Source: Sulfurimonas crateris (GTDB lineage Bacteria > Campylobacterota > Campylobacteria > Campylobacterales > Sulfurimonadaceae). Taken from it: a DNA stretch of 64,000 nt. The stretch is from the NCBI RefSeq assembly GCF_005217605.1, contig NZ_SZPX01000002.1, forward strand, positions 124,001 through 188,000, written 5' to 3'. The position numbers were made by a program, and so were the translations under genes. Below, one piece after another: positions 1 to 64,000 of the stretch; position 1 is the first letter of the stretch; the number at the start of each line of letters is the position of its first letter. Below the pieces are notes generated by a model. That model searched no databases, was not told the origin of the DNA, and saw only the letters and a program-made list of their open reading frames with translations.

Positions 1-1
1 A

Positions 2-721
2 GGACTTAGCGGCGGTATAGACTCAGCAGTCGTTGCCGTTCTTGCCCAGAGAGTATTCGGTGATAATCTTTTATGCGTAAAAATGCCTTCTCACTACTCT
101 TCACAAAGCTCTTTAGACGATGCCGATGAACTCTGTCGTGATTTTAAACTAAACTCCATAACAGTCTCGATAGAGCCGATGTTAAAGGCGTATGAAGAGT
201 TAAATCTAGATATGGACAATCTAAGACGCGGAAATCTCTCCGCAAGGCTTAGAATGAGCACCCTTTTTGATATCTCTGCAAAGCATAATGCATTGGTCTT
301 AGGAACTAGCAATAAAAGTGAGCTTATGCTTGGATATGGAACGCTGTACGGCGATTTGGCAAGCGCGCTAAATCCTATAGGTGATCTTTATAAGAGCGAG
401 ATATATGAGCTTGCAGAGCATCTGGGCGTAACTAGAAGTATCATACAAAAAGCTCCCTCAGCCGATCTATGGGACGGACAGAGTGATGAAGCCGATCTGG
501 GTTACAGTTACGCTAAGCTTGATGAGGCGCTTAAGTATTACGTTGAAGATAGATTAAGCAAAGAAGAGATTGTCAAAAGAGGGTGTGACGAGAGTATGTT
601 CGATATGATCGTTGGGCGTATCTTTAGAAACCAGTTTAAGAGAAAAATGCCCCTTATTGCCAAGTTGACATCTAGAACAATAAACCATGATTTTAATTAC
701 CCAAGAGATATAACACTATGA
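2..721 (+). CDS. nadE: NAD+ synthetase, 5' end outside window
   Basis: Adenylates nicotinate adenine dinucleotide and amidates it to NAD+, the last step of NAD synthesis in the cytoplasm. The frame is open from base 2. Its first residues contain the PP-loop SGGIDS, the ATP pyrophosphatase signature of this family, so only about 30 N-terminal residues are missing. Further on it has the family segments GTSNKSE and GDLASALNPIGDLYKSE. An internal ATG at 83 would cut off the PP-loop and is not the start. The stop overlaps the upstream ATG of the next gene as ATGA. C. jejuni places nadE next to lpxK, as here apart from one inserted gene. Confidence 0.95.
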   Translation, partial: GLSGGIDSAVVAVLAQRVFGDNLLCVKMPSHYSSQSSLDDADELCRDFKLNSITVSIEPMLKAYEELNLDMDNLRRGNLSARLRMSTLFDISAKHNALVLGTSNKSELMLGYGTLYGDLASALNPIGDLYKSEIYELAEHLGVTRSIIQKAPSADLWDGQSDEADLGYSYAKLDEALKYYVEDRLSKEEIVKRGCDESMFDMIVGRIFRNQFKRKMPLIAKLTSRTINHDFNYPRDITL

Positions 722-732
722 AGGATGAGAGA

Positions 733-1854
733 ATGAAAGTCGCATTTTGTAGATATGAGAGCAGTAGAGAAGCACACTCAAACGTGAGTGATGTTTTGGA
801 CCAAGAGGATATAAGTCAGGTAGAGGAGCTTGAGAGTGAATTTGCTTCATATGTAGGCGTTGATTATGCATTGGCGACCTCACACGGTACCTCGGCTCTG
901 CACCTGGCTATGCTGGCGCTCGATTTAAAAAGAGGCGACAAGATAGTATGTTCCGTAAATGCACACCCTAACGTTCCGGAAGTCGTGCGTCATTTTGATG
1001 CAGAACCTATTTTTATAGATATTGACCCTGAGAGTTATAATATTAATCTTGACAAATTAGAGAAATATCTAGAAGATAACAGCGCGAAAAAATTAAAAGC
1101 CGTTATTGTCACGCATATTGCAGGACAGTGTGTCGATCTGGAGAGACTTTACGCAATGGCAAAGAGATTTGACGTAAAGATAGTAGAGGATGCCTGCGAG
1201 GCTTTAGGAGCTACTTACAAAGGTGAGAGGATCGGCTCAACGGGAGCTGATATTACCTGCTTTAACTTCTCTTCTCATCTAAAAAGAGATATCTGTAACG
1301 GCGGTATGCTTGTTTCAAACTCTTCTGAGATCATAGAGCGCGCAAAACTGCTTCGCTCACACGCTATGAAGAGAGATGAGGACTCTTTAGAGTATATCTA
1401 TGACGTTGTGGACATCGGGTTTGACTACTCTATGAGTCAGCTTAGTGCCGCATATATTAGAGCACAGATAAAAGAGCAGGATAAGAACCTTCAAAGGATT
1501 CAAGAGATAGCTCAGATGTACAATAAGGCTCTTGATGGAGTGGAGCATGTCACTATTCCTAAGCCTAAAAGCGATGACCACCCTTACTCTTTATATATCA
1601 TCAAAGTAGATAAAAACAGGGATTCATTCGCGCTTGAACTTAAAAAGCAGGGCGTTGAGGTCGGACTTCACTACATTCCGCTTCACTTTTTGACATACTA
1701 CAAGAACAAATACTCGCTAAAAGTGAATAATTTTCCCGTAGCACTCACAACTTATCAGCAGGTTATGTCACTTCCTATCTATGCAAGTATGGAAAATAAA
1801 GAGGTGCAGTACGTGATCGAGAAGATAAAAGCGGTAGCATCGACAAGAGTTTAA
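733..1854 (+). CDS. DegT/DnrJ/EryC1/StrS aminotransferase
   Basis: PLP-dependent sugar aminotransferase family protein, usually acting on nucleotide-linked keto-sugars; the substrate is unknown. Family marks are TSHGTSALHLAML near the N-terminus, VEDACEALGATYKG, the probable Schiff-base lysine in SSHLKRD (K184 from this start), and the C-terminal GVEVGLHYIPLH segment. An ATG at 718 overlaps the nadE stop, but 733 is preferred: AAGGATGAG lies just upstream and homologues begin with a similar MKxxF segment. It sits between nadE and lpxK, which suggests surface-sugar chemistry, but no dehydrogenase or acyltransferase partner is adjacent. Confidence 0.85.
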   Translation: MKVAFCRYESSREAHSNVSDVLDQEDISQVEELESEFASYVGVDYALATSHGTSALHLAMLALDLKRGDKIVCSVNAHPNVPEVVRHFDAEPIFIDIDPESYNINLDKLEKYLEDNSAKKLKAVIVTHIAGQCVDLERLYAMAKRFDVKIVEDACEALGATYKGERIGSTGADITCFNFSSHLKRDICNGGMLVSNSSEIIERAKLLRSHAMKRDEDSLEYIYDVVDIGFDYSMSQLSAAYIRAQIKEQDKNLQRIQEIAQMYNKALDGVEHVTIPKPKSDDHPYSLYIIKVDKNRDSFALELKKQGVEVGLHYIPLHFLTYYKNKYSLKVNNFPVALTTYQQVMSLPIYASMENKEVQYVIEKIKAVASTRV

Positions 1855-1864
1855 AAGCAAAAAA

Positions 1865-2788
1865 TTGAAAAAAAAGATAATCTTTTGGGTTGAGGAGTAC
1901 TTCTACAACCCAAACCCCTCTCAAAGAGTTCTCTCTCTTTTACTTCTTCCGCTTAGCTGGGTCTACTGTTTTGTTATGTTCTTGTGCTTTAAAAGCAAAA
2001 AGAGCGAAGATCTTGGCGTAGATGTTATCGGGATCGGAAACCTGAGTGTCGGCGGAAGCGGCAAAACTCCGCTTGTAACAGCTCTTGCATCAAGATATGA
2101 AGATGCGGCAGTTGTGCTCAGAGGCTATGGGAGAGAGAGCAGCGGTCTTGTTGTGGTAAGCAGCGGCGAAGAGATATTATGCGATGTGGCCGTGAGCGGC
2201 GATGAAGCGATGATATATGCGCACAAGATTTCAAAGGCGATCGTAATTGTAAGCGAAGATAGAAAAAAGGGGATACTAAAGGCCAAAGAAATGGGTGCTA
2301 GAGTAGTCTTTTTAGATGATGCCTACTCAAAACATGAGATAAAAAAACTTGATATAGTAATAGATGTAGAGAGCAAAAATTTATCTTGTCTGCCATCTGG
2401 TCCATTTAGAGAGAGACTCTGGAGTAAAAAAGAGGCTCTTGTCGTAAAAGAGGGAGTAGATTTTAAAAGAGTGGTTGAACTTAAAAATAAAAGTGATAAA
2501 ATGTCGCTTTTAACTGCCATAGCGAGACCTGAGCGACTTGATAGTTATCTGCCTGATGTTATCAGCAAAAACTACTTTGAAGATCATCACGCATTTACAA
2601 AAAGTGAGGTTTTTGATATTCTTCAAAGAGACAAAGCAGACTCTATTTTGGTGACATACAAAGATTTCGTAAAACTGGAGCAGTTCGGTTTAAAGCTTTC
2701 ACTGCTGGATATGTATCTGGAAGTCGATGAAAATATTTTTAAAAAAGTAGATGATTATAGGAAATTTGGTAATGCAAAAAAAGATTGA
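1865..2788 (+). CDS. lpxK: Tetraacyldisaccharide 4'-kinase
   Basis: Phosphorylates the 4' position of the tetraacyl disaccharide-1-phosphate lipid A precursor at the inner face of the inner membrane. A Walker A motif lies at residues 58-68 (GNLSVGGSGKT), followed by the family segment VVLRGYGRES and VFLDDAYSKH. The N-terminal hydrophobic stretch (about residues 23-42) is the single membrane anchor typical of LpxK. Length 307 is slightly short but normal for Campylobacterota. The start is TTG, ten bases after the previous stop. The 3' end overlaps argB by 17 bases, which suggests translational coupling. Confidence 0.95.
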   Translation: MKKKIIFWVEEYFYNPNPSQRVLSLLLLPLSWVYCFVMFLCFKSKKSEDLGVDVIGIGNLSVGGSGKTPLVTALASRYEDAAVVLRGYGRESSGLVVVSSGEEILCDVAVSGDEAMIYAHKISKAIVIVSEDRKKGILKAKEMGARVVFLDDAYSKHEIKKLDIVIDVESKNLSCLPSGPFRERLWSKKEALVVKEGVDFKRVVELKNKSDKMSLLTAIARPERLDSYLPDVISKNYFEDHHAFTKSEVFDILQRDKADSILVTYKDFVKLEQFGLKLSLLDMYLEVDENIFKKVDDYRKFGNAKKD

Positions 2789-3623
2789 AACAGTTCAGAC
2801 GCTTCTTGAAGCCCTGCCGTTTATAAAAGAGTTCAATAAAGAGATAGTGGTCATTAAATACGGCGGTTCAGCACAGGAGTCCTCGCAGCTTAAAGAGAGA
2901 TTCGCGCAAGATGTTCTACTTATGTATCTAGTAGGTATTAAGCCTGTTATCGTTCATGGCGGCGGCAGACAGATAAATGAGATGTTGGATGCGCTTAGTA
3001 TCATTCCTAAATTTATAGACGGGCAGCGGGTAACTTCAAAAGAGGTAATGCGCATTGTCGAGATGGTTCTAAGCGGAGAGATAAACAAAGAGATAGTTTC
3101 ACTTCTAAACTCTCATGGCGCAAAAGCGATCGGAATCAGCGGAAAAGATGCGAAGTTTATAAGCGCTCGCGCAAAAGATTTCGCTAAATGGGGACTCACT
3201 GGAAATATAACAAACGTAGATGCCGATGTCATCACAAATCTCATTGCAGAAAAGTTTATCCCCGTGATTGCTCCAATAGCAGACGGCGGAGAGATGGGAC
3301 ACCCAGGTTTTAATATTAACGCGGATTTATGTGCATCCTATGTTGCCAAAGCCATAGGTGCGAATAAAATCATATTTTTAACCGATACCGCAGGAGTGCT
3401 GAACAAAGACAAAAAGCTTTTAAGTACTCTAAACAAAGACGAAGTAGAGGCATTGAAGGCAGATGGAACAATCCATGGCGGCATGGTTCCAAAAGTGGAT
3501 GCATGTCTTGAAGCAGTGGAGGGCGGTGTGCATAAAGCTCACATCATTGATGGAAGAATAGAGCACTCTCTTCTTTTGGAACTTTTTACATCTGCAGGTG
3601 TGGGAACGCAGATAGTTCTCTAG
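2772..3623 (+). CDS. argB: Acetylglutamate kinase
   Basis: Phosphorylates N-acetylglutamate in the second step of arginine synthesis. The amino-acid kinase fold is shown by VVIKYGGSAQ near the N-terminus, VIVHGGGRQIN, and the C-terminal LTDTAGVL and GGMVPKVDACL segments. The ATG at 2772 is chosen over one at 2751, because AGGAAA lies 10 bases upstream and the protein then begins MQKKIETVQTLLEALPF as in homologues. It overlaps the end of lpxK. The stop shares the palindrome CTAG (3620-3623) with the stop of the convergent gene. The other arginine gene in the window, argH, lies about 10 kb downstream. Confidence 0.96.
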   Translation: MQKKIETVQTLLEALPFIKEFNKEIVVIKYGGSAQESSQLKERFAQDVLLMYLVGIKPVIVHGGGRQINEMLDALSIIPKFIDGQRVTSKEVMRIVEMVLSGEINKEIVSLLNSHGAKAIGISGKDAKFISARAKDFAKWGLTGNITNVDADVITNLIAEKFIPVIAPIADGGEMGHPGFNINADLCASYVAKAIGANKIIFLTDTAGVLNKDKKLLSTLNKDEVEALKADGTIHGGMVPKVDACLEAVEGGVHKAHIIDGRIEHSLLLELFTSAGVGTQIVL

Positions 3624-4762
3624 TCTTTTCTAGCCGCTTTATAGAAGAGTTTCTCGGTAGAGACCTCTTTTGGTATCGGCTCATTATATAAAATATTTTG
3701 AGCTAATATTTTTGCCAGATAAGGACCGTAAACAAACCCTCTTGAACCCAATGCATTTATAACATACATATTTGGATAGTATTCTAACATCTCAGGCGGG
3801 ATCTTTGTTCCGTTTTTGATGGAAGGGTATTTTTTAAGGCTGCTCTCATAATTGACAACTTTGCCGATTAGAGGAAAGTAGCTTTTAATAGTAGCTCTGG
3901 CACCCTTATATATTTTTACAACCTCTAGATCTTCGAGTTTTATAAGTTCCTCTGCCTGCTTTAAAAGAGTTGCTGTCTGCATCTCGTCACTCTCTAGATA
4001 ATAAGCGCACTTGTCACATGTTGTCAGACACTCTATCTTCTCATCATCATGCCTCTGTTGCGTTGCTCCGATTGAGAGGGTGCCGTCATGTTTGTTTGTT
4101 GAGACGGATATGGATTTATGGATATTAAAAGGAACTTTCGTTGTTGTCTTGACATCTACTCTAAGCCCGAAAATAGGCGATATTTTCATATATGGGATCT
4201 CTACTAATGAGCTGCCGACTCCTTGAGCCAAGATGATGTTTTTAGCTTTTATCTCATCTATGGTGTAGATGCCATCTTTGAAATGAAGCTCCTTGACATC
4301 TCTTTTGTAAAAATCAGACTCTTTTGTAAGTTCACGGCAGATCTGAACAGGCTCTACAACTGCCGCATTCTCATAAAAGTAACCATCAATCTCCATAAAG
4401 TTTTTTGAAATATAGTGGAGTTTTTCACTGCTTAAGTATTCACACCTTATACTGTTTTTTGATAATTTCTCTTCATCAAAATTAGTGTCCGCAACCCTAA
4501 GAACTCCTTTTTTATCAACTGCACTAGGCAGCAGTTTTTCATAAAAATCCAAAGAGTAATCAAGTGCCGCGTTTACCAAAGAGTTATAGGGGTTTTTCTT
4601 ACCCGGCAGGGGTGAGAGAAATGCTCCTGCAGCCCCGCTCGCTCCTCCCGCAATCCCCTCCCTATCTATGAGCGCGATGCTTTTGTTCTCTTTTTGTAAA
4701 AAATAGGCCATGCTGCATCCCGCACTTCCGGCTCCGATTATTAAGAAGTCATATATTTTCAT
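3620..4762 (-). CDS. FAD-dependent oxidoreductase, stand-alone MnmC oxidase-like
   Basis: DAO-superfamily flavoprotein. An N-terminal Rossmann dinucleotide motif (IIGAGSAG) is followed by GGASGAAGAFLSPL, and near the C-terminus by NALGSRGF and EPIPKEVS. These match the C-terminal oxidase domain of bifunctional MnmC, which converts cmnm5 to nm5 on the wobble uridine of tRNA. The N-terminal methyltransferase half of MnmC is absent. The start at 4762 places the Rossmann strand at the N-terminus; in-frame ATG 4777 and TTG 4786 are possible but would add a polar extension. A CxxC (TCDKCAYY) lies mid-protein. The tRNA role is inferred from similarity. Confidence 0.7.
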   Translation of the reverse strand: MKIYDFLIIGAGSAGCSMAYFLQKENKSIALIDREGIAGGASGAAGAFLSPLPGKKNPYNSLVNAALDYSLDFYEKLLPSAVDKKGVLRVADTNFDEEKLSKNSIRCEYLSSEKLHYISKNFMEIDGYFYENAAVVEPVQICRELTKESDFYKRDVKELHFKDGIYTIDEIKAKNIILAQGVGSSLVEIPYMKISPIFGLRVDVKTTTKVPFNIHKSISVSTNKHDGTLSIGATQQRHDDEKIECLTTCDKCAYYLESDEMQTATLLKQAEELIKLEDLEVVKIYKGARATIKSYFPLIGKVVNYESSLKKYPSIKNGTKIPPEMLEYYPNMYVINALGSRGFVYGPYLAKILAQNILYNEPIPKEVSTEKLFYKAARKD

Positions 4763-4808
4763 TTTAGAATTATACATAATATTCAAGTTTATATTGTTTT
4801 TGTGATGT

Positions 4809-4814
4809 TATAAT
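4809..4814 (+). promoter_or_regulatory. Putative sigma70 -10 box of the hemA-proS-hemC operon
   Basis: A perfect TATAAT lies 28 bases upstream of the ATG at 4843, in the divergent gap between the flavoprotein gene and the operon, and AGGAT precedes the ATG. No clear -35 hexamer is visible, which is usual for Campylobacterota vegetative promoters. Confidence 0.55.
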
Positions 4815-4842
4815 CGCGGAAATAAAATTAGGATGTAAAACA

Positions 4843-5145
4843 ATGTATGGACTTTTTGAAGATGAAGATGATCTATTAACAGGCTCACCAAAGAGCAAGT
4901 TGATGGATATCATTTTTCATGCTAATAATGATGTAGTAAGATACGAGTTAGAGAACTTTATCGACAGAGCGGCTGCAATGGAGATGATGATAAGAGAGAA
5001 GTGCGGCGATAAATTCAGCGATGACGGTGATGAGATAGAAAAAGAGATACGCTCTTTCATTCTCTCTAGAAGAGACGAAGTTGATGATTTTGCAAAAAAC
5101 TTATATATTGAGATGATGGGTTCAATTTTATCAAAGAGTGAATAG
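4843..5145 (+). CDS. Conserved hypothetical protein (Cj0539-like position)
   Basis: A 100-residue acidic, predicted helical cytoplasmic protein without signal peptide or membrane segment. I recognise no domain. It has an AGGAT ribosome-binding site and opens a tightly packed operon; the next gene begins directly after its stop codon. A small hypothetical gene holds this same first position in the C. jejuni cluster, just before the exported protein and prenyl synthase, so the gene is probably real and conserved. Its function is unknown. Confidence 0.75.
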   Translation: MYGLFEDEDDLLTGSPKSKLMDIIFHANNDVVRYELENFIDRAAAMEMMIREKCGDKFSDDGDEIEKEIRSFILSRRDEVDDFAKNLYIEMMGSILSKSE

Positions 5146-5562
5146 TTGAAAACAGTTTTACGACTATTTACTCTCTTGCTCTTTAGTTTTAGTTTCATTT
5201 TTGCAAATAATTTTGCACAAAGCAGAGAAATGTCACTCAAAAAAGATGAGCAAAAGAAAATTCTTGTAAAATATGACAACAAAGAGAAAATATTTAAATT
5301 TAGATGGACACTCTATAAAAACGGTGGATTGGTAGTTTTTAGAGAATATGACAGAATTGTTGCTCAAAATGTACTCTATTTAAGACATAAAAACCGAAGT
5401 TTCAGAGTTGAGTTAAAGACGAGAGGCGCAGATTTTTACAATACGCCCTATATGTTGGTTAAATTTAAAGAGTTTGACCAAAAATCAAATAAGGCACTAT
5501 TTGAAATCTTTTTATCGGATGATAAAGGGCAGATAGTACTTGAAGATCTAAATAACGGCTAA
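5146..5562 (+). CDS. Conserved exported protein, unknown function (Cj0540-like position)
   Basis: A 138-residue protein with an N-terminal signal peptide (hydrophobic core LFTLLLFSFSFIFA, likely cleaved near residue 20), followed by a basic, probably beta-rich periplasmic domain. Translation starts at TTG immediately after the stop of the preceding gene, so the two are probably coupled. No catalytic motif or cysteine is seen. Its place before the polyprenyl synthase matches the C. jejuni order. Confidence 0.75.
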   Translation: MKTVLRLFTLLLFSFSFIFANNFAQSREMSLKKDEQKKILVKYDNKEKIFKFRWTLYKNGGLVVFREYDRIVAQNVLYLRHKNRSFRVELKTRGADFYNTPYMLVKFKEFDQKSNKALFEIFLSDDKGQIVLEDLNNG

Positions 5563-5571
5563 AGAGGGACG

Positions 5572-6459
5572 ATGCAGAGAGTTGAGAGTGAAATAGCAAG
5601 ATTAATTGGGGAGATAGAGTATGATGAAGTTACACGCCTTTTCAGTACGCTCTCAGGCGGTAAGAGACTTAGAGCAAAGCTAATTTTAAAGATCGCACCC
5701 TCAAGCGAGAGAGCCCCTCTTTTAGCAGCTATCGTAGAACTTATTCACGCTGCGAGCTTGCTTCATGATGATGTAATAGATGAAGCAATACTAAGACGCG
5801 GCGTAGCTTCCGTCAATGCGACTGAGGGAAGTAAAAACGCTGTTATGCTTGGAGATATTTTATACTCAAAAGCTTTTAGTGAACTTGTCTCGTTTGATAG
5901 GGGTATTGCCAAGATGATCGCCTCAAGCGTTACTGCTTTAAGCAAGGGCGAGATGATGGATGTAAAAATGGCGCAGAGTTTTAACGACGATGAAGAGAGA
6001 TATCTTGAGATGCTATATCTAAAAACTGCCACTCTAATTGAAGCGGCAGCCCACGGGGCTGCAACCTTAGCGGGCAAAGATCCACTTTCCCACGCCCTCT
6101 ACGGAAGAAACCTCGGTCTCTCTTTTCAGATAATAGACGATATACTAGACATCACAAGTGACGCGGCAACTCTTGGAAAGCCCGCAATGAACGATTTTGT
6201 AGAAGGTAAATGCACGCTGCCGTATATTTATCTTTACAGAGTCCTAAGCGGTGATGAAAAAGAGAGGCTAAAGAGCCTTCACGCAAAAGTTTTGAGTGAA
6301 GATGAAAGCGCATGGATCAGAGATAAGATGCAAGAGTACAAGAGTGTTGAGAGATCTTTTGAGTTGGCGCAAAAATTATCAGATGAGGCGATGAATGCAA
6401 TGAAAAATGACGAACAGCTCATAAATATTTTACAGACCATGATAAAAAGAAGTTACTGA
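5572..6459 (+). CDS. Polyprenyl diphosphate synthase
   Basis: Trans-prenyltransferase that condenses isopentenyl diphosphate onto allylic diphosphates. Both aspartate-rich motifs are present: LLHDDVIDEA (first) and FQIIDDILDITSD (second), plus GGKRLRAKL for diphosphate binding. Length 295 fits the medium- to long-chain class, and the neighbouring ubiD-family gene suggests it makes the menaquinone side chain, though chain length cannot be read from sequence alone. The stop overlaps the hemA start by one base (TGATG). Confidence 0.92.
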   Translation: MQRVESEIARLIGEIEYDEVTRLFSTLSGGKRLRAKLILKIAPSSERAPLLAAIVELIHAASLLHDDVIDEAILRRGVASVNATEGSKNAVMLGDILYSKAFSELVSFDRGIAKMIASSVTALSKGEMMDVKMAQSFNDDEERYLEMLYLKTATLIEAAAHGAATLAGKDPLSHALYGRNLGLSFQIIDDILDITSDAATLGKPAMNDFVEGKCTLPYIYLYRVLSGDEKERLKSLHAKVLSEDESAWIRDKMQEYKSVERSFELAQKLSDEAMNAMKNDEQLINILQTMIKRSY

Positions 6460-7757
6460 TGCACTATTTAAATATAAGTTTTTCACATAAAAATTCAACT
6501 ATGGAAGTAAGGGAGAAGCTCTCTTATAAAGATGAGCAATCCAAGATGGGGTGTTTGACTAAGTTAAACTCTAGCCCTGCAATAAACGAGTCTATCCTGA
6601 TCTCTACTTGTAACCGCATGGAGGTGTTCTGCAGCTGTAGCGATGTGGCAGAGGCAACTCAGCATATTTTTAACATGTTAACGGCAAGGTCAGGAATTTC
6701 AATAGATGAACTTGAGGGAAGAGCTAGCATATTTGATGACAGCAGTGCTATTCATCATGTATTTTCGGTAGCTTCTTCACTTGATTCGATGGTCGTAGGC
6801 GAGACGCAGATCGCAGGACAGCTAAAAGATGCATTTAGATTCTCATACGACAAGGGTTTCTGCGGTCAAAAACTTGCTCGCGCAATGCACCACGCTTTTA
6901 AGTGTGCGGCAAAAGTCAGAAATGCGACCGATATCTCTTCAAAACCTGTCTCGATCGCAAGTGTTGCGGTTTCAAAGCTAAAGTCTGTATTAGAGAGCGT
7001 CGAGGGTAAAAAAGCATTGGTTATCGGTGTCGGAGAGATGTCTGAGATCACCGCTAAACATCTAGTGTCTAGTGGGGCTGATGTGTATATTATGAACAGA
7101 ACCTCAAGCAAAGCTAAAAAATTGGCAGAGGAGTGCGGCGTTAAAACTTTGGATATGTGCGAATTGCCAAAAGCGGTAAATGATTTTGAGATTCTTTTTA
7201 CGGCGACTTCTGCAACTGAACCTATAATAACAGATGAGATCATCCAGTCTTGCGACTTTGACAGATTTTGGTTTGATATGGCGCTTCCGCGTGATATTAA
7301 CTACCACAAAGGCGAGCGAATCAATCTCTATGTAATAGATGATCTAAAAAATATCGTAGATGAGAATATGACGCTTCGTGAAGATAGTGCTAGAAAAGCT
7401 CACGGTATCGTGGGAAGAAGCACGGTAGAGTTCTTTGAGTGGCTAAATACTTTAAACATAGAGCCAATGATCAAAGAGATATATCAAAAGGCTTTTGAAG
7501 CTGCAAGAGTAGAGACACAAAGAGTCATTAATAAAGGCTTTATTCCAAGAGAGTATGAAGAACAGATCGCCAAGATGAGCGAGCAGGTAATGAAGAGATT
7601 CCTTCATGAGATGACCTCTAAAATGCGTAGTGTTTCAGAAGAGTCAAAAGCGGATATGGTGACAAGTGCACTACAGTTTTTGATACAAAAAGATAAAAGC
7701 GACATGCCTGATAAATACAAGTGCGAGCATGCCTTAAACATTATAGAAGGACAATAA
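6459..7757 (+). CDS. hemA: Glutamyl-tRNA reductase
   Basis: Reduces glutamyl-tRNA to glutamate-1-semialdehyde with NADPH, the committed step of C5-pathway tetrapyrrole synthesis. The catalytic cysteine is C51 in the STCNRMEVF motif. VVGETQIAGQ and the NADPH-binding segment ALVIGVGEMSE follow, with a C-terminal helical dimerisation domain. Length 432 is normal. hemC lies four genes downstream in the same operon, so heme synthesis, needed for the cytochromes in this window, is partly grouped here. Confidence 0.97.
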   Translation: MHYLNISFSHKNSTMEVREKLSYKDEQSKMGCLTKLNSSPAINESILISTCNRMEVFCSCSDVAEATQHIFNMLTARSGISIDELEGRASIFDDSSAIHHVFSVASSLDSMVVGETQIAGQLKDAFRFSYDKGFCGQKLARAMHHAFKCAAKVRNATDISSKPVSIASVAVSKLKSVLESVEGKKALVIGVGEMSEITAKHLVSSGADVYIMNRTSSKAKKLAEECGVKTLDMCELPKAVNDFEILFTATSATEPIITDEIIQSCDFDRFWFDMALPRDINYHKGERINLYVIDDLKNIVDENMTLREDSARKAHGIVGRSTVEFFEWLNTLNIEPMIKEIYQKAFEAARVETQRVINKGFIPREYEEQIAKMSEQVMKRFLHEMTSKMRSVSEESKADMVTSALQFLIQKDKSDMPDKYKCEHALNIIEGQ

Positions 7758-9065
7758 TTGAGAAGAAGCAGAGCGTTTGTTCCAACAACAAAAGAGGCGC
7801 CATCCGATGCAACACTGCCAAGCCATAAATTTTTAATTAGAGGCGGTTTTATAAACAGCCAAGGTGCCGGACTTTATAACTTTATGCCTCTTGGCAAGAT
7901 CGTGTTAGAAAAAATAAGAGCTATTGTAAAAGAGGAGCTTGATCGCTCTGGGTGCCAAGAGGTACAGCTTAGTTTTGTTACACCTATCGGTTTGTGGGAG
8001 AGAAGCGGCAGATCCGAGGCTATGGGAAAAGAGATGCTTCGCATAAAGGACAGACACGAAAACGAGTTTGTGCTTAGCCCCACAAATGAAGAGGCTATGG
8101 TTGAGATGGTAAAAAACAGAGTCACCAGCTACAAAGACCTGCCGCTTAATCTATACCAGATCAATACAAAATTTCGCGATGAGGCAAGACCTAGATATGG
8201 ACTTATGCGCGGTCGCGAGTTTTTGATGAAAGACGGATACTCTTTTCACTCCTCTGTGGAGGATATGATAAGAGAGTTTGATCTTATGGAAGAGACATAT
8301 AAAAAGATATTTACAAGACTCGGGCTTGATTTTAGAGTAGTTGCGGCTGACAGCGGTGCTATCGGCGGAGAGGGGAGTAAAGAGTTTCATGTCTTGGCAA
8401 ACAGCGGCGAAGATACTCTTGTAGTCTGCGAGGCTTGTGATTACGGCGCAAATATAGAGACCATCTATGAGAGCGAAGAGGAGATCGATGCACTAAAGAT
8501 AAAATCTTACGAGGAGCTTCAAGAGCTAACTATTGAGAAGCGCTGCTCTTGCGGATCTGAGCTTCATTTTAAAAAAGGTATTGAAGTCGGGCACATCTTT
8601 CAGCTCGGAACTAAGTACTCTGCAGCGCTTGAAGCGCATTTCAACGATGAAAACGGAAGATCGAAGCCTTTTGAGATGGCTACGTTCGGCATAGGCGTGA
8701 GCAGACTTGTAGCGGCTGTGATTGAGCAGAATCATGATGAGAGTGGATGTATTTGGACAAAAGCGACCGCTCCATATGTGGTCAATATTATGATCTCAAA
8801 TATTAAAGATGACGCTCAGGTAAATCTCGGCGAAGAGCTTTATACAAAACTTCAAGAATCAAATGTAGATGTTATGCTTGATGATTCTAAAGAGAGATTC
8901 GGTTTTAAGATGAAAGATGCGGAGCTTATAGGCTTCCCTTACACGGTTGTCATAGGTAAAGAGCTTGAAAACGGTCTAGTTCAGGTATTTGAGAGAAAAA
9001 CAAAAGAGAGTATCTCCGTAAAAGCTGATGAGATCTTTGAAAAAATAACGGAACTTCTTAAGTAA
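7758..9065 (+). CDS. proS: Prolyl-tRNA synthetase lacking the INS editing domain
   Basis: Class II synthetase that charges tRNA-Pro. Motif 2 ([21 protein letters not shown]) and motif 3 ([19 protein letters not shown]) are intact, and a C-terminal anticodon-binding domain follows. The protein is 435 residues, whereas the E. coli and C. jejuni enzymes are about 570. The difference falls between GANIE and [17 protein letters not shown], where the INS domain that hydrolyses Ala-tRNA-Pro normally sits; only about 34 residues remain, holding two cysteine pairs (CEAC and CSC). INS-less enzymes are known in Alphaproteobacteria. TTG start immediately after the hemA stop. Confidence 0.95.
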
Positions 9066-9493
9066 TGATATATTTTATACTCTACCTCTTTTTGGAAGTC
9101 ATAATCTCGGTAAACATATCATCTGCCATCGGTGGTTTGGCAACATTTTTTGAGATACTTCTAAGCGCATTTATCGGGCTTATGATATTGGCTAATTTCA
9201 AATCAACTCTTAGAGAAAATTTTATGGCGGTATCATACAACTGTATCGATCTGCAGCAGTTTCAAAGCCTTAATCTCTTTACGATCATAGGGGCTATCTT
9301 GCTTATAGTGCCTGGTTTTTTAACGGACATTATCGGCGCTTTACTGCAGTTTAGCATATTTACGACTATGCTCGTTAATCGTTATAATGTAAAATCAGAC
9401 AAATGCAAAAAAGAAGATGAATACAACAGTTTAAAAAAGGATAATGATGTCATTGATGTTGAAATTATTAGCGACAATAGCTCTAATAAGTAG
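9065..9493 (+). CDS. FxsA-family membrane protein
   Basis: A 142-residue inner-membrane protein with about four hydrophobic segments, including an FxsA-like region with LNLFTIIGAILLIVPGFLTDIIGALL. The charged C-terminal tail is cytoplasmic. FxsA in E. coli eases phage F exclusion, but the general function is unknown. The start overlaps the proS stop by one base (TAATG), and the 3' end overlaps the next gene by 50 bases in another frame. Cj0544 has the same position in C. jejuni. Confidence 0.8.
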   Translation: MIYFILYLFLEVIISVNISSAIGGLATFFEILLSAFIGLMILANFKSTLRENFMAVSYNCIDLQQFQSLNLFTIIGAILLIVPGFLTDIIGALLQFSIFTTMLVNRYNVKSDKCKKEDEYNSLKKDNDVIDVEIISDNSSNK

Positions 9494-10277
9494 TTTTGTA
9501 AGTGCGCAAGATTTAGAACAAAAAATAGAGACATTTATAGAGAACAGTTTTGATAATAATCCAAACGTAAAATCTATGAATGTTAAAATTTTAAGTAAAA
9601 ACAGCGTTGAAGGGCATGAAAAGTGGAGTGCCTATGTAGTCGAGTTGGACGCTATTTTAAAAAAAGATGGACGACAGGTAGTTCAAAAGATGCTCTGGTT
9701 CTCAGATGGAGAGATTTTGACAAAAGAGCTTTTTGATATACAAAGCGCAAAAGCGATGAGCGATTTTGTCTCTATCCCTTTTAAAGATGAGTACTATAAA
9801 AGAGAGAACCTGATCTCAGGAAATCCAAATGCAAAATACAAGGTTGCTATTTTCTCAGATCCGCTTTGCCCATTTTGTAAATCTTACGTTCCTGAAGCGA
9901 TCAACTTTATGAAAAAAGAGCCTAACAAATATGCAGTGTATTATTATCATTTTCCACTAGAGACGCTTCATCCCGCTGCGGTCGAGCTTGTAAAAGCAGC
10001 TATAGCTCTTGAACTCAAGGGGAGAAAAAACGTAGTGCTTGACCTCTACAAAGTCAAGGTAGATCCAAAAGAGAGATCTCATGAGAAGATTTTAGCCGAG
10101 TTCAACAAGACAATGAAATCAAATATCAAGCCGTTTGAACTTCTCTCAAAAGAGGTTACGGCTCATTTTAAGAGTGATCTTGAGATAGCTGACAAGATGA
10201 TGGTCAACGGCACACCGATGGTCTTTTTTGACGGAAAGTTAGATAAAACAAAAATGAAATATAAAGAGGCAAAATAA
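9444..10277 (+). CDS. Periplasmic thioredoxin-fold disulfide protein (DsbC/DsbA-like)
   Basis: A 277-residue exported protein with a signal peptide (LLATIALISSFVSA), an N-terminal region resembling the DsbC dimerisation part, and a thioredoxin fold with the active site CPFC in SDPLCPFCKSY and a cis-proline in NGTPMVFFDG. It likely catalyses disulfide exchange or isomerisation in the periplasm. SD AAAAAGG lies upstream of two consecutive ATGs (9444 and 9447); either could be used. It sits between the FxsA-like gene and hemC, where C. jejuni has nothing. The DsbD gene at 49255 could supply its electrons. Confidence 0.85.
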   Translation: MMSLMLKLLATIALISSFVSAQDLEQKIETFIENSFDNNPNVKSMNVKILSKNSVEGHEKWSAYVVELDAILKKDGRQVVQKMLWFSDGEILTKELFDIQSAKAMSDFVSIPFKDEYYKRENLISGNPNAKYKVAIFSDPLCPFCKSYVPEAINFMKKEPNKYAVYYYHFPLETLHPAAVELVKAAIALELKGRKNVVLDLYKVKVDPKERSHEKILAEFNKTMKSNIKPFELLSKEVTAHFKSDLEIADKMMVNGTPMVFFDGKLDKTKMKYKEAK

Positions 10278-11218
10278 TGAAAAAATTAGTAATAGCAACA
10301 AGGGGTTCACAGCTTGCACTTTGGCAATCAAATCATATAAAGGCTGTTTTAGAGGAGCAAAATCCCGGTTTAGAGGTTGAGCTTAATGTGATTGTGACTA
10401 CGGGGGACAGGATCCAAGATAAGGCACTATCTAAAATAGGTGGCAAAGGGCTCTTTTTAAAAGAGCTTGAAGAGGCGATGCTTAGAGGCGAGGCTCAGAT
10501 TGCCGTTCACTCTCTAAAAGATGTTCCGACAGTTATGCCTGATGGGCTTTTACTGGCTGCTATTACGGAGAGAGAGGATTGCAGAGATGCACTTCTTTCC
10601 CAAAAATATGCAAATATTGATTCACTTCCGCAAGGTGCGGTAGTCGGCACATCTTCTCTTCGCCGTCGTATGCAGATAGAGAAGCTTCGTCCAGACTTGG
10701 TCATAAAAGATCTAAGAGGCAATGTCGATACAAGAATAAGAAAGCTAAAAGAGGGAGAGTTTGACGCTATTATCTTAGCGGCTGCGGGGATAAACAGACT
10801 CTCTTTACTAGATGCAGTAAAACACGTATACCCGATCTCTCTGGAGGAGATGGTTCCATCTATGGGTCAGGGAGCACTTGGTATTGAAGCGGTAAACGAT
10901 GCAGAGGTCTTAAAGATAGTTGCAGGACTTGAAGATGAGTACAGCAGAATAGAGACTACTATCGAGAGAAGTTTTGTTGATGAACTAGAGGGCGGATGTC
11001 AGGTTCCTATCGGTGTCAATGCATCTGTTTTAGAGGATGGAAATGTAAGCATTAAAGCAGTTCTTGGTCTTCCTGATGGAACAGAGATGCTTAGTGATTC
11101 AAAAATAACATCCAAAAGAGATTACCAAAGCGTAGGCAGAGAGATGGCATCAGAGTTTATAGCAAGAGGTGCTAAAGAGCTTCTTGTGCGTGCTGAAGCC
11201 ATGATGGAAAACAAATAG
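10277..11218 (+). CDS. hemC: Porphobilinogen deaminase (hydroxymethylbilane synthase)
   Basis: Polymerises four porphobilinogen units into hydroxymethylbilane. The dipyrromethane cofactor is carried by C241 in EGGCQVPIG. Other conserved parts are IATRGSQLALWQ, the catalytic aspartate region HSLKDVPT, TSSLRRRMQI and DLRGNVDTR. Length 313 is normal. The start overlaps the preceding stop (TAATG). It shares the heme pathway with hemA upstream. Confidence 0.97.
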   Translation: MKKLVIATRGSQLALWQSNHIKAVLEEQNPGLEVELNVIVTTGDRIQDKALSKIGGKGLFLKELEEAMLRGEAQIAVHSLKDVPTVMPDGLLLAAITEREDCRDALLSQKYANIDSLPQGAVVGTSSLRRRMQIEKLRPDLVIKDLRGNVDTRIRKLKEGEFDAIILAAAGINRLSLLDAVKHVYPISLEEMVPSMGQGALGIEAVNDAEVLKIVAGLEDEYSRIETTIERSFVDELEGGCQVPIGVNASVLEDGNVSIKAVLGLPDGTEMLSDSKITSKRDYQSVGREMASEFIARGAKELLVRAEAMMENK

Positions 11219-11219
11219 A

Positions 11220-13034
11220 ATGAAGAGAACTATCGAGCTACTTAGAAAAAATGATGAGTTAAGAGTAATAGAAGAAGAGCTTGATATATATCTTGAGATA
11301 CCTCACTTGGCTTATGCAGAGGTAAAGAAAAAAGATGGCGGCAAGGCACTTCTATTTACAAACGTAGTTGATAAGAAAAGCGGAAAAAAATTTCAAGAGA
11401 GCGTTTTTATGAATGTTTTTGGCTCATACAGACGTTGTGAGCTGCTCTTTGGAAGAACAATAGAGTCGGTTGCCGATGAGATAACAAAACTTCTTCACAT
11501 GAAGCCGCCTGAAGGTTTTTTCAACAAGCTCTCAATGGCAGGTGAACTTTTTGCCCTTAAAAACATATTTCCAAAAAAGTTAAAGGGTAGCGGGGTTTGT
11601 CAGCAGATAAAATATTTAGATGAAAATATAGATCTCTACAAGCTTCCTGTACTGACTACTTGGGAGCAAGACGGAGGCCCTTTTATAACAATGGGTCAGG
11701 TCTATACGCAGAGCCTTGACGGTGAGATGGTTAACCTTGGAATGTATAGACTTCAAGTGTACGATAAAAATCATTTGGGGATGCATTGGCAGATTCATAA
11801 AGATTCCTCTCACTTTTTTGATCAGTATCAAAAAGCCGGCAAGAAGATGCCGGTCTCAATTGCTATCGGAGGAGATCCTCTATATACATGGTGTGCTACT
11901 GCTCCGCTTCCGTATGGCGTAAACGAACTTTTAATGTACGGACTTATAAAAAAAGAGCCTGCAAAGCTTGTAAAGTCTCTTACAACACCTCTATATATTC
12001 CGCAAGATGTTGATTATGTCATCGAGGGGTGGGTGGATACACAGGAGATGAAAATAGAGGGTCCTTTTGGGGATCACACGGGTTATTATACGCTCAAAGA
12101 GCCATACCCTGTTATGGAAGTAAGCGCGATAACTACGAAAAAAGAGCCGGTTTTTTTAGCTACCGTTGTAGGAAAACCGCCGCTTGAAGATAAGTATATG
12201 GGCTGGGCTACGGGGAAGATATTTTTCCCTCTTTTAAAAACGACCGCACCCGATCTGCTGGATTATCATATGCCTGAGAATGCAGGTTTTCACAATCTCA
12301 TTTTAGCAAAGATGAAACCGTTATATAAAGGTCATGCAAAGCAGTTTATGCACGCTTTTTGGGGTGCTGGACAGATGAGCTTTGTAAAACATGCCATATT
12401 TTTGGACGAAAAGGCTCCTACTCTGGAGAATTATGAGGCAGTTGCTACATATATACTCGATAGATTTGCGCCTAAATCTCTCTTTATAACCGAGGGTATT
12501 TTAGATGCTCTTGATCACTCTTCTCCCGAAACGCTTGTTGGCGGAAAATTGGGAATCGATGCTACTTCTGCAAATAAAGTGGAAGCACCTCAGCTTTTAG
12601 GTGATGAGGAGCTTTTAAGAAGGGTTAAAGAGCTTGTCCCAGATGCTGTTAACCTACATCAGTTTATGAGAAGAACAAAGAACCCTATAACTGTTATATC
12701 TGTAAGAAAAACAAAAAATGCAAAGAGCTACTTTGACGCTTTAGTAGAGTTGAGCATGCATATGAGAGTGGTTGTCTTTGTAGATGAAGCAAAGAATGAT
12801 ATTTTTAACCCGTATATGCTCATCTGGAGAGTTACAAACAATATGGATGCCATGAGAGATGTTTATATATCTGCTTTGATGGTGGGAGTTGATGGAACAA
12901 ACAAAAATCTTCTTGACGGATTTAGTAGAGAGTGGCCTGATGATGTTGAGTGCACACAGAGTGTCGTAGATGCCTTAAAGCAAAAAGGTGTGTGGGATTT
13001 AAGCGATAAAATGTATGAAAAGTTTCAATTGTAA
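11220..13034 (+). CDS. ubiD: UbiD-family decarboxylase
   Basis: Prenylated-FMN-dependent aromatic decarboxylase, 604 residues, the usual length. Conserved segments include the LPVLTTWEQDGGPFIT region, MYRLQVYDKNHLGMHWQIHKD and the EGPFGDHTGYYTL active-site loop carrying the catalytic glutamate. Campylobacterota make menaquinone by the futalosine route, so this enzyme probably acts there (MqnL-type) rather than in ubiquinone synthesis; that is inference. It lies one base after the hemC stop and ends the conserved cluster, as Cj0546 does in C. jejuni. Confidence 0.92.
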   Translation: MKRTIELLRKNDELRVIEEELDIYLEIPHLAYAEVKKKDGGKALLFTNVVDKKSGKKFQESVFMNVFGSYRRCELLFGRTIESVADEITKLLHMKPPEGFFNKLSMAGELFALKNIFPKKLKGSGVCQQIKYLDENIDLYKLPVLTTWEQDGGPFITMGQVYTQSLDGEMVNLGMYRLQVYDKNHLGMHWQIHKDSSHFFDQYQKAGKKMPVSIAIGGDPLYTWCATAPLPYGVNELLMYGLIKKEPAKLVKSLTTPLYIPQDVDYVIEGWVDTQEMKIEGPFGDHTGYYTLKEPYPVMEVSAITTKKEPVFLATVVGKPPLEDKYMGWATGKIFFPLLKTTAPDLLDYHMPENAGFHNLILAKMKPLYKGHAKQFMHAFWGAGQMSFVKHAIFLDEKAPTLENYEAVATYILDRFAPKSLFITEGILDALDHSSPETLVGGKLGIDATSANKVEAPQLLGDEELLRRVKELVPDAVNLHQFMRRTKNPITVISVRKTKNAKSYFDALVELSMHMRVVVFVDEAKNDIFNPYMLIWRVTNNMDAMRDVYISALMVGVDGTNKNLLDGFSREWPDDVECTQSVVDALKQKGVWDLSDKMYEKFQL

Positions 13035-13069
13035 TTATTTAATCTCTTTTTCTCTTATTATAAGGTTAA

Positions 13070-13075
13070 TATAAT
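13070..13075 (+). promoter_or_regulatory. Putative -10 box of small cytochrome gene
   Basis: TATAAT lies 43 bases upstream of the ATG at 13119 in the gap after ubiD. AGGGG precedes the start codon, so the cytochrome gene probably has its own promoter. Confidence 0.45.
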
Positions 13076-13118
13076 AAATAGTGATGTAACATAATCAATC
13101 ATTATAGGGGTTTAACGC

Positions 13119-13454
13119 ATGAGTAAGTTTTTAATGTTTGTCCTATCTATATCTATTTTTACTTCAATTAGTGCAAGTGCTGCGATATATAAAGGGCAAA
13201 GAGAGTTCGTAAGAAATTGCGTCAAATGCCATAAAGCAGGACAAAGTTACATTGCGACAAAAAGAAAGATAGAGTGGAAGAGCTATACTAGGGCTAAAGG
13301 AAAGAGACTCCAAGATATTCACTTAAAGAGTGATAAAGCTAAAAAGTCTCATAAATATTTTGAGAGCAAAAAGTTTTCTAAAAATACCAGACATTTAGAG
13401 GATTTTTTACTCGAATACGCAAAAGACAGCGGTAACGTTCCGGCTTGTAATTAA
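13119..13454 (+). CDS. Small monoheme c-type cytochrome, paralogue of 60993-61391
   Basis: A 111-residue periplasmic protein with a signal peptide (hydrophobic core FLMFVLSISIFTSI, then SASA) and one heme motif CVKCH. After the heme site it is basic and contains the blocks EW..., KGKRLQDIHL and SHKYFESKKFSK. The mature part has no methionine, so the sixth heme ligand is probably not Met; the histidines of DIHL and SHKYF, both kept in the paralogue, are candidates. I know no named family. Likely an electron-transfer protein; its partner is unknown. Confidence 0.8.
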   Translation: MSKFLMFVLSISIFTSISASAAIYKGQREFVRNCVKCHKAGQSYIATKRKIEWKSYTRAKGKRLQDIHLKSDKAKKSHKYFESKKFSKNTRHLEDFLLEYAKDSGNVPACN

Positions 13455-13574
13455 ATAATAACTTCAGCAGAGATCAGAAGTACTAACTTCGCCTCTTTGC
13501 AAAGACTCTTCACTTTGTAAAAATCACTTAATTTAGTTAAAATACCAAACTTTTTAATATATCAAGGAATAATT

Positions 13575-14957
13575 ATGGAAAAAATGTGGTCAGGCCGTTT
13601 TTCTGCAGGCTCATCAAATCTTTTAGATCAGTTTAACGCATCCATCATGTTTGATAGAAAACTATATCGTGAGGATATAGAGGGCTCTTTAGCACATGCC
13701 CAGATGCTTGCAAAGCAGGGTATCTTAACTGCCGATGAACTCTCCCAGATCACACAAGGGCTCACTCAAGTAAAAGAGGAGATAGAGTCAGGTCTATTTG
13801 AGTGGAAAATCTCGGATGAAGATCTTCATATGGGCATAGAGAAGCGTTTGACTGCTATTATCGGTGATGCAGGAAAAAAACTCCATACTGCAAGAAGCAG
13901 AAATGATCAGATCGCGGTAGATTTTCGCCGTTATGTTCTTCGTAAAAATTTAGAGATTGTAGATGCCATAAAGCTGCTAATGCAAGAGATATTGGTCGTT
14001 GCATCTAAGCACACTGAAACTCTAATACCGGGTATGACACATCTTCAGCATGCTCAGCCTGTCAATTTTGCTTTTCATCTGGGTGCGTATCTCTCAATGT
14101 TCAAAAGAGATATAGAGAGATTTGAGAGCTCACATGCAAGAAATAACGTCTCTCCGCTTGGATGCGCTGCACTTGCTGGAACACCGCATAAAATAGACAG
14201 AGATATGACGGCTCAGCTTCTGGGCTTTGATAGCGTAAGTGTTAACTGTCTAGATACCGTAAGCGACAGAGATTTTGCTTTAGAGATATTGTTCAGTATA
14301 TCAACAATGATGATGCATATATCACGTCTGAGTGAAGAGCTTGTTATGTGGTCAAGTTATGAGTTCAAGTTTGTAGAGCTCAGCGATGAGTACTCTACCG
14401 GTTCATCAATAATGCCGCAGAAGAAAAACCCTGACGTTCCTGAACTTCTTCGCGGCAAGACAGGTCGTGTTTACGGCTCTTTGATGGGGCTTCTGACTGT
14501 TATGAAAGCTCTTCCATTAGCATACAACAAAGATACTCAAGAGGACAAAGAGGGTGTTTTTGATGCGGTTGAGACAGCTGAAATATCATTAGAGATATTA
14601 AAAGAGGCTATCAAGACTATGCAGGTAAAAGAGCAAAATATGAACAGTGCATGTAAAGTAGGGCACTTGAGCGCTACCGATCTGGCAGATTATCTGGTTC
14701 AAAAGTGCGATATCCCTTTTAGAGAAGCACACTTTATTACGGGTAAAGCTGTTGCAAAAAGCGAAGAGCTGAAAATTGATCTAAGCGATATAGAGCTGAA
14801 ATATCTTCAAGAGATAGATAAGAGAATCGGCGAGGATGTTTTAGAGTTTCTCTCAATTGACAACTCTATGAATGCAAGAACTTCTGCAGGCGGAACATCT
14901 ACGCAAAGAACCAAAGAGCAGCTGGAATATTTTAGAAATTTTTTAAAGGAGAAGTAA
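13575..14957 (+). CDS. argH: Argininosuccinate lyase
   Basis: Splits argininosuccinate to arginine and fumarate, the last arginine step. The fumarase/lyase signature [12 protein letters not shown] is present (about residues 276-287), together with the N-terminal [25 protein letters not shown] and [16 protein letters not shown]. Length 460 is normal. AAGGAA precedes the ATG. The stop overlaps the OsmC-like gene start by one base (TAATG). Confidence 0.97.
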
Positions 14958-15421
14958 TGAAGGTTACTGTTTCTCACCAAGATAGTATGAAATTTGAGGC
15001 TAAAACAGAAAAAAGCAGTTTTGTGATTGACTGTCCGCAGATAACGCCTGTCGAGTATTTTTTGGCAGGTATTATCACCTGCAGTGCAACGGATATTGTT
15101 TTACTGCCTAAAAATCAAGGCAAAACCGTTACAGACCTTGTGGTGGAGGGCGATGCAATAAGAAATGATGAGCATCCAAGAAAGTTCAACACTCTGCATC
15201 TTGAGTACAGCTTTAACTCCGATGGAGATGACATGATGGCGGCTCGCTGGGTCATGGCATCTTTGGAGACATACTGCTCTACAATAAACACCATTAGAGA
15301 CTCCGTCGTTATCTCATACTCAATAACTCATAACGGAAATAAGATAAGAAAAAATGAGAAGATGATCTCTGGCGGTGGAAGCAAGATAGACATGGGCGAG
15401 ATCGAGAGTTGCCCCTCATAG
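14957..15421 (+). CDS. OsmC/Ohr-family protein
   Basis: A 154-residue protein of the OsmC fold, which reduces organic hydroperoxides by a cysteine pair. The two candidate catalytic cysteines are C42 (IITCSATDIVLL) and C107 (LETYCSTINTI), placed as in the family. Substrate and reductant are unknown. It is translationally coupled to argH and followed directly by the dispersed repeat at 15430. Confidence 0.82.
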   Translation: MKVTVSHQDSMKFEAKTEKSSFVIDCPQITPVEYFLAGIITCSATDIVLLPKNQGKTVTDLVVEGDAIRNDEHPRKFNTLHLEYSFNSDGDDMMAARWVMASLETYCSTINTIRDSVVISYSITHNGNKIRKNEKMISGGGSKIDMGEIESCPS

Positions 15422-15429
15422 GAATTTAT

Positions 15430-15494
15430 ACACTAAAACGAACGCGTCCGTTTTAGTGGCAGGGACTAAAGTCCCTACAACCCCCTAAAGCTAC
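15430..15494 (+). repeat. Dispersed palindromic repeat, copy 1
   Basis: About 65 bp between the convergent OsmC-like and transglycosylase genes. In order: a stem ACTAAAACG...CGTTTTAGT around GCG, a second palindrome AGGGACT-AA-AGTCCCT, then the constant tail ACAACCCCCTAAAGCTAC. The same element lies in reverse at 44046-44110. It has no coding capacity, and I see no target-site duplication. Confidence 0.85.
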
Positions 15495-15511
15495 GAAAAA
15501 CAAGTTTTTCG
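15494..15511. terminator. Hairpin abutting repeat copy 1, possible terminator
   Basis: Perfect 8-bp stem CGAAAAAC-AA-GTTTTTCG at the end of the repeat tail. The T-rich arm would serve plus-strand transcription weakly. Copy 2 has a different hairpin at the same place. Confidence 0.4.
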
Positions 15512-15523
15512 AGAAGTATAATA

Positions 15524-16708
15524 TTATTGATAAGCTTTATGATAAGATAGCATTCTCTTTGAGACTTTTTTTAGGTACTCTTTAGGCTCGCTGTATTTTA
15601 AATCTCTCAGGAGTGCATCATAGACTTCATTTGGTGTCATAGAGTTTATAATCGGAGCAGCTTTATGCATATTGTTCGTTTTGGCAAATGCCCAGGCGAC
15701 GTTTCCGGCTCCCGTATTATATGCCGCAATAGTACAGTATAGACGGCTTTGCGGGTCTTTTATTTTGTTAAGGTATTTATAGTAAAGAATGTGCAAATAG
15801 GCACTTCCCATAGTGATGTTGTTCTTGCTGTTGTAGAGATAACTGCCTGAGACTATTTTTTTCTCTTTGTATAAAAATAGATAGCTGTCGATCCCTGCTG
15901 TTTTAGGGACTATTTGCATTAATCCGTAAGCAGGTATATGAGATCTTGCTCTTGGATTGTAGCTGCTCTCGGAGTGTATAACGGCAAATATAAGAGGCAC
16001 GGGAATATTCTGTTTTAACGACTGCTTTTTAACCTCTTCGTAGTATATTTTCGATCTCTTTAGCATTGCGTCTGAGGGCATTGACACATTTAGCGTATAG
16101 ATCCTCTCACCTTTTACTTTTTTTGAACTGCTTGATCTGATATTTTCATCTTTTGCTTTTTCATTCACATAGGAGATAAGAGCATCTTTTGATGGCTCTT
16201 TGTCAAATATAACGGTTGAGAGAATAGGCTCTGCTTTGATCTCATCATCTGCCATGTAAGAGGGTTTTTTTATCTTTGAGAGCCTCTGTTCAAGGAGATC
16301 GCTCTCATGCGCTTTTTTTGTATCTATAGTAACTACGTTGGCAAGAGCTTTTTTAAGCTTCTCTTTTGCCTCTTGTTCGGATGATGCTATAGTCTCTACA
16401 ACGATAGTCTCATTTTCAAAATCAACATCTGTTCTTGTCTTTTTATCTTCACTGTAAGCTACCCATCTTTTTTTTGTTGAAATTATGGGATCTTCCCAAA
16501 AGAGGCTTAGTTCTTTTGTATATTTGTCATACTCTTTTTGCAGTGAGTTTTGATAGGAGTTAAACTCATCTTCTATACCTGTTTTGTAGGAGCTGAACTG
16601 ACTTTTTTGATTTTCAAAAGCCCCCATCTGAGTCTTTTGAAAATCATTTGAACTTTGTGCTAAAAGTAGTGAAGATAGAGATAGAGAGATCAGGGTTTTA
16701 ACGAACAT
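15524..16708 (-). CDS. MltC-like lytic murein transglycosylase
   Basis: A 394-residue exported protein. A signal peptide (LISLSLSSLLLAQ) is followed by a charged helical N-terminal domain like the DUF3393 part of MltC, then an SLT goose-lysozyme domain. The catalytic glutamate lies in VIHSESSYNPRARS, with AYGLMQIVPKTAG and CTIAAYNTGAGNVA following. It cleaves peptidoglycan with formation of 1,6-anhydro-muramic ends in the periplasm. No lipobox cysteine is seen, unlike E. coli MltC. It lies 6 bases downstream of the HIT gene and probably shares its transcript. Confidence 0.88.
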   Translation of the reverse strand: MFVKTLISLSLSSLLLAQSSNDFQKTQMGAFENQKSQFSSYKTGIEDEFNSYQNSLQKEYDKYTKELSLFWEDPIISTKKRWVAYSEDKKTRTDVDFENETIVVETIASSEQEAKEKLKKALANVVTIDTKKAHESDLLEQRLSKIKKPSYMADDEIKAEPILSTVIFDKEPSKDALISYVNEKAKDENIRSSSSKKVKGERIYTLNVSMPSDAMLKRSKIYYEEVKKQSLKQNIPVPLIFAVIHSESSYNPRARSHIPAYGLMQIVPKTAGIDSYLFLYKEKKIVSGSYLYNSKNNITMGSAYLHILYYKYLNKIKDPQSRLYCTIAAYNTGAGNVAWAFAKTNNMHKAAPIINSMTPNEVYDALLRDLKYSEPKEYLKKVSKRMLSYHKAYQ

Positions 16709-16714
16709 AGTCTC

Positions 16715-17071
16715 TTAAAATTTTCCCATAGGATCCGCATCGCTCAGGTGTGACCAGGCAAGCTTTGCACCGCCTACTATATGAAAGTGCAGGTGCTTGA
16801 CCTCCTGTCCTCCGTTATCGCCGACATTTGTTATCACTCTGTAACCGCTTTTATCGATTCCCATCTCTTTTGCGACATCTTGCATAAATTTAGTCATTCC
16901 CTCCATAGTCTGAGGGCTAACTTCGTTGAAACTATCTACATGAGTTTTCGGGATTGCGAGCACATGAATCGGAGCTTTTGGATTAATGTCATGAAACGCC
17001 ATGAACTCCTCGTTTTCTAATATAATATTTGAAGGAATTTCATTGTTTATAATCTTGCAAAATATGCACAT
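16715..17071 (-). CDS. HIT-family (HinT-like) nucleotide hydrolase
   Basis: A 118-residue histidine-triad protein. The triad HLHFHIVGG holds H93, H95 and H97, and an N-terminal CIFC pair (C2, C5) may bind zinc as in many HinT proteins. The family hydrolyses AMP-linked phosphoramidates; the natural substrate is unknown. GGAG precedes the ATG. It diverges from pheS, exactly as Cj0898 does from pheS in C. jejuni. Confidence 0.93.
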   Translation of the reverse strand: MCIFCKIINNEIPSNIILENEEFMAFHDINPKAPIHVLAIPKTHVDSFNEVSPQTMEGMTKFMQDVAKEMGIDKSGYRVITNVGDNGGQEVKHLHFHIVGGAKLAWSHLSDADPMGKF

Positions 17072-17141
17072 CTGTGCTCCTTTTTTTATTTATTGTAACA
17101 TATAAAAGAGTAAATGAAGCTATATATAAATTATATTTGAC

Positions 17142-17147
17142 TATAAT
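17142..17147 (+). promoter_or_regulatory. Putative -10 box of pheS-pheT-aroA-ispH operon
   Basis: TATAAT in the HIT/pheS divergent gap, about 39 bases upstream of the pheS start. The leader that follows holds a small GAGGG-TATTT-CCCTC stem (17163-17177), too short to call an attenuator. Confidence 0.5.
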
Positions 17148-17186
17148 CAACTTCAAAATTTAAGAGGGTATTTCCCTCAGATATGG

Positions 17187-18188
17187 GTGAGTCTATTGAA
17201 AGAGTGGTATGACGCAATAAAAGAAGCACAGAGCGTTGAGCGGATTGAAGAGATCCGTATAGCCGTGTTTGGAAAAAAAGGTGTTTTAGCAGCAGAATTT
17301 GCAAAAATGAAAAGCGCACCGGACGAAGAAAAATCAAAAATAGCACAAGAGTTAAACACTCATAAAACTGCTTTGATGAACGAGCTGCAGCAGAGAAAGA
17401 CTATCCTTCAGACGTTGGAGCTAGAAGCGCATATGAAGGCAGAGGCTATAGATGTCTCTATGTACAGCACAAACTCTGAATCAGGTGCATTGCACCCGGT
17501 TATGGAGACTATGGATAGAATCGTAGAGTATTTCTCGTCTATGAATTTTGCCGTTAAAACAGGGAATATGGTAGAAGATGATTTTAACAACTTTGAAGCT
17601 CTAAATCTTCCAAAATATCATCCTGCACGCGATATGCAGGACACTTTCTATTTCAGGGACGAGATGCTGCTTCGCACGCATACATCGCCTGTTCAGATAA
17701 GAACGATGATGAACTCCAAGCCTCCTATACGTATGATAGCTCCGGGGGCTGTCTTTAGAAGAGATTATGATATTACTCATACTCCAATGTTTCATCAGGT
17801 CGAGGGGCTTTTAGTAGATGAAGAGGGGAAGGTCTCTTTTGCAAATCTGAAATTTATTTTAGAAGATTTTTTAAAGTATATGTTCGGTGACGTAGATGTC
17901 CGTTTTCGCCCTAGTTTCTTCCCTTTTACGGAACCTTCGGCAGAGGTTGATATCTCATGTGTTTTTTGTAAGGGAAAAGGGTGCAGAGTCTGTTCTAAAA
18001 CAGGATGGCTTGAAGTACTTGGATGCGGAATTGTTGATCCGAATGTTTTTGAAGCGGTAAAATATGAAAATGTAAGCGGATACGCTTTTGGGCTCGGTGT
18101 GGAGAGATTTGCAATGCTTATCCACCACATAGGAGACCTGCGTTCGCTCTTTGAAGGAGATATTAAGTTGTTGGAGCAGTTTCAATGA
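17187..18188 (+). CDS. pheS: Phenylalanyl-tRNA synthetase alpha subunit
   Basis: Catalytic alpha subunit of the alpha2-beta2 enzyme charging tRNA-Phe. Class II motifs are seen in the [12 protein letters not shown] region, [18 protein letters not shown] (motif 2) and [11 protein letters not shown] (motif 3). The N-terminal helices form the tRNA-binding coiled coil. The GTG at 17187 gives 333 residues; a TTG at 17196 is an alternative that would use GGGTGAG as ribosome-binding site. It overlaps pheT by four bases (ATGA). Confidence 0.96.
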
Positions 18189-20524
18189 TAGTTACTAGAA
18201 GTTGGTTAAACGAGTGGGTGGATCTGAGCAACATCTCCACAGAGGAACTTGTAAAAACATTTAACTCAATAGGTCTTGAAGTAGACAGCATTTCAACATA
18301 TGAGATCCCTAAAAAGATACTCTTTGGCAGGGTTTTGGATTGTAAAAAGCATCCGGATGCAGACAAGCTCAATGTGTGTCAGGTCGATATAGGGACAAGC
18401 GTGCGTCAGATCGTCTGCGGAGCCTCAAATGTAAGAGCTGGACTTGACGTAGTAGTGGCAACTATCGGTGCCGTTATGCCAAGCGGGCTTACAATAAAGC
18501 CTGTAAAGCTTCGCGGAGTAGAGTCTGAGGGTATGATCTGTTCGGCTAAAGAGATCGGGCTTGAAGATATTTACGATGGAATAATCGAGCTTGATGGCAG
18601 TATAGGGAGCTATACACTTGGCGAAGAGGTCTCTGAGAACCCGATATTCAGCGACGATTTAATCGAGATAGAGCTGACTGCGAACCGCGGTGACTGCTTA
18701 AGTATAAGAGGTATAGCCAGAGACTTGTGCGCAGCATATGACAAGTCTCTAAAAGATGAGAAAAAAGATGAAAATGATGATAAAAGAGTAGGGATCGGAA
18801 GGATTTTGTCTCTATCGCATGAAAATAATTTAAACGTAAACCTTCGCTACAAGGCCGTTGATCTAAAAGAGTTAAATCTTCCGTTTATAGTAAGATTGAG
18901 GCTGGCGCAGATAGAGAACTCAAGAGAGAGCGACATAGAGTCTCTTATGCACTATGCAACTCATAGCAGCGGGGTTATTTTAAGAGCATACGATCATAGC
19001 TTCTTCTGTTCTAAAAATGAGATGCTTGCAAAAGTATCTCTTACGCAGGATGAAAACGGCTACGCTTCGATAATGACAAAAGAGAATAAAAAAGCCTCTA
19101 CTGTCGGAATAATTCAAGAAGATGAGTCAAAAGTAACCGACGAGAAGGGTGTTGTCCTTATAGAGGCAAGCTATATTCCCCCTGAAATAATCTCTAAAAA
19201 AATGCAAGAGTCAAAGATGCTTGCAGGTCCGATGTACTACAGAACTTCAAGAGGGAGTGAACCGGATCTGGATGTAGGTCTATGCTACTGTGTCGGTATA
19301 CTGGAGTCTAATTCAGCTTCATCGGTCTTTGGCGGCACTATTGAGCTTGGCGATTCTCATGAAGATAAGATAATCAGTGTCAGCAAAAAAGAGATAGATG
19401 AGATAATCGGTGCTAACATCGACAAGGCTAAGATCACAAAAATACTTAAAAATCTCGGTTTTGATACGACAAAATCTTCTGCGAACAATTTTGTTGTCTC
19501 TGTTCCTAAATTTAGACATGATATATCCAATAAACAAGATATTGTAGAGGAGATCGTCCGCCTTGTGGGGATTGACAATATCCCCTCAAAACCTTTTAGC
19601 TTCACAGAAGAGAATAGACTAAAAGATGACTATTTTGCCTACAAAAAGAAGCGTGATTATAGACATAAAGCTGCATTTAGCGGCTTTTTTGAGTCGGTTC
19701 ACTTTGTTTTTGATGAGAAGAGGGTTTTAGAGCAGTACGGTTTTGAGACCCTAGATGAGGGTAAAGAGCTTCTAAACCCGATCGTCAATACTCTTGATAC
19801 ACTAAGATCTACTCTTCTAACCGGTCTTTTAAAAGCGGCGTCAAACAACTCTAAAAATGGCTATTATTCTGTAAAGCTATTTGAAGTCGGTTCCGTATTT
19901 AACTCCCAAAGAGAGGAGTCAATGAGGATGGCAGTTCTATTCTCAGGTGACAGAGAGCTTGAGAGTCTCTCAAACGCAGGTAAACCATCAAAGGTTGACT
20001 TTGGATTTTTTACTCAAAAGATCTCAAACATCATCGGAGAGTTTGAACTAAGAGAGTTTAAAACAGAGCACTCGCTCTCTCATCCATTTCAATCTGCTCA
20101 GATCATTATCGGAGATGAAAGTGTAGGGGAGCTGTTTCGCGTTCATCCGGATGTAGAAGAGAGTTATGATCTTGATGTGACCTATATGTGTGAACTTGAT
20201 TTCTCTAAGCTTCCAAGCGGACTAAAGAGTGCTAAAAACAGCTCAAGATATCAGGCGTCACACAGAGACTTGAGTCTTGTTATGCCAAAAGATATGGGTT
20301 ATGATAAGGTCAAGGGTGTTATAGAGGAGTCCTCGGTAGAGAATCTTATCCGCTTCTACCCGGTTGATAAATACAGCGATAAATCTTTGGGTCAAAATAT
20401 GAGTTTGACGATAAGATTTGTTCTTCAGTCGATGGATAAGACGCTAGAAGAGGATGATATTACCAAATCTATGCAGAGTATACTAGATGCACTAAAAGAT
20501 AAATTGGGAATCACTATTAGATGA
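18185..20524 (+). CDS. pheT: Phenylalanyl-tRNA synthetase beta subunit
   Basis: Beta subunit of 779 residues, the normal length. It carries an N-terminal tRNA-binding OB fold ([15 protein letters not shown]), the B3/B4 editing domain, a B5 DNA-binding-like domain and a C-terminal anticodon-binding ferredoxin-like domain ([15 protein letters not shown]). It hydrolyses mischarged Tyr-tRNA-Phe and holds the tRNA. Coupled on both sides by ATGA overlaps with pheS and aroA. Confidence 0.97.
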
Positions 20525-21801
20525 GAAGCGTAAAAGTTACAATAGCGTCACCATTCTCACTTGCAATATCTGAGATAGCACCCGATAAATCAATATCTCA
20601 CCGCTGTGCTATGTTTGCTATGCTAGCAGATGGAACAAGCGAGATCACTAACTTTTTAAGAGCTGAAGATACTTTAAACTCTCTTAATATAGTAAAAAAT
20701 CTCGGCGCAATGGTGGTTGATGATGGAGAAGTTATCAGGATAAGTTCAGAGGGGATCAAAGAGAGCAGCGAGATACTTGACTGTGGAAATTCCGGAACAG
20801 GAATGAGGCTTTTTTGCGGACTTTTAAGCTCGGCAGAGGGGCATTTTGTCCTAACGGGAGATGAGTATCTAAGACGCCGTCCAATGAAGCGAGTGACTGC
20901 ACCTTTGCGTGACATCGGTGCAAAACTTGATGGCAGAAATGATGGCGATCTGGCACCGCTAAGTATTAGAGGTGCATCTCTCAAGGCGTTTAACTACGAG
21001 AGTAAAATCGCTTCTGCACAGGTTAAAAGTGCGATGATCTTGGCAGCTCTTAGAGCAGACGGTGAGTGCAGTTACAGCGAACCTGAACTGAGTCGTGACC
21101 ATACAGAGAGAATGTTAAAAGGGATGGGTGCCCAGATCGAGACGGATGGCTTGATTACAATAATAAAGCCTATGAAAAAGCTTCTCTCTCCGTTAAAAAT
21201 AAGAGTACCCTCAGATCCCTCAAGCGCATTTTTCTTTGCCGTTGCCGCTGCGATCACACCCGGTTCTGATGTCGTGCTGGAGGGTGTTACTTTAAATCCG
21301 ACACGTATAGAGGCGTTCAAGGCGTTAGAGAGAATGGGAGCTGATATCAGCTATGAGACGACTGAGAACAAGTATGAGCCGATCGGAAATATACGCGTAA
21401 AACACTCTCCTCTTAAGGCCATAATCGTTGAAGATAATATCTCTTGGCTGATTGACGAGCTTCCTGCCCTCTCTATAGCCTTTGCATGTGCAGATGGCGT
21501 GAGCGTGGTTAAAAATGCCGAGGAGCTTCGTGTAAAAGAGAGCGATAGGATATCAACAGTAGTTAACGGACTTAGGGCTTGCGGCATAGAGGTTGAAGAG
21601 GTCCATGACGGCTACAGTGTAAAGGGTGGAGAGCTGAGAGCCTCTACGATAGACAGCCACGGAGACCATAGAATTGCTATGAGCTTTATTATCGCCGGAG
21701 CAAAATGCTCAATGCACGTGACGGATATAGAGTGTATAAATACCTCTTTTCCAAACTTTTTCGAGATATTTCAAAAAATAACGAAAGTAGAGTTTTTATA
21801 G
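20521..21801 (+). CDS. aroA: EPSP synthase (3-phosphoshikimate 1-carboxyvinyltransferase)
   Basis: Transfers enolpyruvyl from PEP to shikimate-3-phosphate in the aromatic pathway. Conserved parts are [11 protein letters not shown] near the N-terminus, [24 protein letters not shown], the catalytic [10 protein letters not shown] and [12 protein letters not shown]. Length 426 is normal. Overlaps pheT by ATGA and is followed directly by ispH, as in C. jejuni. Confidence 0.97.
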
Positions 21802-22644
21802 ATGAAGATAGAGCTAGCTGAGAGTTACGGTTTTTGTTTCGGTGTAAAGCGTGCAATTAAAATTGCAGAAGATAATAAAAACTCCTCTACTTACGGACCC
21901 CTTATCCATAATTCAAAAGAGATCGAGAGGCTTGAGAAAGACTTTAAAGTCGGACTTACTGACGATCACAGAAGCTTCTCTTCGGGTGATAAAGCGGTCA
22001 TACGTACACACGGCATACCCAAAAATGAGCTCTCAGAGCTAAAAGCAAACAACGTAAATGTTGTAGATGCGACTTGCCCATATGTTACAAAACCGCAGCA
22101 GATATGCCAAGAGATGAGTGAGCAGGGCTACGACATTATCATCTTTGGAGACGAGGCTCATCCCGAGATAAAGGGTGTTAAGAGTTACGCGACTTACGGA
22201 GCGACCGTAGTTACCTCTCCAAAAGAGCTTGAAGATCTAAAGTTAAAAGATAAGATAGCTTTAGTTGCTCAGACAACAAGAAAAGTTGAAGACTATTTGG
22301 AAGTGGCAAATTATCTTATACCGCGTCATAAAGAGGTGAGGGTCTTTAACACCATCTGTAACGCGACATTTGAAAACCAAGAGGCAGTTAGAAAAATATC
22401 AAAAAAAGCCGACGTTATGATAATCATAGGCGGAAAAAATTCATCAAACACAAAACAGTTATTTAGCATCTCCCATGACAACTGTAAAGACAGCTACCAT
22501 ATCGAAGACGAGAATGATCTCGATTTTTCATGGTTTGATGGCAAAGAGTTCTGCGGAATAAGTGCTGGAGCATCCACACCTGACTGGATCATACAAAATG
22601 TTGTAAATGCTATAGAGAAGAATCAGCAAACAAAAAACAGCTAG
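21802..22644 (+). CDS. ispH: 4-hydroxy-3-methylbut-2-enyl diphosphate reductase
   Basis: Iron-sulfur enzyme that makes IPP and DMAPP, the last MEP-pathway step, feeding the prenyl synthase of this window. Cluster cysteines are C12 (YGFCFGVKRA), C92 (DATCPYV) and the one in NTICNATFENQE. Length 280 is normal for this phylum. It starts immediately after the aroA stop. Confidence 0.97.
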   Translation: MKIELAESYGFCFGVKRAIKIAEDNKNSSTYGPLIHNSKEIERLEKDFKVGLTDDHRSFSSGDKAVIRTHGIPKNELSELKANNVNVVDATCPYVTKPQQICQEMSEQGYDIIIFGDEAHPEIKGVKSYATYGATVVTSPKELEDLKLKDKIALVAQTTRKVEDYLEVANYLIPRHKEVRVFNTICNATFENQEAVRKISKKADVMIIIGGKNSSNTKQLFSISHDNCKDSYHIEDENDLDFSWFDGKEFCGISAGASTPDWIIQNVVNAIEKNQQTKNS

Positions 22645-22741
22645 AGTATAGCGTCCGAATTTTACACACTTTTACCCGCAAAAATATCTTTTAATCCTCT
22701 TAATTTATATCCGATTAATGCTAAAGTTATCAATAATTGGG

Positions 22742-22747
22742 TATAAT
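22742..22747 (+). promoter_or_regulatory. Putative -10 box of rpsA
   Basis: TATAAT 31 bases upstream of the rpsA ATG in the 134-base gap after ispH; AGAGGAT precedes the start codon. No conserved -35 box is visible. Confidence 0.5.
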
Positions 22748-22778
22748 CACGAAATTTTTATGTAACAGAGGATAGGTA

Positions 22779-24434
22779 ATGGCGTTCGATAACGAATCAT
22801 TTGAAGAAGAAGAAAATTTTGCGGAGATGTTTGCTGCTAGCGAGAAGCAGCAGGAAACAAGCCGCATTGTTGAGGGTGAAATTGTAGAAATCCAAGCGGA
22901 TGAAAATAGAGCACTAGTAGGTGTTGGCGATAAACTAGAGGGTATTCTTAGTTTAGACGAAATCAGTGAAAATGGTGAACTTAAGTTTAATGTTGGCGAC
23001 AAGATTAAAGTAATGGTAACGGGATACTATAACGAGCGTCCTAAAATATCTTACAAAAAAGTACTTGAGCAGCAAAAAACAATAGACTTTATTGATAAAT
23101 ACAAAGAGAACTTTGAAGATTTAGTTATTGACGGTGTTATCACCAAGAAGAACCGTGGCGGTTACGTTGTAGAAGCTGACGGTGTATCTTTCTTTATGCC
23201 TCGTTCATTGGCTGCTTTTAAAGAGAGTGACGAAGTTGTAGGTCGCAAGATAAAAGCTCAAGTCGTGAAAATCGATGAAGAGCAGAACTCTATTGTTGTA
23301 TCTCGCCGTAAACTTTTTAATGATGAGCGTAAAAAGAAAAAAGAGATAATTGACAAGTTGATGGAAGATGATTCTGTTGTAGAGGGAACTATCAAGAAGA
23401 TAACAAGCTACGGTATGTTCGTAGATGTTGGCGGTGTAGATGGTTTAGTTCACTACAACGAGATCAGCTATAAAGGTCCTGTTAATCCGTCAAAACTCTA
23501 TAAAGAGGGTGACACTGTAGGTGTTAAAGCAATCTCTTACGATAAAGACAAAAGACATCTTTCACTATCTATCAAAGCGGTTCATCCTGATCCATGGGAA
23601 GAAGTTGAGAGCGAACTGGACGAAGGCGATACAATTACAGTTACTGTTTCAAACATTGAAGCGTATGGCGTTTTTGTTGATCTGGGAAATGACATTGAAG
23701 GTTTCTTGCACATATCTGAGATCTCATGGGATAAAAACGTTAAAAATCCAAATGACTACTTAACAGTAGGAGAAGAGATCGATGTTGAAGTTATCGAGAT
23801 AAATCCTAAAACTCACAAACTTCGTGTATCACTTAAAAAACTTCTTCCAAAACCGTTTGATGAATTTGTCAAAAACCATAGTGAGGGAGATGTTGTTACA
23901 GGAGCTGTTACATCATTGACAGACTTTGGAGCATTTGTACGTATTGATGGTGTTGAGGGTCTTCTTCATAACCAAGATATCTCATGGGACAAAAACGTTA
24001 AGTGTAAAGATGTTTTAAAATCTGGTGACGAAGTTGAAGTCAAGATCGCCAAGATCAGCCCTGAAGACCAAAAAATATCACTAAATAGAAAAGCACTTTT
24101 AGAGAGTCCCATAGATGCATTCGCTAAAACTCACAAGGTAAACAGCCTTGTTACAGGAACTGTTCGTGACATTAAAGATTTTGGTGTTTTTGTATCTTTA
24201 GAAGATGGCGTTGATGCGCTTATCCGTGATGAAGATCTTGCTCCGCTAGAGAAGAGCGAACTTGAGATAGGACAAAAGATCGAAGCTGCAATAGCAGTTA
24301 TCGATACTCGTCGTGACCGTATCCGCCTCTCTGTAAAAAAACTTGATTACATAAAAAACCAAGCGATGCTTGATGAGATCAACGATGACGAATCACACTC
24401 GCTGGGTGATTTGATAAAAGATAAATTTAAGTAA
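22779..24434 (+). CDS. rpsA: 30S ribosomal protein S1
   Basis: RNA-binding protein that helps the 30S subunit load mRNAs. Six S1 OB-fold repeats can be traced at roughly residues 29-95, 111-180, 197-265, 282-352, 367-437 and 452-525. The later ones carry typical motifs such as YGVFVDLG...GFLHISEISW and FGAFVRIDGVEGLLH. Length 551 is close to E. coli S1. The next genes follow within a few bases. Confidence 0.97.
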   Translation: MAFDNESFEEEENFAEMFAASEKQQETSRIVEGEIVEIQADENRALVGVGDKLEGILSLDEISENGELKFNVGDKIKVMVTGYYNERPKISYKKVLEQQKTIDFIDKYKENFEDLVIDGVITKKNRGGYVVEADGVSFFMPRSLAAFKESDEVVGRKIKAQVVKIDEEQNSIVVSRRKLFNDERKKKKEIIDKLMEDDSVVEGTIKKITSYGMFVDVGGVDGLVHYNEISYKGPVNPSKLYKEGDTVGVKAISYDKDKRHLSLSIKAVHPDPWEEVESELDEGDTITVTVSNIEAYGVFVDLGNDIEGFLHISEISWDKNVKNPNDYLTVGEEIDVEVIEINPKTHKLRVSLKKLLPKPFDEFVKNHSEGDVVTGAVTSLTDFGAFVRIDGVEGLLHNQDISWDKNVKCKDVLKSGDEVEVKIAKISPEDQKISLNRKALLESPIDAFAKTHKVNSLVTGTVRDIKDFGVFVSLEDGVDALIRDEDLAPLEKSELEIGQKIEAAIAVIDTRRDRIRLSVKKLDYIKNQAMLDEINDDESHSLGDLIKDKFK

Positions 24435-24439
24435 ATATC

Positions 24440-24919
24440 GTGCAAAAGATTTTAAAATGGCTAACCCTGCTAATAGCGGTAGGGGTAGCTGTTTTTGTTG
24501 TTTTTTTTCTTATTTCAATTAACTCTAATGAGACTTCCGTTAATTTGGTCCCGCTGGAACATAGAAGCGAAGTTGCCGTAAAAGATAGAGAAAATATCTG
24601 GCTTGAGAGCTTTTCAAAAACGGAGAGACTCGGATATTTTTATCCTGTGAACGAAGTTTTTATTCAAGTTGATTTGAATGAGAAAGTAGCAGAAAAGACT
24701 ATTTACAGACTCTCTGCACCCATAGCTGATCCTTATCAGCTCTTCTGCTTAAAAGAGGAGCTAAAACAGCATCAGCTAAAGTACTATCTTAAAAAAGATA
24801 AGAGCGGTGCAGAGTTGCTAATTTACTCAAAAGAGAGAGACAAGTTGGAATCTCTCGTTAAAGTTTTAAAGAATTACCAAATCTCAGCCACTGTTGGGCT
24901 GTACAAAGAGGATACATAA
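24440..24919 (+). CDS. Membrane-anchored periplasmic protein (Cj0892c-like position)
   Basis: A 159-residue protein with one N-terminal transmembrane segment (about residues 8-27) and a periplasmic domain of mixed charge. I recognise no family. Start is GTG, five bases after the rpsA stop, and the stop overlaps the serA ATG (TAATG). A small membrane or periplasmic protein sits between rpsA and serA in C. jejuni too, so the position is conserved although the role is unknown. Confidence 0.75.
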   Translation: MQKILKWLTLLIAVGVAVFVVFFLISINSNETSVNLVPLEHRSEVAVKDRENIWLESFSKTERLGYFYPVNEVFIQVDLNEKVAEKTIYRLSAPIADPYQLFCLKEELKQHQLKYYLKKDKSGAELLIYSKERDKLESLVKVLKNYQISATVGLYKEDT

Positions 24920-26508
24920 TGCAAAAACATACTATAGTTGTTTGTGACCATATTCACGAAGCCGGTTTGGAGATGCTTAGGAATGATGAAAACATAAATT
25001 TTATCATGGCTGCTGACGAAGATAAGGTAAAGCTTTTAGATATTATTGAGCAAGCTGACGTTGCTATAACAAGAAGCTCGACTGATGTTGACGATAAATT
25101 TATCGCACATGCAAAAAATATGAAAGCAATTGTACGTGCTGGTGTAGGTGTTGACAATGTGGATATACAGGGATGTTCAAAAGAGGGGATAATCGTTATG
25201 AACGTCCCTACTGCTAACACTATTGCAGCGGTCGAGCTTACAATGGCGCATATGCTCTCTTGTATGAGAATGTTCCCATATTCACACAACCATTTAAAAA
25301 ACGAGAGAGTCTGGAAAAGAGAGAAGTGGTACGGGTATGAGCTAAAAGGAAAGAAACTCGGTGTTATCGGTTTTGGAAACATAGGAAGCCGCGTAGCAAA
25401 GAGAGCTCAAGCTTTTGAGATGGATATTGTGGCTTACGACCCGTATATAAACCCATCTAAAGTTACAGACTACGATATGACATATACAAAGAACTTTGAT
25501 GATATTTTGGCTTGCGATATTATCACTATCCATACGCCTAAAAACAAAGAGACTATCAATATGATAAGCAGTGCCGAGATCGCAAAGATGAAAGAGGGCG
25601 TTGTCCTTATTAACTGTGCAAGAGGCGGTCTTTATAATGAAGAGGCTCTATATGCGGGTCTAAAAAGCGGCAAGATCCGTTTTGCGGGAATTGATGTTTT
25701 TATGAAAGAGCCTGCAACCGATCATCCTCTTCTTGATCTTGATAACGTAACTGTTTCTCCTCACCTCGGTGCAAATACTTACGAATCACAATACAACATA
25801 GGTGTTCAGGCTGCTACGAATGCGATCTCTGCTGCAAAAGGCATCTCTTATCCGCATGCTATGAACCTGCCTATAGATGAGAGCAAGATACCTTCATTTG
25901 TAAAACCTTTCTTGGAGATGGGACAGAAGATCGGTTTCTTAGAATCTCAGCTTAACAAGTCTCAGATCATCTCAATCAAAGTGAGCGGACAGGGAGAGAT
26001 AGCTAAATATGTAGACTCTCTTGCTACTTTTGTTGCCGTTGGTGCAATGAGCCAGATAAGCGATGATACTATCAACTATGTAAATGCAGATTTTATCGCT
26101 AAAGAAAAAGGGATAAAGATAGAGTCAGAAGCGCTTCACGACTCGTCTGTCTATAAAAACCTTATTACAATTAAGCTTACTACGGCAGAGGGTGGAACAA
26201 CTACTATCAGTGCTACGATCTTTGATGACAACGTATTTAGAATCGTATCAATTGACGGTTTTGACATCGAAGTTGCGCTAAAAGGCGATATGGTAGTTCT
26301 TAAAAACAGAGATGTCCCGGGTGTTATCGGAAATATCGGTTCTACTCTGGCAAAACACAGCGTAAATATTGCAGACTTCTCGCTTGCTAGAAACGATAAG
26401 AAAGAGGCTCTGGCAGTTATCTTAGTCGATAATATTATTAATGATATTACGCTAAATGAGCTTCTAGAAGTTGATGCTTGCATAAGCGTTCAATACGCAA
26501 GAATGTAA
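24919..26508 (+). CDS. serA: D-3-phosphoglycerate dehydrogenase
   Basis: Oxidises 3-phosphoglycerate with NAD+ in the first step of serine synthesis. The NAD-binding motif is LGVIGFGNIGSRVAKR (about residues 151-166), with the substrate/catalytic segments VLINCARGGLYNE and DVFMKEPATDHPLLD...SPHLGANT. The 529-residue length is the long form, with the intervening and C-terminal ACT regulatory domains (VPGVIGNIGSTLAKHSVNIADF), so serine feedback is likely. Confidence 0.96.
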   Translation: MQKHTIVVCDHIHEAGLEMLRNDENINFIMAADEDKVKLLDIIEQADVAITRSSTDVDDKFIAHAKNMKAIVRAGVGVDNVDIQGCSKEGIIVMNVPTANTIAAVELTMAHMLSCMRMFPYSHNHLKNERVWKREKWYGYELKGKKLGVIGFGNIGSRVAKRAQAFEMDIVAYDPYINPSKVTDYDMTYTKNFDDILACDIITIHTPKNKETINMISSAEIAKMKEGVVLINCARGGLYNEEALYAGLKSGKIRFAGIDVFMKEPATDHPLLDLDNVTVSPHLGANTYESQYNIGVQAATNAISAAKGISYPHAMNLPIDESKIPSFVKPFLEMGQKIGFLESQLNKSQIISIKVSGQGEIAKYVDSLATFVAVGAMSQISDDTINYVNADFIAKEKGIKIESEALHDSSVYKNLITIKLTTAEGGTTTISATIFDDNVFRIVSIDGFDIEVALKGDMVVLKNRDVPGVIGNIGSTLAKHSVNIADFSLARNDKKEALAVILVDNIINDITLNELLEVDACISVQYARM

Positions 26509-26512
26509 AAAC

Positions 26513-26558
26513 TTAGCGGGCTATGCCCGCTAAAAAATATGCACACCTAACGGTGTGC
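26513..26558. terminator. Double hairpin terminator between serA and the RND operon
   Basis: Two perfect stems lie between convergent genes: TTAGCGGGC-TAT-GCCCGCTAA (26513-26533) and GCACACC-TAAC-GGTGTGC (26541-26558). On the minus strand the first stem is followed by GTTTTTAC, so it can end the RND operon; on the plus strand it ends serA with less T support. Confidence 0.65.
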
Positions 26559-26583
26559 GTAGAAACCCCTTTAAAAGAGATTC

Positions 26584-28272
26584 CTACTTCTTATCCATAT
26601 TAAAATGTCTCTCTAGATCAGCTTTATAAAGAAGTATCGGAACAACTATCAGTGAAGCGATAACAGCCGCAATCGTTCCAAAGATAAGAGCGACTCCAAG
26701 CCCTCCAAATACCGCATCTCCAGCTAAAAGAGTTGAAGCAAGTATTATTGCCGCAGCTGTTAGAAAGATAGGCTTAGCACGCGTTGCAGTTGCGTAAGCG
26801 ATAGCCTCGGCTTTTTTCATTCCACTATCTTTCATAAGCGAAGCGGTAAAGTCTATCAGAAGCAGAGAGTTTCTTGAGCTTATCCCGATCAGGGCTATAA
26901 AGCCTATGAGAGAAGTAGCTGTCAAGAAGAAGGTGTCTGCAGTAAATAGATCCATGATCCAGTGCCCGACTATCACTCCTATGATCGAGAGAAATGAGCC
27001 TAGAAGTATGATTCCGCTAAGCGTATAGCTTTTATAGTAGATTACCATCAGTAAAAAGATAAGAACCAAAGCGGCTATAAATGCGGCACCAAGCTCTACG
27101 AAAGTATCAAGCGTTACCTCCATCTCTCCATCCCAGATAAGTTTATATACATTTTTGGAACTTTTGTCTGTGAGCTTAAGATTAAAGAGACCAATTTTTT
27201 CGATCTCATATTTGTCGCTAAAGGTGTCTAAGATGGTATCTCTTGCCTCCATAAGCGGATAAACCTGTGAGACCATATCTGTCTCAGCCATTACATTTGT
27301 CATCTGGTGAAGATTCTTGCTCATTATCATGGGATTTGATTTTTTAGGCATTATACTCACAAGCTCTGTAATAGGCGTCATCATCCCCATCTCGTTCATA
27401 AGTTTCAAAGATGAGAGCTTTGCTTTGATAGCATCTATATCTTTTGAGGAGAATTTTTTAGACTCTACACTAAGTGATAGATAGATTGGGATCTGATCGT
27501 TTGCCAAATCTGAGTTTTTAACAGCGATCTGCATCCCTTCAAAAGCCAGATATAAAATATCATTTAGCTGTTTTACGCTGATGCCTGAGAGTGAAGCTTT
27601 TGTGCCGTCAACTTCTACCTCAAAAGTGTCGTAGATCTCATCTTGCATGACCTCGACATCTACAAGGCCCTCAGTATTTTTAAATACATCCGCTACTCTG
27701 TTTGAGAGCTCTCTGATGCCATCTGCGTCATCACCGTATATCTCTGCGACAATAGCAGCCAATACCGGAGGACCTGCCGGAGGTTCTACAAAAGTGATGG
27801 TTGTTTTATCGTAGATAGATGAGCAGCTTTTTTGGATATCCGGTCTCATTCTTTGAACCATAAAGTATGATGGCTCTTCTCTGTGGTGTTTCTCAGATAG
27901 ATTGACCACGATCTCTGCTACATTTTCGGAGTTTTTAAAGTGTGAGCCTTTAATAAGACCTGCAAAGTCAAGAGGTGCGCCCATCCCGAGAAATATCTCG
28001 AAATCTTCAACCTCTTTCTCTTTTTTTATAAAACCTGCAACACACTCCGTTACCTCTCTTGTCTGCTCGATAGAGCTTCCCTCGGCCAGAGTGGTATATA
28101 TGGTAAATGTATCGTTGTTTTTCCCCGGAAGCATCTTTGCCAAAACCATATTGCTAGGCGCTATCATCAATACGGAGAGAATAAAAGCTATTAAAGTTGT
28201 AAAAAGTATCAAGTTTCTTTGAAGGGGGCTTTGAATTCCGTTAAGTACCGCATCTTGAAATTTTTTAAACAT
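26584..28272 (-). CDS. RND efflux permease, C-terminal half
   Basis: Corresponds to the second repeat of an AcrB-type pump: TM7 (about residues 20-43), the second periplasmic porter loop, and TM8-12 (about residues 390-550). TM10 has GISSRNSLLLIDF where HAE1 pumps carry a conserved lysine. It lacks the first half, which is encoded just upstream in another reading frame; the two overlap by 8 bases (ATGTTTAA). Its ATG has its own strong ribosome-binding site GAGGAG inside the end of the N-terminal half, so it looks like a genuine separate gene. Both halves sum to 1091 residues, the size of one full pump. Confidence 0.85.
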   Translation of the reverse strand: MFKKFQDAVLNGIQSPLQRNLILFTTLIAFILSVLMIAPSNMVLAKMLPGKNNDTFTIYTTLAEGSSIEQTREVTECVAGFIKKEKEVEDFEIFLGMGAPLDFAGLIKGSHFKNSENVAEIVVNLSEKHHREEPSYFMVQRMRPDIQKSCSSIYDKTTITFVEPPAGPPVLAAIVAEIYGDDADGIRELSNRVADVFKNTEGLVDVEVMQDEIYDTFEVEVDGTKASLSGISVKQLNDILYLAFEGMQIAVKNSDLANDQIPIYLSLSVESKKFSSKDIDAIKAKLSSLKLMNEMGMMTPITELVSIMPKKSNPMIMSKNLHQMTNVMAETDMVSQVYPLMEARDTILDTFSDKYEIEKIGLFNLKLTDKSSKNVYKLIWDGEMEVTLDTFVELGAAFIAALVLIFLLMVIYYKSYTLSGIILLGSFLSIIGVIVGHWIMDLFTADTFFLTATSLIGFIALIGISSRNSLLLIDFTASLMKDSGMKKAEAIAYATATRAKPIFLTAAAIILASTLLAGDAVFGGLGVALIFGTIAAVIASLIVVPILLYKADLERHFNMDKK

Positions 28273-29854
28273 GTTTCTTCTCCTCAGAGTGAAAATCCGG
28301 TTTTTTTAGCATTCTGGCTGCTAGATACGGTGTGAAAATATATGCAACAAAAAGAGATGCGATCAGTGCTACGGGAACATTTGCAGGGATAGGTTTCATA
28401 AACTGCCCCATCATCTGCCCGACAAACGCCATTGGAACCATTGTCATAATAATAGCCAGTGTTGCAATGTTTGTCGGAGGTCCGATCTCATCTGTAGCCT
28501 TTACCATGATGTCTTCTATGCTCTCATGAGCTGCCTCTTTTGAGTGGAAGTGTCTGTGAATGTTCTCTATTACGATAATTGCCGCATCGACCAAGAGTCC
28601 AAGCGAGAGCAGGAACGCAAAGAGTGTTATTCTGTTGATGGTTTGACCGCTTAAGTAGGCTACAAAAAGAGTTATTGCCAAAATAGCAGGAACGGTAAAT
28701 GTAACAATGAGAGACTCTCTCCATCCAAGAACCAAGATAAGCAAGATAGCGATAATTACAATAGATAAAAGAAGGTGGTAGACAAGTTCGTTTACCGCCT
28801 CGTTCGCTCTTTGCCCGTCGTTTCTGGTAATTACATACCCGATAGAGTTCTTGCGAAAAAACTCTTTTGAGCCTTCAAGCTCGCTCTTTACGGCATCTGC
28901 TATTATTACGGCATTTGTACCTTGAAGTTTTGATACGCTGAGTGTTACCTGATTTAGCAGTGGAGAAAACTCCCCGCTCTCATCTTTTTTGCTGATAGTT
29001 GCAGATTTGAAGTTCTGTATATCGTGAGAGAGTGACACTTTTGCAACCTGCTTAAGATATATAGGCGAGTTCATATATTTAGCAATAATAATATTGCCTA
29101 TATCTTCGGCACTCTCTATCGCATTTTTGACACCAAGCATGATTATCTTATTCTCTTTTGTTCTGTTTTTAACTGCAGGAACGCTATATGAGAGAGATTG
29201 CACCCCTTGGACTATCTGCCCCATAGAGATGTTGTAGCCCGAGAGTTTATTTAGGTCCACTTCGATGTTAAACTGAGGCTTGTTTCCGCCTTTTACTTCC
29301 GTAACTGCAACATTTGCAAGTCCGTTTATGCGGTGCTGAATATCTTTTACTCTGTCATAAAGCTCAGTCTTGCTCATCTTCTCATCTTTTGAGTAAAAAG
29401 CGACCGATACGACAGGTATGTCTACATCTATGTCAAGAGGCTTGATGATAGGGTTCATAGCACCTTGTGGAAACATATCTGCATTTTGCATTATCTTGTC
29501 ATATACTTTTAGGTTAGAGTCCTCTTTCTTCTCGCCGATGAAAAAGGCGGCATTGACTATTCCCACGTTATCCATCGCCATGCTTGAGATATTCTCAACC
29601 CCTTTTACCTCTTTTAGTTTTCTCTCCAGAGGCTTTACTATCACTTTTTGTATCTCGGCGGCACTTGCTCCCGGAAGTGCTACGATTACCGTCGAGCCGC
29701 TTACTACCATTTGAGGGTTCTCTTCGCGGGGCATTATGTTGAGTGAGAGGTAGCCGATAGAGAGCAAGAAGATGCCAAGAACCACTGTAAGAGGATTTCT
29801 TATAAATCCGCTTGCCAGCTTCCCTGCTATATCTGTTGGTTTATAGACGTTCAT
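28265..29854 (-). CDS. RND efflux permease, N-terminal half
   Basis: First repeat of an AcrB-type proton-driven pump: TM1 (about residues 18-37), the first periplasmic porter/docking loop, and TM2-6 (about residues 365-520). TM4 reads LGLLVDAAIIVIENI, which resembles the metal-pumping CusA pattern (D...E) more than the double aspartate of drug pumps, but substrate cannot be fixed. The protein ends in the cytosolic linker after TM6. It must pair with the C-terminal half to form a working protomer. Confidence 0.85.
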   Translation of the reverse strand: MNVYKPTDIAGKLASGFIRNPLTVVLGIFLLSIGYLSLNIMPREENPQMVVSGSTVIVALPGASAAEIQKVIVKPLERKLKEVKGVENISSMAMDNVGIVNAAFFIGEKKEDSNLKVYDKIMQNADMFPQGAMNPIIKPLDIDVDIPVVSVAFYSKDEKMSKTELYDRVKDIQHRINGLANVAVTEVKGGNKPQFNIEVDLNKLSGYNISMGQIVQGVQSLSYSVPAVKNRTKENKIIMLGVKNAIESAEDIGNIIIAKYMNSPIYLKQVAKVSLSHDIQNFKSATISKKDESGEFSPLLNQVTLSVSKLQGTNAVIIADAVKSELEGSKEFFRKNSIGYVITRNDGQRANEAVNELVYHLLLSIVIIAILLILVLGWRESLIVTFTVPAILAITLFVAYLSGQTINRITLFAFLLSLGLLVDAAIIVIENIHRHFHSKEAAHESIEDIMVKATDEIGPPTNIATLAIIMTMVPMAFVGQMMGQFMKPIPANVPVALIASLFVAYIFTPYLAARMLKKPDFHSEEKKHV

Positions 29855-29863
29855 ACTCTTTTC

Positions 29864-30652
29864 CTACTCTATTGCCACGGTAGCATACATACCCGGGTAT
29901 ATCGATTTGTAAACATTTTTAAATGAGATCTTAATCTTAAATGAGTGTGTCATAGGGTTTGAGCTCGGTATGATCGCACTGATCGTTCCAATGATCTTAA
30001 TATCTCTTGATGGGATGTTTACTACTACTTTTTTTCCCTCTTGTATGCGGCTTAAATTCTCTTCGCTTATCTCTGCGGATATTTTCAGGTTTGAGAGGTC
30101 GGAGAGTTCAAGTGCAGGCATCCCCGGCATTGCCATCTCCCCAACATTGACATTTTTGCTAACTATTACCCCGTCATTTGGTGCGGTAATATTTAGGTAA
30201 CGATACTGGTTTTTTACCTCTTCACGTTGCGCTTGCGCTTGAGCCACCTGCTTTTTTGCGATGATTATCATATTTGCAAGATTATTCTCTGCAAGTGCGA
30301 GATTTTCGACCTCAAATTTTGAGACCATATCTTTTTGAAGTAGTCTTCTATGTCTCTCAAGGTTTAGCTTAACGTTCGTGTATTGATTTTGATACATCTG
30401 AAGGCTGAGCTGTGCCTGAGAGATCGCAAGTTCTACTTGAATAAGAGCCGAATCTATCTCTTTAGAGTCTATTGTATAAAGCAGGTCTCCCTTTTTTACT
30501 TCATCGCCCTCTGAGACTTTCACATCCGTTACAAAGCCCATAAAACGGCTTGTAATCATCTTTTTGTTATCGCTAATAACTGTGCCTGAGAGTACGATCC
30601 CCTCAGCTATAAGCGAAGCCGCAAGTCCTAAAATCAGTAGTAGTTTTTTCAT
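29864..30652 (-). CDS. RND membrane-fusion (periplasmic adaptor) protein
   Basis: Periplasmic adaptor linking pump and outer-membrane channel. Signal peptide (LLLILGLAASLIAEG), a lipoyl-like barrel (GFVTDVKVSEGDEVKKGDLLYTID), a long coiled-coil hairpin (about residues 70-150) and a beta-barrel domain (NITAPNDGVIVSKNVNVGE). At 262 residues it is shorter than usual (about 350-400), lacking most of the membrane-proximal domain. It overlaps the tolC-like gene by four bases and lies 9 bases before the N-terminal pump half. Confidence 0.88.
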   Translation of the reverse strand: MKKLLLILGLAASLIAEGIVLSGTVISDNKKMITSRFMGFVTDVKVSEGDEVKKGDLLYTIDSKEIDSALIQVELAISQAQLSLQMYQNQYTNVKLNLERHRRLLQKDMVSKFEVENLALAENNLANMIIIAKKQVAQAQAQREEVKNQYRYLNITAPNDGVIVSKNVNVGEMAMPGMPALELSDLSNLKISAEISEENLSRIQEGKKVVVNIPSRDIKIIGTISAIIPSSNPMTHSFKIKISFKNVYKSIYPGMYATVAIE

Positions 30653-32034
30653 CTCTCATCTCCGTTTGCTAGTTTTTCAAGTGCGAAAACTCTCTCGTTT
30701 CGCTTATTTATCGTCTGCTGCAGCTGCAGAATTTTTTGTATCTGTTCTGATTGTTTGATTATAACATCACTCATGGAAGATAACTTCTCTCTATATCTCG
30801 CCTCATAGTTCTTATATATCTCATCAGCAAGTGCGAGTTCTTTTTTCAGCGACTCTATATCTTTGTTAAAGCTATCTATCTCAGTCTTTATCTTTTGTAT
30901 CTGCAGCTCAATACCGCTGTTTGCGAGTGCTACCTGAGTCTTTGTCTTTAGGTAGTCAAGTCTTGACTTCTCAACGTTTGCATAGTCTGCTCCGCCGTTA
31001 AAGATATTCCATGTGAGTCTTGCCCCGAGTGTGTATGACTGATGATCGCTTGCATCTCCCAAAAAGGTATCATCTGCAGTTGCGACTTCAGCAAAAGCCC
31101 CAACCATCGGGTAGTAAGCGGATTTGGAAACATTTACCATACTCTCTTTTATGGCAAGCCCTCTGTTTGCTTTTTGAATATCCAAGTTGTTTTTGACGAT
31201 CTCTTCACTCGAAATTGAGGGAGTTTTTATCTCCAAAGATGGCGTCTCAATAGAGGTCACTTTTTGATTTAGTAAAAAACTTATATAGTGGTAGAGAAGC
31301 TCTTTGTTTGATTCCATCTGAGATATAAGTCTCTCAACATTGCCCTTTTTAGCTTTTACTTCAAGAAGATCAACCTTTTTGGCGTATCCCACCTCGATCA
31401 TCTCTTTTGTCATGGCTTCAAGTGTCTCTATGTTTGATAGAATTACATTTAGGTTTGAGATCGACTCTTCAAGCAGCGCCATATCGTAAAAACTTTTTCT
31501 CATCTCGTAAATCTTCTCATTTACTACTTGAGACTTTTCAAGCTTTTTTATTTTCGTTACGGACTCCATAATATCTTCGTAGCTTGATATCTTAAAGCCG
31601 GTAAATAGAGGAACTTCATACTTTAGCTTGCTTTGGAAGTAGTTTCTGTCATCTGGGTAGTTTAGGTCGCTTGGTGGAGTGGTGTAGTCACCATCTGGCA
31701 CATAATTTGGACTAGATGGGTTAAGGCTTGACATAAACTCCTGCGCCCCGAAATCTCCAAAAGTAGCTTCTCTTGAGCTCAGTTTAAAACCAAAGACATT
31801 TCCCGCATCATCACTTCTTGCAAAATCTTGAATAAAATCAAGCTTACCGTAGTGGTTTGCCGAAGCAGCTTTGGCATCTTGCAAGGCACTCTCTATATCT
31901 ATCTGAGCGCTTTTAATCTCTAAATTTTGAGATTTTAACATCTCCAGTGCACTCTCAAGGCTTAGTGATTGTGACGCATTTAAAAGGGAGCCGCCGATTG
32001 TTGCTATGAGCATAAAAGTAAGTAGTTTTTTCAT
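30649..32034 (-). CDS. TolC-family outer-membrane efflux protein
   Basis: A 461-residue outer-membrane channel with signal peptide (FMLIATIGGSLLNA), two OEP repeats rich in coiled-coil heptads and a mid-protein beta region (GARLTWNIFNGG...). It forms the exit duct of the pump whose genes follow. First gene of a four-gene minus-strand operon; AAGGAT precedes the ATG. Confidence 0.9.
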   Translation of the reverse strand: MKKLLTFMLIATIGGSLLNASQSLSLESALEMLKSQNLEIKSAQIDIESALQDAKAASANHYGKLDFIQDFARSDDAGNVFGFKLSSREATFGDFGAQEFMSSLNPSSPNYVPDGDYTTPPSDLNYPDDRNYFQSKLKYEVPLFTGFKISSYEDIMESVTKIKKLEKSQVVNEKIYEMRKSFYDMALLEESISNLNVILSNIETLEAMTKEMIEVGYAKKVDLLEVKAKKGNVERLISQMESNKELLYHYISFLLNQKVTSIETPSLEIKTPSISSEEIVKNNLDIQKANRGLAIKESMVNVSKSAYYPMVGAFAEVATADDTFLGDASDHQSYTLGARLTWNIFNGGADYANVEKSRLDYLKTKTQVALANSGIELQIQKIKTEIDSFNKDIESLKKELALADEIYKNYEARYREKLSSMSDVIIKQSEQIQKILQLQQTINKRNERVFALEKLANGDER

Positions 32035-32066
32035 ACGTATCCTTAAATCTGTTTAATTAAGTGGAG

Positions 32067-32072
32067 ATTATA
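32067..32072 (-). promoter_or_regulatory. Putative -10 box of the efflux operon
   Basis: TATAAT on the minus strand, 32 bases upstream of the TolC-like ATG. No regulator gene of the TetR or MarR type lies nearby. Confidence 0.45.
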
Positions 32073-32127
32073 ACATATATTTTTTTTGATTATAATAAAA
32101 TCTATAAAACTTGATTATTATAACTTT

Positions 32128-33084
32128 TTATAGCAGTTTTAGTGCAATATGAAGATAAGGTTGATTAAATCTATTTACCATATCAGGATCTTTCATCATC
32201 ATCTTAAGCGCATCGAACGATGAGTAGTGCGGTCTATATGGTCTGTTGTTAGTAAGAGCGTCAAATACGTCACATATCGATAAAATAGAGGCTAAGTCGC
32301 TTATCTCGCCCTTTGTCTGTTTGTCGGGATAGCCAAGCCCGTCATATCGCTCGTGGTGGTGCATTACCGCATCTATAATATAGGGGTCGTGGATTCTGTT
32401 CTGCTTTAGTATCTCAACGCTGTATTGGCTGTGTTTTCTAACTATGAGGGTCTCTTGCGGTGTTAGTTCGCTCTCTTTATTTATAATATTTTTATCTATC
32501 TTTTTGACTCCGACATCATGCAAAAGAGCTGCGGAACCGAGTTTTAAGAGCTGCTCGTCGCTGAATTTGAGCGTATAACCAAGAGTAAGAGCGTAGATGG
32601 CGACGTGTAGTGAGTGGTTTTGGAGCATATGGTTATTTAACATATATGGCATAGTGTTTTTTATAAATAGCTCATCATATTTTAGAAGATAGATAATAGC
32701 ATCGATTATAAGCTCGACACATCCGAGATTTATCTTGTTCTCTTTGTTTACCATGTATATTTCAAAAAGCTGGTTATTTACTTCATATAGAAGCTCGAGT
32801 CTTTTTTTATGGTCATCTTTATTATATTTTATGTAGTGTTTGAGCGTCTCGCAGGAGAGTATCTGCTTGTCTTCATCACTTTTGTTTATGTATAGATTTT
32901 CCTGTTTTTTTAGCTTGTCATACAGACTCTGCGTAAGAGTGGTTCCCGCTTCAATAATGATAATATAGTCTCTTCTCTTTTTTATAAAAATATCAAAAAG
33001 TGTAACGGCTCCCACGGCAAGTGCATCAATATCAAGCAGCGTGTAGGATTTGGCGTAGTTTAGTTTTGTTTTTACAATTTTCAT
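32128..33084 (-). CDS. HD-GYP domain protein (putative c-di-GMP phosphodiesterase)
   Basis: A 318-residue cytoplasmic protein. The C-terminal HD-GYP domain has HD at 189-190 (LLHDVGVKKID), a further metal histidine in RKHSQYS, and the HHERYDGLGYP signature at about 243-253, so it should hydrolyse c-di-GMP. The N-terminal 130 residues match no sensor domain I know. TATAAT lies six bases before the ATG, suggesting a leaderless message. It diverges from the small gene at 33177. Confidence 0.9.
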   Translation of the reverse strand: MKIVKTKLNYAKSYTLLDIDALAVGAVTLFDIFIKKRRDYIIIIEAGTTLTQSLYDKLKKQENLYINKSDEDKQILSCETLKHYIKYNKDDHKKRLELLYEVNNQLFEIYMVNKENKINLGCVELIIDAIIYLLKYDELFIKNTMPYMLNNHMLQNHSLHVAIYALTLGYTLKFSDEQLLKLGSAALLHDVGVKKIDKNIINKESELTPQETLIVRKHSQYSVEILKQNRIHDPYIIDAVMHHHERYDGLGYPDKQTKGEISDLASILSICDVFDALTNNRPYRPHYSSFDALKMMMKDPDMVNRFNQPYLHIALKLL

Positions 33085-33090
33085 TTTCGA

Positions 33091-33096
33091 ATTATA
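33091..33096 (-). promoter_or_regulatory. Putative -10 box of HD-GYP gene
   Basis: TATAAT on the minus strand with only six bases (TCGAAA) before the ATG; transcription should begin at or next to the start codon. Confidence 0.5.
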
Positions 33097-33120
33097 GCAG
33101 AGATTTTTTCTAGCTCTGCT
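33096..33120. promoter_or_regulatory. Inverted repeat over HD-GYP promoter, possible operator
   Basis: Perfect arms AGCAGAG (33096-33102) and CTCTGCT (33114-33120) with an 11-base centre. It abuts the -10 box and covers the spacer and -35 region of the HD-GYP promoter, as repressor sites often do. Confidence 0.35.
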
Positions 33121-33176
33121 TTATTGCTGAAGCAAAATTTTGATAGAATATCATCTTTAGATAAAAAGGCTGAGTT

Positions 33177-33497
33177 ATGCAGAGTGTAGTAGATTCTCTT
33201 AGAAAAAAAGGTAAGATTTATAAGAAGATGCAAGAGATCGCACCAAGAGAGCTTGGTGTACGAAACAAGATAAAAATATTTAAAGCTACAGATGTCAGCG
33301 GATATTTCTGGGCAATTTTTGCGATCAGCCAAAAGAGCAGACTTCTTATGAAAGATGTCCATAAATTTGAGGAGATATACGCAAAACTCGTTATTTTTTA
33401 CGGACATAATTTCAAGCATAAGATCATCTTTATAGACGCGCCGATCTGCTCAAAAGCAAAAGAGGCACTTCTGGCTCAGGGTTGGAAGATCCAGTAA
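33177..33497 (+). CDS. Small basic hypothetical protein
   Basis: A 106-residue lysine-rich protein without signal peptide, starting with a plausible ribosome-binding site (AAAAAGG) and ending in a one-base overlap with coaX (TAATG), which supports translation. No domain recognised; its middle (SGYFWAIFAISQKSR) and end look like a small alpha/beta fold. The opposite-strand frame over the same bases was judged a shadow. Confidence 0.6.
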   Translation: MQSVVDSLRKKGKIYKKMQEIAPRELGVRNKIKIFKATDVSGYFWAIFAISQKSRLLMKDVHKFEEIYAKLVIFYGHNFKHKIIFIDAPICSKAKEALLAQGWKIQ

Positions 33498-34114
33498 TGC
33501 TTCTTTGCGATATAGGAAATACGACCTATCACTTTTTTGACGGCATAGAGCATTATAAAAAGGATGCAAAACTTTTTGACCCCTCATCCATAAAAGAGGA
33601 GATATTTTATATCTGCGTCAATAAGCAGGCTAAAGAGCTCATAAAACCTCTAAAAAACTGGATAGACCTCTCAACTTACGTAGATATGAGAAACTACTAC
33701 GAGACGATGGGAATAGACAGAGTTACGTCATGCGAGGCGATAGAAGATGGCGTAATAGTCGATGCGGGAAGTGCCGTGACCATAGATGTGGTAAAAAGCG
33801 GCAGGTTTGAGGGCGGTTTTATCTATCCAGGTTCTAAAGCCATGAATGAGTGCTACAGAAATATCTCGGATGCGCTGGCTTACTCATTTAACTTTGAGCT
33901 TGATTTGGGTAAAATGCCGAAAAATTCCCGCGATGCCATAAGTTACGGATATCTAAAACTGCTTCGCAATGAAGTGGTGTCATACGGTATGGATATATAC
34001 CTCACGGGCGGAGATGCTGCAGAGTTTGCAAAGATATTTCCATATTCGCATATAGATGAGACTCTGCTCTTTAAAGGGATGAAAAATATTATGAAAAAGG
34101 CCAATATATGTTAA
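33497..34114 (+). CDS. coaX: Type III pantothenate kinase
   Basis: Phosphorylates pantothenate in the first step of coenzyme A synthesis. ASKHA-fold motifs are LLCDIGNTTYHFFDG (phosphate 1), IVDAGSAVTIDV (phosphate 2) and GGFIYPGSKAM. The 205-residue length is at the short end of the family, as in Campylobacterota. The ATG at 33497 is preferred to an in-frame TTG at 33482, because LLCDIGNT must lie at the N-terminus. It overlaps hisG by 7 bases. Confidence 0.93.
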   Translation: MLLCDIGNTTYHFFDGIEHYKKDAKLFDPSSIKEEIFYICVNKQAKELIKPLKNWIDLSTYVDMRNYYETMGIDRVTSCEAIEDGVIVDAGSAVTIDVVKSGRFEGGFIYPGSKAMNECYRNISDALAYSFNFELDLGKMPKNSRDAISYGYLKLLRNEVVSYGMDIYLTGGDAAEFAKIFPYSHIDETLLFKGMKNIMKKANIC

Positions 34115-34734
34115 CAGTCGCACTTCCAAAAGGACGCATAGCGCAAGAGACGCTGGAGATTTTTGAGAGAATCTTTGGTGAAGATTTTGCTTTTGATGAT
34201 AGAAAGCTGATACTAGAGACGCCGAAGTTTCGTTTTTTGCTTGTAAGAAATCAGGATGTTGCAACATACGTATTTCATCAGGCGGCTGACATAGGTGTTG
34301 TAGGACTTGACACTCTAGAGGAGCAGGGACTCGACGTTGTCCGTCTTCTTGATCTAAAACGAGGCATCTGCAAGGTCTCTATAGGTATGAAAAAGGGCGA
34401 AAAATTCGATCTTAACAAACCGGAGATAAAAGTCGCTTCAAAGATGGTAAATATTACAAAACGATACTTTGAAGAGCGCGCGGTTTCGGTTGATATCATA
34501 AAACTATACGGCTCAATTGAGCTTGCACCGCTTATCGGGCTTGCAGATATGATAGTAGACGTTGTTGAGACGGGAACTACTATGAAGCAAAACGGTTTGG
34601 AAGTTGTAGAGGATATTATGACATCTTCGACTTACCTTATAGCGAACAAAAACAGTTACGTTGCAAAAAAAGATGAAGTTCTGGACATATATAAAAAGAT
34701 AAACAGCGTCGTACAAGCTGAGCAAAAAGCTTAA
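34108..34734 (+). CDS. hisG: ATP phosphoribosyltransferase, short form
   Basis: First enzyme of histidine synthesis: joins ATP and PRPP. Conserved parts are VALPKGRIAQET, DIGVVGLDTL, the LYGSIELAPLIGLAD segment and the PRPP loop DVVETGTTMKQNGL. At 208 residues it is the short form that lacks the C-terminal ACT-like regulatory domain of the long form (about 290 residues, as in C. jejuni). Short forms need the paralogue HisZ for activity and feedback; no hisZ is in the window. Confidence 0.95.
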   Translation: MLTVALPKGRIAQETLEIFERIFGEDFAFDDRKLILETPKFRFLLVRNQDVATYVFHQAADIGVVGLDTLEEQGLDVVRLLDLKRGICKVSIGMKKGEKFDLNKPEIKVASKMVNITKRYFEERAVSVDIIKLYGSIELAPLIGLADMIVDVVETGTTMKQNGLEVVEDIMTSSTYLIANKNSYVAKKDEVLDIYKKINSVVQAEQKA

Positions 34735-34735
34735 T

Positions 34736-35419
34736 ATGACAAATCTTGACCTCTATGCAAAAGCCGAACATCTACTAGGCATCGAAGAGGCGACGGAGGC
34801 GCTTTACGACCTCTACCGCTCAGAGCTTGACGAGTATAAGATAAAGACGCTTTTAGATGTGGGATGCGGTCGCGGCGGATTTATACAGCGTATGATGAGT
34901 GACGGAGTGACATGTAAAGGGATCGACCTAAGTTCGGTTATGGTCGATGAGTGCAGGGCAAAAGGTCTTAATGCGGAGTGTATAGATATAGCGGATGAGA
35001 GCGGAAAATATGATGCGGTAGTGGCTATATTTGACGTGCTTAACTTTTTGGACCAAGAGGAGCTTTTGAAGTTTCTCGACGGTGTTGCCGCTAGGCTTAA
35101 CGATGATGGGGTCTTTATAGCCGATATAAATACCCTTTACGGTTTTAGCGATGTGGCGGAGGGTACAATGAGCAGTGAGAACGAAAAAGAGTTCTTGGTT
35201 GTAGATGCAGTCTTTCGTGATGAAAAACTATATACACAATTTACTCTATTTCAAAAGAGTGAAAACTCAATATATACAAAATATCAAGATACTATAGTTC
35301 AATATTTTCACAAGATCAGAGCTTTTGAGAAACTACCGTCTCTAAAGCTTGTAGACAAACAGACCTTTTCGCTCTACGATACCAAGGACAAAACGCTTCT
35401 TATTTTTAAAAAGAGATAG
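34736..35419 (+). CDS. Class I SAM-dependent methyltransferase
   Basis: A 227-residue cytoplasmic methyltransferase of unknown substrate. SAM-binding motif I is TLLDVGCGRGGFIQRM, followed by GIDLSSVMVDECRAKG and DAVVAIFDVLNFLD. It follows hisG by one base and is probably co-transcribed. The 3' end overlaps the convergent response regulator by 14 bases. Confidence 0.85.
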   Translation: MTNLDLYAKAEHLLGIEEATEALYDLYRSELDEYKIKTLLDVGCGRGGFIQRMMSDGVTCKGIDLSSVMVDECRAKGLNAECIDIADESGKYDAVVAIFDVLNFLDQEELLKFLDGVAARLNDDGVFIADINTLYGFSDVAEGTMSSENEKEFLVVDAVFRDEKLYTQFTLFQKSENSIYTKYQDTIVQYFHKIRAFEKLPSLKLVDKQTFSLYDTKDKTLLIFKKR

Positions 35420-36086
35420 GCTCCAAAAGCCTGTATCCTACTCCTTGAAGGGTAGAGATAAAATCAAGACCCACTTTCTTGCGGAGTCTAAATATCATAT
35501 TTTTTATGGCTGCATCACTCATAACTCTGCTCTCCCAAATATCTCTTTGAACCCTCTCGCTGCTTATAGGTTTTGCATTCTCTTTTATCAGCAGCTCAAT
35601 AAATAGAGCCTCTTTTTTTGTCAATCTTATAGGTTTGTCATGCAGCAGCAGCTCTTTTGTAGAGAAGTTGTAGAGAAGTTCTTTGCGAAGTGGCACATTT
35701 TCGCGCGGCGGCAGTTTAAAGGAGATCTTTTTTAAAAGCAGGATAAGGTCGTCATATCTTATTGGCTTTAGTTCATAGGAGATGAGGTTAAGAGGAATTG
35801 CTCTTAGGAGATACTCCTCATCCTTGTATGCGCTGAGTACTGCAATTATGCACTCATTATCACTCTTTCTGACCTCTTGTATAAACTCCAAGCCGTTTTT
35901 GCCCTCAACTTTTATGTCTGAGATAATCACGTCTATGCGGTTCTCTTTATATGTCAGCAGAGCCTCTTTTACGCTCTTGCAGATAAATACCTTTTTAAAG
36001 TAGATGTTGAAAAGTTTTGCGGTGTTTGTAGCAAACTCTTCATTATCTTCCAAAAAGAGAAGTTGTAGCTCTTTTAATCTATCCAT
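35406..36086 (-). CDS. OmpR-family response regulator
   Basis: A 226-residue transcription regulator: receiver domain at about 1-120 with acidic pocket LLFLEDNEE and phospho-acceptor aspartate in VIISDIKVEGKNGLEF, then a winged-helix DNA-binding domain (LTKKEALFIELLI, then SDAAIKNMIFRLRKKVG and LQGVGYRLL). It overlaps the REC-kinase gene by 13 bases and is last of the three-gene signalling operon. The tandem 11-bp repeat at 40019-40040 is a candidate target (inference). Confidence 0.92.
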   Translation of the reverse strand: MDRLKELQLLFLEDNEEFATNTAKLFNIYFKKVFICKSVKEALLTYKENRIDVIISDIKVEGKNGLEFIQEVRKSDNECIIAVLSAYKDEEYLLRAIPLNLISYELKPIRYDDLILLLKKISFKLPPRENVPLRKELLYNFSTKELLLHDKPIRLTKKEALFIELLIKENAKPISSERVQRDIWESRVMSDAAIKNMIFRLRKKVGLDFISTLQGVGYRLLEPISF

Positions 36087-37192
36087 GTAAGAAACTCTAT
36101 TGTAAAAATAGCGCCTTCTTCTGTGTTTGAGGCAGTAATAACGCCGTTGTTTTTCTCAATAAGAACTTTTGCCAAGTATAGACCGATCCCCGAGCTGTTT
36201 TTTGTACTTACGGTAGGCAGAAATATCTCCTCAAAAGATTGATCTTTTATGCCTCCGCCGTTATCCTTTATGGTTATTTTCTTATTTTCGATCTCTATGC
36301 GGATCTCAGGATTGAAACTGTTTCTTAGCTTAAATATCTCTCTTGAGTTGTTTAGTATCGCAAAGATCACCTGTGAAAACTCATTTACATTGCCAAATAC
36401 AGGCTCTTTTTCATGTGAGACTATATATATCTTTATATCTTCAAAGTAGAATGTTCCTTCAATGATCGTCAAGATGTCGATAACGGCATCGGCGATAAAG
36501 AACTCTTTGTTGTCCGTAGATGGGTGGTAGAATTTTTTAAATGTCTCTATCGTCTCTGCCATAAACATAATAATATCTTCTGAGCGCTTTATAGATTTCA
36601 GGTAATCACTTTTACTCACACTTGAATCAGACTCGAATTTTGCCTTGTTGAGATTGTTGATCGAGCCAAGAGAGGAGAGCGGTTGTTTCCACTGATGGGC
36701 AATGTGCATTAAAAGCTCGCCAAGAGCCGCCTGTTTTGACTGCTGGAAGATCATCTGCTCTTTTGTCTTGTTCTTTTGGATCTCCTCTTGAACTCTTGCT
36801 TCAAGATCTCTTTCGTAAGCCCTTAGTTTTAAGTGTGTGCCGACGCGCGAGAGAAGCTCATCGGGATTAAAAGGCTTTGTTATATAATCCACGCCTCCAG
36901 CTTCAAAAGCCATCTGGATGTCTGAGGGTTTGTTCTTTGCACTTAAAAATATCACGGGAGTATGCATAGTATTTGGGTTTTTTTTGAGAGCTCTGCAGAC
37001 CTCAAATCCGTCCATCTCGGGCATCATTATATCTAGGAGTATCAGGTCTATATTTTTCTCATTCGTTGCAATGTCGATAGCACTCTGCCCGTTTAGTGCG
37101 GGAATGAGGTCATAATCCCCAAGAAGTTCCATCAAAACGTCAATATTCTCTTTTACGTCGTCTACTATAAGTATGGTCTGTTTATTATGCAT
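36074..37192 (-). CDS. Receiver-histidine kinase hybrid
   Basis: A 372-residue soluble protein. N-terminal receiver (ILIVDDVKEN; phospho-acceptor in LILLDIMMPEMDGFEV) followed by a coiled coil and a kinase with H-box LLMHIAHQWKQPLSSL and an HATPase domain (NNSREIF, then IKDNGGGIKD and SSGIGLYLAKVLIE). No membrane segment. REC-first kinases are usually phosphorylated by another kinase, here probably the 37185 product, and pass the signal to the 35406 regulator. Overlaps both neighbours, so expression is coupled. Confidence 0.9.
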   Translation of the reverse strand: MHNKQTILIVDDVKENIDVLMELLGDYDLIPALNGQSAIDIATNEKNIDLILLDIMMPEMDGFEVCRALKKNPNTMHTPVIFLSAKNKPSDIQMAFEAGGVDYITKPFNPDELLSRVGTHLKLRAYERDLEARVQEEIQKNKTKEQMIFQQSKQAALGELLMHIAHQWKQPLSSLGSINNLNKAKFESDSSVSKSDYLKSIKRSEDIIMFMAETIETFKKFYHPSTDNKEFFIADAVIDILTIIEGTFYFEDIKIYIVSHEKEPVFGNVNEFSQVIFAILNNSREIFKLRNSFNPEIRIEIENKKITIKDNGGGIKDQSFEEIFLPTVSTKNSSGIGLYLAKVLIEKNNGVITASNTEEGAIFTIEFLTWID

Positions 37193-39980
37193 TTAACAAC
37201 TCCTTTGCTTCGCTGAACTTATATTTTTGTATCAATCTTTTTACCTTTTCAAAGAGCTCTTTATCCTCTTCGTCCAGATCATACATCTCTATCTCTTGAA
37301 CTATCGGTTCACACATTTTTGGGCGTCTTGATGCTACTGCACTACGCAGCTTTAAAAATAGAGCCTCTCTTTGTTCTTGGCTGATCTCAAGCGCACCTTT
37401 TACTTCATCTAAAGGGTTTTTGTCTTTAGTGCGCTCATCCGTTTTTAAAGTCGGTCTTAATTGCTCAAGTTCGATCTCAAAAATAAAGCTGCTCCCCTCG
37501 CCAAAGGTGCTCTCAACCCAGATCTTGCCTCCCATAAGCTCGACAAGCTCCCTGCATATAGCAAGTCCAAGACCCGTACCCCCGTATTTTCTTGTTGTGC
37601 TCTCATCTGCCTGCGTAAAAGAGTTAAACAGATTCTCTATCTGTTGTTGCGATAGACCTATTCCGGTGTCGCTTACCATAAATCTAAATCTACTGTTAGA
37701 GAGCCTGTTTACGAAAAGCTTTACATAGCCGCTGTGTGTGAACTTGACCGCATTGGAGGTTAGGTTTGAGAGCACCTGCATGATCCTCAGACTATCGCCG
37801 TAAACATACATTTCATCGGTTTTGTCATAGATTATCTCAAACGCAAGGCCTTTCTCTGCCGCTTTTATTTTTGTTATGTTGCTTATGCTGTCAAGTACTT
37901 CTATAAGATTAAAATCACTCTTGTTTATCCTCATCTTTTTAGCCTCTATCTTTGAGAGGTCTAAGATATCGTTTAGAAGTGAGAGCAGATCGTTTGATGC
38001 GTTTTCTATGATCTGCACGTACTGCAGAAGCGGTTGTGTAGTAATATTTTTCTTAATAAGGTATGCCATGCTGACGATGGAGTTCATCGGTGTTCTTATC
38101 TCATGCGACATATTTGCCAAAAAGTTTGATTTTGTTTTTGATGCCTCTTCTGCCTTTGCTCTGGCATTTTCGAGCTCTTTATTTAGTAAAGATAGCTTTC
38201 TTATCCAGTATGTCACGCCAAGAGCAATAACTCCGGCAACAGCCAATATTTTCCATATTAGTGAGTAGTTAACACCGTTCTCATAATTGATGGCAACCCA
38301 TTTGTTTAGTATTTTCTGCTTCTCATCGTCACTTACGGAGTAAATCGCTTTTTCAAAAACAGCCAAAAGCGTAGGGTCATCGTTTCTAACTCCAATTCCT
38401 AGTTCCCACATATCTTCAAACTTACCTGCGATCTTAAGCTCTCCGGTGAACTCTTTTTGAAAGAAGTACCCGACACTTGCCAGTGTTCCAATGTAGCCGA
38501 AAAGTTCGCCGCTTCTAACCATCTCAAGCCCATCTTTTGCACTTTTTACATCGACTATATTTAGCGAAGGGTATCTTCTCTTTAATATTTCATTGTATGA
38601 GTACCCCTCTGGAATCCCTATCTTTTTATCTCCTACACTCTCAAAATCTGCAATAAATGCCACATTAGGTCTGGTGGCAAGTACAACGGGTATTCTAAGG
38701 TATGGAGATGTGAAGTCAAGATACTCCTTTCTCTCTTTAGTCTCCATCGCAAGTGGCAAAATATCGCATTTTCTAGCCCTTGCAAACTCCAGAGACTGCA
38801 TCCAGTTATCTGTTTTTACAACCTCTATGGGAATGGAGAGATCTCTTTTAAACAACTCAAAGTAATCGGCACTAAGTCCTACGTGCTTGCCCTCTTGAAT
38901 GCTCTCAAAAGGCATCCAATTCGGATCGACACATGCCTTGATGACTTTTTTACTCTCTAGGTAACTCTTCTCGTATTCGCTAAGGGTAGAGATCTGCTCA
39001 TTTAAAATATTTTCGCTTTTATAAGTTATATATCCGCTCTCTTTAAGATTGTCAAAAGTATAGTTATTTAGAAGTTCAGAGAGTTCAAAGCCATCCTTTA
39101 AGAGACCAAGTTTTGCATACATCTGCGCATTTAATTTTATAAGCTCGGGAACTACAGCTCCTACTTTAAAAATATTTGTTTTAAAGAGTCTCTCCACAAC
39201 AATAGCCTCATAAAGAAGAGACTCTTTGGATTTTGCTTGTGAGTATTTGTCATATATTAGGTCTATAATCTCTTTTTTGTGTTTAAAAGCATACTCCCAT
39301 CCTCTGTTTGTTGCAACGGCAAACTTCTCTACCATATCTGGATTGTTGCGAGCTAACTCATCTGAGGTAAATAGCTCTACATCATATGAGTAGATCCCAA
39401 AATCAGCAGGATTTAAAATATTATATTTAATTCCCTCTTTATCAAAAAAATAGGGCTGGTTAGAGATAAAGATAGACATAGCGTCAACTTCACCGCTTCT
39501 AAACTTATCTATACTGAAATCGTGAGTTACAAGAGTGTAATCGCTGCTTTTAACTCCTCCCTCTTTTAAAAGCACACCTATGCTGGTGTGATCTATCTCA
39601 TATGGCAGAGCCATTATCTTCTTGCCTCTAAGCTGCTCAACTGTCGTTATCTCAGGCTTTACCGCAAAACCAAGAGTATTTTGTTTAAAATATGAGGCGA
39701 TAAGCACAACAGGCTTGTTTTGAAGTCTGTCTAAAATAAGTGAAGATGAGGAGACCCCAAACTCTGCTCTCTTCTCTATAACTTCATCGCTGATATCTAT
39801 TCCGTTCGCATACTCTCTAAGCTCTACGTCAAGACCGATCTCTCTATAGTACCCTTTTTCAATTGCGGCATAAAATCCTGCAAATTCAAACTGGTGTTTC
39901 CACTCAAGCTGGACTGAGACCTTCTGAATTGAAGCCATAATAGTTGTTGAGAAGAGTAGTAAAGTCAGCAGTTTTAGCAA
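37185..39980 (-). CDS. Sensor histidine kinase with NMT1/THI5 and SBP-3 ligand domains
   Basis: A 931-residue membrane sensor. Signal peptide, then an NMT1/THI5-like solute-binding domain (VQLEWKHQFEFAGFYAAIEKG, about residues 22-300), then a family-3 solute-binding domain (about 345-580: VIKACVDPNWMPFESIQEGK), one TM segment (about 590-610), an H-box ([18 protein letters not shown]), an HATPase ([30 protein letters not shown]) and a helical C-terminal extension without an obvious HPt histidine. It should sense two small periplasmic ligands. TTG start with AGGAT upstream. Confidence 0.9.
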   Translation of the reverse strand: MLKLLTLLLFSTTIMASIQKVSVQLEWKHQFEFAGFYAAIEKGYYREIGLDVELREYANGIDISDEVIEKRAEFGVSSSSLILDRLQNKPVVLIASYFKQNTLGFAVKPEITTVEQLRGKKIMALPYEIDHTSIGVLLKEGGVKSSDYTLVTHDFSIDKFRSGEVDAMSIFISNQPYFFDKEGIKYNILNPADFGIYSYDVELFTSDELARNNPDMVEKFAVATNRGWEYAFKHKKEIIDLIYDKYSQAKSKESLLYEAIVVERLFKTNIFKVGAVVPELIKLNAQMYAKLGLLKDGFELSELLNNYTFDNLKESGYITYKSENILNEQISTLSEYEKSYLESKKVIKACVDPNWMPFESIQEGKHVGLSADYFELFKRDLSIPIEVVKTDNWMQSLEFARARKCDILPLAMETKERKEYLDFTSPYLRIPVVLATRPNVAFIADFESVGDKKIGIPEGYSYNEILKRRYPSLNIVDVKSAKDGLEMVRSGELFGYIGTLASVGYFFQKEFTGELKIAGKFEDMWELGIGVRNDDPTLLAVFEKAIYSVSDDEKQKILNKWVAINYENGVNYSLIWKILAVAGVIALGVTYWIRKLSLLNKELENARAKAEEASKTKSNFLANMSHEIRTPMNSIVSMAYLIKKNITTQPLLQYVQIIENASNDLLSLLNDILDLSKIEAKKMRINKSDFNLIEVLDSISNITKIKAAEKGLAFEIIYDKTDEMYVYGDSLRIMQVLSNLTSNAVKFTHSGYVKLFVNRLSNSRFRFMVSDTGIGLSQQQIENLFNSFTQADESTTRKYGGTGLGLAICRELVELMGGKIWVESTFGEGSSFIFEIELEQLRPTLKTDERTKDKNPLDEVKGALEISQEQREALFLKLRSAVASRRPKMCEPIVQEIEMYDLDEEDKELFEKVKRLIQKYKFSEAKELLNA

Positions 39981-40018
39981 TATAGATCCTTTAATGATAA
40001 TATTCTATCCTATAAAAG

Positions 40019-40040
40019 TCTCAAAATAATCTCAAAATAT
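40019..40040. repeat. Tandem 11-bp direct repeat, putative OmpR-type operator
   Basis: TCTCAAAATAA followed directly by TCTCAAAATAT, 10 of 11 bases identical, in the divergent region between the kinase operon and the REC-GGDEF gene. Eleven-base spacing places both copies on the same helix face, the usual arrangement for OmpR/PhoB-type regulators. The regulator could be the 35406 product (inference). Confidence 0.5.
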
Positions 40041-40070
40041 AAATAAGACATCTTTATGACAAAATAGTGT

Positions 40071-40076
40071 TATAAT
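40071..40076 (+). promoter_or_regulatory. Putative -10 box of REC-GGDEF gene
   Basis: TATAAT with six bases (TTTCCC) before the ATG at 40083 and no ribosome-binding site in between, so the message is probably leaderless. Confidence 0.5.
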
Positions 40077-40082
40077 TTTCCC

Positions 40083-40967
40083 ATGGAAAAAACAAAAAAA
40101 ACAATTTTAGTAGTAGACGATACAGAGACAAATATTGATATTATGCTTGAGTTACTTTCAGATAAGTATGATGTAGTTGTCGCACTTGACGGCAAAAGCG
40201 CTTTTGATGCGGTTGGGGATAATGAGGTAGATTTGATACTTCTTGATATTATGATGCCTGATATAGACGGTTACGATGTTTGCCGCGGATTAAAGGCTGA
40301 TGAGAGGAGTATAAATATTCCTATAATATTTATAACGGCTTTGGATGATGAGAAGAGCATAGAGAAAGCTTATGCGGCAGGCGGAGACGACTATGTAGCT
40401 AAGCCTTTTAAGCCGCTTGAACTCTTGGCTAGAATTGATACTCAGCTAAAGTTAAAAGAGCTTATAAACCACCTTAACTATATATCCTCCTATGATGAGA
40501 TGACGGGAATATATAACAGAAGAAAGTTTTTTGAGCTTGGAGAGAAGAGGTTTGCTCAGAGTACAAACGAGCTCTACGCCGTAATGATAGATATAGACAA
40601 GTTTAAAAACATAAACGACAGCTACGGACATCCGACGGGAGACAGAGTTATAAAAATAGTTGCCAAAACAGTATCGGAGTATCTCTCACATGATGCCATT
40701 TTTGGAAGACTAGGAGGCGAAGAGTTTGCGATCCTGTGCAACTGCCCCTCACCAAAAAGCGTCTCTGAGAATATTGAGAGCATAAGAGCGGCTGTAGAAG
40801 CATTAGAGCTGCTCTCGGATGCGGGAGAGAGTATAAAACTCACTATAAGTGAGGGCGTAGCTAAAAGAAATAGCGCTACAAAAAGTCTTGATGACCTACT
40901 TAGAGTTGCGGATGTCGCACTATATGAGGCAAAAGGGCTGGGTAGAAACAGGGTCATTTTTAGGTAA
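40083..40967 (+). CDS. Response regulator with GGDEF domain (diguanylate cyclase)
   Basis: A 294-residue PleD/WspR-like protein. The receiver domain (about 1-125) has ILVVDDTETN and phospho-acceptor in LILLDIMMPDIDGYDV, closely resembling that of the REC-kinase at 36074. The GGDEF domain has an intact active site RLGGEEFAIL and MIDIDKFKNINDSYGH for metal and substrate. No RxxD inhibitory site precedes GGEEF, so product inhibition may be weak. It should make c-di-GMP when phosphorylated. It diverges from the kinase operon, suggesting shared control. Confidence 0.93.
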   Translation: MEKTKKTILVVDDTETNIDIMLELLSDKYDVVVALDGKSAFDAVGDNEVDLILLDIMMPDIDGYDVCRGLKADERSINIPIIFITALDDEKSIEKAYAAGGDDYVAKPFKPLELLARIDTQLKLKELINHLNYISSYDEMTGIYNRRKFFELGEKRFAQSTNELYAVMIDIDKFKNINDSYGHPTGDRVIKIVAKTVSEYLSHDAIFGRLGGEEFAILCNCPSPKSVSENIESIRAAVEALELLSDAGESIKLTISEGVAKRNSATKSLDDLLRVADVALYEAKGLGRNRVIFR

Positions 40968-41041
40968 TCTGATTTAGGTACTGTTTGTTTATCTTTAAAA
41001 AATGGTATCATCTTAGTTAATAATTGAAAAGGTTTACTGAA

Positions 41042-41494
41042 ATGAGAAGAGACATCGATAGCAACAATCTTCAGGTCAGAGAAGCTCTTATGAAGATGGC
41101 TTCGTTTCATCTCTACTTTGCCTCAGCTGCTCTTTATATTTAGGGATCTTCAAGCCTATCTCTGATAAGAAAAGAGGATACCGTGGCAAGGTTGGGAGGC
41201 GACGAGTTTGTCGTTTTACTCTCTGATCTTAGCGATAATGAGTCAGAGGCTTTGGAGATGGCACGAAATGTATCGCAAAAGATACACAGCGTTATGGATA
41301 GAGGTATATTTGTAGGAGATGTAGTTCTAAACGTAACACTGAGTTTAGGAGTCGCACTTATCGGCAAAGATGGTGAAACAGTAGATGAGGCTCTAAAACA
41401 TGCGGATATGGCAATGTATAACGCAAAAGATGCGGGAAGGAACTGCACCAAGTTTTATAGTAGGTTTAATGGCAGAGGTGCTAAAGAGGTTTGA
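41042..41494 (+). pseudogene. GGDEF-domain relic
   Basis: A single frame runs from ATG 41042 to the stop at 41492-41494 with one in-frame TAG at 41141-41143. After the stop it reads RKEDTVARLGGDEFVVLL and continues to the end of a GGDEF domain (ADMAMYNAKDAGRN), with both active site and RxxD site. Before the stop it gives 33 residues in which VREALMKMASF resembles the usual lead-in to a GGDEF domain, but the first half of the domain (DxxxFKxxND) is missing. Most likely an internally deleted, stop-interrupted cyclase. A GTG at 41183 could start a 103-residue fragment, unlikely to be active. Confidence 0.7.
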
Positions 41495-42599
41495 TAACGA
41501 TCTCGCTTATCTCTGAACTTGCACCAAGTCTCATAGGCGGTCCCCAAAATCCAGTTCCTTTATTCACATAGATCTGAAGCTCCTCATTGTGTCGGTGCAG
41601 ACCGCTAATATAGGGCTGCTGAAGCTGAACTAGAAATTTAAAAGGGTAGAGTTGTCCGCCGTGCGTATGTCCGCTTAACATCAGATCAACACCGCTGGTT
41701 ACTTCATAAATAAATCTCGGCTGATGAGCCAAAAGAACCGTGGGGGACTCTTGGGTGTTTTCTAGAGCTTTTTGGAGGTTTGGCATATATTTTTCTGCTC
41801 TGTATCCAAAGATGTCATAAACACCCGCAAGATTAAAACCTCTGCCGTCTTCTCCAATATAAACATTTTCATTTTCCAAAACCCGTATGCCAAGAGATTT
41901 CATACTCTCTATAATGGTCTCTATGTCGTGAAAATACTCATGATTTCCGACTACGTAGTATGTCCCCAGTTTTGAATTTAACTTTTTGAGTACGTTTAGC
42001 GTCCCTTGTGCACCAAGAACATCTACGTCTATAAGGTCTCCGGTAATAACGACAATGTCAGGATCAAGTCTATTCGCCTTATCTACAATATCCTCTATAA
42101 AACCTTTGTCTATAAGCCCTCCGATATGAATGTCACTGAGCTGGACTATCTTGTATGACTCTTTTAAGCTCTTGATCTTAACTTCTACCTTTTGAATTTC
42201 TACAAATTTGGCATTATGAATAGACTTTAGAGTCAGCGTAGCTGCTGCAGCTATAGATGAGACGTCGAGGGATTTTTTAAAAAATGCTCTTCTTGAGTCG
42301 GAGATCGGTGCAAATGAGAGAAGCACTCTTGAGATATCATAAACGACCGCACTCCAAAAGAGTAAAAAAAGCACACCGATAGGAAGTGAGAAGAGAAAAT
42401 AGAGCCAGCTTGGCGTATCTACATAGTATCTTGCCATCATGTAACACAAGATGCCCAGAAGGTTGATTATAAGAAATATACGAAAATAGTATTTTGTCTT
42501 TTGGTTTATATCAAGTTTGGCGATAAGCCTTCTGCTTATATACATATTGAGCAGGATAAAGACGCCGATAAAAGCGGTAAAAAAGAGTATGTAATTCAT
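41481..42599 (-). CDS. Membrane-anchored metallophosphoesterase (YkuE-like)
   Basis: A 372-residue protein with about four N-terminal TM segments (within residues 1-105), followed by a calcineurin-like phosphoesterase domain. All metal motifs are present: SDIHIGG, TGDLID, GNHEYF, LLAHQPRF and SGHTHGGQ. Related proteins hydrolyse lipid-linked pyrophosphates (LpxH-like, YkuE); the substrate here is unknown. The 3' end overlaps the GGDEF relic by 14 bases. Confidence 0.9.
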   Translation of the reverse strand: MNYILFFTAFIGVFILLNMYISRRLIAKLDINQKTKYYFRIFLIINLLGILCYMMARYYVDTPSWLYFLFSLPIGVLFLLFWSAVVYDISRVLLSFAPISDSRRAFFKKSLDVSSIAAAATLTLKSIHNAKFVEIQKVEVKIKSLKESYKIVQLSDIHIGGLIDKGFIEDIVDKANRLDPDIVVITGDLIDVDVLGAQGTLNVLKKLNSKLGTYYVVGNHEYFHDIETIIESMKSLGIRVLENENVYIGEDGRGFNLAGVYDIFGYRAEKYMPNLQKALENTQESPTVLLAHQPRFIYEVTSGVDLMLSGHTHGGQLYPFKFLVQLQQPYISGLHRHNEELQIYVNKGTGFWGPPMRLGASSEISEIVIKPL

Positions 42600-42642
42600 C
42601 TGGGAAGTATATCAAAATTGAAAAAATGTTATCATTCTTTTT

Positions 42643-43287
42643 ATGAAAATATGTAAAATTTGCAGTAGTAATACAACATCTATAACAGATACAAAAACTC
42701 AAAAAATATATCATAAATGTCCTGAGTGTCGCTATATTTCTCTTGATGAGGCTTTTTACGTCGATGAGGAGAGAGAAAAAAAGCATTACGATAAGCACCA
42801 CAACACTCTTGAATCTCTGGGCTATGTAAAGATGTTCGAGGATTTAGTGGAGGAGTTCGTCCTTCCTTACAAAGATGAGATAAGAAGCGCGCTTGATTTT
42901 GGGTGCGGGGAGGGTGAGGTACTGCCAATAGTTTTGCAGAGGAGTGGAGTAGCAAGCGACAGATATGACCTCTTTTACTTTCCTACAAAAGTTTATGAGG
43001 GAAAAAAGTATGACCTTATTGCCTCTACCGAGGTGTTTGAACATCTCTCATTCCCGATTGAAGTTTTTAAAAAACTGCTCTCTCATCTGGAAAAAAATGG
43101 CTATCTTCTGCTGATGAGCGCATTTCATCCAGATAATGACGAAGAGTTTTTAAAGTGGTGGTATATAAGAGACGTGACACATATTGGCTTTTTTAATATC
43201 AAAACGTTTGAGTACATGGCACAGAAGTTCGGTGTTACAATAATTAAACATAACTTTAAAAATATAATTCTTTTTCAAAATAGATAG
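42643..43287 (+). CDS. Methyltransferase with N-terminal zinc ribbon
   Basis: A 214-residue protein. Residues 1-30 hold a CxxC...CxxC ribbon (CKIC and CPEC), followed by a class I SAM-dependent methyltransferase fold (ALDFGCGEGEVLP; then IASTEVFEHLSFP). Proteins of this build modify sugars, lipids or RNA; the substrate cannot be told. TATCAT ends seven bases before the ATG and no ribosome-binding site is evident, so it may be leaderless. Confidence 0.82.
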   Translation: MKICKICSSNTTSITDTKTQKIYHKCPECRYISLDEAFYVDEEREKKHYDKHHNTLESLGYVKMFEDLVEEFVLPYKDEIRSALDFGCGEGEVLPIVLQRSGVASDRYDLFYFPTKVYEGKKYDLIASTEVFEHLSFPIEVFKKLLSHLEKNGYLLLMSAFHPDNDEEFLKWWYIRDVTHIGFFNIKTFEYMAQKFGVTIIKHNFKNIILFQNR

Positions 43288-43340
43288 CTATAAAAAGAAA
43301 TAGAGGTTATACTCTGTCAAAATTATGTCAAGGATTAAGA

Positions 43341-43973
43341 ATGAAAAATATAGTTATCTCTGCACTTATGGTGCTTTTTGCCGCTTCAGGTGCAATTGCA
43401 AGTCAAAAAAGCGGATGTGAACTGGCTCAAGTAGGAGCTGTTGAGGTTAGTTGGACAGGTTATAAAACTCCTAGTAAAGTAGGTGTAGGCGGAGTTTTTG
43501 ATAGCGTAGCATATACACCTGTTGCAAAGAGCGGTGAGAACTTTCGCTCGATCTTGGTCGGTTCATCTGTTGTAATTGATACTTCAAGCGTAAACTCAAA
43601 GCATGAGGATCGTGACGGCAAGCTTGCTAAATTTTTCTTCGGTATGATGAGTGAGAAAAACATCAATGCAAAGATAGTAGATATCAAAGCTGATAAAAGA
43701 GTAAAAGATGCGCCAAGAACAGGCGTAGTAGATGTAGAGATAGAGATGAACGGTGTTAAAAAAACAGTTCCTATGACATACAGCTTTAGCGATGATATAT
43801 TTGAAGCAAAAGGAACTATCGATATTTTAGACTTTAGCGCAGGCGATGCTCTATCATCAATAAATAAAGCGTGTTTTGACCTTCATGAAGGAAAAACATG
43901 GAGTGAAACAGGGATAGCGTTTAAAACTAAGATAGAAGCTATTCTTTGTAATGTTAAACCGTTAAAAGAATAA
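43341..43973 (+). CDS. YceI-family periplasmic protein
   Basis: A 210-residue exported protein: signal peptide (ISALMVLFAASGAIA) and a YceI-like lipocalin-type barrel (VEVSWTGYKTPSKVGVGGVFDS...). The family binds isoprenoid-like lipids; the exact role is unknown. AAGGATTAAG precedes the ATG. Two cysteines outside the signal peptide could form a disulfide, suiting the Dsb proteins encoded here. Confidence 0.85.
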   Translation: MKNIVISALMVLFAASGAIASQKSGCELAQVGAVEVSWTGYKTPSKVGVGGVFDSVAYTPVAKSGENFRSILVGSSVVIDTSSVNSKHEDRDGKLAKFFFGMMSEKNINAKIVDIKADKRVKDAPRTGVVDVEIEMNGVKKTVPMTYSFSDDIFEAKGTIDILDFSAGDALSSINKACFDLHEGKTWSETGIAFKTKIEAILCNVKPLKE

Positions 43974-44025
43974 CATAAAACCATACTCACTTATTTATAA
44001 AAAAACGTAAAGTGTCAGTTTTTCT

Positions 44026-44046
44026 CCCCTATCCGAAAGATAGGGG
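44026..44046. terminator. Hairpin at end of repeat copy 2, possible terminator
   Basis: Stem CCCCTATC-CGAAA-GATAGGGG between the convergent yceI-like and pdxA genes. It replaces, at the same boundary, the CGAAAAAC hairpin of copy 1. No good T-tract follows on either strand. Confidence 0.4.
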
Positions 44047-44110
44047 TAGCTTTAGGGGGTTGTAGGGACTTTAGTCCATGCCACCAAAAACGGACGAGTT
44101 CGTTTTTGTG
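44046..44110 (-). repeat. Dispersed palindromic repeat, copy 2
   Basis: Reverse-orientation copy of the element at 15430-15494. The tail and second palindrome (GGACTAAAGTCC) are nearly identical. In the first stem a T-A pair of copy 1 is an A-T pair here, a compensatory change. Bases 44071-44110 of the element are read as the last codons and stop of pdxA. Confidence 0.85.
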
Positions 44111-45024
44111 CGTAACATCAGTATACCGCTCTTAATCGCATTTATGTAGCTAAGAGTGTTCGCATTGCCTTTGTAGGCGATGTCAAACGCAGTTCCATGA
44201 TCTACCGAAGTTCTGATTATCGGTAGATTGAGCGAGACATTTATACTCTCATCAAAGTAGAGCGCTTTTAGAGGTGCGAGACCCTGGTCGTGATACATCG
44301 CCACGAAGTATCTATACTTCTCTCTGGCATGCGGCGTAAAAGCGGTATCTGGAACAAGCGGACCCACAAACTGCTCAAAACCTATCTTCTTGTTTGCACT
44401 CTTTATAGCTTTTGTAATTCTAAGCTCCTCATCTCCAAGAACTCCGTTATCACCCGCATGAGGATTAAGCCCGAGAACTGCCACGCTCTCTTTTGGTATT
44501 GAGTTATGAAGAGCCAAAAAGAACTCTTTTAGCTTTTTGTACTGCACTGCAGACGCTACATCTTTTAAGGGAATATGCTCGGTAAATAGAGCCACGAACA
44601 TCTTCTCGCATCCAAGCATCATAATGGCATCTTTTTTAAAATAGTCACGAAGCATATCTGTATGTCCTTTGTAGCGCAGACCGGCTAACATCCACGCCTC
44701 TTTGTGGATAGGCATCGTCACGACCGCCTCAGTCTCTTTTGCTTCGCAAAGTTTTATGGCGCTTAAAAATGAGTCGTAGGAGTATCTTCCCGCATTTTTG
44801 TCAACGCAACCCTCTTTTATATTGAAGCTTCCCTCAACCTCATGCAGTACAAAATCGGAGGGAACAGAGACGTCTAAAAGCTCGCAGGCTTGATTTAACA
44901 TATAGGAGTTTATGCAGTATATGGGCGCGCAGAGTGCAGAGACCTCTTTGTGGGCTTTGAGAGCTATCTCGATTCCCACACCGTTTAGATCGCCTACGCT
45001 GATGGCAATGCGCTTTTTGCTCAT
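44071..45024 (-). CDS. pdxA: 4-hydroxythreonine-4-phosphate dehydrogenase
   Basis: NAD-dependent enzyme of deoxyxylulose-phosphate-dependent vitamin B6 synthesis; its product is joined to DXP by PdxJ. Metal-site histidines lie in YKGHTDMLRD, GLNPHAGDNG and VAMYHDQGLAP; IRTSVDHGTAFD is the C-terminal signature. The family's conserved end falls near SGILMLR; the remaining residues KTNSSVFGGMD and the stop come from the dispersed repeat. Overlaps pdxJ by four bases. Confidence 0.95.
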   Translation of the reverse strand: MSKKRIAISVGDLNGVGIEIALKAHKEVSALCAPIYCINSYMLNQACELLDVSVPSDFVLHEVEGSFNIKEGCVDKNAGRYSYDSFLSAIKLCEAKETEAVVTMPIHKEAWMLAGLRYKGHTDMLRDYFKKDAIMMLGCEKMFVALFTEHIPLKDVASAVQYKKLKEFFLALHNSIPKESVAVLGLNPHAGDNGVLGDEELRITKAIKSANKKIGFEQFVGPLVPDTAFTPHAREKYRYFVAMYHDQGLAPLKALYFDESINVSLNLPIIRTSVDHGTAFDIAYKGNANTLSYINAIKSGILMLRTKTNSSVFGGMD

Positions 45025-45803
45025 CTGGCAGTGAGTCGCTTCATCTCTTTTACAGCATCTGCCAAACCGCTAAAGACGCTTCTTGCAACAATGCTCTGAC
45101 CGATGTTAAGCTCAGTGATCTCAGCTATCTTCATCATCTCATGGACATTATGATAGTTTAGCCCGTGCCCAGCGGCAACTTCCAAACCTATCTTTTTTGC
45201 ATGTTTCGCGGCTGCAGTTATCTCTGCTAATGATTTTTCAACTCTTATAGAGAGTTCATTTCTAGGAAGTTCCAGCTCTTTTAGTGAGTGGTTTGAGGAT
45301 GAAAGTGAAGAGTTGAGCATCGCGTAAATATTTGCAAATGCTCCGGTGTGAAGCTCAACCATCTCTGCACCAAGTTTTTTGGATTTCTCGACTGCTTCTA
45401 TTGTCGGGTCGATAAAGAGCGAAACAGGGATGATGTAATCATGCAGAAGCTCTATAGCGTAGGCTATCTCATCTTCATGCCCTACTACGTCAAGTCCGCC
45501 CTCGGTCGTTACCTCTTCTCTCTTCTCAGGAACCAAAGTAGCGCGGTGGGGTTTTAGGTCGGCTACTATGTTTAGAATATCTCTGTTGATTGAGCACTCA
45601 AGGTTAACGGGAAGAGTAGAGTGCTTCATAATGTTGTAGGCATCGACGTCTTGAATATGACGTCTATCCTCTCTAAGGTGGATGGTTATCTGATCGGCTC
45701 CATTTGCACACGCAACGTAGAGGGCATTTAAGATGTCAGGGTCGTTGACACGTCTAGCTTCTCTTAAAACCGCCACATGGTCAATGTTTACGCCAAGTTT
45801 CAT
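45021..45803 (-). CDS. pdxJ: Pyridoxine 5'-phosphate synthase
   Basis: Condenses 1-deoxyxylulose-5-phosphate with 3-amino-2-oxopropyl phosphate to give pyridoxine phosphate. Signature parts are MKLGVNIDHVAVLREAR at the N-terminus, the catalytic histidine in DQITIHLREDRRHI, AAGHGLNYHNV, and the C-terminal ELNIGQSIVARS. The ATG at 45803 is preferred to an upstream TTG (45812), since homologues begin LGVNIDH. Product supplies PLP for the aminotransferases seen here. Confidence 0.96.
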   Translation of the reverse strand: MKLGVNIDHVAVLREARRVNDPDILNALYVACANGADQITIHLREDRRHIQDVDAYNIMKHSTLPVNLECSINRDILNIVADLKPHRATLVPEKREEVTTEGGLDVVGHEDEIAYAIELLHDYIIPVSLFIDPTIEAVEKSKKLGAEMVELHTGAFANIYAMLNSSLSSSNHSLKELELPRNELSIRVEKSLAEITAAAKHAKKIGLEVAAGHGLNYHNVHEMMKIAEITELNIGQSIVARSVFSGLADAVKEMKRLTAR

Positions 45804-45820
45804 ACTACTCAAATATTTTT

Positions 45821-45922
45821 CTACTTTCTGTGCATAGGATGTTGATAATCGTTTCTCTCACAAGCAGTAAAAACAGAGATCGTACCAAGCGCTAAAACAG
45901 CTATTAAAACAAATTTTTTCAT
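45821..45922 (-). CDS. Tiny predicted lipoprotein, 33 residues
   Basis: Translation gives a signal peptide MKKFVLIAVLALGTISVF followed by lipobox-like FTAC and the short mature part CERNDYQHPMHRK. The ribosome-binding site AAAGGAATG lies just before the ATG. It starts 10 bases after the DUF255 gene stop and ends 17 bases before pdxJ, on the same strand. Position -3 of the lipobox is Phe, which is less common. No family recognised; entericidin-like proteins differ in sequence. Confidence 0.6.
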   Translation of the reverse strand: MKKFVLIAVLALGTISVFTACERNDYQHPMHRK

Positions 45923-45932
45923 CTTCATTCCT

Positions 45933-47867
45933 TTAAAAACTTTTTTGGATTATATCATTGATTTTGTTAATACTATCTGTGCTTGCAAAACAGCTTTTAT
46001 CGCCGCAGATCATAAAATTTTCATCTTCAGTTGCTTTTTTCTGGATGAACGGATACTTCAAAGAGGAGAGCTCAAGCGCATTGGATTCCAAGTTTGTTTG
46101 CGTTGATTTTATGACTCTCTCACCCTTTAAATATCTAAGGGTCTGGCGCAGCATATATGGGTAGATAACAGGACGTCTGCCAAGCTCGTAAGAGTTGTAT
46201 TCCATCGTCTTAAATGCAAAGTGGCTGTATTTATCATCTTCTAAAAGTGTGCTAAGAGAGAGCAGGACATCCACGATAATAGAGACAGGACTTGTGTATG
46301 TGTTATCTGAGATCTCGGCTTTTGTCTCAAACTCTCCTACGCTGAACTTCCACACTCCTTTGTCATAAAACTTCTCCAGTGCTAAGTTTGCAAAGTGCTG
46401 TGCGCGGATAAGGTAGAGTTCCTCTTGTGTAGAGTTAAATGCCTCTATTAGAGCTTGGGATAAAAATGCGTAATCCTCTAGGAACGCTTCTACTTTTGGA
46501 GTTTTATGAATTAGCGTGGTGTGGTAAAGCCTGCCCTCAATAAACATAGTCCCAAGAAGCGCATCAAGACTTTTTTTCGCACTTTGTGCGTAGTTTTTAT
46601 CAATCTTGCCTAGGTTAAATAGAGACTTTATCATCATGGCAGACCACGATGTCTGTATCTTTTTGTCAATAAACGGATACTCTCTTGAGGCTCTTAATCC
46701 ACGCAGGAGGAACTTTATGTTTTCAAAATCTTTTGGCGCATTTTCGCCCTTTAATCTAACGATATTTTTGCCCTCAAAGTTGCCATCTTCGGTGATGCTT
46801 AACATCTCTAAAATCTCATCTATATTTGTGTATCCGTTATCTGATAATAGTTTATAAACTTCATCGTAGCTATAGATGAAGTAAGTTCCCTCTTCGCCCT
46901 CGCTGTCGGCATCGCTGGCACTGTAGAAGAGAGAATCTTCGCTCATGTGGTTGTACCAAAAATCTGCAATCTCTTTCGCAATATCTAAAAAGCTCTCATC
47001 TTTGTATGTCAGGTAGGCATTTGTATATATTTCGCAGAGCAGGGCGTTGTCGTAGAGCATCTTCTCAAAGTGCGGAACAAGCCACTTGTCATCAACGCTG
47101 TAGCGGCAAAATCCGCCGTCAACCAGATCATACATACCCCCTTTTTTCATATTTTGAAGCGTATTTAAGATCATCGCTTTTGCCGCTTTATCGTCGTAGA
47201 GTCTGTCAAGTACCAGAAGTGTTCCAAGCGTGCTTGCATGCGGAAATTTCGGAGATACAGAGAAGCCGCCGTAGATTGTGTCGTAGTTGTTTTTTACCTG
47301 CAGCATAAAGTTTTTGACAAAATCCTCTTTTAAAACCGTTGCCTCTTTTGGATGCTCTTTATGGTTTAAAAAGCTCTCTATCTCGTCAGCATTTTTAAGA
47401 AGCTGCTCATCTCTTGAAGAGACCTTTTGGGCTATAAGCTTACTCAGCTCTATAAAACCCATTCCCTCAATGCTTCCTTCACGAGACTGAGGCGGAATAT
47501 AAGTTCCGGCAAAAAATGGTTTGTTCTCCGGCGTGCAAAATATAGAGGTAGGCCAGCCGCCGGCTCTGCGGTTTAGCATCATATAGACCTCTTGATAGTG
47601 TTTGTCTATGTCAGGACGCTCTTCACGGTCTACTTTTATGCAGATAAAGCTCTCATTCAGTATATCCGCGCACTCTTTGTTTTCAAATACCTTCTCCTCC
47701 ATAACATGGCACCAGTGGCATGAGCTGTAGCCTATGGAGATAAAGATTGCCTTGTTCTCTTTTTTTGCCCTCTCAAACGCTTCATCGCACCACGGGTACC
47801 AATCTACGGGATTGTCTTTGTGCTGCTGAAGGTATGGAGAGTCTTCTGATTTTAATCTGTTTGACAT
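45933..47867 (-). CDS. DUF255 thioredoxin-domain protein (YyaL/SSP411 family)
   Basis: A 644-residue protein. N-terminal thioredoxin-like DUF255 domain with [28 protein letters not shown] (CHWC motif) and [16 protein letters not shown], followed by a long alpha/alpha-barrel domain related to six-hairpin glycosidases ([25 protein letters not shown]). No signal peptide. Function in bacteria unknown. Probably heads the transcript that continues with the small lipoprotein and pdxJ-pdxA. Confidence 0.9.
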
Positions 47868-47946
47868 TTTTATTTCTTTAATATAAATTTTTGTTAGAGT
47901 AGAGAAATGTTGCTAATTTTGCGCTTAAAAAAATTGCCCTAAAGTC

Positions 47947-49146
47947 CTAAACGCACTCGCCTTTAAAATATCTTTTTAGTAAAAACGGGGGCAGAACCGT
48001 CGTGACTACTATTACAAATATCAGCATAGCATATATATCGTTTGGCAAGATATTGTTGACTCTTCCCATCTCTGCAAATATAAGCCCAACTTCTCCGCGT
48101 GGAACCATCGAGATACCGATGAGCGCGTTGTTTTTGACACACTTTTGTATAATGAAAAAAGCGCCGATAAATTTGCTAAAGAAGGCTATAAAGATAAATG
48201 AGAGCCCCATAATCCAAAAAATGGATGATGAAAAATCTATGATGCTAAGGTCAACAGAGAGTCCGACCATAACAAAAAATATGGGAGTAAATATTTGAAT
48301 GATAGGCGTCATATTTGATTTAACATCTTTAAGTAGCGGCTCGTTCGCGCTTAGAAGTGTTCCAAAAGGGAGAAAAAATCTTCTAGAGAGCGCAAGTCCG
48401 GCTGCAAAAGAGCCCAAGATCGCAGGTGCGCCGAATAGATGTGAAAGGTATGAGAAGAGAAGAATAAGCGAGATGATGATTGTCGGTATATACCCCGGAA
48501 CCAGATCGTTGCCGTGAAACTTATGGATAGCATATGATATTATCTTTGCAAAAGCGGGTGCAAGGAGTAAAAATGTGACGACCATTCCCGCAACCGAGAG
48601 CGTATGCTCAAAGTTTGTTTCATGGGAGATAGAGAAATCGTATATAAAGACAAGAAGAATAATCCCTATGATGTCATCAATAACAGCCGCACCGATCACG
48701 ATTTGAGCAATATTTGTATCTTCCATATGGATATCTTTAAGAACTCTAAGCGTGATGCCTATGCTTGTGGCGGTAAGCGTTCCGCCTATAAAAAGAGATA
48801 TGTCTGAAGATAGCCCAAACAGATAGTGCGCTGTGAAAAAACTAAAGCTAAAAGGCAAGATTACACCCAGTAGAGCGACTATGAGGGATTTCGTTCCCGC
48901 ATTTTTGAGGCGCGTAAAATCGGTCTCTAAACCTACTTCAAAGAGAAGCAGGATTATGCCGATCTCCGCCAATATTTTTAGAACCTGATTTGGCTCTACA
49001 ATGCCAAAAACAGAGGAACCAAGAAGGATTCCTGCTAAAAGTTCGCCAAGAACCGATGGGATGCCCGCCCTTGCAAAAAGTTCGCCCAATATCCTCGCCG
49101 ATATCAATATTAAAAAAAGTGTTAAAAAAAAGTTATGTATCTCCAT
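47947..49146 (-). CDS. Cation:proton antiporter (CPA2 family)
   Basis: A 399-residue membrane protein with about 12 TM segments of the Na+/H+ exchanger fold (ARAGIPSVLGELLAGILLGSSVF; LTATSIGIT; VIDDIIGIILLV with the ion-binding aspartates; SMVPRGEVGLIFAEMG). There is no C-terminal TrkA/RCK domain, so it is not a full-length KefB/KefC. Monovalent cation specificity cannot be told. Confidence 0.9.
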   Translation of the reverse strand: MEIHNFFLTLFLILISARILGELFARAGIPSVLGELLAGILLGSSVFGIVEPNQVLKILAEIGIILLLFEVGLETDFTRLKNAGTKSLIVALLGVILPFSFSFFTAHYLFGLSSDISLFIGGTLTATSIGITLRVLKDIHMEDTNIAQIVIGAAVIDDIIGIILLVFIYDFSISHETNFEHTLSVAGMVVTFLLLAPAFAKIISYAIHKFHGNDLVPGYIPTIIISLILLFSYLSHLFGAPAILGSFAAGLALSRRFFLPFGTLLSANEPLLKDVKSNMTPIIQIFTPIFFVMVGLSVDLSIIDFSSSIFWIMGLSFIFIAFFSKFIGAFFIIQKCVKNNALIGISMVPRGEVGLIFAEMGRVNNILPNDIYAMLIFVIVVTTVLPPFLLKRYFKGECV

Positions 49147-49216
49147 GCAAAATTGTACTATTTTTTGATTAAATTGTTAAAAGAAGCGCTAATGTGTGTC
49201 ATTGGTATTAATTTGT

Positions 49217-49222
49217 TATAAT
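49217..49222 (+). promoter_or_regulatory. Putative -10 box of dsbD
   Basis: TATAAT 32 bases upstream of the dsbD ATG, in the 108-base divergent gap with the antiporter gene. Confidence 0.45.
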
Positions 49223-49254
49223 TTCTCGACATTACATAAATCGGAAAATACAGT

Positions 49255-51042
49255 ATGAAAAAACTTCTTTTGCTTCTTGTCTCATCAGTTCTGCTTTTTG
49301 GCGCACAGCCTAAATTTCTAATGCCCGAAGAGGCCTTTAAACCTACCGCAAAACTAAATGATAAGATGCAGATAGAAGCAACTATAGAGTTAGGCAAGGA
49401 TATATATGTCTATGAGGACTCTATTAAGTTAAATATTAAAGATGGAAGCGGCATAGGCATCAAGGATGTGCTCTATCCAAAAAGCGTGGATCATCATGGG
49501 GATATGTCATATATTACTTCTCCGACATTTATTATAGATTTAAGCAAAGAGAGCGGTGTAGACGGTGTAAAAACTGTAGAGTTTGAGCTCTCTTATCAGG
49601 GGTGCTCAGAACAGGGGCTCTGTTATGAGCCCTATACAGAAGCTTTTACTTTTGAGGTAGACAGCTCAAAACTTAGCGATGCCACAGTTAAAGAGAATAG
49701 CGCAGCGGATAAAAAAGCCCAAGAGAAGATAGAAGTAAATATCGAAGTTAAAAAAGAGCTCTCGGAGAGTGACTCTATCGCCGACACTATCAAAGAGGGA
49801 AGCGTTGCTCTTGTACTTCTCACTTTTTTGGGCTTTGGGCTTCTGCTAGCACTCACTCCATGTACGTTTCCTATGATCCCTATTATTTCAGGGATCATTA
49901 TCTCTCAAGGTGAGGGGATAACGACTAAAAAAGCATTTATGCTCTCTCTTGTATATGTCTTGGCCATGGCTGTAGCTTATACAATAGCGGGAGTTTTAGC
50001 GGGTCTATTTGGTTCAAATCTTCAAGCCGCTCTTCAAGCTCCATGGGCGATATATACCTTCTCAGCAATCTTTGTTGCGCTTGCGCTTAGCATGTTTGGA
50101 TTTTATGAGCTAAAACTTCCAGACTCTTTTGTTGCAAAAATAAGCTCAAATCACCATACGAACCGCAGCGGTTATGTCGGAGTTGCGGTTATGGGCTTTC
50201 TATCAGCTCTTATTGTAGGACCATGTGTTGCGGCTCCTCTTGCAGGTGCTTTGGTCTATATAGGTCAGACGGGAGATGCCATCCTCGGTGGAGCGGCTCT
50301 TTTTGCCATGAGCATAGGGATGGGAGTTCCTCTTATACTCGTAGGTGTGAGTGCAGGTAAGTTTATGCCTAAACCTGGCGCATGGATGACCATGATCAGC
50401 GCAATATTCGGTGTGATGATGCTCGGTGTTGCTATTTGGATGCTTGAGAGAGTACTTGACAGTTACATTATTATGCTTCTGTACTCTATTTTGGGGATAG
50501 GTTTTGCAGTCTATTTCGGCGCGTTTGAGAAGGATGCGCATACATTTAGAAAAAGTACCGCAATCATAGTCTTTATCTACTCAGTAGCTCTTTTTATAGG
50601 AGTTCTTGGCGGTTCAAACAGTATGACAAAACCGCTGGAGTTCTTAAAGCCATCTATCTCAGTATCCTCTGATGCCGTAATCTCTTCGCATCTAAAGTTT
50701 AAAAAAGTAAAATCCATCAAGGAGCTTGACACTGTTTTAGAAGCCAACAGAGGCAAAAAGATAATGCTTGATTTTAGTGCAGAGTGGTGTGCGGTTTGTA
50801 AAGAGTTAGATAAAAAAACATTTTCAAATGAAGCAGTAAAAGCAAAGCTCTCAGAGTATGTGCTGATCCAAGCAGATGTCACAGAGAATAACCAAGAGCA
50901 AAAAGAGCTTAGCAAAAAGTATGGAGTGTTCGGTCCGCCTGTGCTTCTGTTTTTTGACAAAGAGCTGAATGTTCTAGAGTCAAAAACTATTGTAGGATTT
51001 ATAGGGCCAGAGGAGCTTTTAGAACATCTTGCAAAGATGTAG
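49255..51042 (+). CDS. dsbD: Thiol:disulfide interchange protein DsbD
   Basis: Carries electrons from cytoplasmic thioredoxin to periplasmic disulfide reductases. A signal peptide precedes the alpha domain, whose active cysteines lie in QGCSEQGLCYEP. The 8-TM beta domain has LTPCTFPMIPIISG and VGPCVAAPLAG, and the C-terminal gamma thioredoxin domain has EWCAVCKELDKK. All three cysteine pairs are intact and length 595 is usual. Likely partners are the CPFC protein at 9444 and cytochrome c maturation. The stop lies two bases from the convergent LpxA-like gene, with no terminator visible. Confidence 0.95.
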   Translation: MKKLLLLLVSSVLLFGAQPKFLMPEEAFKPTAKLNDKMQIEATIELGKDIYVYEDSIKLNIKDGSGIGIKDVLYPKSVDHHGDMSYITSPTFIIDLSKESGVDGVKTVEFELSYQGCSEQGLCYEPYTEAFTFEVDSSKLSDATVKENSAADKKAQEKIEVNIEVKKELSESDSIADTIKEGSVALVLLTFLGFGLLLALTPCTFPMIPIISGIIISQGEGITTKKAFMLSLVYVLAMAVAYTIAGVLAGLFGSNLQAALQAPWAIYTFSAIFVALALSMFGFYELKLPDSFVAKISSNHHTNRSGYVGVAVMGFLSALIVGPCVAAPLAGALVYIGQTGDAILGGAALFAMSIGMGVPLILVGVSAGKFMPKPGAWMTMISAIFGVMMLGVAIWMLERVLDSYIIMLLYSILGIGFAVYFGAFEKDAHTFRKSTAIIVFIYSVALFIGVLGGSNSMTKPLEFLKPSISVSSDAVISSHLKFKKVKSIKELDTVLEANRGKKIMLDFSAEWCAVCKELDKKTFSNEAVKAKLSEYVLIQADVTENNQEQKELSKKYGVFGPPVLLFFDKELNVLESKTIVGFIGPEELLEHLAKM

Positions 51043-51044
51043 TT

Positions 51045-51809
51045 TTAAACCACCCTCTGCTTTATATTACTAGAAGCCACAAAAGATGCCAATTTTTGTA
51101 TAAACTCATTTGGATTGGTATCTGCTATCTCTTGAGCCAGTATCTTGTCTGCTCCGTCGCCTAGAATCTTCTTAAAGACCGTTTTTATCTCTTCGATATC
51201 GCCTTTGTTCTCTAACCTTCTTCTAAGACCGATAACGTTTAGTCCTTTTATTGTGGCTTTGTTTCCCTCGACCAGCATAAAAGGAGGAATGTCCGAAGCT
51301 ACCACAGATGCTCCGCCTATCATAACACCCGTTCCTATCTTGTTGTTAGCCTCTACTGTGCTAAGTCCGCCGATAATAACGCGCTCGTCGCATTTTACAT
51401 TCTCATAAAGTCTTACGGCATTTGTAACGATACAAAAATCACCAAGTTCAACCCCGCTTAGGATCTGTACATAACCCATAATGAAACTGTTGGCACCAAT
51501 GGTTACTTTTCTGTTTTCTTCATCTACGCTCTCTTGAGCGCCTATTTGAGCAAACTCTCTCACATGAGTTTTCTCGCCTATAGTTATCTCTGAATCTTCA
51601 CATCCGATAACCGCAAAGCTGAAGATCTTTACATTTTCATCTACTTGAAGCTTCCCTTTTAAAATGACATTTGACTCTAACGTGCATCCTGCTTTTAGTT
51701 CAACATCTCTGCCAATGAAGGAAAATGGACCTATCTTGACATCAGGGGCTATTTTCGCACCTTCTTCTATAACTACCGTTGGGTGAATATTTGCTTTTGT
51801 CTCTGCCAT
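51045..51809 (-). CDS. LpxA-like hexapeptide acyltransferase lacking active-site histidines
   Basis: A 254-residue left-handed beta-helix protein aligned to LpxA along its length, including LVEGNKATIKGLNVIGLRRR and the C-terminal helices. An ungapped alignment to E. coli LpxA (recalled sequence) between the IGANSFIM and GGLSTV segments puts Q115 at His122, S118 at catalytic His125, N137 at His144 and E153 at His160. It therefore cannot use the canonical LpxA mechanism. It is last in the lpxB-gnnB-gnnA transcript and overlaps gnnA by one base. It may act on a 3-amino sugar by another mechanism, bind without catalysis, or be decaying; a normal LpxA probably lies elsewhere. Confidence 0.8.
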   Translation of the reverse strand: MAETKANIHPTVVIEEGAKIAPDVKIGPFSFIGRDVELKAGCTLESNVILKGKLQVDENVKIFSFAVIGCEDSEITIGEKTHVREFAQIGAQESVDEENRKVTIGANSFIMGYVQILSGVELGDFCIVTNAVRLYENVKCDERVIIGGLSTVEANNKIGTGVMIGGASVVASDIPPFMLVEGNKATIKGLNVIGLRRRLENKGDIEEIKTVFKKILGDGADKILAQEIADTNPNEFIQKLASFVASSNIKQRVV

Positions 51810-52717
51810 TATTTGCTCGCGATCTCTAGAGTGATTATGCTGTCGTGTACGGTTGCCAGTGAGCCGCTATTGCCTGTGTGCAGGTAGTTTATAAACGCTT
51901 CAAGCTCATCTTGGAGAGCATTGCTTCTGTTTACAAAGCAGCTCTTTGTTATAAAGGAGTTTGGATTTATATTTATGCGCTCTGTAAGGGTTTGAGAGAT
52001 AAGGTCCGCTTCAAAATATTTTATCTTGCTATCCTCATCCACTCTGCACGCCAGAGAGATAGTTCTTTTTCTGTATGGAGTGAGCCAATTCGTAGATATG
52101 TCACCGATAACCTGACCCTCCAGCTCAAAGGCGAGAATGGCGTTATCTTCATGCGTCTTGTGGATCTTTTGAGATTTAAATACCGCGCTGTGGATAATGT
52201 CTCTTTTTGTTATAAACCTTATCAGGTCGCTGTCGTGGACTGAGAGGTCGGTGAGAATTCCAACATCCGCTATACGCTCTGGAAAAGAGCCGCTGCGAGT
52301 AATTGAGATGGATAGTATCTCATGGTCCGCAATTTCGTTTATAAGAGATTTTACAACGGGGTTGTATCTCTCAATATGTCCGACACAGCTTTTTATGCCG
52401 TTTTCTTCTACTGCTTTAAGTATCTCTTTGGCATCTTCTACACTTGAAGCTGCAGGCTTCTCTATAAAGATGTCCACTTTGCGCGCGGCACATTTTAGAG
52501 CAGCATCTTTATGTAAAAAAGTAGGAGTTACGATAATGACGGCATCAGGTTTGGCATTATCAAGCATCGTCTCTAGATCATAGTAAAAAGGCTCCTCGAA
52601 ATCGCCGTTTTTTACTACGTCGCATAGTCCGACGATCTCTGCACCCTCTATCTTTTTAAGGGTGTTGTAGTGGTTTCTGCCCATTGCTCCAAGCCCTAGA
52701 ATTGCAACTCTTTTCAA
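51809..52717 (-). CDS. gnnA: Gfo/Idh/MocA sugar dehydrogenase, GnnA-like
   Basis: NAD-dependent oxidoreductase of 302 residues. Rossmann start [17 protein letters not shown], then IFIEKPAAS with the catalytic lysine, VGHIERYNP and [13 protein letters not shown]. Next to a DegT aminotransferase and between lpxB and an LpxA-like gene, it matches GnnA, which oxidises the 3''-hydroxyl of UDP-GlcNAc in the route to 3-amino (GlcN3N) lipid A. A WbpB-like role on a related sugar is the alternative. Confidence 0.75.
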
Positions 52718-52720
52718 TCT

Positions 52721-53812
52721 TTAACCTTTAATAGCGCGGACTACAAAGTCCTGCTCCGCTTCACTGAGATATGCGCTCATAGGAAGCGACATTATCTGTT
52801 TTGAGACAAGCTCGCTGATCGGAAAATCTCCCTCAGAGTACCCAAGATGCTCAAATGCCTCTTGAAGATGAAGAGGAACAGGATAGTGAACTGCGGTAGG
52901 TATGCCTTGTTCACCAAGTTTAGCGATCATCTCTTCTCTCTCTTGAACTCTAATTGAGTACTGTGCATAAACACTTCTGTTTCCCTCAGCGATCTTTGGC
53001 GTAATGACATCGGCATCTTCAAGCAGGTCGCTGTATCTTGTGCCTATGTGATCACGAAGCTCTACCTCTTTGTCAAAATGCTTCAGTTTTACATCTAAAA
53101 TAGCCGCCTGAACCGCATCAAGACGACCGTTAATACCTATATACTTATGCTTATATCTCTCATTTTGACCATGGTTTAGAAGCATTCTCATCTTCTCTGC
53201 CAGTTCATCGTCATTTGTGAAGATCGCTCCGCCGTCGCCGTAAGCGCCAAGCGGTTTAGATGGAAAGAAGCTTGTGCATCCTATAGTTGAGAGGTTGCAC
53301 GATCTTTTGCCTCTGTATGTTGCGCCAAAACTCTGGCATGCGTCCTCTATGACAGGAAGCTCATACTTCGCGGCTATCTCGTTGATAGCATCCATATCTG
53401 CACACTGTCCGTAAAGTGAGACCGGCATGATAGCTCTTGTTCTATCGGTTATGTATGACTCTATTTTTGTCGCATCAATATTGTAGCTCTGCTCATCAAT
53501 ATCAACAAAAACGCTCTTTGCGCCAAGTAGTGCAATGACCTCAGCCGTAGAGATAAAGGTAAAAGGAGTAGTGATAACTTCATCGCCCGCTCCAACGCCA
53601 AGCGCCATAAGTGCCAATAATAGAGCATCCGTTCCGCTGCTGCACCCTATAGCATGCTTAGAGCCCGTATATGCCGCAAGATTTCTCTCTAGAGAGTTTA
53701 GCTTCTCTCCGCCTATAAATTGCGCTGAAGCGAAAACCTCTAAGACCTCTTTGTCTATCTCATCTTTATATGCTTGATACTGCGCTTGTAAATCTATAAA
53801 ATTAATCTTCAT
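52721..53812 (-). CDS. gnnB: DegT-family UDP-sugar aminotransferase, GnnB-like
   Basis: PLP enzyme of 363 residues expected to transaminate the 3-keto sugar made by GnnA, giving UDP-GlcNAc3N. Family marks are the N-terminal INFIDLQAQYQAYKDEID, CSSGTDALLLAL, IEDACQSFGATYRG, the Schiff-base lysine K186 in SFFPSKPLGAYGDGG and the C-terminal GIPTAVHYPVPLHLQEAF. Its ATG lies inside the end of lpxB (11-base overlap), and gnnA follows by three bases. WbpE-like activity on UDP-GlcNAcA is the alternative. Confidence 0.78.
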   Translation of the reverse strand: MKINFIDLQAQYQAYKDEIDKEVLEVFASAQFIGGEKLNSLERNLAAYTGSKHAIGCSSGTDALLLALMALGVGAGDEVITTPFTFISTAEVIALLGAKSVFVDIDEQSYNIDATKIESYITDRTRAIMPVSLYGQCADMDAINEIAAKYELPVIEDACQSFGATYRGKRSCNLSTIGCTSFFPSKPLGAYGDGGAIFTNDDELAEKMRMLLNHGQNERYKHKYIGINGRLDAVQAAILDVKLKHFDKEVELRDHIGTRYSDLLEDADVITPKIAEGNRSVYAQYSIRVQEREEMIAKLGEQGIPTAVHYPVPLHLQEAFEHLGYSEGDFPISELVSKQIMSLPMSAYLSEAEQDFVVRAIKG

Positions 53813-54857
53813 CTCTGTCCTCTATAATTTCTGCTACTCGCTTTGAGCTGCCGTGCACAAGGTACTCTCTTAGTGCTTTTGAGTCACTTAAAAACCTACT
53901 TCTGTCATACTCTTTGTATGCTTGAAGCAGGTTTTTGGCGGTTACATCTTTTTGTATAAACTCCGGATGCAGTGCCCTGTTCTTAAACTTAGAAAACATT
54001 ATATTTGCCAGCCCGATATACTCCAGTTTTACAAGAGAGCTTGCAATAAAATAATCAACCGGTTTGGCAATGTATGTCAACACGAAAGGTATCCCGATAA
54101 GTGATGCCTCCAAGGTTGCCGTTCCGCTGCATATAAATGCAAAGTCGGCATCTCTAAGTGCAGTATGCGCGTCATTAGCCGTTTTAAAACCCAAAAGGCT
54201 ACCATAAACTTCTTTTATATCTTCTTTAGAGAAGTGTTTTGGAACTATAACCGTCGCTTCTACATCAAGCTCTTTTTGAACCTCTCTAAAGATTGGCATA
54301 AGTTTGCTAATCTCGCCCCTTCTGCTTCCGGGCATAAAGACAACCTTTTTTACTTCACTCTCTAGAGACTCTTTAAATTCGGTTATCTGGTCTAAAAGAG
54401 GGTGTCCGACATACTCTATGGGGGCATCTTTGGAGTAGTACTCTCTCTCAAAAGGGAGGATGGAAGCCAGACGGTCTATCGTCTTCTCTAAAACTGGAAT
54501 TCTTTTTGGCTTCCATGCCCAAGCCTGTGGGAGGATGTAGTAGATTATCTCTTTGTTGGGGTACTTTTTTTTGATCTTTTTTGCAAGCGGGAGGTTAAAT
54601 CCGGAGGAGTCGATAAGAAGCACCTTGTCAGCCTCACTTGCGAGCTTTAGCATATCGTTGTTAAGTTTTAAAAAGAACCTCAGTTTTTTGATCGCATCTA
54701 CAAAGCCCATTATCGCCAAGCTTCTGAGGTCAATTATGCTCTCTCCAAGCTCTTTGTCAAATATGCCGATAAATTCTGTCGTCTGGCTCAACTCTTTTTT
54801 AAGAGACTTAAGATGAACGTTTGCCGAGTGCTCTAGCGCGCTAACTAATATTTTCAT
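53802..54857 (-). CDS. lpxB: Lipid A disaccharide synthase
   Basis: GT19 glycosyltransferase joining lipid X to UDP-diacylglucosamine. Typical segments are YYILPQAWAWKPKRIP, ILPFEREYY, YVGHPLLDQ, MPGSRRGEI and FAFICSGTATLEASLIGIPFVLTYIAKPVDYF. The usual N-terminal GEASGD is LEHSAN here; the C. jejuni enzyme has a similar variant, so this is a lineage trait rather than a defect. It overlaps the cytochrome gene by four bases and gnnB by 11. Confidence 0.93.
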   Translation of the reverse strand: MKILVSALEHSANVHLKSLKKELSQTTEFIGIFDKELGESIIDLRSLAIMGFVDAIKKLRFFLKLNNDMLKLASEADKVLLIDSSGFNLPLAKKIKKKYPNKEIIYYILPQAWAWKPKRIPVLEKTIDRLASILPFEREYYSKDAPIEYVGHPLLDQITEFKESLESEVKKVVFMPGSRRGEISKLMPIFREVQKELDVEATVIVPKHFSKEDIKEVYGSLLGFKTANDAHTALRDADFAFICSGTATLEASLIGIPFVLTYIAKPVDYFIASSLVKLEYIGLANIMFSKFKNRALHPEFIQKDVTAKNLLQAYKEYDRSRFLSDSKALREYLVHGSSKRVAEIIEDRDED

Positions 54858-55213
54858 GATCCTCCATCTCCGTGTACTTGATAACTGTCATCATACCTCT
54901 CTTTGTTTGTATCTTCCACATATTCATTCATATAGACCGCTAGATTTTCAATATCTTCATCGCTTAGTCCTACGGCAAAAGGTATCATCATCTCTTGCTG
55001 TTGGTTGTCGGAGAGACGCGAGCGAAAACGCTCAAGTTTATACTTCATATACCCTTTTGCACGGTTTGCCAAGTAGGGATAGCGGTGAAGACCTTCGAGT
55101 TTTGTTCCGTGACAGCCGTAACAGCCGTTTTTGATATATAGCTCTTTTCCCTTCTCATAGGCACTATCTGCATTTAAAAGAAGTGCGATCAGAGATAAAA
55201 AAAGTGTTTTCAA
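54854..55213 (-). CDS. Class I c-type cytochrome
   Basis: A 119-residue exported protein with signal peptide (LFLSLIALLLNADS), heme motif NGCYGCHG and a possible distal methionine in EMMIPFAVGLSDEDIENLAVYMNEY, typical of small class I cytochromes. It differs from the paralogue pair at 13119 and 60993. It overlaps lpxB by four bases, so it appears to be co-transcribed with lipid A genes, an odd pairing. It probably carries electrons in the periplasm. Confidence 0.88.
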   Translation of the reverse strand: MKTLFLSLIALLLNADSAYEKGKELYIKNGCYGCHGTKLEGLHRYPYLANRAKGYMKYKLERFRSRLSDNQQQEMMIPFAVGLSDEDIENLAVYMNEYVEDTNKERYDDSYQVHGDGGS

Positions 55214-55242
55214 TGCTCTCTCCCTCTGCTTTATAGATGCAA

Positions 55243-57462
55243 TTATTTCGTATTTGAGTTAACATACTTGCGCAGAGTGTCAAAAAGTTTTTCAAGATCT
55301 ATCGGTTTTATAAGGTGTCCATTCATTCCTACGGCTTTTGTCTTCTCTATCTCTTCGCTCATAGCATTCGCGGTAAGGGCAATAATAGGAGTATCGCTAT
55401 CCATGCTTCTGATGATTCTGGTTGCTTCATATCCGTCCATAACAGGCATCTGCAGATCCATAAAGATAAGCTCGTATTTATCTTTTTCAAACATCTCAAC
55501 AGCCTCTTTGCCGTTTTTTGCAATATCTATCTTTTCTACACACTCTTCAAGCAGTCCAAGAAGCACAAGCTGGTTCGTCTCATTGTCCTCAACTATAAGA
55601 ACTCTTTTTGCATCTATGAACTCTTTGCTGAATTCTATTTTTTTCTTCTCTTTTGCTTTTCTTATAAACTCCGTCTCTTTTAGTTTTATCTCAAAGATAA
55701 AAGAGCTCCCTATGTTCTCTCTGCTCTCAACCCATATCTTTCCGCCCATAAGCTCAACAAGCTGTTTTGAGATCGCCAGGCCAAGTCCTGTCCCTCCGTA
55801 CTTTCTTGTGGTGCTGCTGTCAGCCTGAGAGAAGAGTTTAAATAGTTTTGTCTGCTCCCTCTGGCTAAGGCCTATTCCTGAATCATGGACTTTAAATCTG
55901 TATTTTGACTCTTGCACTTTAGCAACATAGATGTTTATCTTTCCATTTTTTGGAGTAAACTTAATGGCATTTCCGATCAGATTGGTCAGTATTTGCGAGA
56001 TCCTAAGAGCATCGCCGATAAAGTAACTTCCGACATTGTTTGCATAATCCACTGAGATAGTTATATTTTTTTGGTTTGCTATCACTTCAAGTGGGGATAT
56101 GACCTTATCTATGGTATCTTTTAAGTTGAATTCAATCTTCTCTATCTTCATCTTTCCAGCTTCTATCTTTGAGAAATCCAAAATATCGTTTATTATGTTA
56201 AGAAGCGATTTTGCCGAGTCATCTATCTTGTCGAGGTAGTTTTTCTGTTTCTCGTTTAGGTCTGTTTTGAGAAGCAGACGGCTTATGCCTATCAGACCGT
56301 TCATAGGAGTTCTTATCTCATGCGACATATTTGCCAAAAACTGTGACTTTGCTTTTGTTGCATTTTGGGCAATGGTCTTCTCTTTCTCAAGCTCTTTTGT
56401 ACGCTCTTTTACTATTGTCTCAAGATTCATACGCTGTTTTATATTGAAGTAGATGACCGTCAGCAGAATCATAAGCCCAAAAAATGCAGCGGCGTTTATC
56501 ATAAAGTACTCATATATCATATTGTGAAGATATTTACTTTTTGTGTATGAGACAAGGTATGCCATCGTAACTTGGTTTTGAATATTTTTAATAGGTAAAA
56601 AAGAGATTATATATGAGTCATCCAAGTGATGCGTATAGAGCGAAAAGGAGTTGTTGTGGGTTATGTTTTTTGTTATCTCATCTTTTAGCTCTTTGTTCGA
56701 GAGAAGAGTTTGCGGAAAGATCTTTCTCTTTTTTGTCTTTGTGTTTAGAAACAAAAAGTCTTCATGCTCCAAGCTCTGTGTATAGTTTGAGTTAAAGTCA
56801 TTGCTATACTCAACAACATCAAAGATACTCTTTCTGACTATAAAGTTTGTGTATGTGTCGTGAAGTTCAAGCATAGCGTCTTGCATACTTTGAGACGAGA
56901 AAGATATTTCGGCAGCTCCCAAATACTCTTCATTATAAAAGAGAGGAAAAACGTTTCTAAAAGCGTGTGTTCCTTTCCCCTCTTCAAAGCCGCTTATAGG
57001 CTCTTTTGTTCTGTTGGTATAAGCAAAGGAATAGCGCACCAAGGAGAGATCGTCACCGTATACATCTCTTTTGTGGACCCTTAGAAATGATCTGTTGTCT
57101 TCAAAGACGAAGTGAATAATATTTACGCCTATCTCTCTTAGATTGTAAAAATGCGGAAGAAGTTCAAAGTAGAGCATAGTGCGAAGCATATCTCGCTCAT
57201 CTTTATCTTTCGTATTTTTGGCATTGTTGAAAAGCTTTAAAACTCTATTGCTGTTAAAGACCTCTTGATTTATGATCTGTGATACAACACTGTATCTATC
57301 AGTTGTGACTTTATAGCTGTGGGTAAGATTGCTTACTTCTTGATTAAGTAGGAGTTCAAGGCGTGAATTTCTATCGTTAGTAGTAATCGTATAGACAGAT
57401 GAGTAGAGGAGTATAAACAGGAGGATGATGAAAATTTTGATTGTACCTAAAGAGAATCTCAA
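55243..57462 (-). CDS. Hybrid sensor histidine kinase/response regulator
   Basis: A 739-residue membrane sensor. Two TM segments (about 8-25 and 322-345) flank a periplasmic domain that looks Cache-like. Next come an H-box ([21 protein letters not shown]), an HATPase ([32 protein letters not shown]) and a C-terminal receiver ([12 protein letters not shown]; phospho-acceptor in [15 protein letters not shown]). TTG start is likely. It ends 29 bases before the cytochrome gene and may head the cytochrome-lpxB-gnnB-gnnA operon. No partner phosphotransfer protein is adjacent. Confidence 0.88.
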
Positions 57463-57584
57463 CCGGCCCGCCTTCTTTTATCTCTGGATTAGTATAGCCT
57501 AAATATATTAAAAAGTTATTAGATTAATCTTATTTATAAGTCATAATCCACTACAATTTCGTTAACAGATTAAAGGTTGGGTAG

Positions 57585-58781
57585 ATGGTAATAAAAAATG
57601 CGACGGTTTGCGATATACACGGCGAGAGAGTAACAGATGTACGCATAGAAGATGGCATAGTAACAGAGATGGCAGATGGGCTCTCATGCAGCGAGATGCT
57701 AGATGCAAGCTCTCTTTACTTTATGCCTCTTTTGGTGGAGACGAACGCAAGGGTTCAAGACTCCTCTTTAAATGCAAAGAACATAAAAGCGCTCTCAGAA
57801 GAAGCTCTAAGTGCAGGGATTGGACACGTTGTGTTAAATCCAGACACAGCTCCCGCAATAGATAATGAGATAGTTTTAGAGTTTGCCCAAAACGGTTTGC
57901 ATGAGTTAAAGGGTGCAAAAGTAAATCTTATGTTAAATTCTCTTAAAGAGGATAACACCCTTAGCAATATCGCCATCTTACTAAAGAGAGGCTCAGTCGC
58001 ACCATATATGAGCACGATCGCTAAAAATGACGTTGCCATCAAGATAGCAGAGTATTGCCAGATGTATGGAGTAACACTCTTTTGCAAGGCGGAAGACAAC
58101 TCTCTGATATCCAGCGGCGTTATGCTAGAGGGCGATATCAGCTCAAAACTTGGACTTGCAGGCATACCTGATCTGAGCGAAGTGCTGCATGTATCTCGTA
58201 TGATAGAGATAGCAAGACATTTTAAGATAAAGATACTTTTTAAGTCGATCGCATCTCCGCGTTCTATCTACCTTATAGACAAAGCAAAACAAGACGGAGT
58301 AGATGTCACGTGCGAGGTATCCATCCACCATCTAAGCAACTCGGATGAGGCTTGTCAAAACTTCAACACCACAGCAAAGTTAAATCCTCCTCTCTCTTCA
58401 AAAGAGGATCTCAAACTTTTGCAGGAGGCTCTTAAAGAGGGTAAGATAGACATACTCACAACTCTTCATCAGCCAAGCTCTCCTCTAAACAAAGAGGTTG
58501 CTTTTTATGATGCGGCTTACGGCTGTGAGGGTCTAAAAAATGCAATGAGCGTCTACTATACAAAACTTGTAAAGAGCGGCATTATATCTATGCAAGAGCT
58601 TGTAAAACTCTGCGTGCAAAATCCATCTCGCTCAATCGGAGAGAGCGCAGGGGAGATAAAGGTCGGAAGCAGAGCAAATGCGATGCTGTTCAATCCTGAT
58701 GAGAAAGTTATGATGGATGAGAAACTATCTTTGTACTGCGGTGAAGAACTTTACGGCAGGGTTGAGAAGATTTTTAATTGA
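57585..58781 (+). CDS. Dihydroorotase-like protein without metal ligands (PyrX/PyrC2 type)
   Basis: A 398-residue amidohydrolase-fold protein related to class I dihydroorotase: SLYFMPLLVETN replaces the usual segment with the HxH metal motif (N54 and R56 for the histidines), and the TDHAPH motif is replaced by TLHQPS. EVSIHHLSNSDE and TTAKLNPPLSSKEDLK are kept. It is therefore probably not a hydrolase; in Pseudomonas a similar inactive PyrC' is a structural partner of aspartate transcarbamoylase. C. jejuni and H. pylori have similar second copies. RBS AAGG precedes the ATG. Confidence 0.78.
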   Translation: MVIKNATVCDIHGERVTDVRIEDGIVTEMADGLSCSEMLDASSLYFMPLLVETNARVQDSSLNAKNIKALSEEALSAGIGHVVLNPDTAPAIDNEIVLEFAQNGLHELKGAKVNLMLNSLKEDNTLSNIAILLKRGSVAPYMSTIAKNDVAIKIAEYCQMYGVTLFCKAEDNSLISSGVMLEGDISSKLGLAGIPDLSEVLHVSRMIEIARHFKIKILFKSIASPRSIYLIDKAKQDGVDVTCEVSIHHLSNSDEACQNFNTTAKLNPPLSSKEDLKLLQEALKEGKIDILTTLHQPSSPLNKEVAFYDAAYGCEGLKNAMSVYYTKLVKSGIISMQELVKLCVQNPSRSIGESAGEIKVGSRANAMLFNPDEKVMMDEKLSLYCGEELYGRVEKIFN

Positions 58782-58820
58782 TAATGTGATAAGATTCCAA
58801 AAAAAAATCAAGGATAAAAA

Positions 58821-59057
58821 ATGTTACACGAATACAGAGACATTATTACACATATGAAAGAGAACAGCGCAGCAAATGCCCACTTTTTAAGAATTTTTGA
58901 CAAGCATAACGAGCTTGACGATAAAATAACAAAAGCTGAGAACGGCGAGTTGGTATTGACTGACAAAGAGGTAGAGACTCTTAAAAAAGAGAAGCTGTTG
59001 TTAAAAGATGAGGCTTATGCGATTCTAATCCAGTATAAAAAAGAGCACAGCCTGTAA
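58821..59057 (+). CDS. DUF465 (YdcH-family) protein
   Basis: A 78-residue helical, charged protein with the DUF465 layout (FLRIFDKHNELDDKITKAENG...EVETLKKEKLLLKDEAYAILIQY). A coiled coil is likely; function unknown. AAGGAT precedes the ATG. It follows the dihydroorotase-like gene by 39 bases. Confidence 0.85.
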   Translation: MLHEYRDIITHMKENSAANAHFLRIFDKHNELDDKITKAENGELVLTDKEVETLKKEKLLLKDEAYAILIQYKKEHSL

Positions 59058-59060
59058 TAT

Positions 59061-59080
59061 AATCCATCATTTTTGATGGA

Positions 59081-59082
<2 letters not shown>
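59061..59082. terminator. Bidirectional terminator hairpin
   Basis: Perfect stem AATCCATCA-TTTT-TGATGGATT between the convergent DUF465 and tgt genes; its right arm includes bases of the tgt stop codon. No T-tract follows, so strength is uncertain. Confidence 0.55.
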
Positions 59083-60235
<1,153 letters not shown>

Positions 60236-60301
60236 TTATAACAAAAGAAATTAAGTCCAGTTAGTGTAAAATTTTAAAAAATATTTTATCAAGGTGTTTT
60301 A

Positions 60302-60868
60302 ATGGCAACTGTAGGTATGAGTGATATCAAAAAAGGCGTTCGCTTAATTATTGGCGAAGTCCCATATAGAGTAGTAGAGTTTCAACATGTTAAACCGGGT
60401 AAGGGTGCAGCGTTTGTTCGTATGAAAGTTAAGAGTTTTTTAAACGGCAAAGTTGTTGATAAAACTGTTCACGCCGGAGATAAGTTTGAAGTTCCTGAGA
60501 TAACTTACAAAACTATGCAGTATCTTTACGATGACGGTGAGCAGTACCAGTTTATGGACAATGAGAGCTATGAGCAGCTTGGACTTAGCTATGAGCAGTG
60601 TGATGATGCGTCAAAGTGGTTTAAAGACGGGATCAACGTTGATATAGTATTCTACAAAGGAAAGGCTATCACCGTAACTGCTCCTGAAGTTATGGAGCTT
60701 GTAATTACGGATACTCCTCCAAACTTTAAAGGTGACACTTCAAGCGGAAGCAAAAAACCTGCTACTCTTGAGACAGGTGCCGTTGTGCAGGTTCCTTACC
60801 ACGTTTTAGAGGGTGATACTATTAAAGTAAATACTGTAGAGGGTGAATACTTAGAAAAAGTAAAATAG
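60302..60868 (+). CDS. efp: Elongation factor P
   Basis: Rescues ribosomes stalled at polyproline. The modification site is K34 in VKPGKGAAFVR, the position beta-lysylated by EpmA/EpmB in other bacteria; those genes are not in this window. The three OB-like domains and the C-terminal VPYHVLEGDTIKVNT are intact. Length 188 is normal. AAGGTG precedes the ATG. Confidence 0.97.
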   Translation: MATVGMSDIKKGVRLIIGEVPYRVVEFQHVKPGKGAAFVRMKVKSFLNGKVVDKTVHAGDKFEVPEITYKTMQYLYDDGEQYQFMDNESYEQLGLSYEQCDDASKWFKDGINVDIVFYKGKAITVTAPEVMELVITDTPPNFKGDTSSGSKKPATLETGAVVQVPYHVLEGDTIKVNTVEGEYLEKVK

Positions 60869-60883
60869 TCTCTGCGTTTAACT

Positions 60884-60915
60884 ATTGCCTGCATCTAAAA
60901 CGATATGCAGGCAAT
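60884..60915. terminator. Perfect 11-bp hairpin after efp, possible terminator
   Basis: Arms ATTGCCTGCAT (60884-60894) and ATGCAGGCAAT (60905-60915) around a ten-base loop, in the gap between efp and the small cytochrome gene. No T-tract follows, so it is a weak intrinsic terminator or an mRNA-protecting stem. Confidence 0.5.
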
Positions 60916-60992
60916 TGAAAGGCTGAACAATGAAAGATTTTTCACTTTTTAATATCTTGCCGACATGTGTAATCAGATTTTAAGGGAGATTC

Positions 60993-61391
60993 ATGAGTAC
61001 GATGGGTAATAGTGTTTTTTGTCAGAGGTTGTTTTGTTTGTTTTGTTGCTGCGCTTTTTTATTTCCATTTTCTTTGGGTGCGGTATCAACATTTAAGGGG
61101 CAGTTAGTCTACTTAAAAGAGTGCAGAGTATGCCATTTAAGCAGCAAGATATTTGTAGGTACGCACAGCTCTAGTGAGTGGGAAAAAATGCTTGATGCAA
61201 AGGGGAAAAGGCTCTCGGATATTCATCTAAATGCGGAAGAAAAATATGTGAACTCCAAAGATAGGATCCGCAAAAGTTCTCATAAATATTTTAAGAGTGA
61301 ATATTACAGTAAAAAATATCATGAGCTGAGAGATTTTATAGTGGAGAGTGCGAAAAAAAATGAAGCCAGAGATGCGATCTACAGAGAGTAA
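60993..61391 (+). CDS. Small monoheme c-type cytochrome, paralogue of 13119-13454
   Basis: A 132-residue exported protein with a cysteine-rich, strongly hydrophobic N-terminus (FCLFCCCAFLFPFSLGA) and heme motif CRVCH. It shares with the 13119 protein FKGQ near the mature N-terminus, EW, AKGKRLSDIHL and SHKYFKSEYYSK, with an insertion of about eight residues between the last two. RBS GGGAG lies before the ATG; an ATG three codons later is also possible. Electron-transfer role is likely, partner unknown. Confidence 0.78.
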   Translation: MSTMGNSVFCQRLFCLFCCCAFLFPFSLGAVSTFKGQLVYLKECRVCHLSSKIFVGTHSSSEWEKMLDAKGKRLSDIHLNAEEKYVNSKDRIRKSSHKYFKSEYYSKKYHELRDFIVESAKKNEARDAIYRE

Positions 61392-61426
61392 AAAAGTATT
61401 ATTACTCAATATTAAGTCAAATTTAC

Positions 61427-61432
61427 TATAAT
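61427..61432 (+). promoter_or_regulatory. Putative -10 box of dnaE
   Basis: TATAAT 29 bases upstream of the dnaE ATG, in the 70-base gap after the cytochrome gene. AATATAGGC before the start is a poor ribosome-binding site. Confidence 0.45.
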
Positions 61433-61461
61433 AAATTTAAAAAAATATAGGCAAATTTATT

Positions 61462-64000
61462 ATGAGCGCTCAACCATTTACCCACTTACATCTTCACACC
61501 GAATACTCACTTCTTGACGGTGCAAATAAACTTACAAATTTGGTATCGCAGGTTAAAAAGCTCGGCATGACAAGCGTCGCTATGACCGACCACGGAAATA
61601 TGTTCGGCGCAATCGATTTTTACAAACAGATGAAAGATGCCGACATAAAGCCGATAATAGGGATGGAGGGCTACATCCATAACGGCGAAACGCTTGATGA
61701 CAAAAGCACGAAGCAGAGATTTCATATCTGTCTTTTTGCAAAGAATCAAAAGGGGTACGAAAATCTTATGTACCTCTCTTCAAAAGCTTTTATAGACGGC
61801 TTTTACTACTTTCCTCGTATCAACAAACAAGAGCTGCGCGAACACTCAGAGGGGCTGATCTGCACAAGCGCGTGTCTGCAGGGCGAGGTGAACTGGCACT
61901 TAAATACGGCAAACGAGAGAAATGTAAAGAATGGAGCACTCGGATATGAGGGTGCAAAAGCGGTCGCGCAGGAGTACAAAGATATTTTCGGCGATGACTT
62001 CTACCTAGAACTAATGCGCCACGGCATAGGCGATCAGCTCCATATTGACGAGCAGGTGCTTCGTCTGGGAAAAGAGCTTGACATCAAGGTCGTTGCCACA
62101 AACGACACCCACTACACCTTTCCTGGTGATGCACAGTATCACGAGGCGTTTATGTGTATCGGGATGAATAAACTCTACGACGACCCAAATCGTATGCGCC
62201 ACTCCGTGCATGAGTTTTACCTAAAATCCCCAGAGCAGATGGCGCGTCTTTTTGCCGACATACCCGAAGCCATCACCCATACACAAGAGATCGTAGACAA
62301 GTGTAACTTGGAGCTAAAACTGGGTGATCCGATCCCTCCGAACTTTAAGTTTACAAGAGAGTACGCAAGAGAAGAGGGTCTGGAGATAAACAACCAAGAT
62401 GATGAGCCTCTGGGAGATGATGCGACCAAAGAGCAGAAGAGAGCTTGGAAGAGTGCGGCGGATAAAAATGATGCCGAGTATTTTATATACCGCTGTGAAC
62501 TCGGACTTATAGAGAGGTTACAGCATGTTCCTCAAGAGAGACATGAGGAGTATAAAAAGAGACTAGAGTTTGAGATGGATGTTATCAACTCAATGAAGTT
62601 TCCCGGCTATATGCTTATAGTCTGGGACTTTGTCAAAGTTGCCAAAGAGATGGGTATTGCGGTAGGACCTGGGCGTGGTAGTGCGGCTGGAAGCCTTGTC
62701 GCTTATTCGCTTGGTATTACCGACATTGACCCGATGAAGTATGATCTGCTTTTTGAGAGATTTTTGAACCCGGAACGTGTAAGTATGCCCGATATAGATA
62801 TGGACTTTATGCAGGCTCGCCGTGGAGAGGTGATAGACTATGTTGTTGAGAAGTATGGGCGAAATCAGGTCGCACAGATAATCACGTTTGGTTCGCTTCT
62901 GGCAAAAGGTGTCATCCGCGACGTAGCTCGCGTTCTTGACATGCCGCTCTCTCAAGCCGATGCGATGGCAAAGCTTGTTCCTGACGAGCTTGGAATAACA
63001 CTCAACGGGAAGAAAAAAGGAGATGAGTTTATTGCGGGAGCTTTTCAAAAAGAGCCAAAACTTCAAGAACTCATCCAAAACGATGCAAATGCCGCAAGAG
63101 TTTGGGAGTTTGCTAAAAAACTCGAAGGGCTTAAGCGCAACTCGGGGATACATGCGGCAGGTGTGGTCATCTCAAATGAAGAGCTCTGGAAAAAGACCCC
63201 TATCTATAAACCATCCGGCGAGAATGTTTTTGTAACGCAATACTCTCTTAACTATCTTGAAGATGTTGATCTTATCAAGTTCGACTTCTTGGGGCTTAAA
63301 ACTCTCGACGTGATCGACAACGCCATAAAGCTTATAAAATTTCGTTACAACAAAGAGGTTGTCTGGCACGAGATAGATGAAAACGACCCTAAAGTTTACG
63401 ACGTTATACGCGGCGGAAACACGGTGGGGATGTTCCAGATAGAGAGTTCTGGTATGCAGGATCTAAACAAGCGTCTAAAGCCCGACAGTTTTGAAGACCT
63501 TATCGCGGTCTTGGCACTCTACCGTCCGGGACCGATGGAGTCGGGGATGCTTGACAGTTTTATCGAGAGAAAGCACGGCAGAGAGAAGATAGAGTACACT
63601 TTTGATACGATGGAACCAATTTTAGAGAACACATACGGGGTCATCGTATATCAAGAGCAGGTCATGCAGATAGTTCAGACCATCGGAGGCTTCTCTCTTG
63701 GCTATTCAGATATTATCCGCCGCTCTATGGGTAAGAAAAAGGATATGTCCGTCTACAACGACGAGTTTGCAAGAGGTGCGCAAAGCCAAGGTCTTGATTA
63801 TGCTGAGGCATCCAAGCTATTTGACCTCATTGAGAAATTTGCTGGGTACGGTTTTAACAAATCGCACTCTGCGGCTTATGCGATGATAACCTTTCAGACC
63901 GCATGGCTAAAGACATACTATCCAAACGAGTTTATGGCGGCGCTTCTAACCTCGGACAAAGACAATACCGACAAGGTCGTACGCTACATAGATGAGACCA
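61462..64000 (+). CDS. dnaE: DNA polymerase III alpha subunit, 3' end outside window
   Basis: Replicative polymerase catalytic subunit; 846 codons are visible. The N-terminal PHP domain starts THLHLHTEYSLLDG with VAMTDHGN. The polymerase active site has GPGRGSAAGSLVAYSLGI and the catalytic aspartates in MPDIDMDF (D444, D446, D448 region). The finger region continues (YGVIVYQEQVMQI; KFAGYGFNKSHSAAYA). No intein interrupts the visible part. The remaining third (C-terminal OB fold and clamp/tau-binding parts) lies beyond the window. Confidence 0.97.
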   Translation, partial: MSAQPFTHLHLHTEYSLLDGANKLTNLVSQVKKLGMTSVAMTDHGNMFGAIDFYKQMKDADIKPIIGMEGYIHNGETLDDKSTKQRFHICLFAKNQKGYENLMYLSSKAFIDGFYYFPRINKQELREHSEGLICTSACLQGEVNWHLNTANERNVKNGALGYEGAKAVAQEYKDIFGDDFYLELMRHGIGDQLHIDEQVLRLGKELDIKVVATNDTHYTFPGDAQYHEAFMCIGMNKLYDDPNRMRHSVHEFYLKSPEQMARLFADIPEAITHTQEIVDKCNLELKLGDPIPPNFKFTREYAREEGLEINNQDDEPLGDDATKEQKRAWKSAADKNDAEYFIYRCELGLIERLQHVPQERHEEYKKRLEFEMDVINSMKFPGYMLIVWDFVKVAKEMGIAVGPGRGSAAGSLVAYSLGITDIDPMKYDLLFERFLNPERVSMPDIDMDFMQARRGEVIDYVVEKYGRNQVAQIITFGSLLAKGVIRDVARVLDMPLSQADAMAKLVPDELGITLNGKKKGDEFIAGAFQKEPKLQELIQNDANAARVWEFAKKLEGLKRNSGIHAAGVVISNEELWKKTPIYKPSGENVFVTQYSLNYLEDVDLIKFDFLGLKTLDVIDNAIKLIKFRYNKEVVWHEIDENDPKVYDVIRGGNTVGMFQIESSGMQDLNKRLKPDSFEDLIAVLALYRPGPMESGMLDSFIERKHGREKIEYTFDTMEPILENTYGVIVYQEQVMQIVQTIGGFSLGYSDIIRRSMGKKKDMSVYNDEFARGAQSQGLDYAEASKLFDLIEKFAGYGFNKSHSAAYAMITFQTAWLKTYYPNEFMAALLTSDKDNTDKVVRYIDET

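Follow-up and report, generated by a model that had tools for sequence, protein, structure and literature searches.

Can an LpxA homologue that has lost all four active-site histidines still serve lipid A synthesis, and if so, in what role? Lipid A synthesis begins with LpxA, which is regarded as a homotrimer whose histidine base is conserved. H125 is this base, and H122, H144 and H160 are reported to be involved in substrate binding (PMC6408518). The window (the whole stretch analysed, 64,000 nucleotides of Sulfurimonas crateris contig NZ_SZPX01000002.1) encodes such a homologue, here called lpxA2, in a cluster with the following genes.

51045..51809, minus strand: lpxA2, His-less LpxA paralogue of 254 aa (open reading frame and homology)
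51809..52717, minus strand: gnnA-like Gfo/Idh/MocA oxidoreductase, UDP-GlcNAc 3-dehydrogenase-like (below the NCBIfam cut-off; putative function)
52721..53812, minus strand: gnnB-like DegT/DnrJ aminotransferase (putative function)
53802..54857, minus strand: lpxB, lipid-A-disaccharide synthase (TIGR00215, 274.7 bits vs. a cut-off of 190.25), upstream in the cluster lpxB-gnnB-gnnA-lpxA2

On the minus strand the order is cytochrome c, lpxB, gnnB-like, gnnA-like and lpxA2, with lpxA2 last and adjoined by a convergent dsbD-like gene (the cytochrome c and dsbD-like labels are presumptive, assigned by us from the sequences). The ATG of lpxA2 at 51809 has one base in common with the stop codon of the gnnA-like gene. 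The top NCBIfam family of the gnnA-like oxidoreductase is UDP-GlcNAc 3-dehydrogenase (NF040723, 190.3 bits vs. a cut-off of 450), and the gnnB-like protein belongs to the DegT family, with all 25 NCBIfam matches shown falling short of their cut-offs; judged by sequence, the two are putative GnnA and GnnB. In Acidithiobacillus the GlcN3N precursor is the product of GnnA and GnnB, and loss of gnnA/gnnB in C. jejuni is reported to raise TLR4 activation (PMC8036547).

The original prediction held that the helix core and C-terminal signature are kept, and both the predicted structure and domain searches agree. The LpxA C-terminal domain PF13720 scores 55.3 bits in LpxA2 (cut-off 24.5); the protein stays below both NCBIfam LpxA equivalogs (192.1 bits against a cut-off of 231.05, and 191.7 against 226). 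In a phmmer search of the PDB, LpxA structures match nearly the full length of the protein (best 6oss, E = 8.7e-38). The AlphaFold2 model from 66 aligned sequences has a pLDDT of 94.9, and the 21 best-ranked entries in a structure search with it are LpxA, the closest solved chains being those of C. jejuni LpxA (3r0s; Z 31.9, 2.0 Å over 242). LpxD (Z up to 26.6) and QdtC (3fs8; Z 25.2, 1.6 Å over 186) follow; the QdtC match, obtained with no canonical LpxA control beside it, says little because other helix acyltransferases share this fold. A first model (16 rows, pLDDT 75.8), which we take to be wrong-handed, was discarded, since it lay ~12 Å rmsd from LpxAs and at 2.6 Å from pectate lyase and other beta-solenoids.

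For the catalytic positions we used alignments with the PDB LpxAs 6oss, 3r0s and 1lxa, and an alignment of 55 lpxA2 paralogues with 102 canonical LpxAs. Identical proteins were collapsed, six short lpxA2 pieces (L018, L135, L145, L146, L148, L149) were left out of the paralogue counts, and one canonical row with an internal stop (L175) was left out of the 55 + 102 alignment. The replacement of the four active-site histidines read from the window alone (Q115 for H122, S118 for H125, N137 for H144 and E153 for H160) recurs in the PDB alignments, the 55 + 102 alignment and smaller ones. The accompanying claim that the protein aligns without gaps fails, as 55/55 paralogues lack a stretch of ~9-10 residues following G69 (E. 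coli N72-Q73-D74-L75-K76...). Three segments of the gene are set out below.

51351..51467, minus strand: altered catalytic stretch, Q115 (H122) to E153 (H160), from alignments
51600..51605, minus strand: position of the missing substrate loop, at codons G69 and C70 (Q73-D74-L75-K76 region in E. coli), gap in 55/55
51216..51269, minus strand: retained UDP-side motif EGNKATIKGLNVIGLRRR (N191=N198, R197=R204, R198=R205), from alignments

The altered stretch also holds S118 (H125), G119 (D126), E136 (G143) and N137 (H144); changes of the window protein beyond the four histidines are D126 to G119, G143 to E136, Q161 to A154 and F162 to N155. Also gone from lpxA2 is the C-terminal R-G motif, which we tentatively equate with R258-G259 of E. 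coli, whose aligned row stopped at 244. Canonical LpxAs have all four histidines in 102/102 rows and D126 in 97/102, whereas the H125-D126 pair occurs in 0/55 lpxA2 proteins. Among these 55, column 125 holds nine residue types and never His (S 28, G 11, P 5, F 4, N 3, and A, C, D and I one each), column 126 is always G, column 122 is Q in 51 and R in 4, column 143 never has G (E 50, A 3, D 2), column 144 never has His (N 45, D 5, K 3, G 2), and column 160 is E in 44, His in 1 and another residue in 10. A shifted equivalent of His125 was sought in the window protein and none was found, its only histidines being H9 and H82; among the 55 paralogues, His near the lost sites is rare (column 124 in one, H160 in one, column 142 in three). 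H82 (codon 51564-51566, minus strand) sits outside the classical catalytic segments and is His in 47/55 lpxA2, where canonical LpxA has mostly K, T or I.

On the UDP side, N198 and R204 are kept in 55/55 lpxA2 and R205 in 52/55, and M170, G173 and E. coli N137 are kept in 55/55. The lpxA2 protein resembles the LpxAs of E. coli (1lxa) and C. jejuni (3r0s) in its whole-length fold, PF13720, N198/R204/R205 and the M170/G173 ruler, but these enzymes, unlike lpxA2, have the His125-Asp126 dyad, H122, H144, H160 (kept in 1/55 lpxA2), the Q73-D74-K76 loop, G143 and the C-terminal R-G.

A search for a second, His-containing lpxA was proposed with the original prediction, and the source genome (2.21 Mb, 11 contigs) has one: its two PF13720 matches are lpxA2 and a canonical LpxA with all four histidines, in the order fabZ-lpxA-clpX. 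We sampled 60 genomes of the genus and 298 of the phylum (26 of them from its own family), and a canonical lpxA is present in 16/16 lpxA2 genomes of the genus sample. The copy in one of them (G004, locus L175) has one in-frame TAA, either genuine or an assembly artefact, in a frame that is otherwise open; this genome also has lpxA2. The possibility that lpxA2 is the sole LpxA is ruled out by the canonical copies in the source genome and the genus sample, save for the TAA in G004.

In a quick tree of 74 LpxAs, the 25 lpxA2 rows make up one side of a branch (SH-aLRT 100, stem 0.97). Of the 14 listed pairs that involve the window gene, 13 have a computable dS and give dN/dS values of 0.060-0.086; seven further pairs give 0.021-0.128, so that all 20 finite pairs fall within 0.021-0.128. 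In many pairs dS is ≥1 and the ratios are thus rough. The gene is under purifying selection and, as first argued from its intact frame, is not a random dead gene. Given the four histidines in 102/102 canonical LpxAs and the low dN/dS, the change to the state with none of the four goes beyond chance.

The presence of lpxA2 is tied to gnnA. In the genus sample (n = 60) lpxA2 occurs in 16 genomes and gnnA in 17, with 16 common to both; in the seventeenth (G044), gnnA lies at a contig end and is cut. The lpxA2 matches of this sample have 64-100% identity, the next full-length matches being at 40%. In the phylum sample, gnnA occurs in 8 of the 26 own-family genomes and the same 8 have lpxA2. The sampled family total is 23 genomes with gnnA and 22 with lpxA2, the 23rd being interrupted by a contig end, and lpxA2 is present at every complete gnnA locus seen in the Sulfurimonas family. 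In a wider contig scan the best 79 loci were listed (Sulfurimonas, Sulfuricurvum, Campylobacterales and others), and His-less LpxAs may occur beyond these. Over both collections there are at least 75 lpxA2 loci (some genomes appear twice), with gnnA upstream on the same strand in 72, within 20 nt of lpxA2 in 71/72 and at 1.7 kb in L136. Of the three loci where no gnnA was seen, two (L148, L149) start inside lpxA2, and L140 has ~800 bases upstream that hold no gnnA. That the His-less clade tracks gnnA, a relationship raised with the original prediction, therefore stands within its family (genus and phylum samples, 72/75 loci).

Several loci depart from the common arrangement. The interval between gnnA and lpxA2 in L136 (L136:4301-6000), the only gap >100 nt among the 72, holds a frame that we read as glutathione peroxidase-like and a long frame on the opposite strand. 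Relatives scored as gnn- have an lpxB locus that lacks both gnnA and lpxA2, with an MscS-like gene after lpxB in G039. Two genomes (G054 and G031; L226, L227) have by lpxB a shortened gnnB-like gene, missing ~11 residues before the LDAVQAA segment of the window's gnnB, and no gnnA or lpxA2; this gene looks like a relict. In G036 (L238) there is a seemingly full gnnB-like gene, but gnnA gave no match at 1e-40 and LpxA none whatever. Beyond the family, gnnA is matched at E 1e-40 in 34 genomes, and an LpxA sought near gnnA in 24 fetched loci (8-14 kb) was absent from 23. One locus outside the family (G191, L062:4214-10638) reads lpxB-lpxA(a)-gnnB-gnnA-fabZ-lpxA(b)-clpX and encodes two four-His LpxAs, of which lpxA(a) keeps the histidines but has S74 and G76 in its substrate loop.

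The pocket of LpxA lies between subunits, with uracil contacts from monomer A, GlcNAc/catalytic contacts from monomer B and diphosphate contacts from both (PMC7072397). The face lists were taken from this source, with P. aeruginosa numbers shifted by +4 and E. coli 'Glu201' taken to mean G201; the E. coli list was extended by H122 and H160, which are contacts in P. aeruginosa. Site rates were estimated with IQ-TREE (LG+R4) separately for the 55 lpxA2 rows and 85 Campylobacterota canonical rows, leaving out 17 canonical rows from non-Campylobacterota loci.

Loss of the site in lpxA2 is one-sided: its own GlcNAc/catalytic face is lost, while the face that holds uridine, pyrophosphate and acyl chain is kept. 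In canonical LpxA both faces are slow (median relative rates ~0.09). In lpxA2 the UDP/acyl-A face is slow (median 0.085, p = 6e-6 vs. the rest), whereas the catalytic/acyl-B face evolves about as fast as the remaining sites (0.83 vs. 0.85, p = 0.96). On the full lists, the canonical residue is found in ≥90% of lpxA2 proteins at 8/14 A-face sites and 0/14 B-face sites. Among 68 sites that are slow in canonical LpxA, the majority residue is kept at 8/10 UDP-face sites and 30/47 other sites; at the same class of sites on the catalytic face (D126 added) it is kept at 0/11, with 2 deleted. The median lpxA2 rates at the 68 sites are 0.05 (A), 1.05 (B) and 0.39 (other), where A differs from B at p = 0.001 and B from the other sites only at p = 0.036. 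No examined site of the catalytic/GlcNAc face carries the canonical majority residue in the 55 lpxA2 proteins, and most evolve at about the average rate, with the H125, H160, Q161, A142 and T140 positions above average (1.05-1.49). Four catalytic-side positions are constrained (Q115 at 0.09, G119 at 0.11, N137 at 0.44 and E136 at 0.49); relaxation of the catalytic side is thus general but incomplete.

Of the two options first put forward for this protein, a new acyltransferase mechanism and a non-catalytic partner, the partner fits the one-sided conservation better; the new mechanism is possible but weakened, because position 125 and several sugar-contact positions vary freely. A frozen A face with a relaxed B face is what would be expected if LpxA2 lends its UDP/acyl face to an intact neighbour. 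Were LpxA2 the only subunit of an enzyme, the residues that position the attacking atom of the sugar should be constrained, and most of those examined are not. Canonical LpxA, found in all lpxA2 genomes of the genus sample (with the stop in G004), is the candidate neighbour. We infer that LpxA2 is not an LpxA-type catalyst alone. Our leading, still tentative, explanation is that LpxA2 is a conserved 'half-site' LpxA, most likely lending its UDP face to canonical LpxA in a mixed trimer for a 3-amino sugar. LpxA2 would pair with canonical LpxA and set its UDP/acyl-ruler face against the catalytic face of the latter; changes that are fixed or nearly fixed (T129, V132, F109, I145, R198) lie on or near the lent face. 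Such a trimer may adapt the opening step of lipid A synthesis to the UDP-GlcNAc3N expected from GnnA/GnnB, or couple that step to those enzymes. It is possible, and we hold this part more loosely, that the four-His catalytic face of LpxA and a specialised UDP/acyl-ruler face of LpxA2 form a composite site for the GnnA/GnnB sugar.

Some observations sit less well with a partner. The four constrained catalytic-side positions would be needless in a pure bystander, the UDP-face sites E. coli N137, G155, G173 and G201 may be frozen for structural reasons, and two LpxAs of Segatella copri are reported to be modelled as preferring homotrimers (PMC12643348). As seen from sequences and a model of the monomer, the mixed trimer is nevertheless the most likely candidate.

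Canonical LpxA was also compared by gnn status. Its tree requires gnn status to change 7 times, with 4 or more of the changes on supported branches, and the 4 supported independent pairs are too few for significance; raw differences by gnn status are many, and the tree-based test lacks power. Among the sites listed, the best co-variation lead is Ala at position 151; it accompanies gnn+ in 3.0/4 pairs on average. Loss of K76 as a general marker of 3-amino-sugar LpxAs is ruled out, as many gnn+ genomes keep K76 (5/5 in family f8, 2/2 in f6, G274 in f7 and 21/21 of f1 in the alignment). In f3, S76 is found in 9/9 genomes examined, whether or not they have gnnA matches at 1e-40. In f10, G76 occurs in 8/8 gnn+ genomes examined (of 9) and K76 in 6/7 gnn- genomes examined, the seventh (G231) reading PQARD. 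Across the f10 loci (L210-L212, L256-L267) the LpxA type follows gnn status and the catalytic-segment sequences differ, with L211 matching Sulfurospirillum diekertiae L151; it is as if lpxA had been swapped together with the pathway.

A serious rival to the mixed trimer, though one that we consider doubtful, is that LpxA2 itself N-acylates UDP-GlcNAc3N without a protein base, in the manner of QdtC. By analogy, the retained face would hold UDP and acyl chain, the free 3-amine would attack the thioester and the leaving sulfur would take the proton. The kept UDP and acyl-ruler residues suit such an enzyme, as do the tie to gnnA/gnnB-like genes (this genomic context being the sole pointer to the substrate), the conserved catalytic-side amides Q115 (51/55) and N137 (45/55), and the conserved H82 (47/55), which may or may not belong to the pocket. 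It is harder to reconcile with the above-average rates at the H125, H160, Q161, A142 and T140 positions, with Glu in 50/55 at Gly143, which we take to be the oxyanion residue, or with the loss of the substrate loop and the R258-type residue. Moreover, in other gnn+ Campylobacterota the canonical LpxA has all four histidines, so the 3-amine alone does not make them dispensable. QdtC, of the same fold class, is likewise a left-handed beta-helix trimer that acts on a 3-amino sugar; a mechanism without a protein base was proposed for it, and its candidate-base mutants are reported to be only reduced (PMC2943079). It ranks after LpxA and LpxD among the solved folds, its structural score being lower than that of LpxA; it shares 20% identity and uses acetyl-CoA and a dTDP sugar. 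ApmA is a further precedent (PMC7885111).

A role of LpxA2 as a homotrimer that binds UDP-sugars and serves GnnA, GnnB or LpxB as a scaffold or sensor, with no transfer activity, is quite unlikely. The frozen UDP face, the relaxed catalytic face and the position in the lpxB-gnnB-gnnA-lpxA2 cluster would all agree with this role, but it gives no reason for the ruler residues M170 and G173 at 55/55, and UDP-sugar binding is itself putative. A decaying duplicate is highly improbable: lpxA2 branches are four to five times the canonical LpxA length (two genome pairs) and some short frames do not run off the fetched DNA (L146 within its locus; the contig-start pieces L148 and L149), but the selection test contradicts decay, there are 55 distinct frames of ≥200 aa, and gnnA and lpxA2 are missing together, not piecemeal.

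For the mixed trimer, there is a precedent, as to architecture alone, in plant gamma-CA, which we take to be of the same fold class as LpxA2. In the gamma-CA heterotrimer of plant complex I, which is unrelated in function, an interface site lies in a mixed trimer with one subunit, CA2L, that lacks two of its three site histidines (PMC7447434). Labp of Cronobacter binds LpxA and about doubles its activity; unlike lpxA2, it is not called an LpxA homologue or tied to gnn genes in the consulted part of that report (PMC5770445). Capnocytophaga canimorsus, which has gnnA/gnnB and whose lipid A is a GlcN3N-GlcN hybrid, carries an lpxA' besides lpxA and can be likened to the lpxA2 genomes in gene content (PMC3342949). 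Segatella copri also has a second lpxA, but both of its copies are stated to retain catalytic residues (PMC12643348); further second LpxAs are published from Psychrobacter (PMC4557000) and Geobacter (PMC3087551). Among titles and abstract openings, in a search that subscription papers mostly fell outside, no His-less LpxA is named; at the same level there is no homologous specificity subunit of LpxA, the Labp activator being published.

What is new here is the one-sidedness of the active-site loss. Contrasting both faces of an interface site is a method of general use for separating half-site partners from new enzymes. If the mixed trimer is true, LpxA2 would act as a specificity subunit of LpxA and be its homologue. 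A paralogue that is under selection, tied to a cluster and stripped of its catalytic face would demonstrate either that the enzyme can be a mixed assembly including a specificity subunit or that the LpxA fold is capable of base-free amine acylation, and either outcome bears on how Campylobacterota make 3-amino lipid A.
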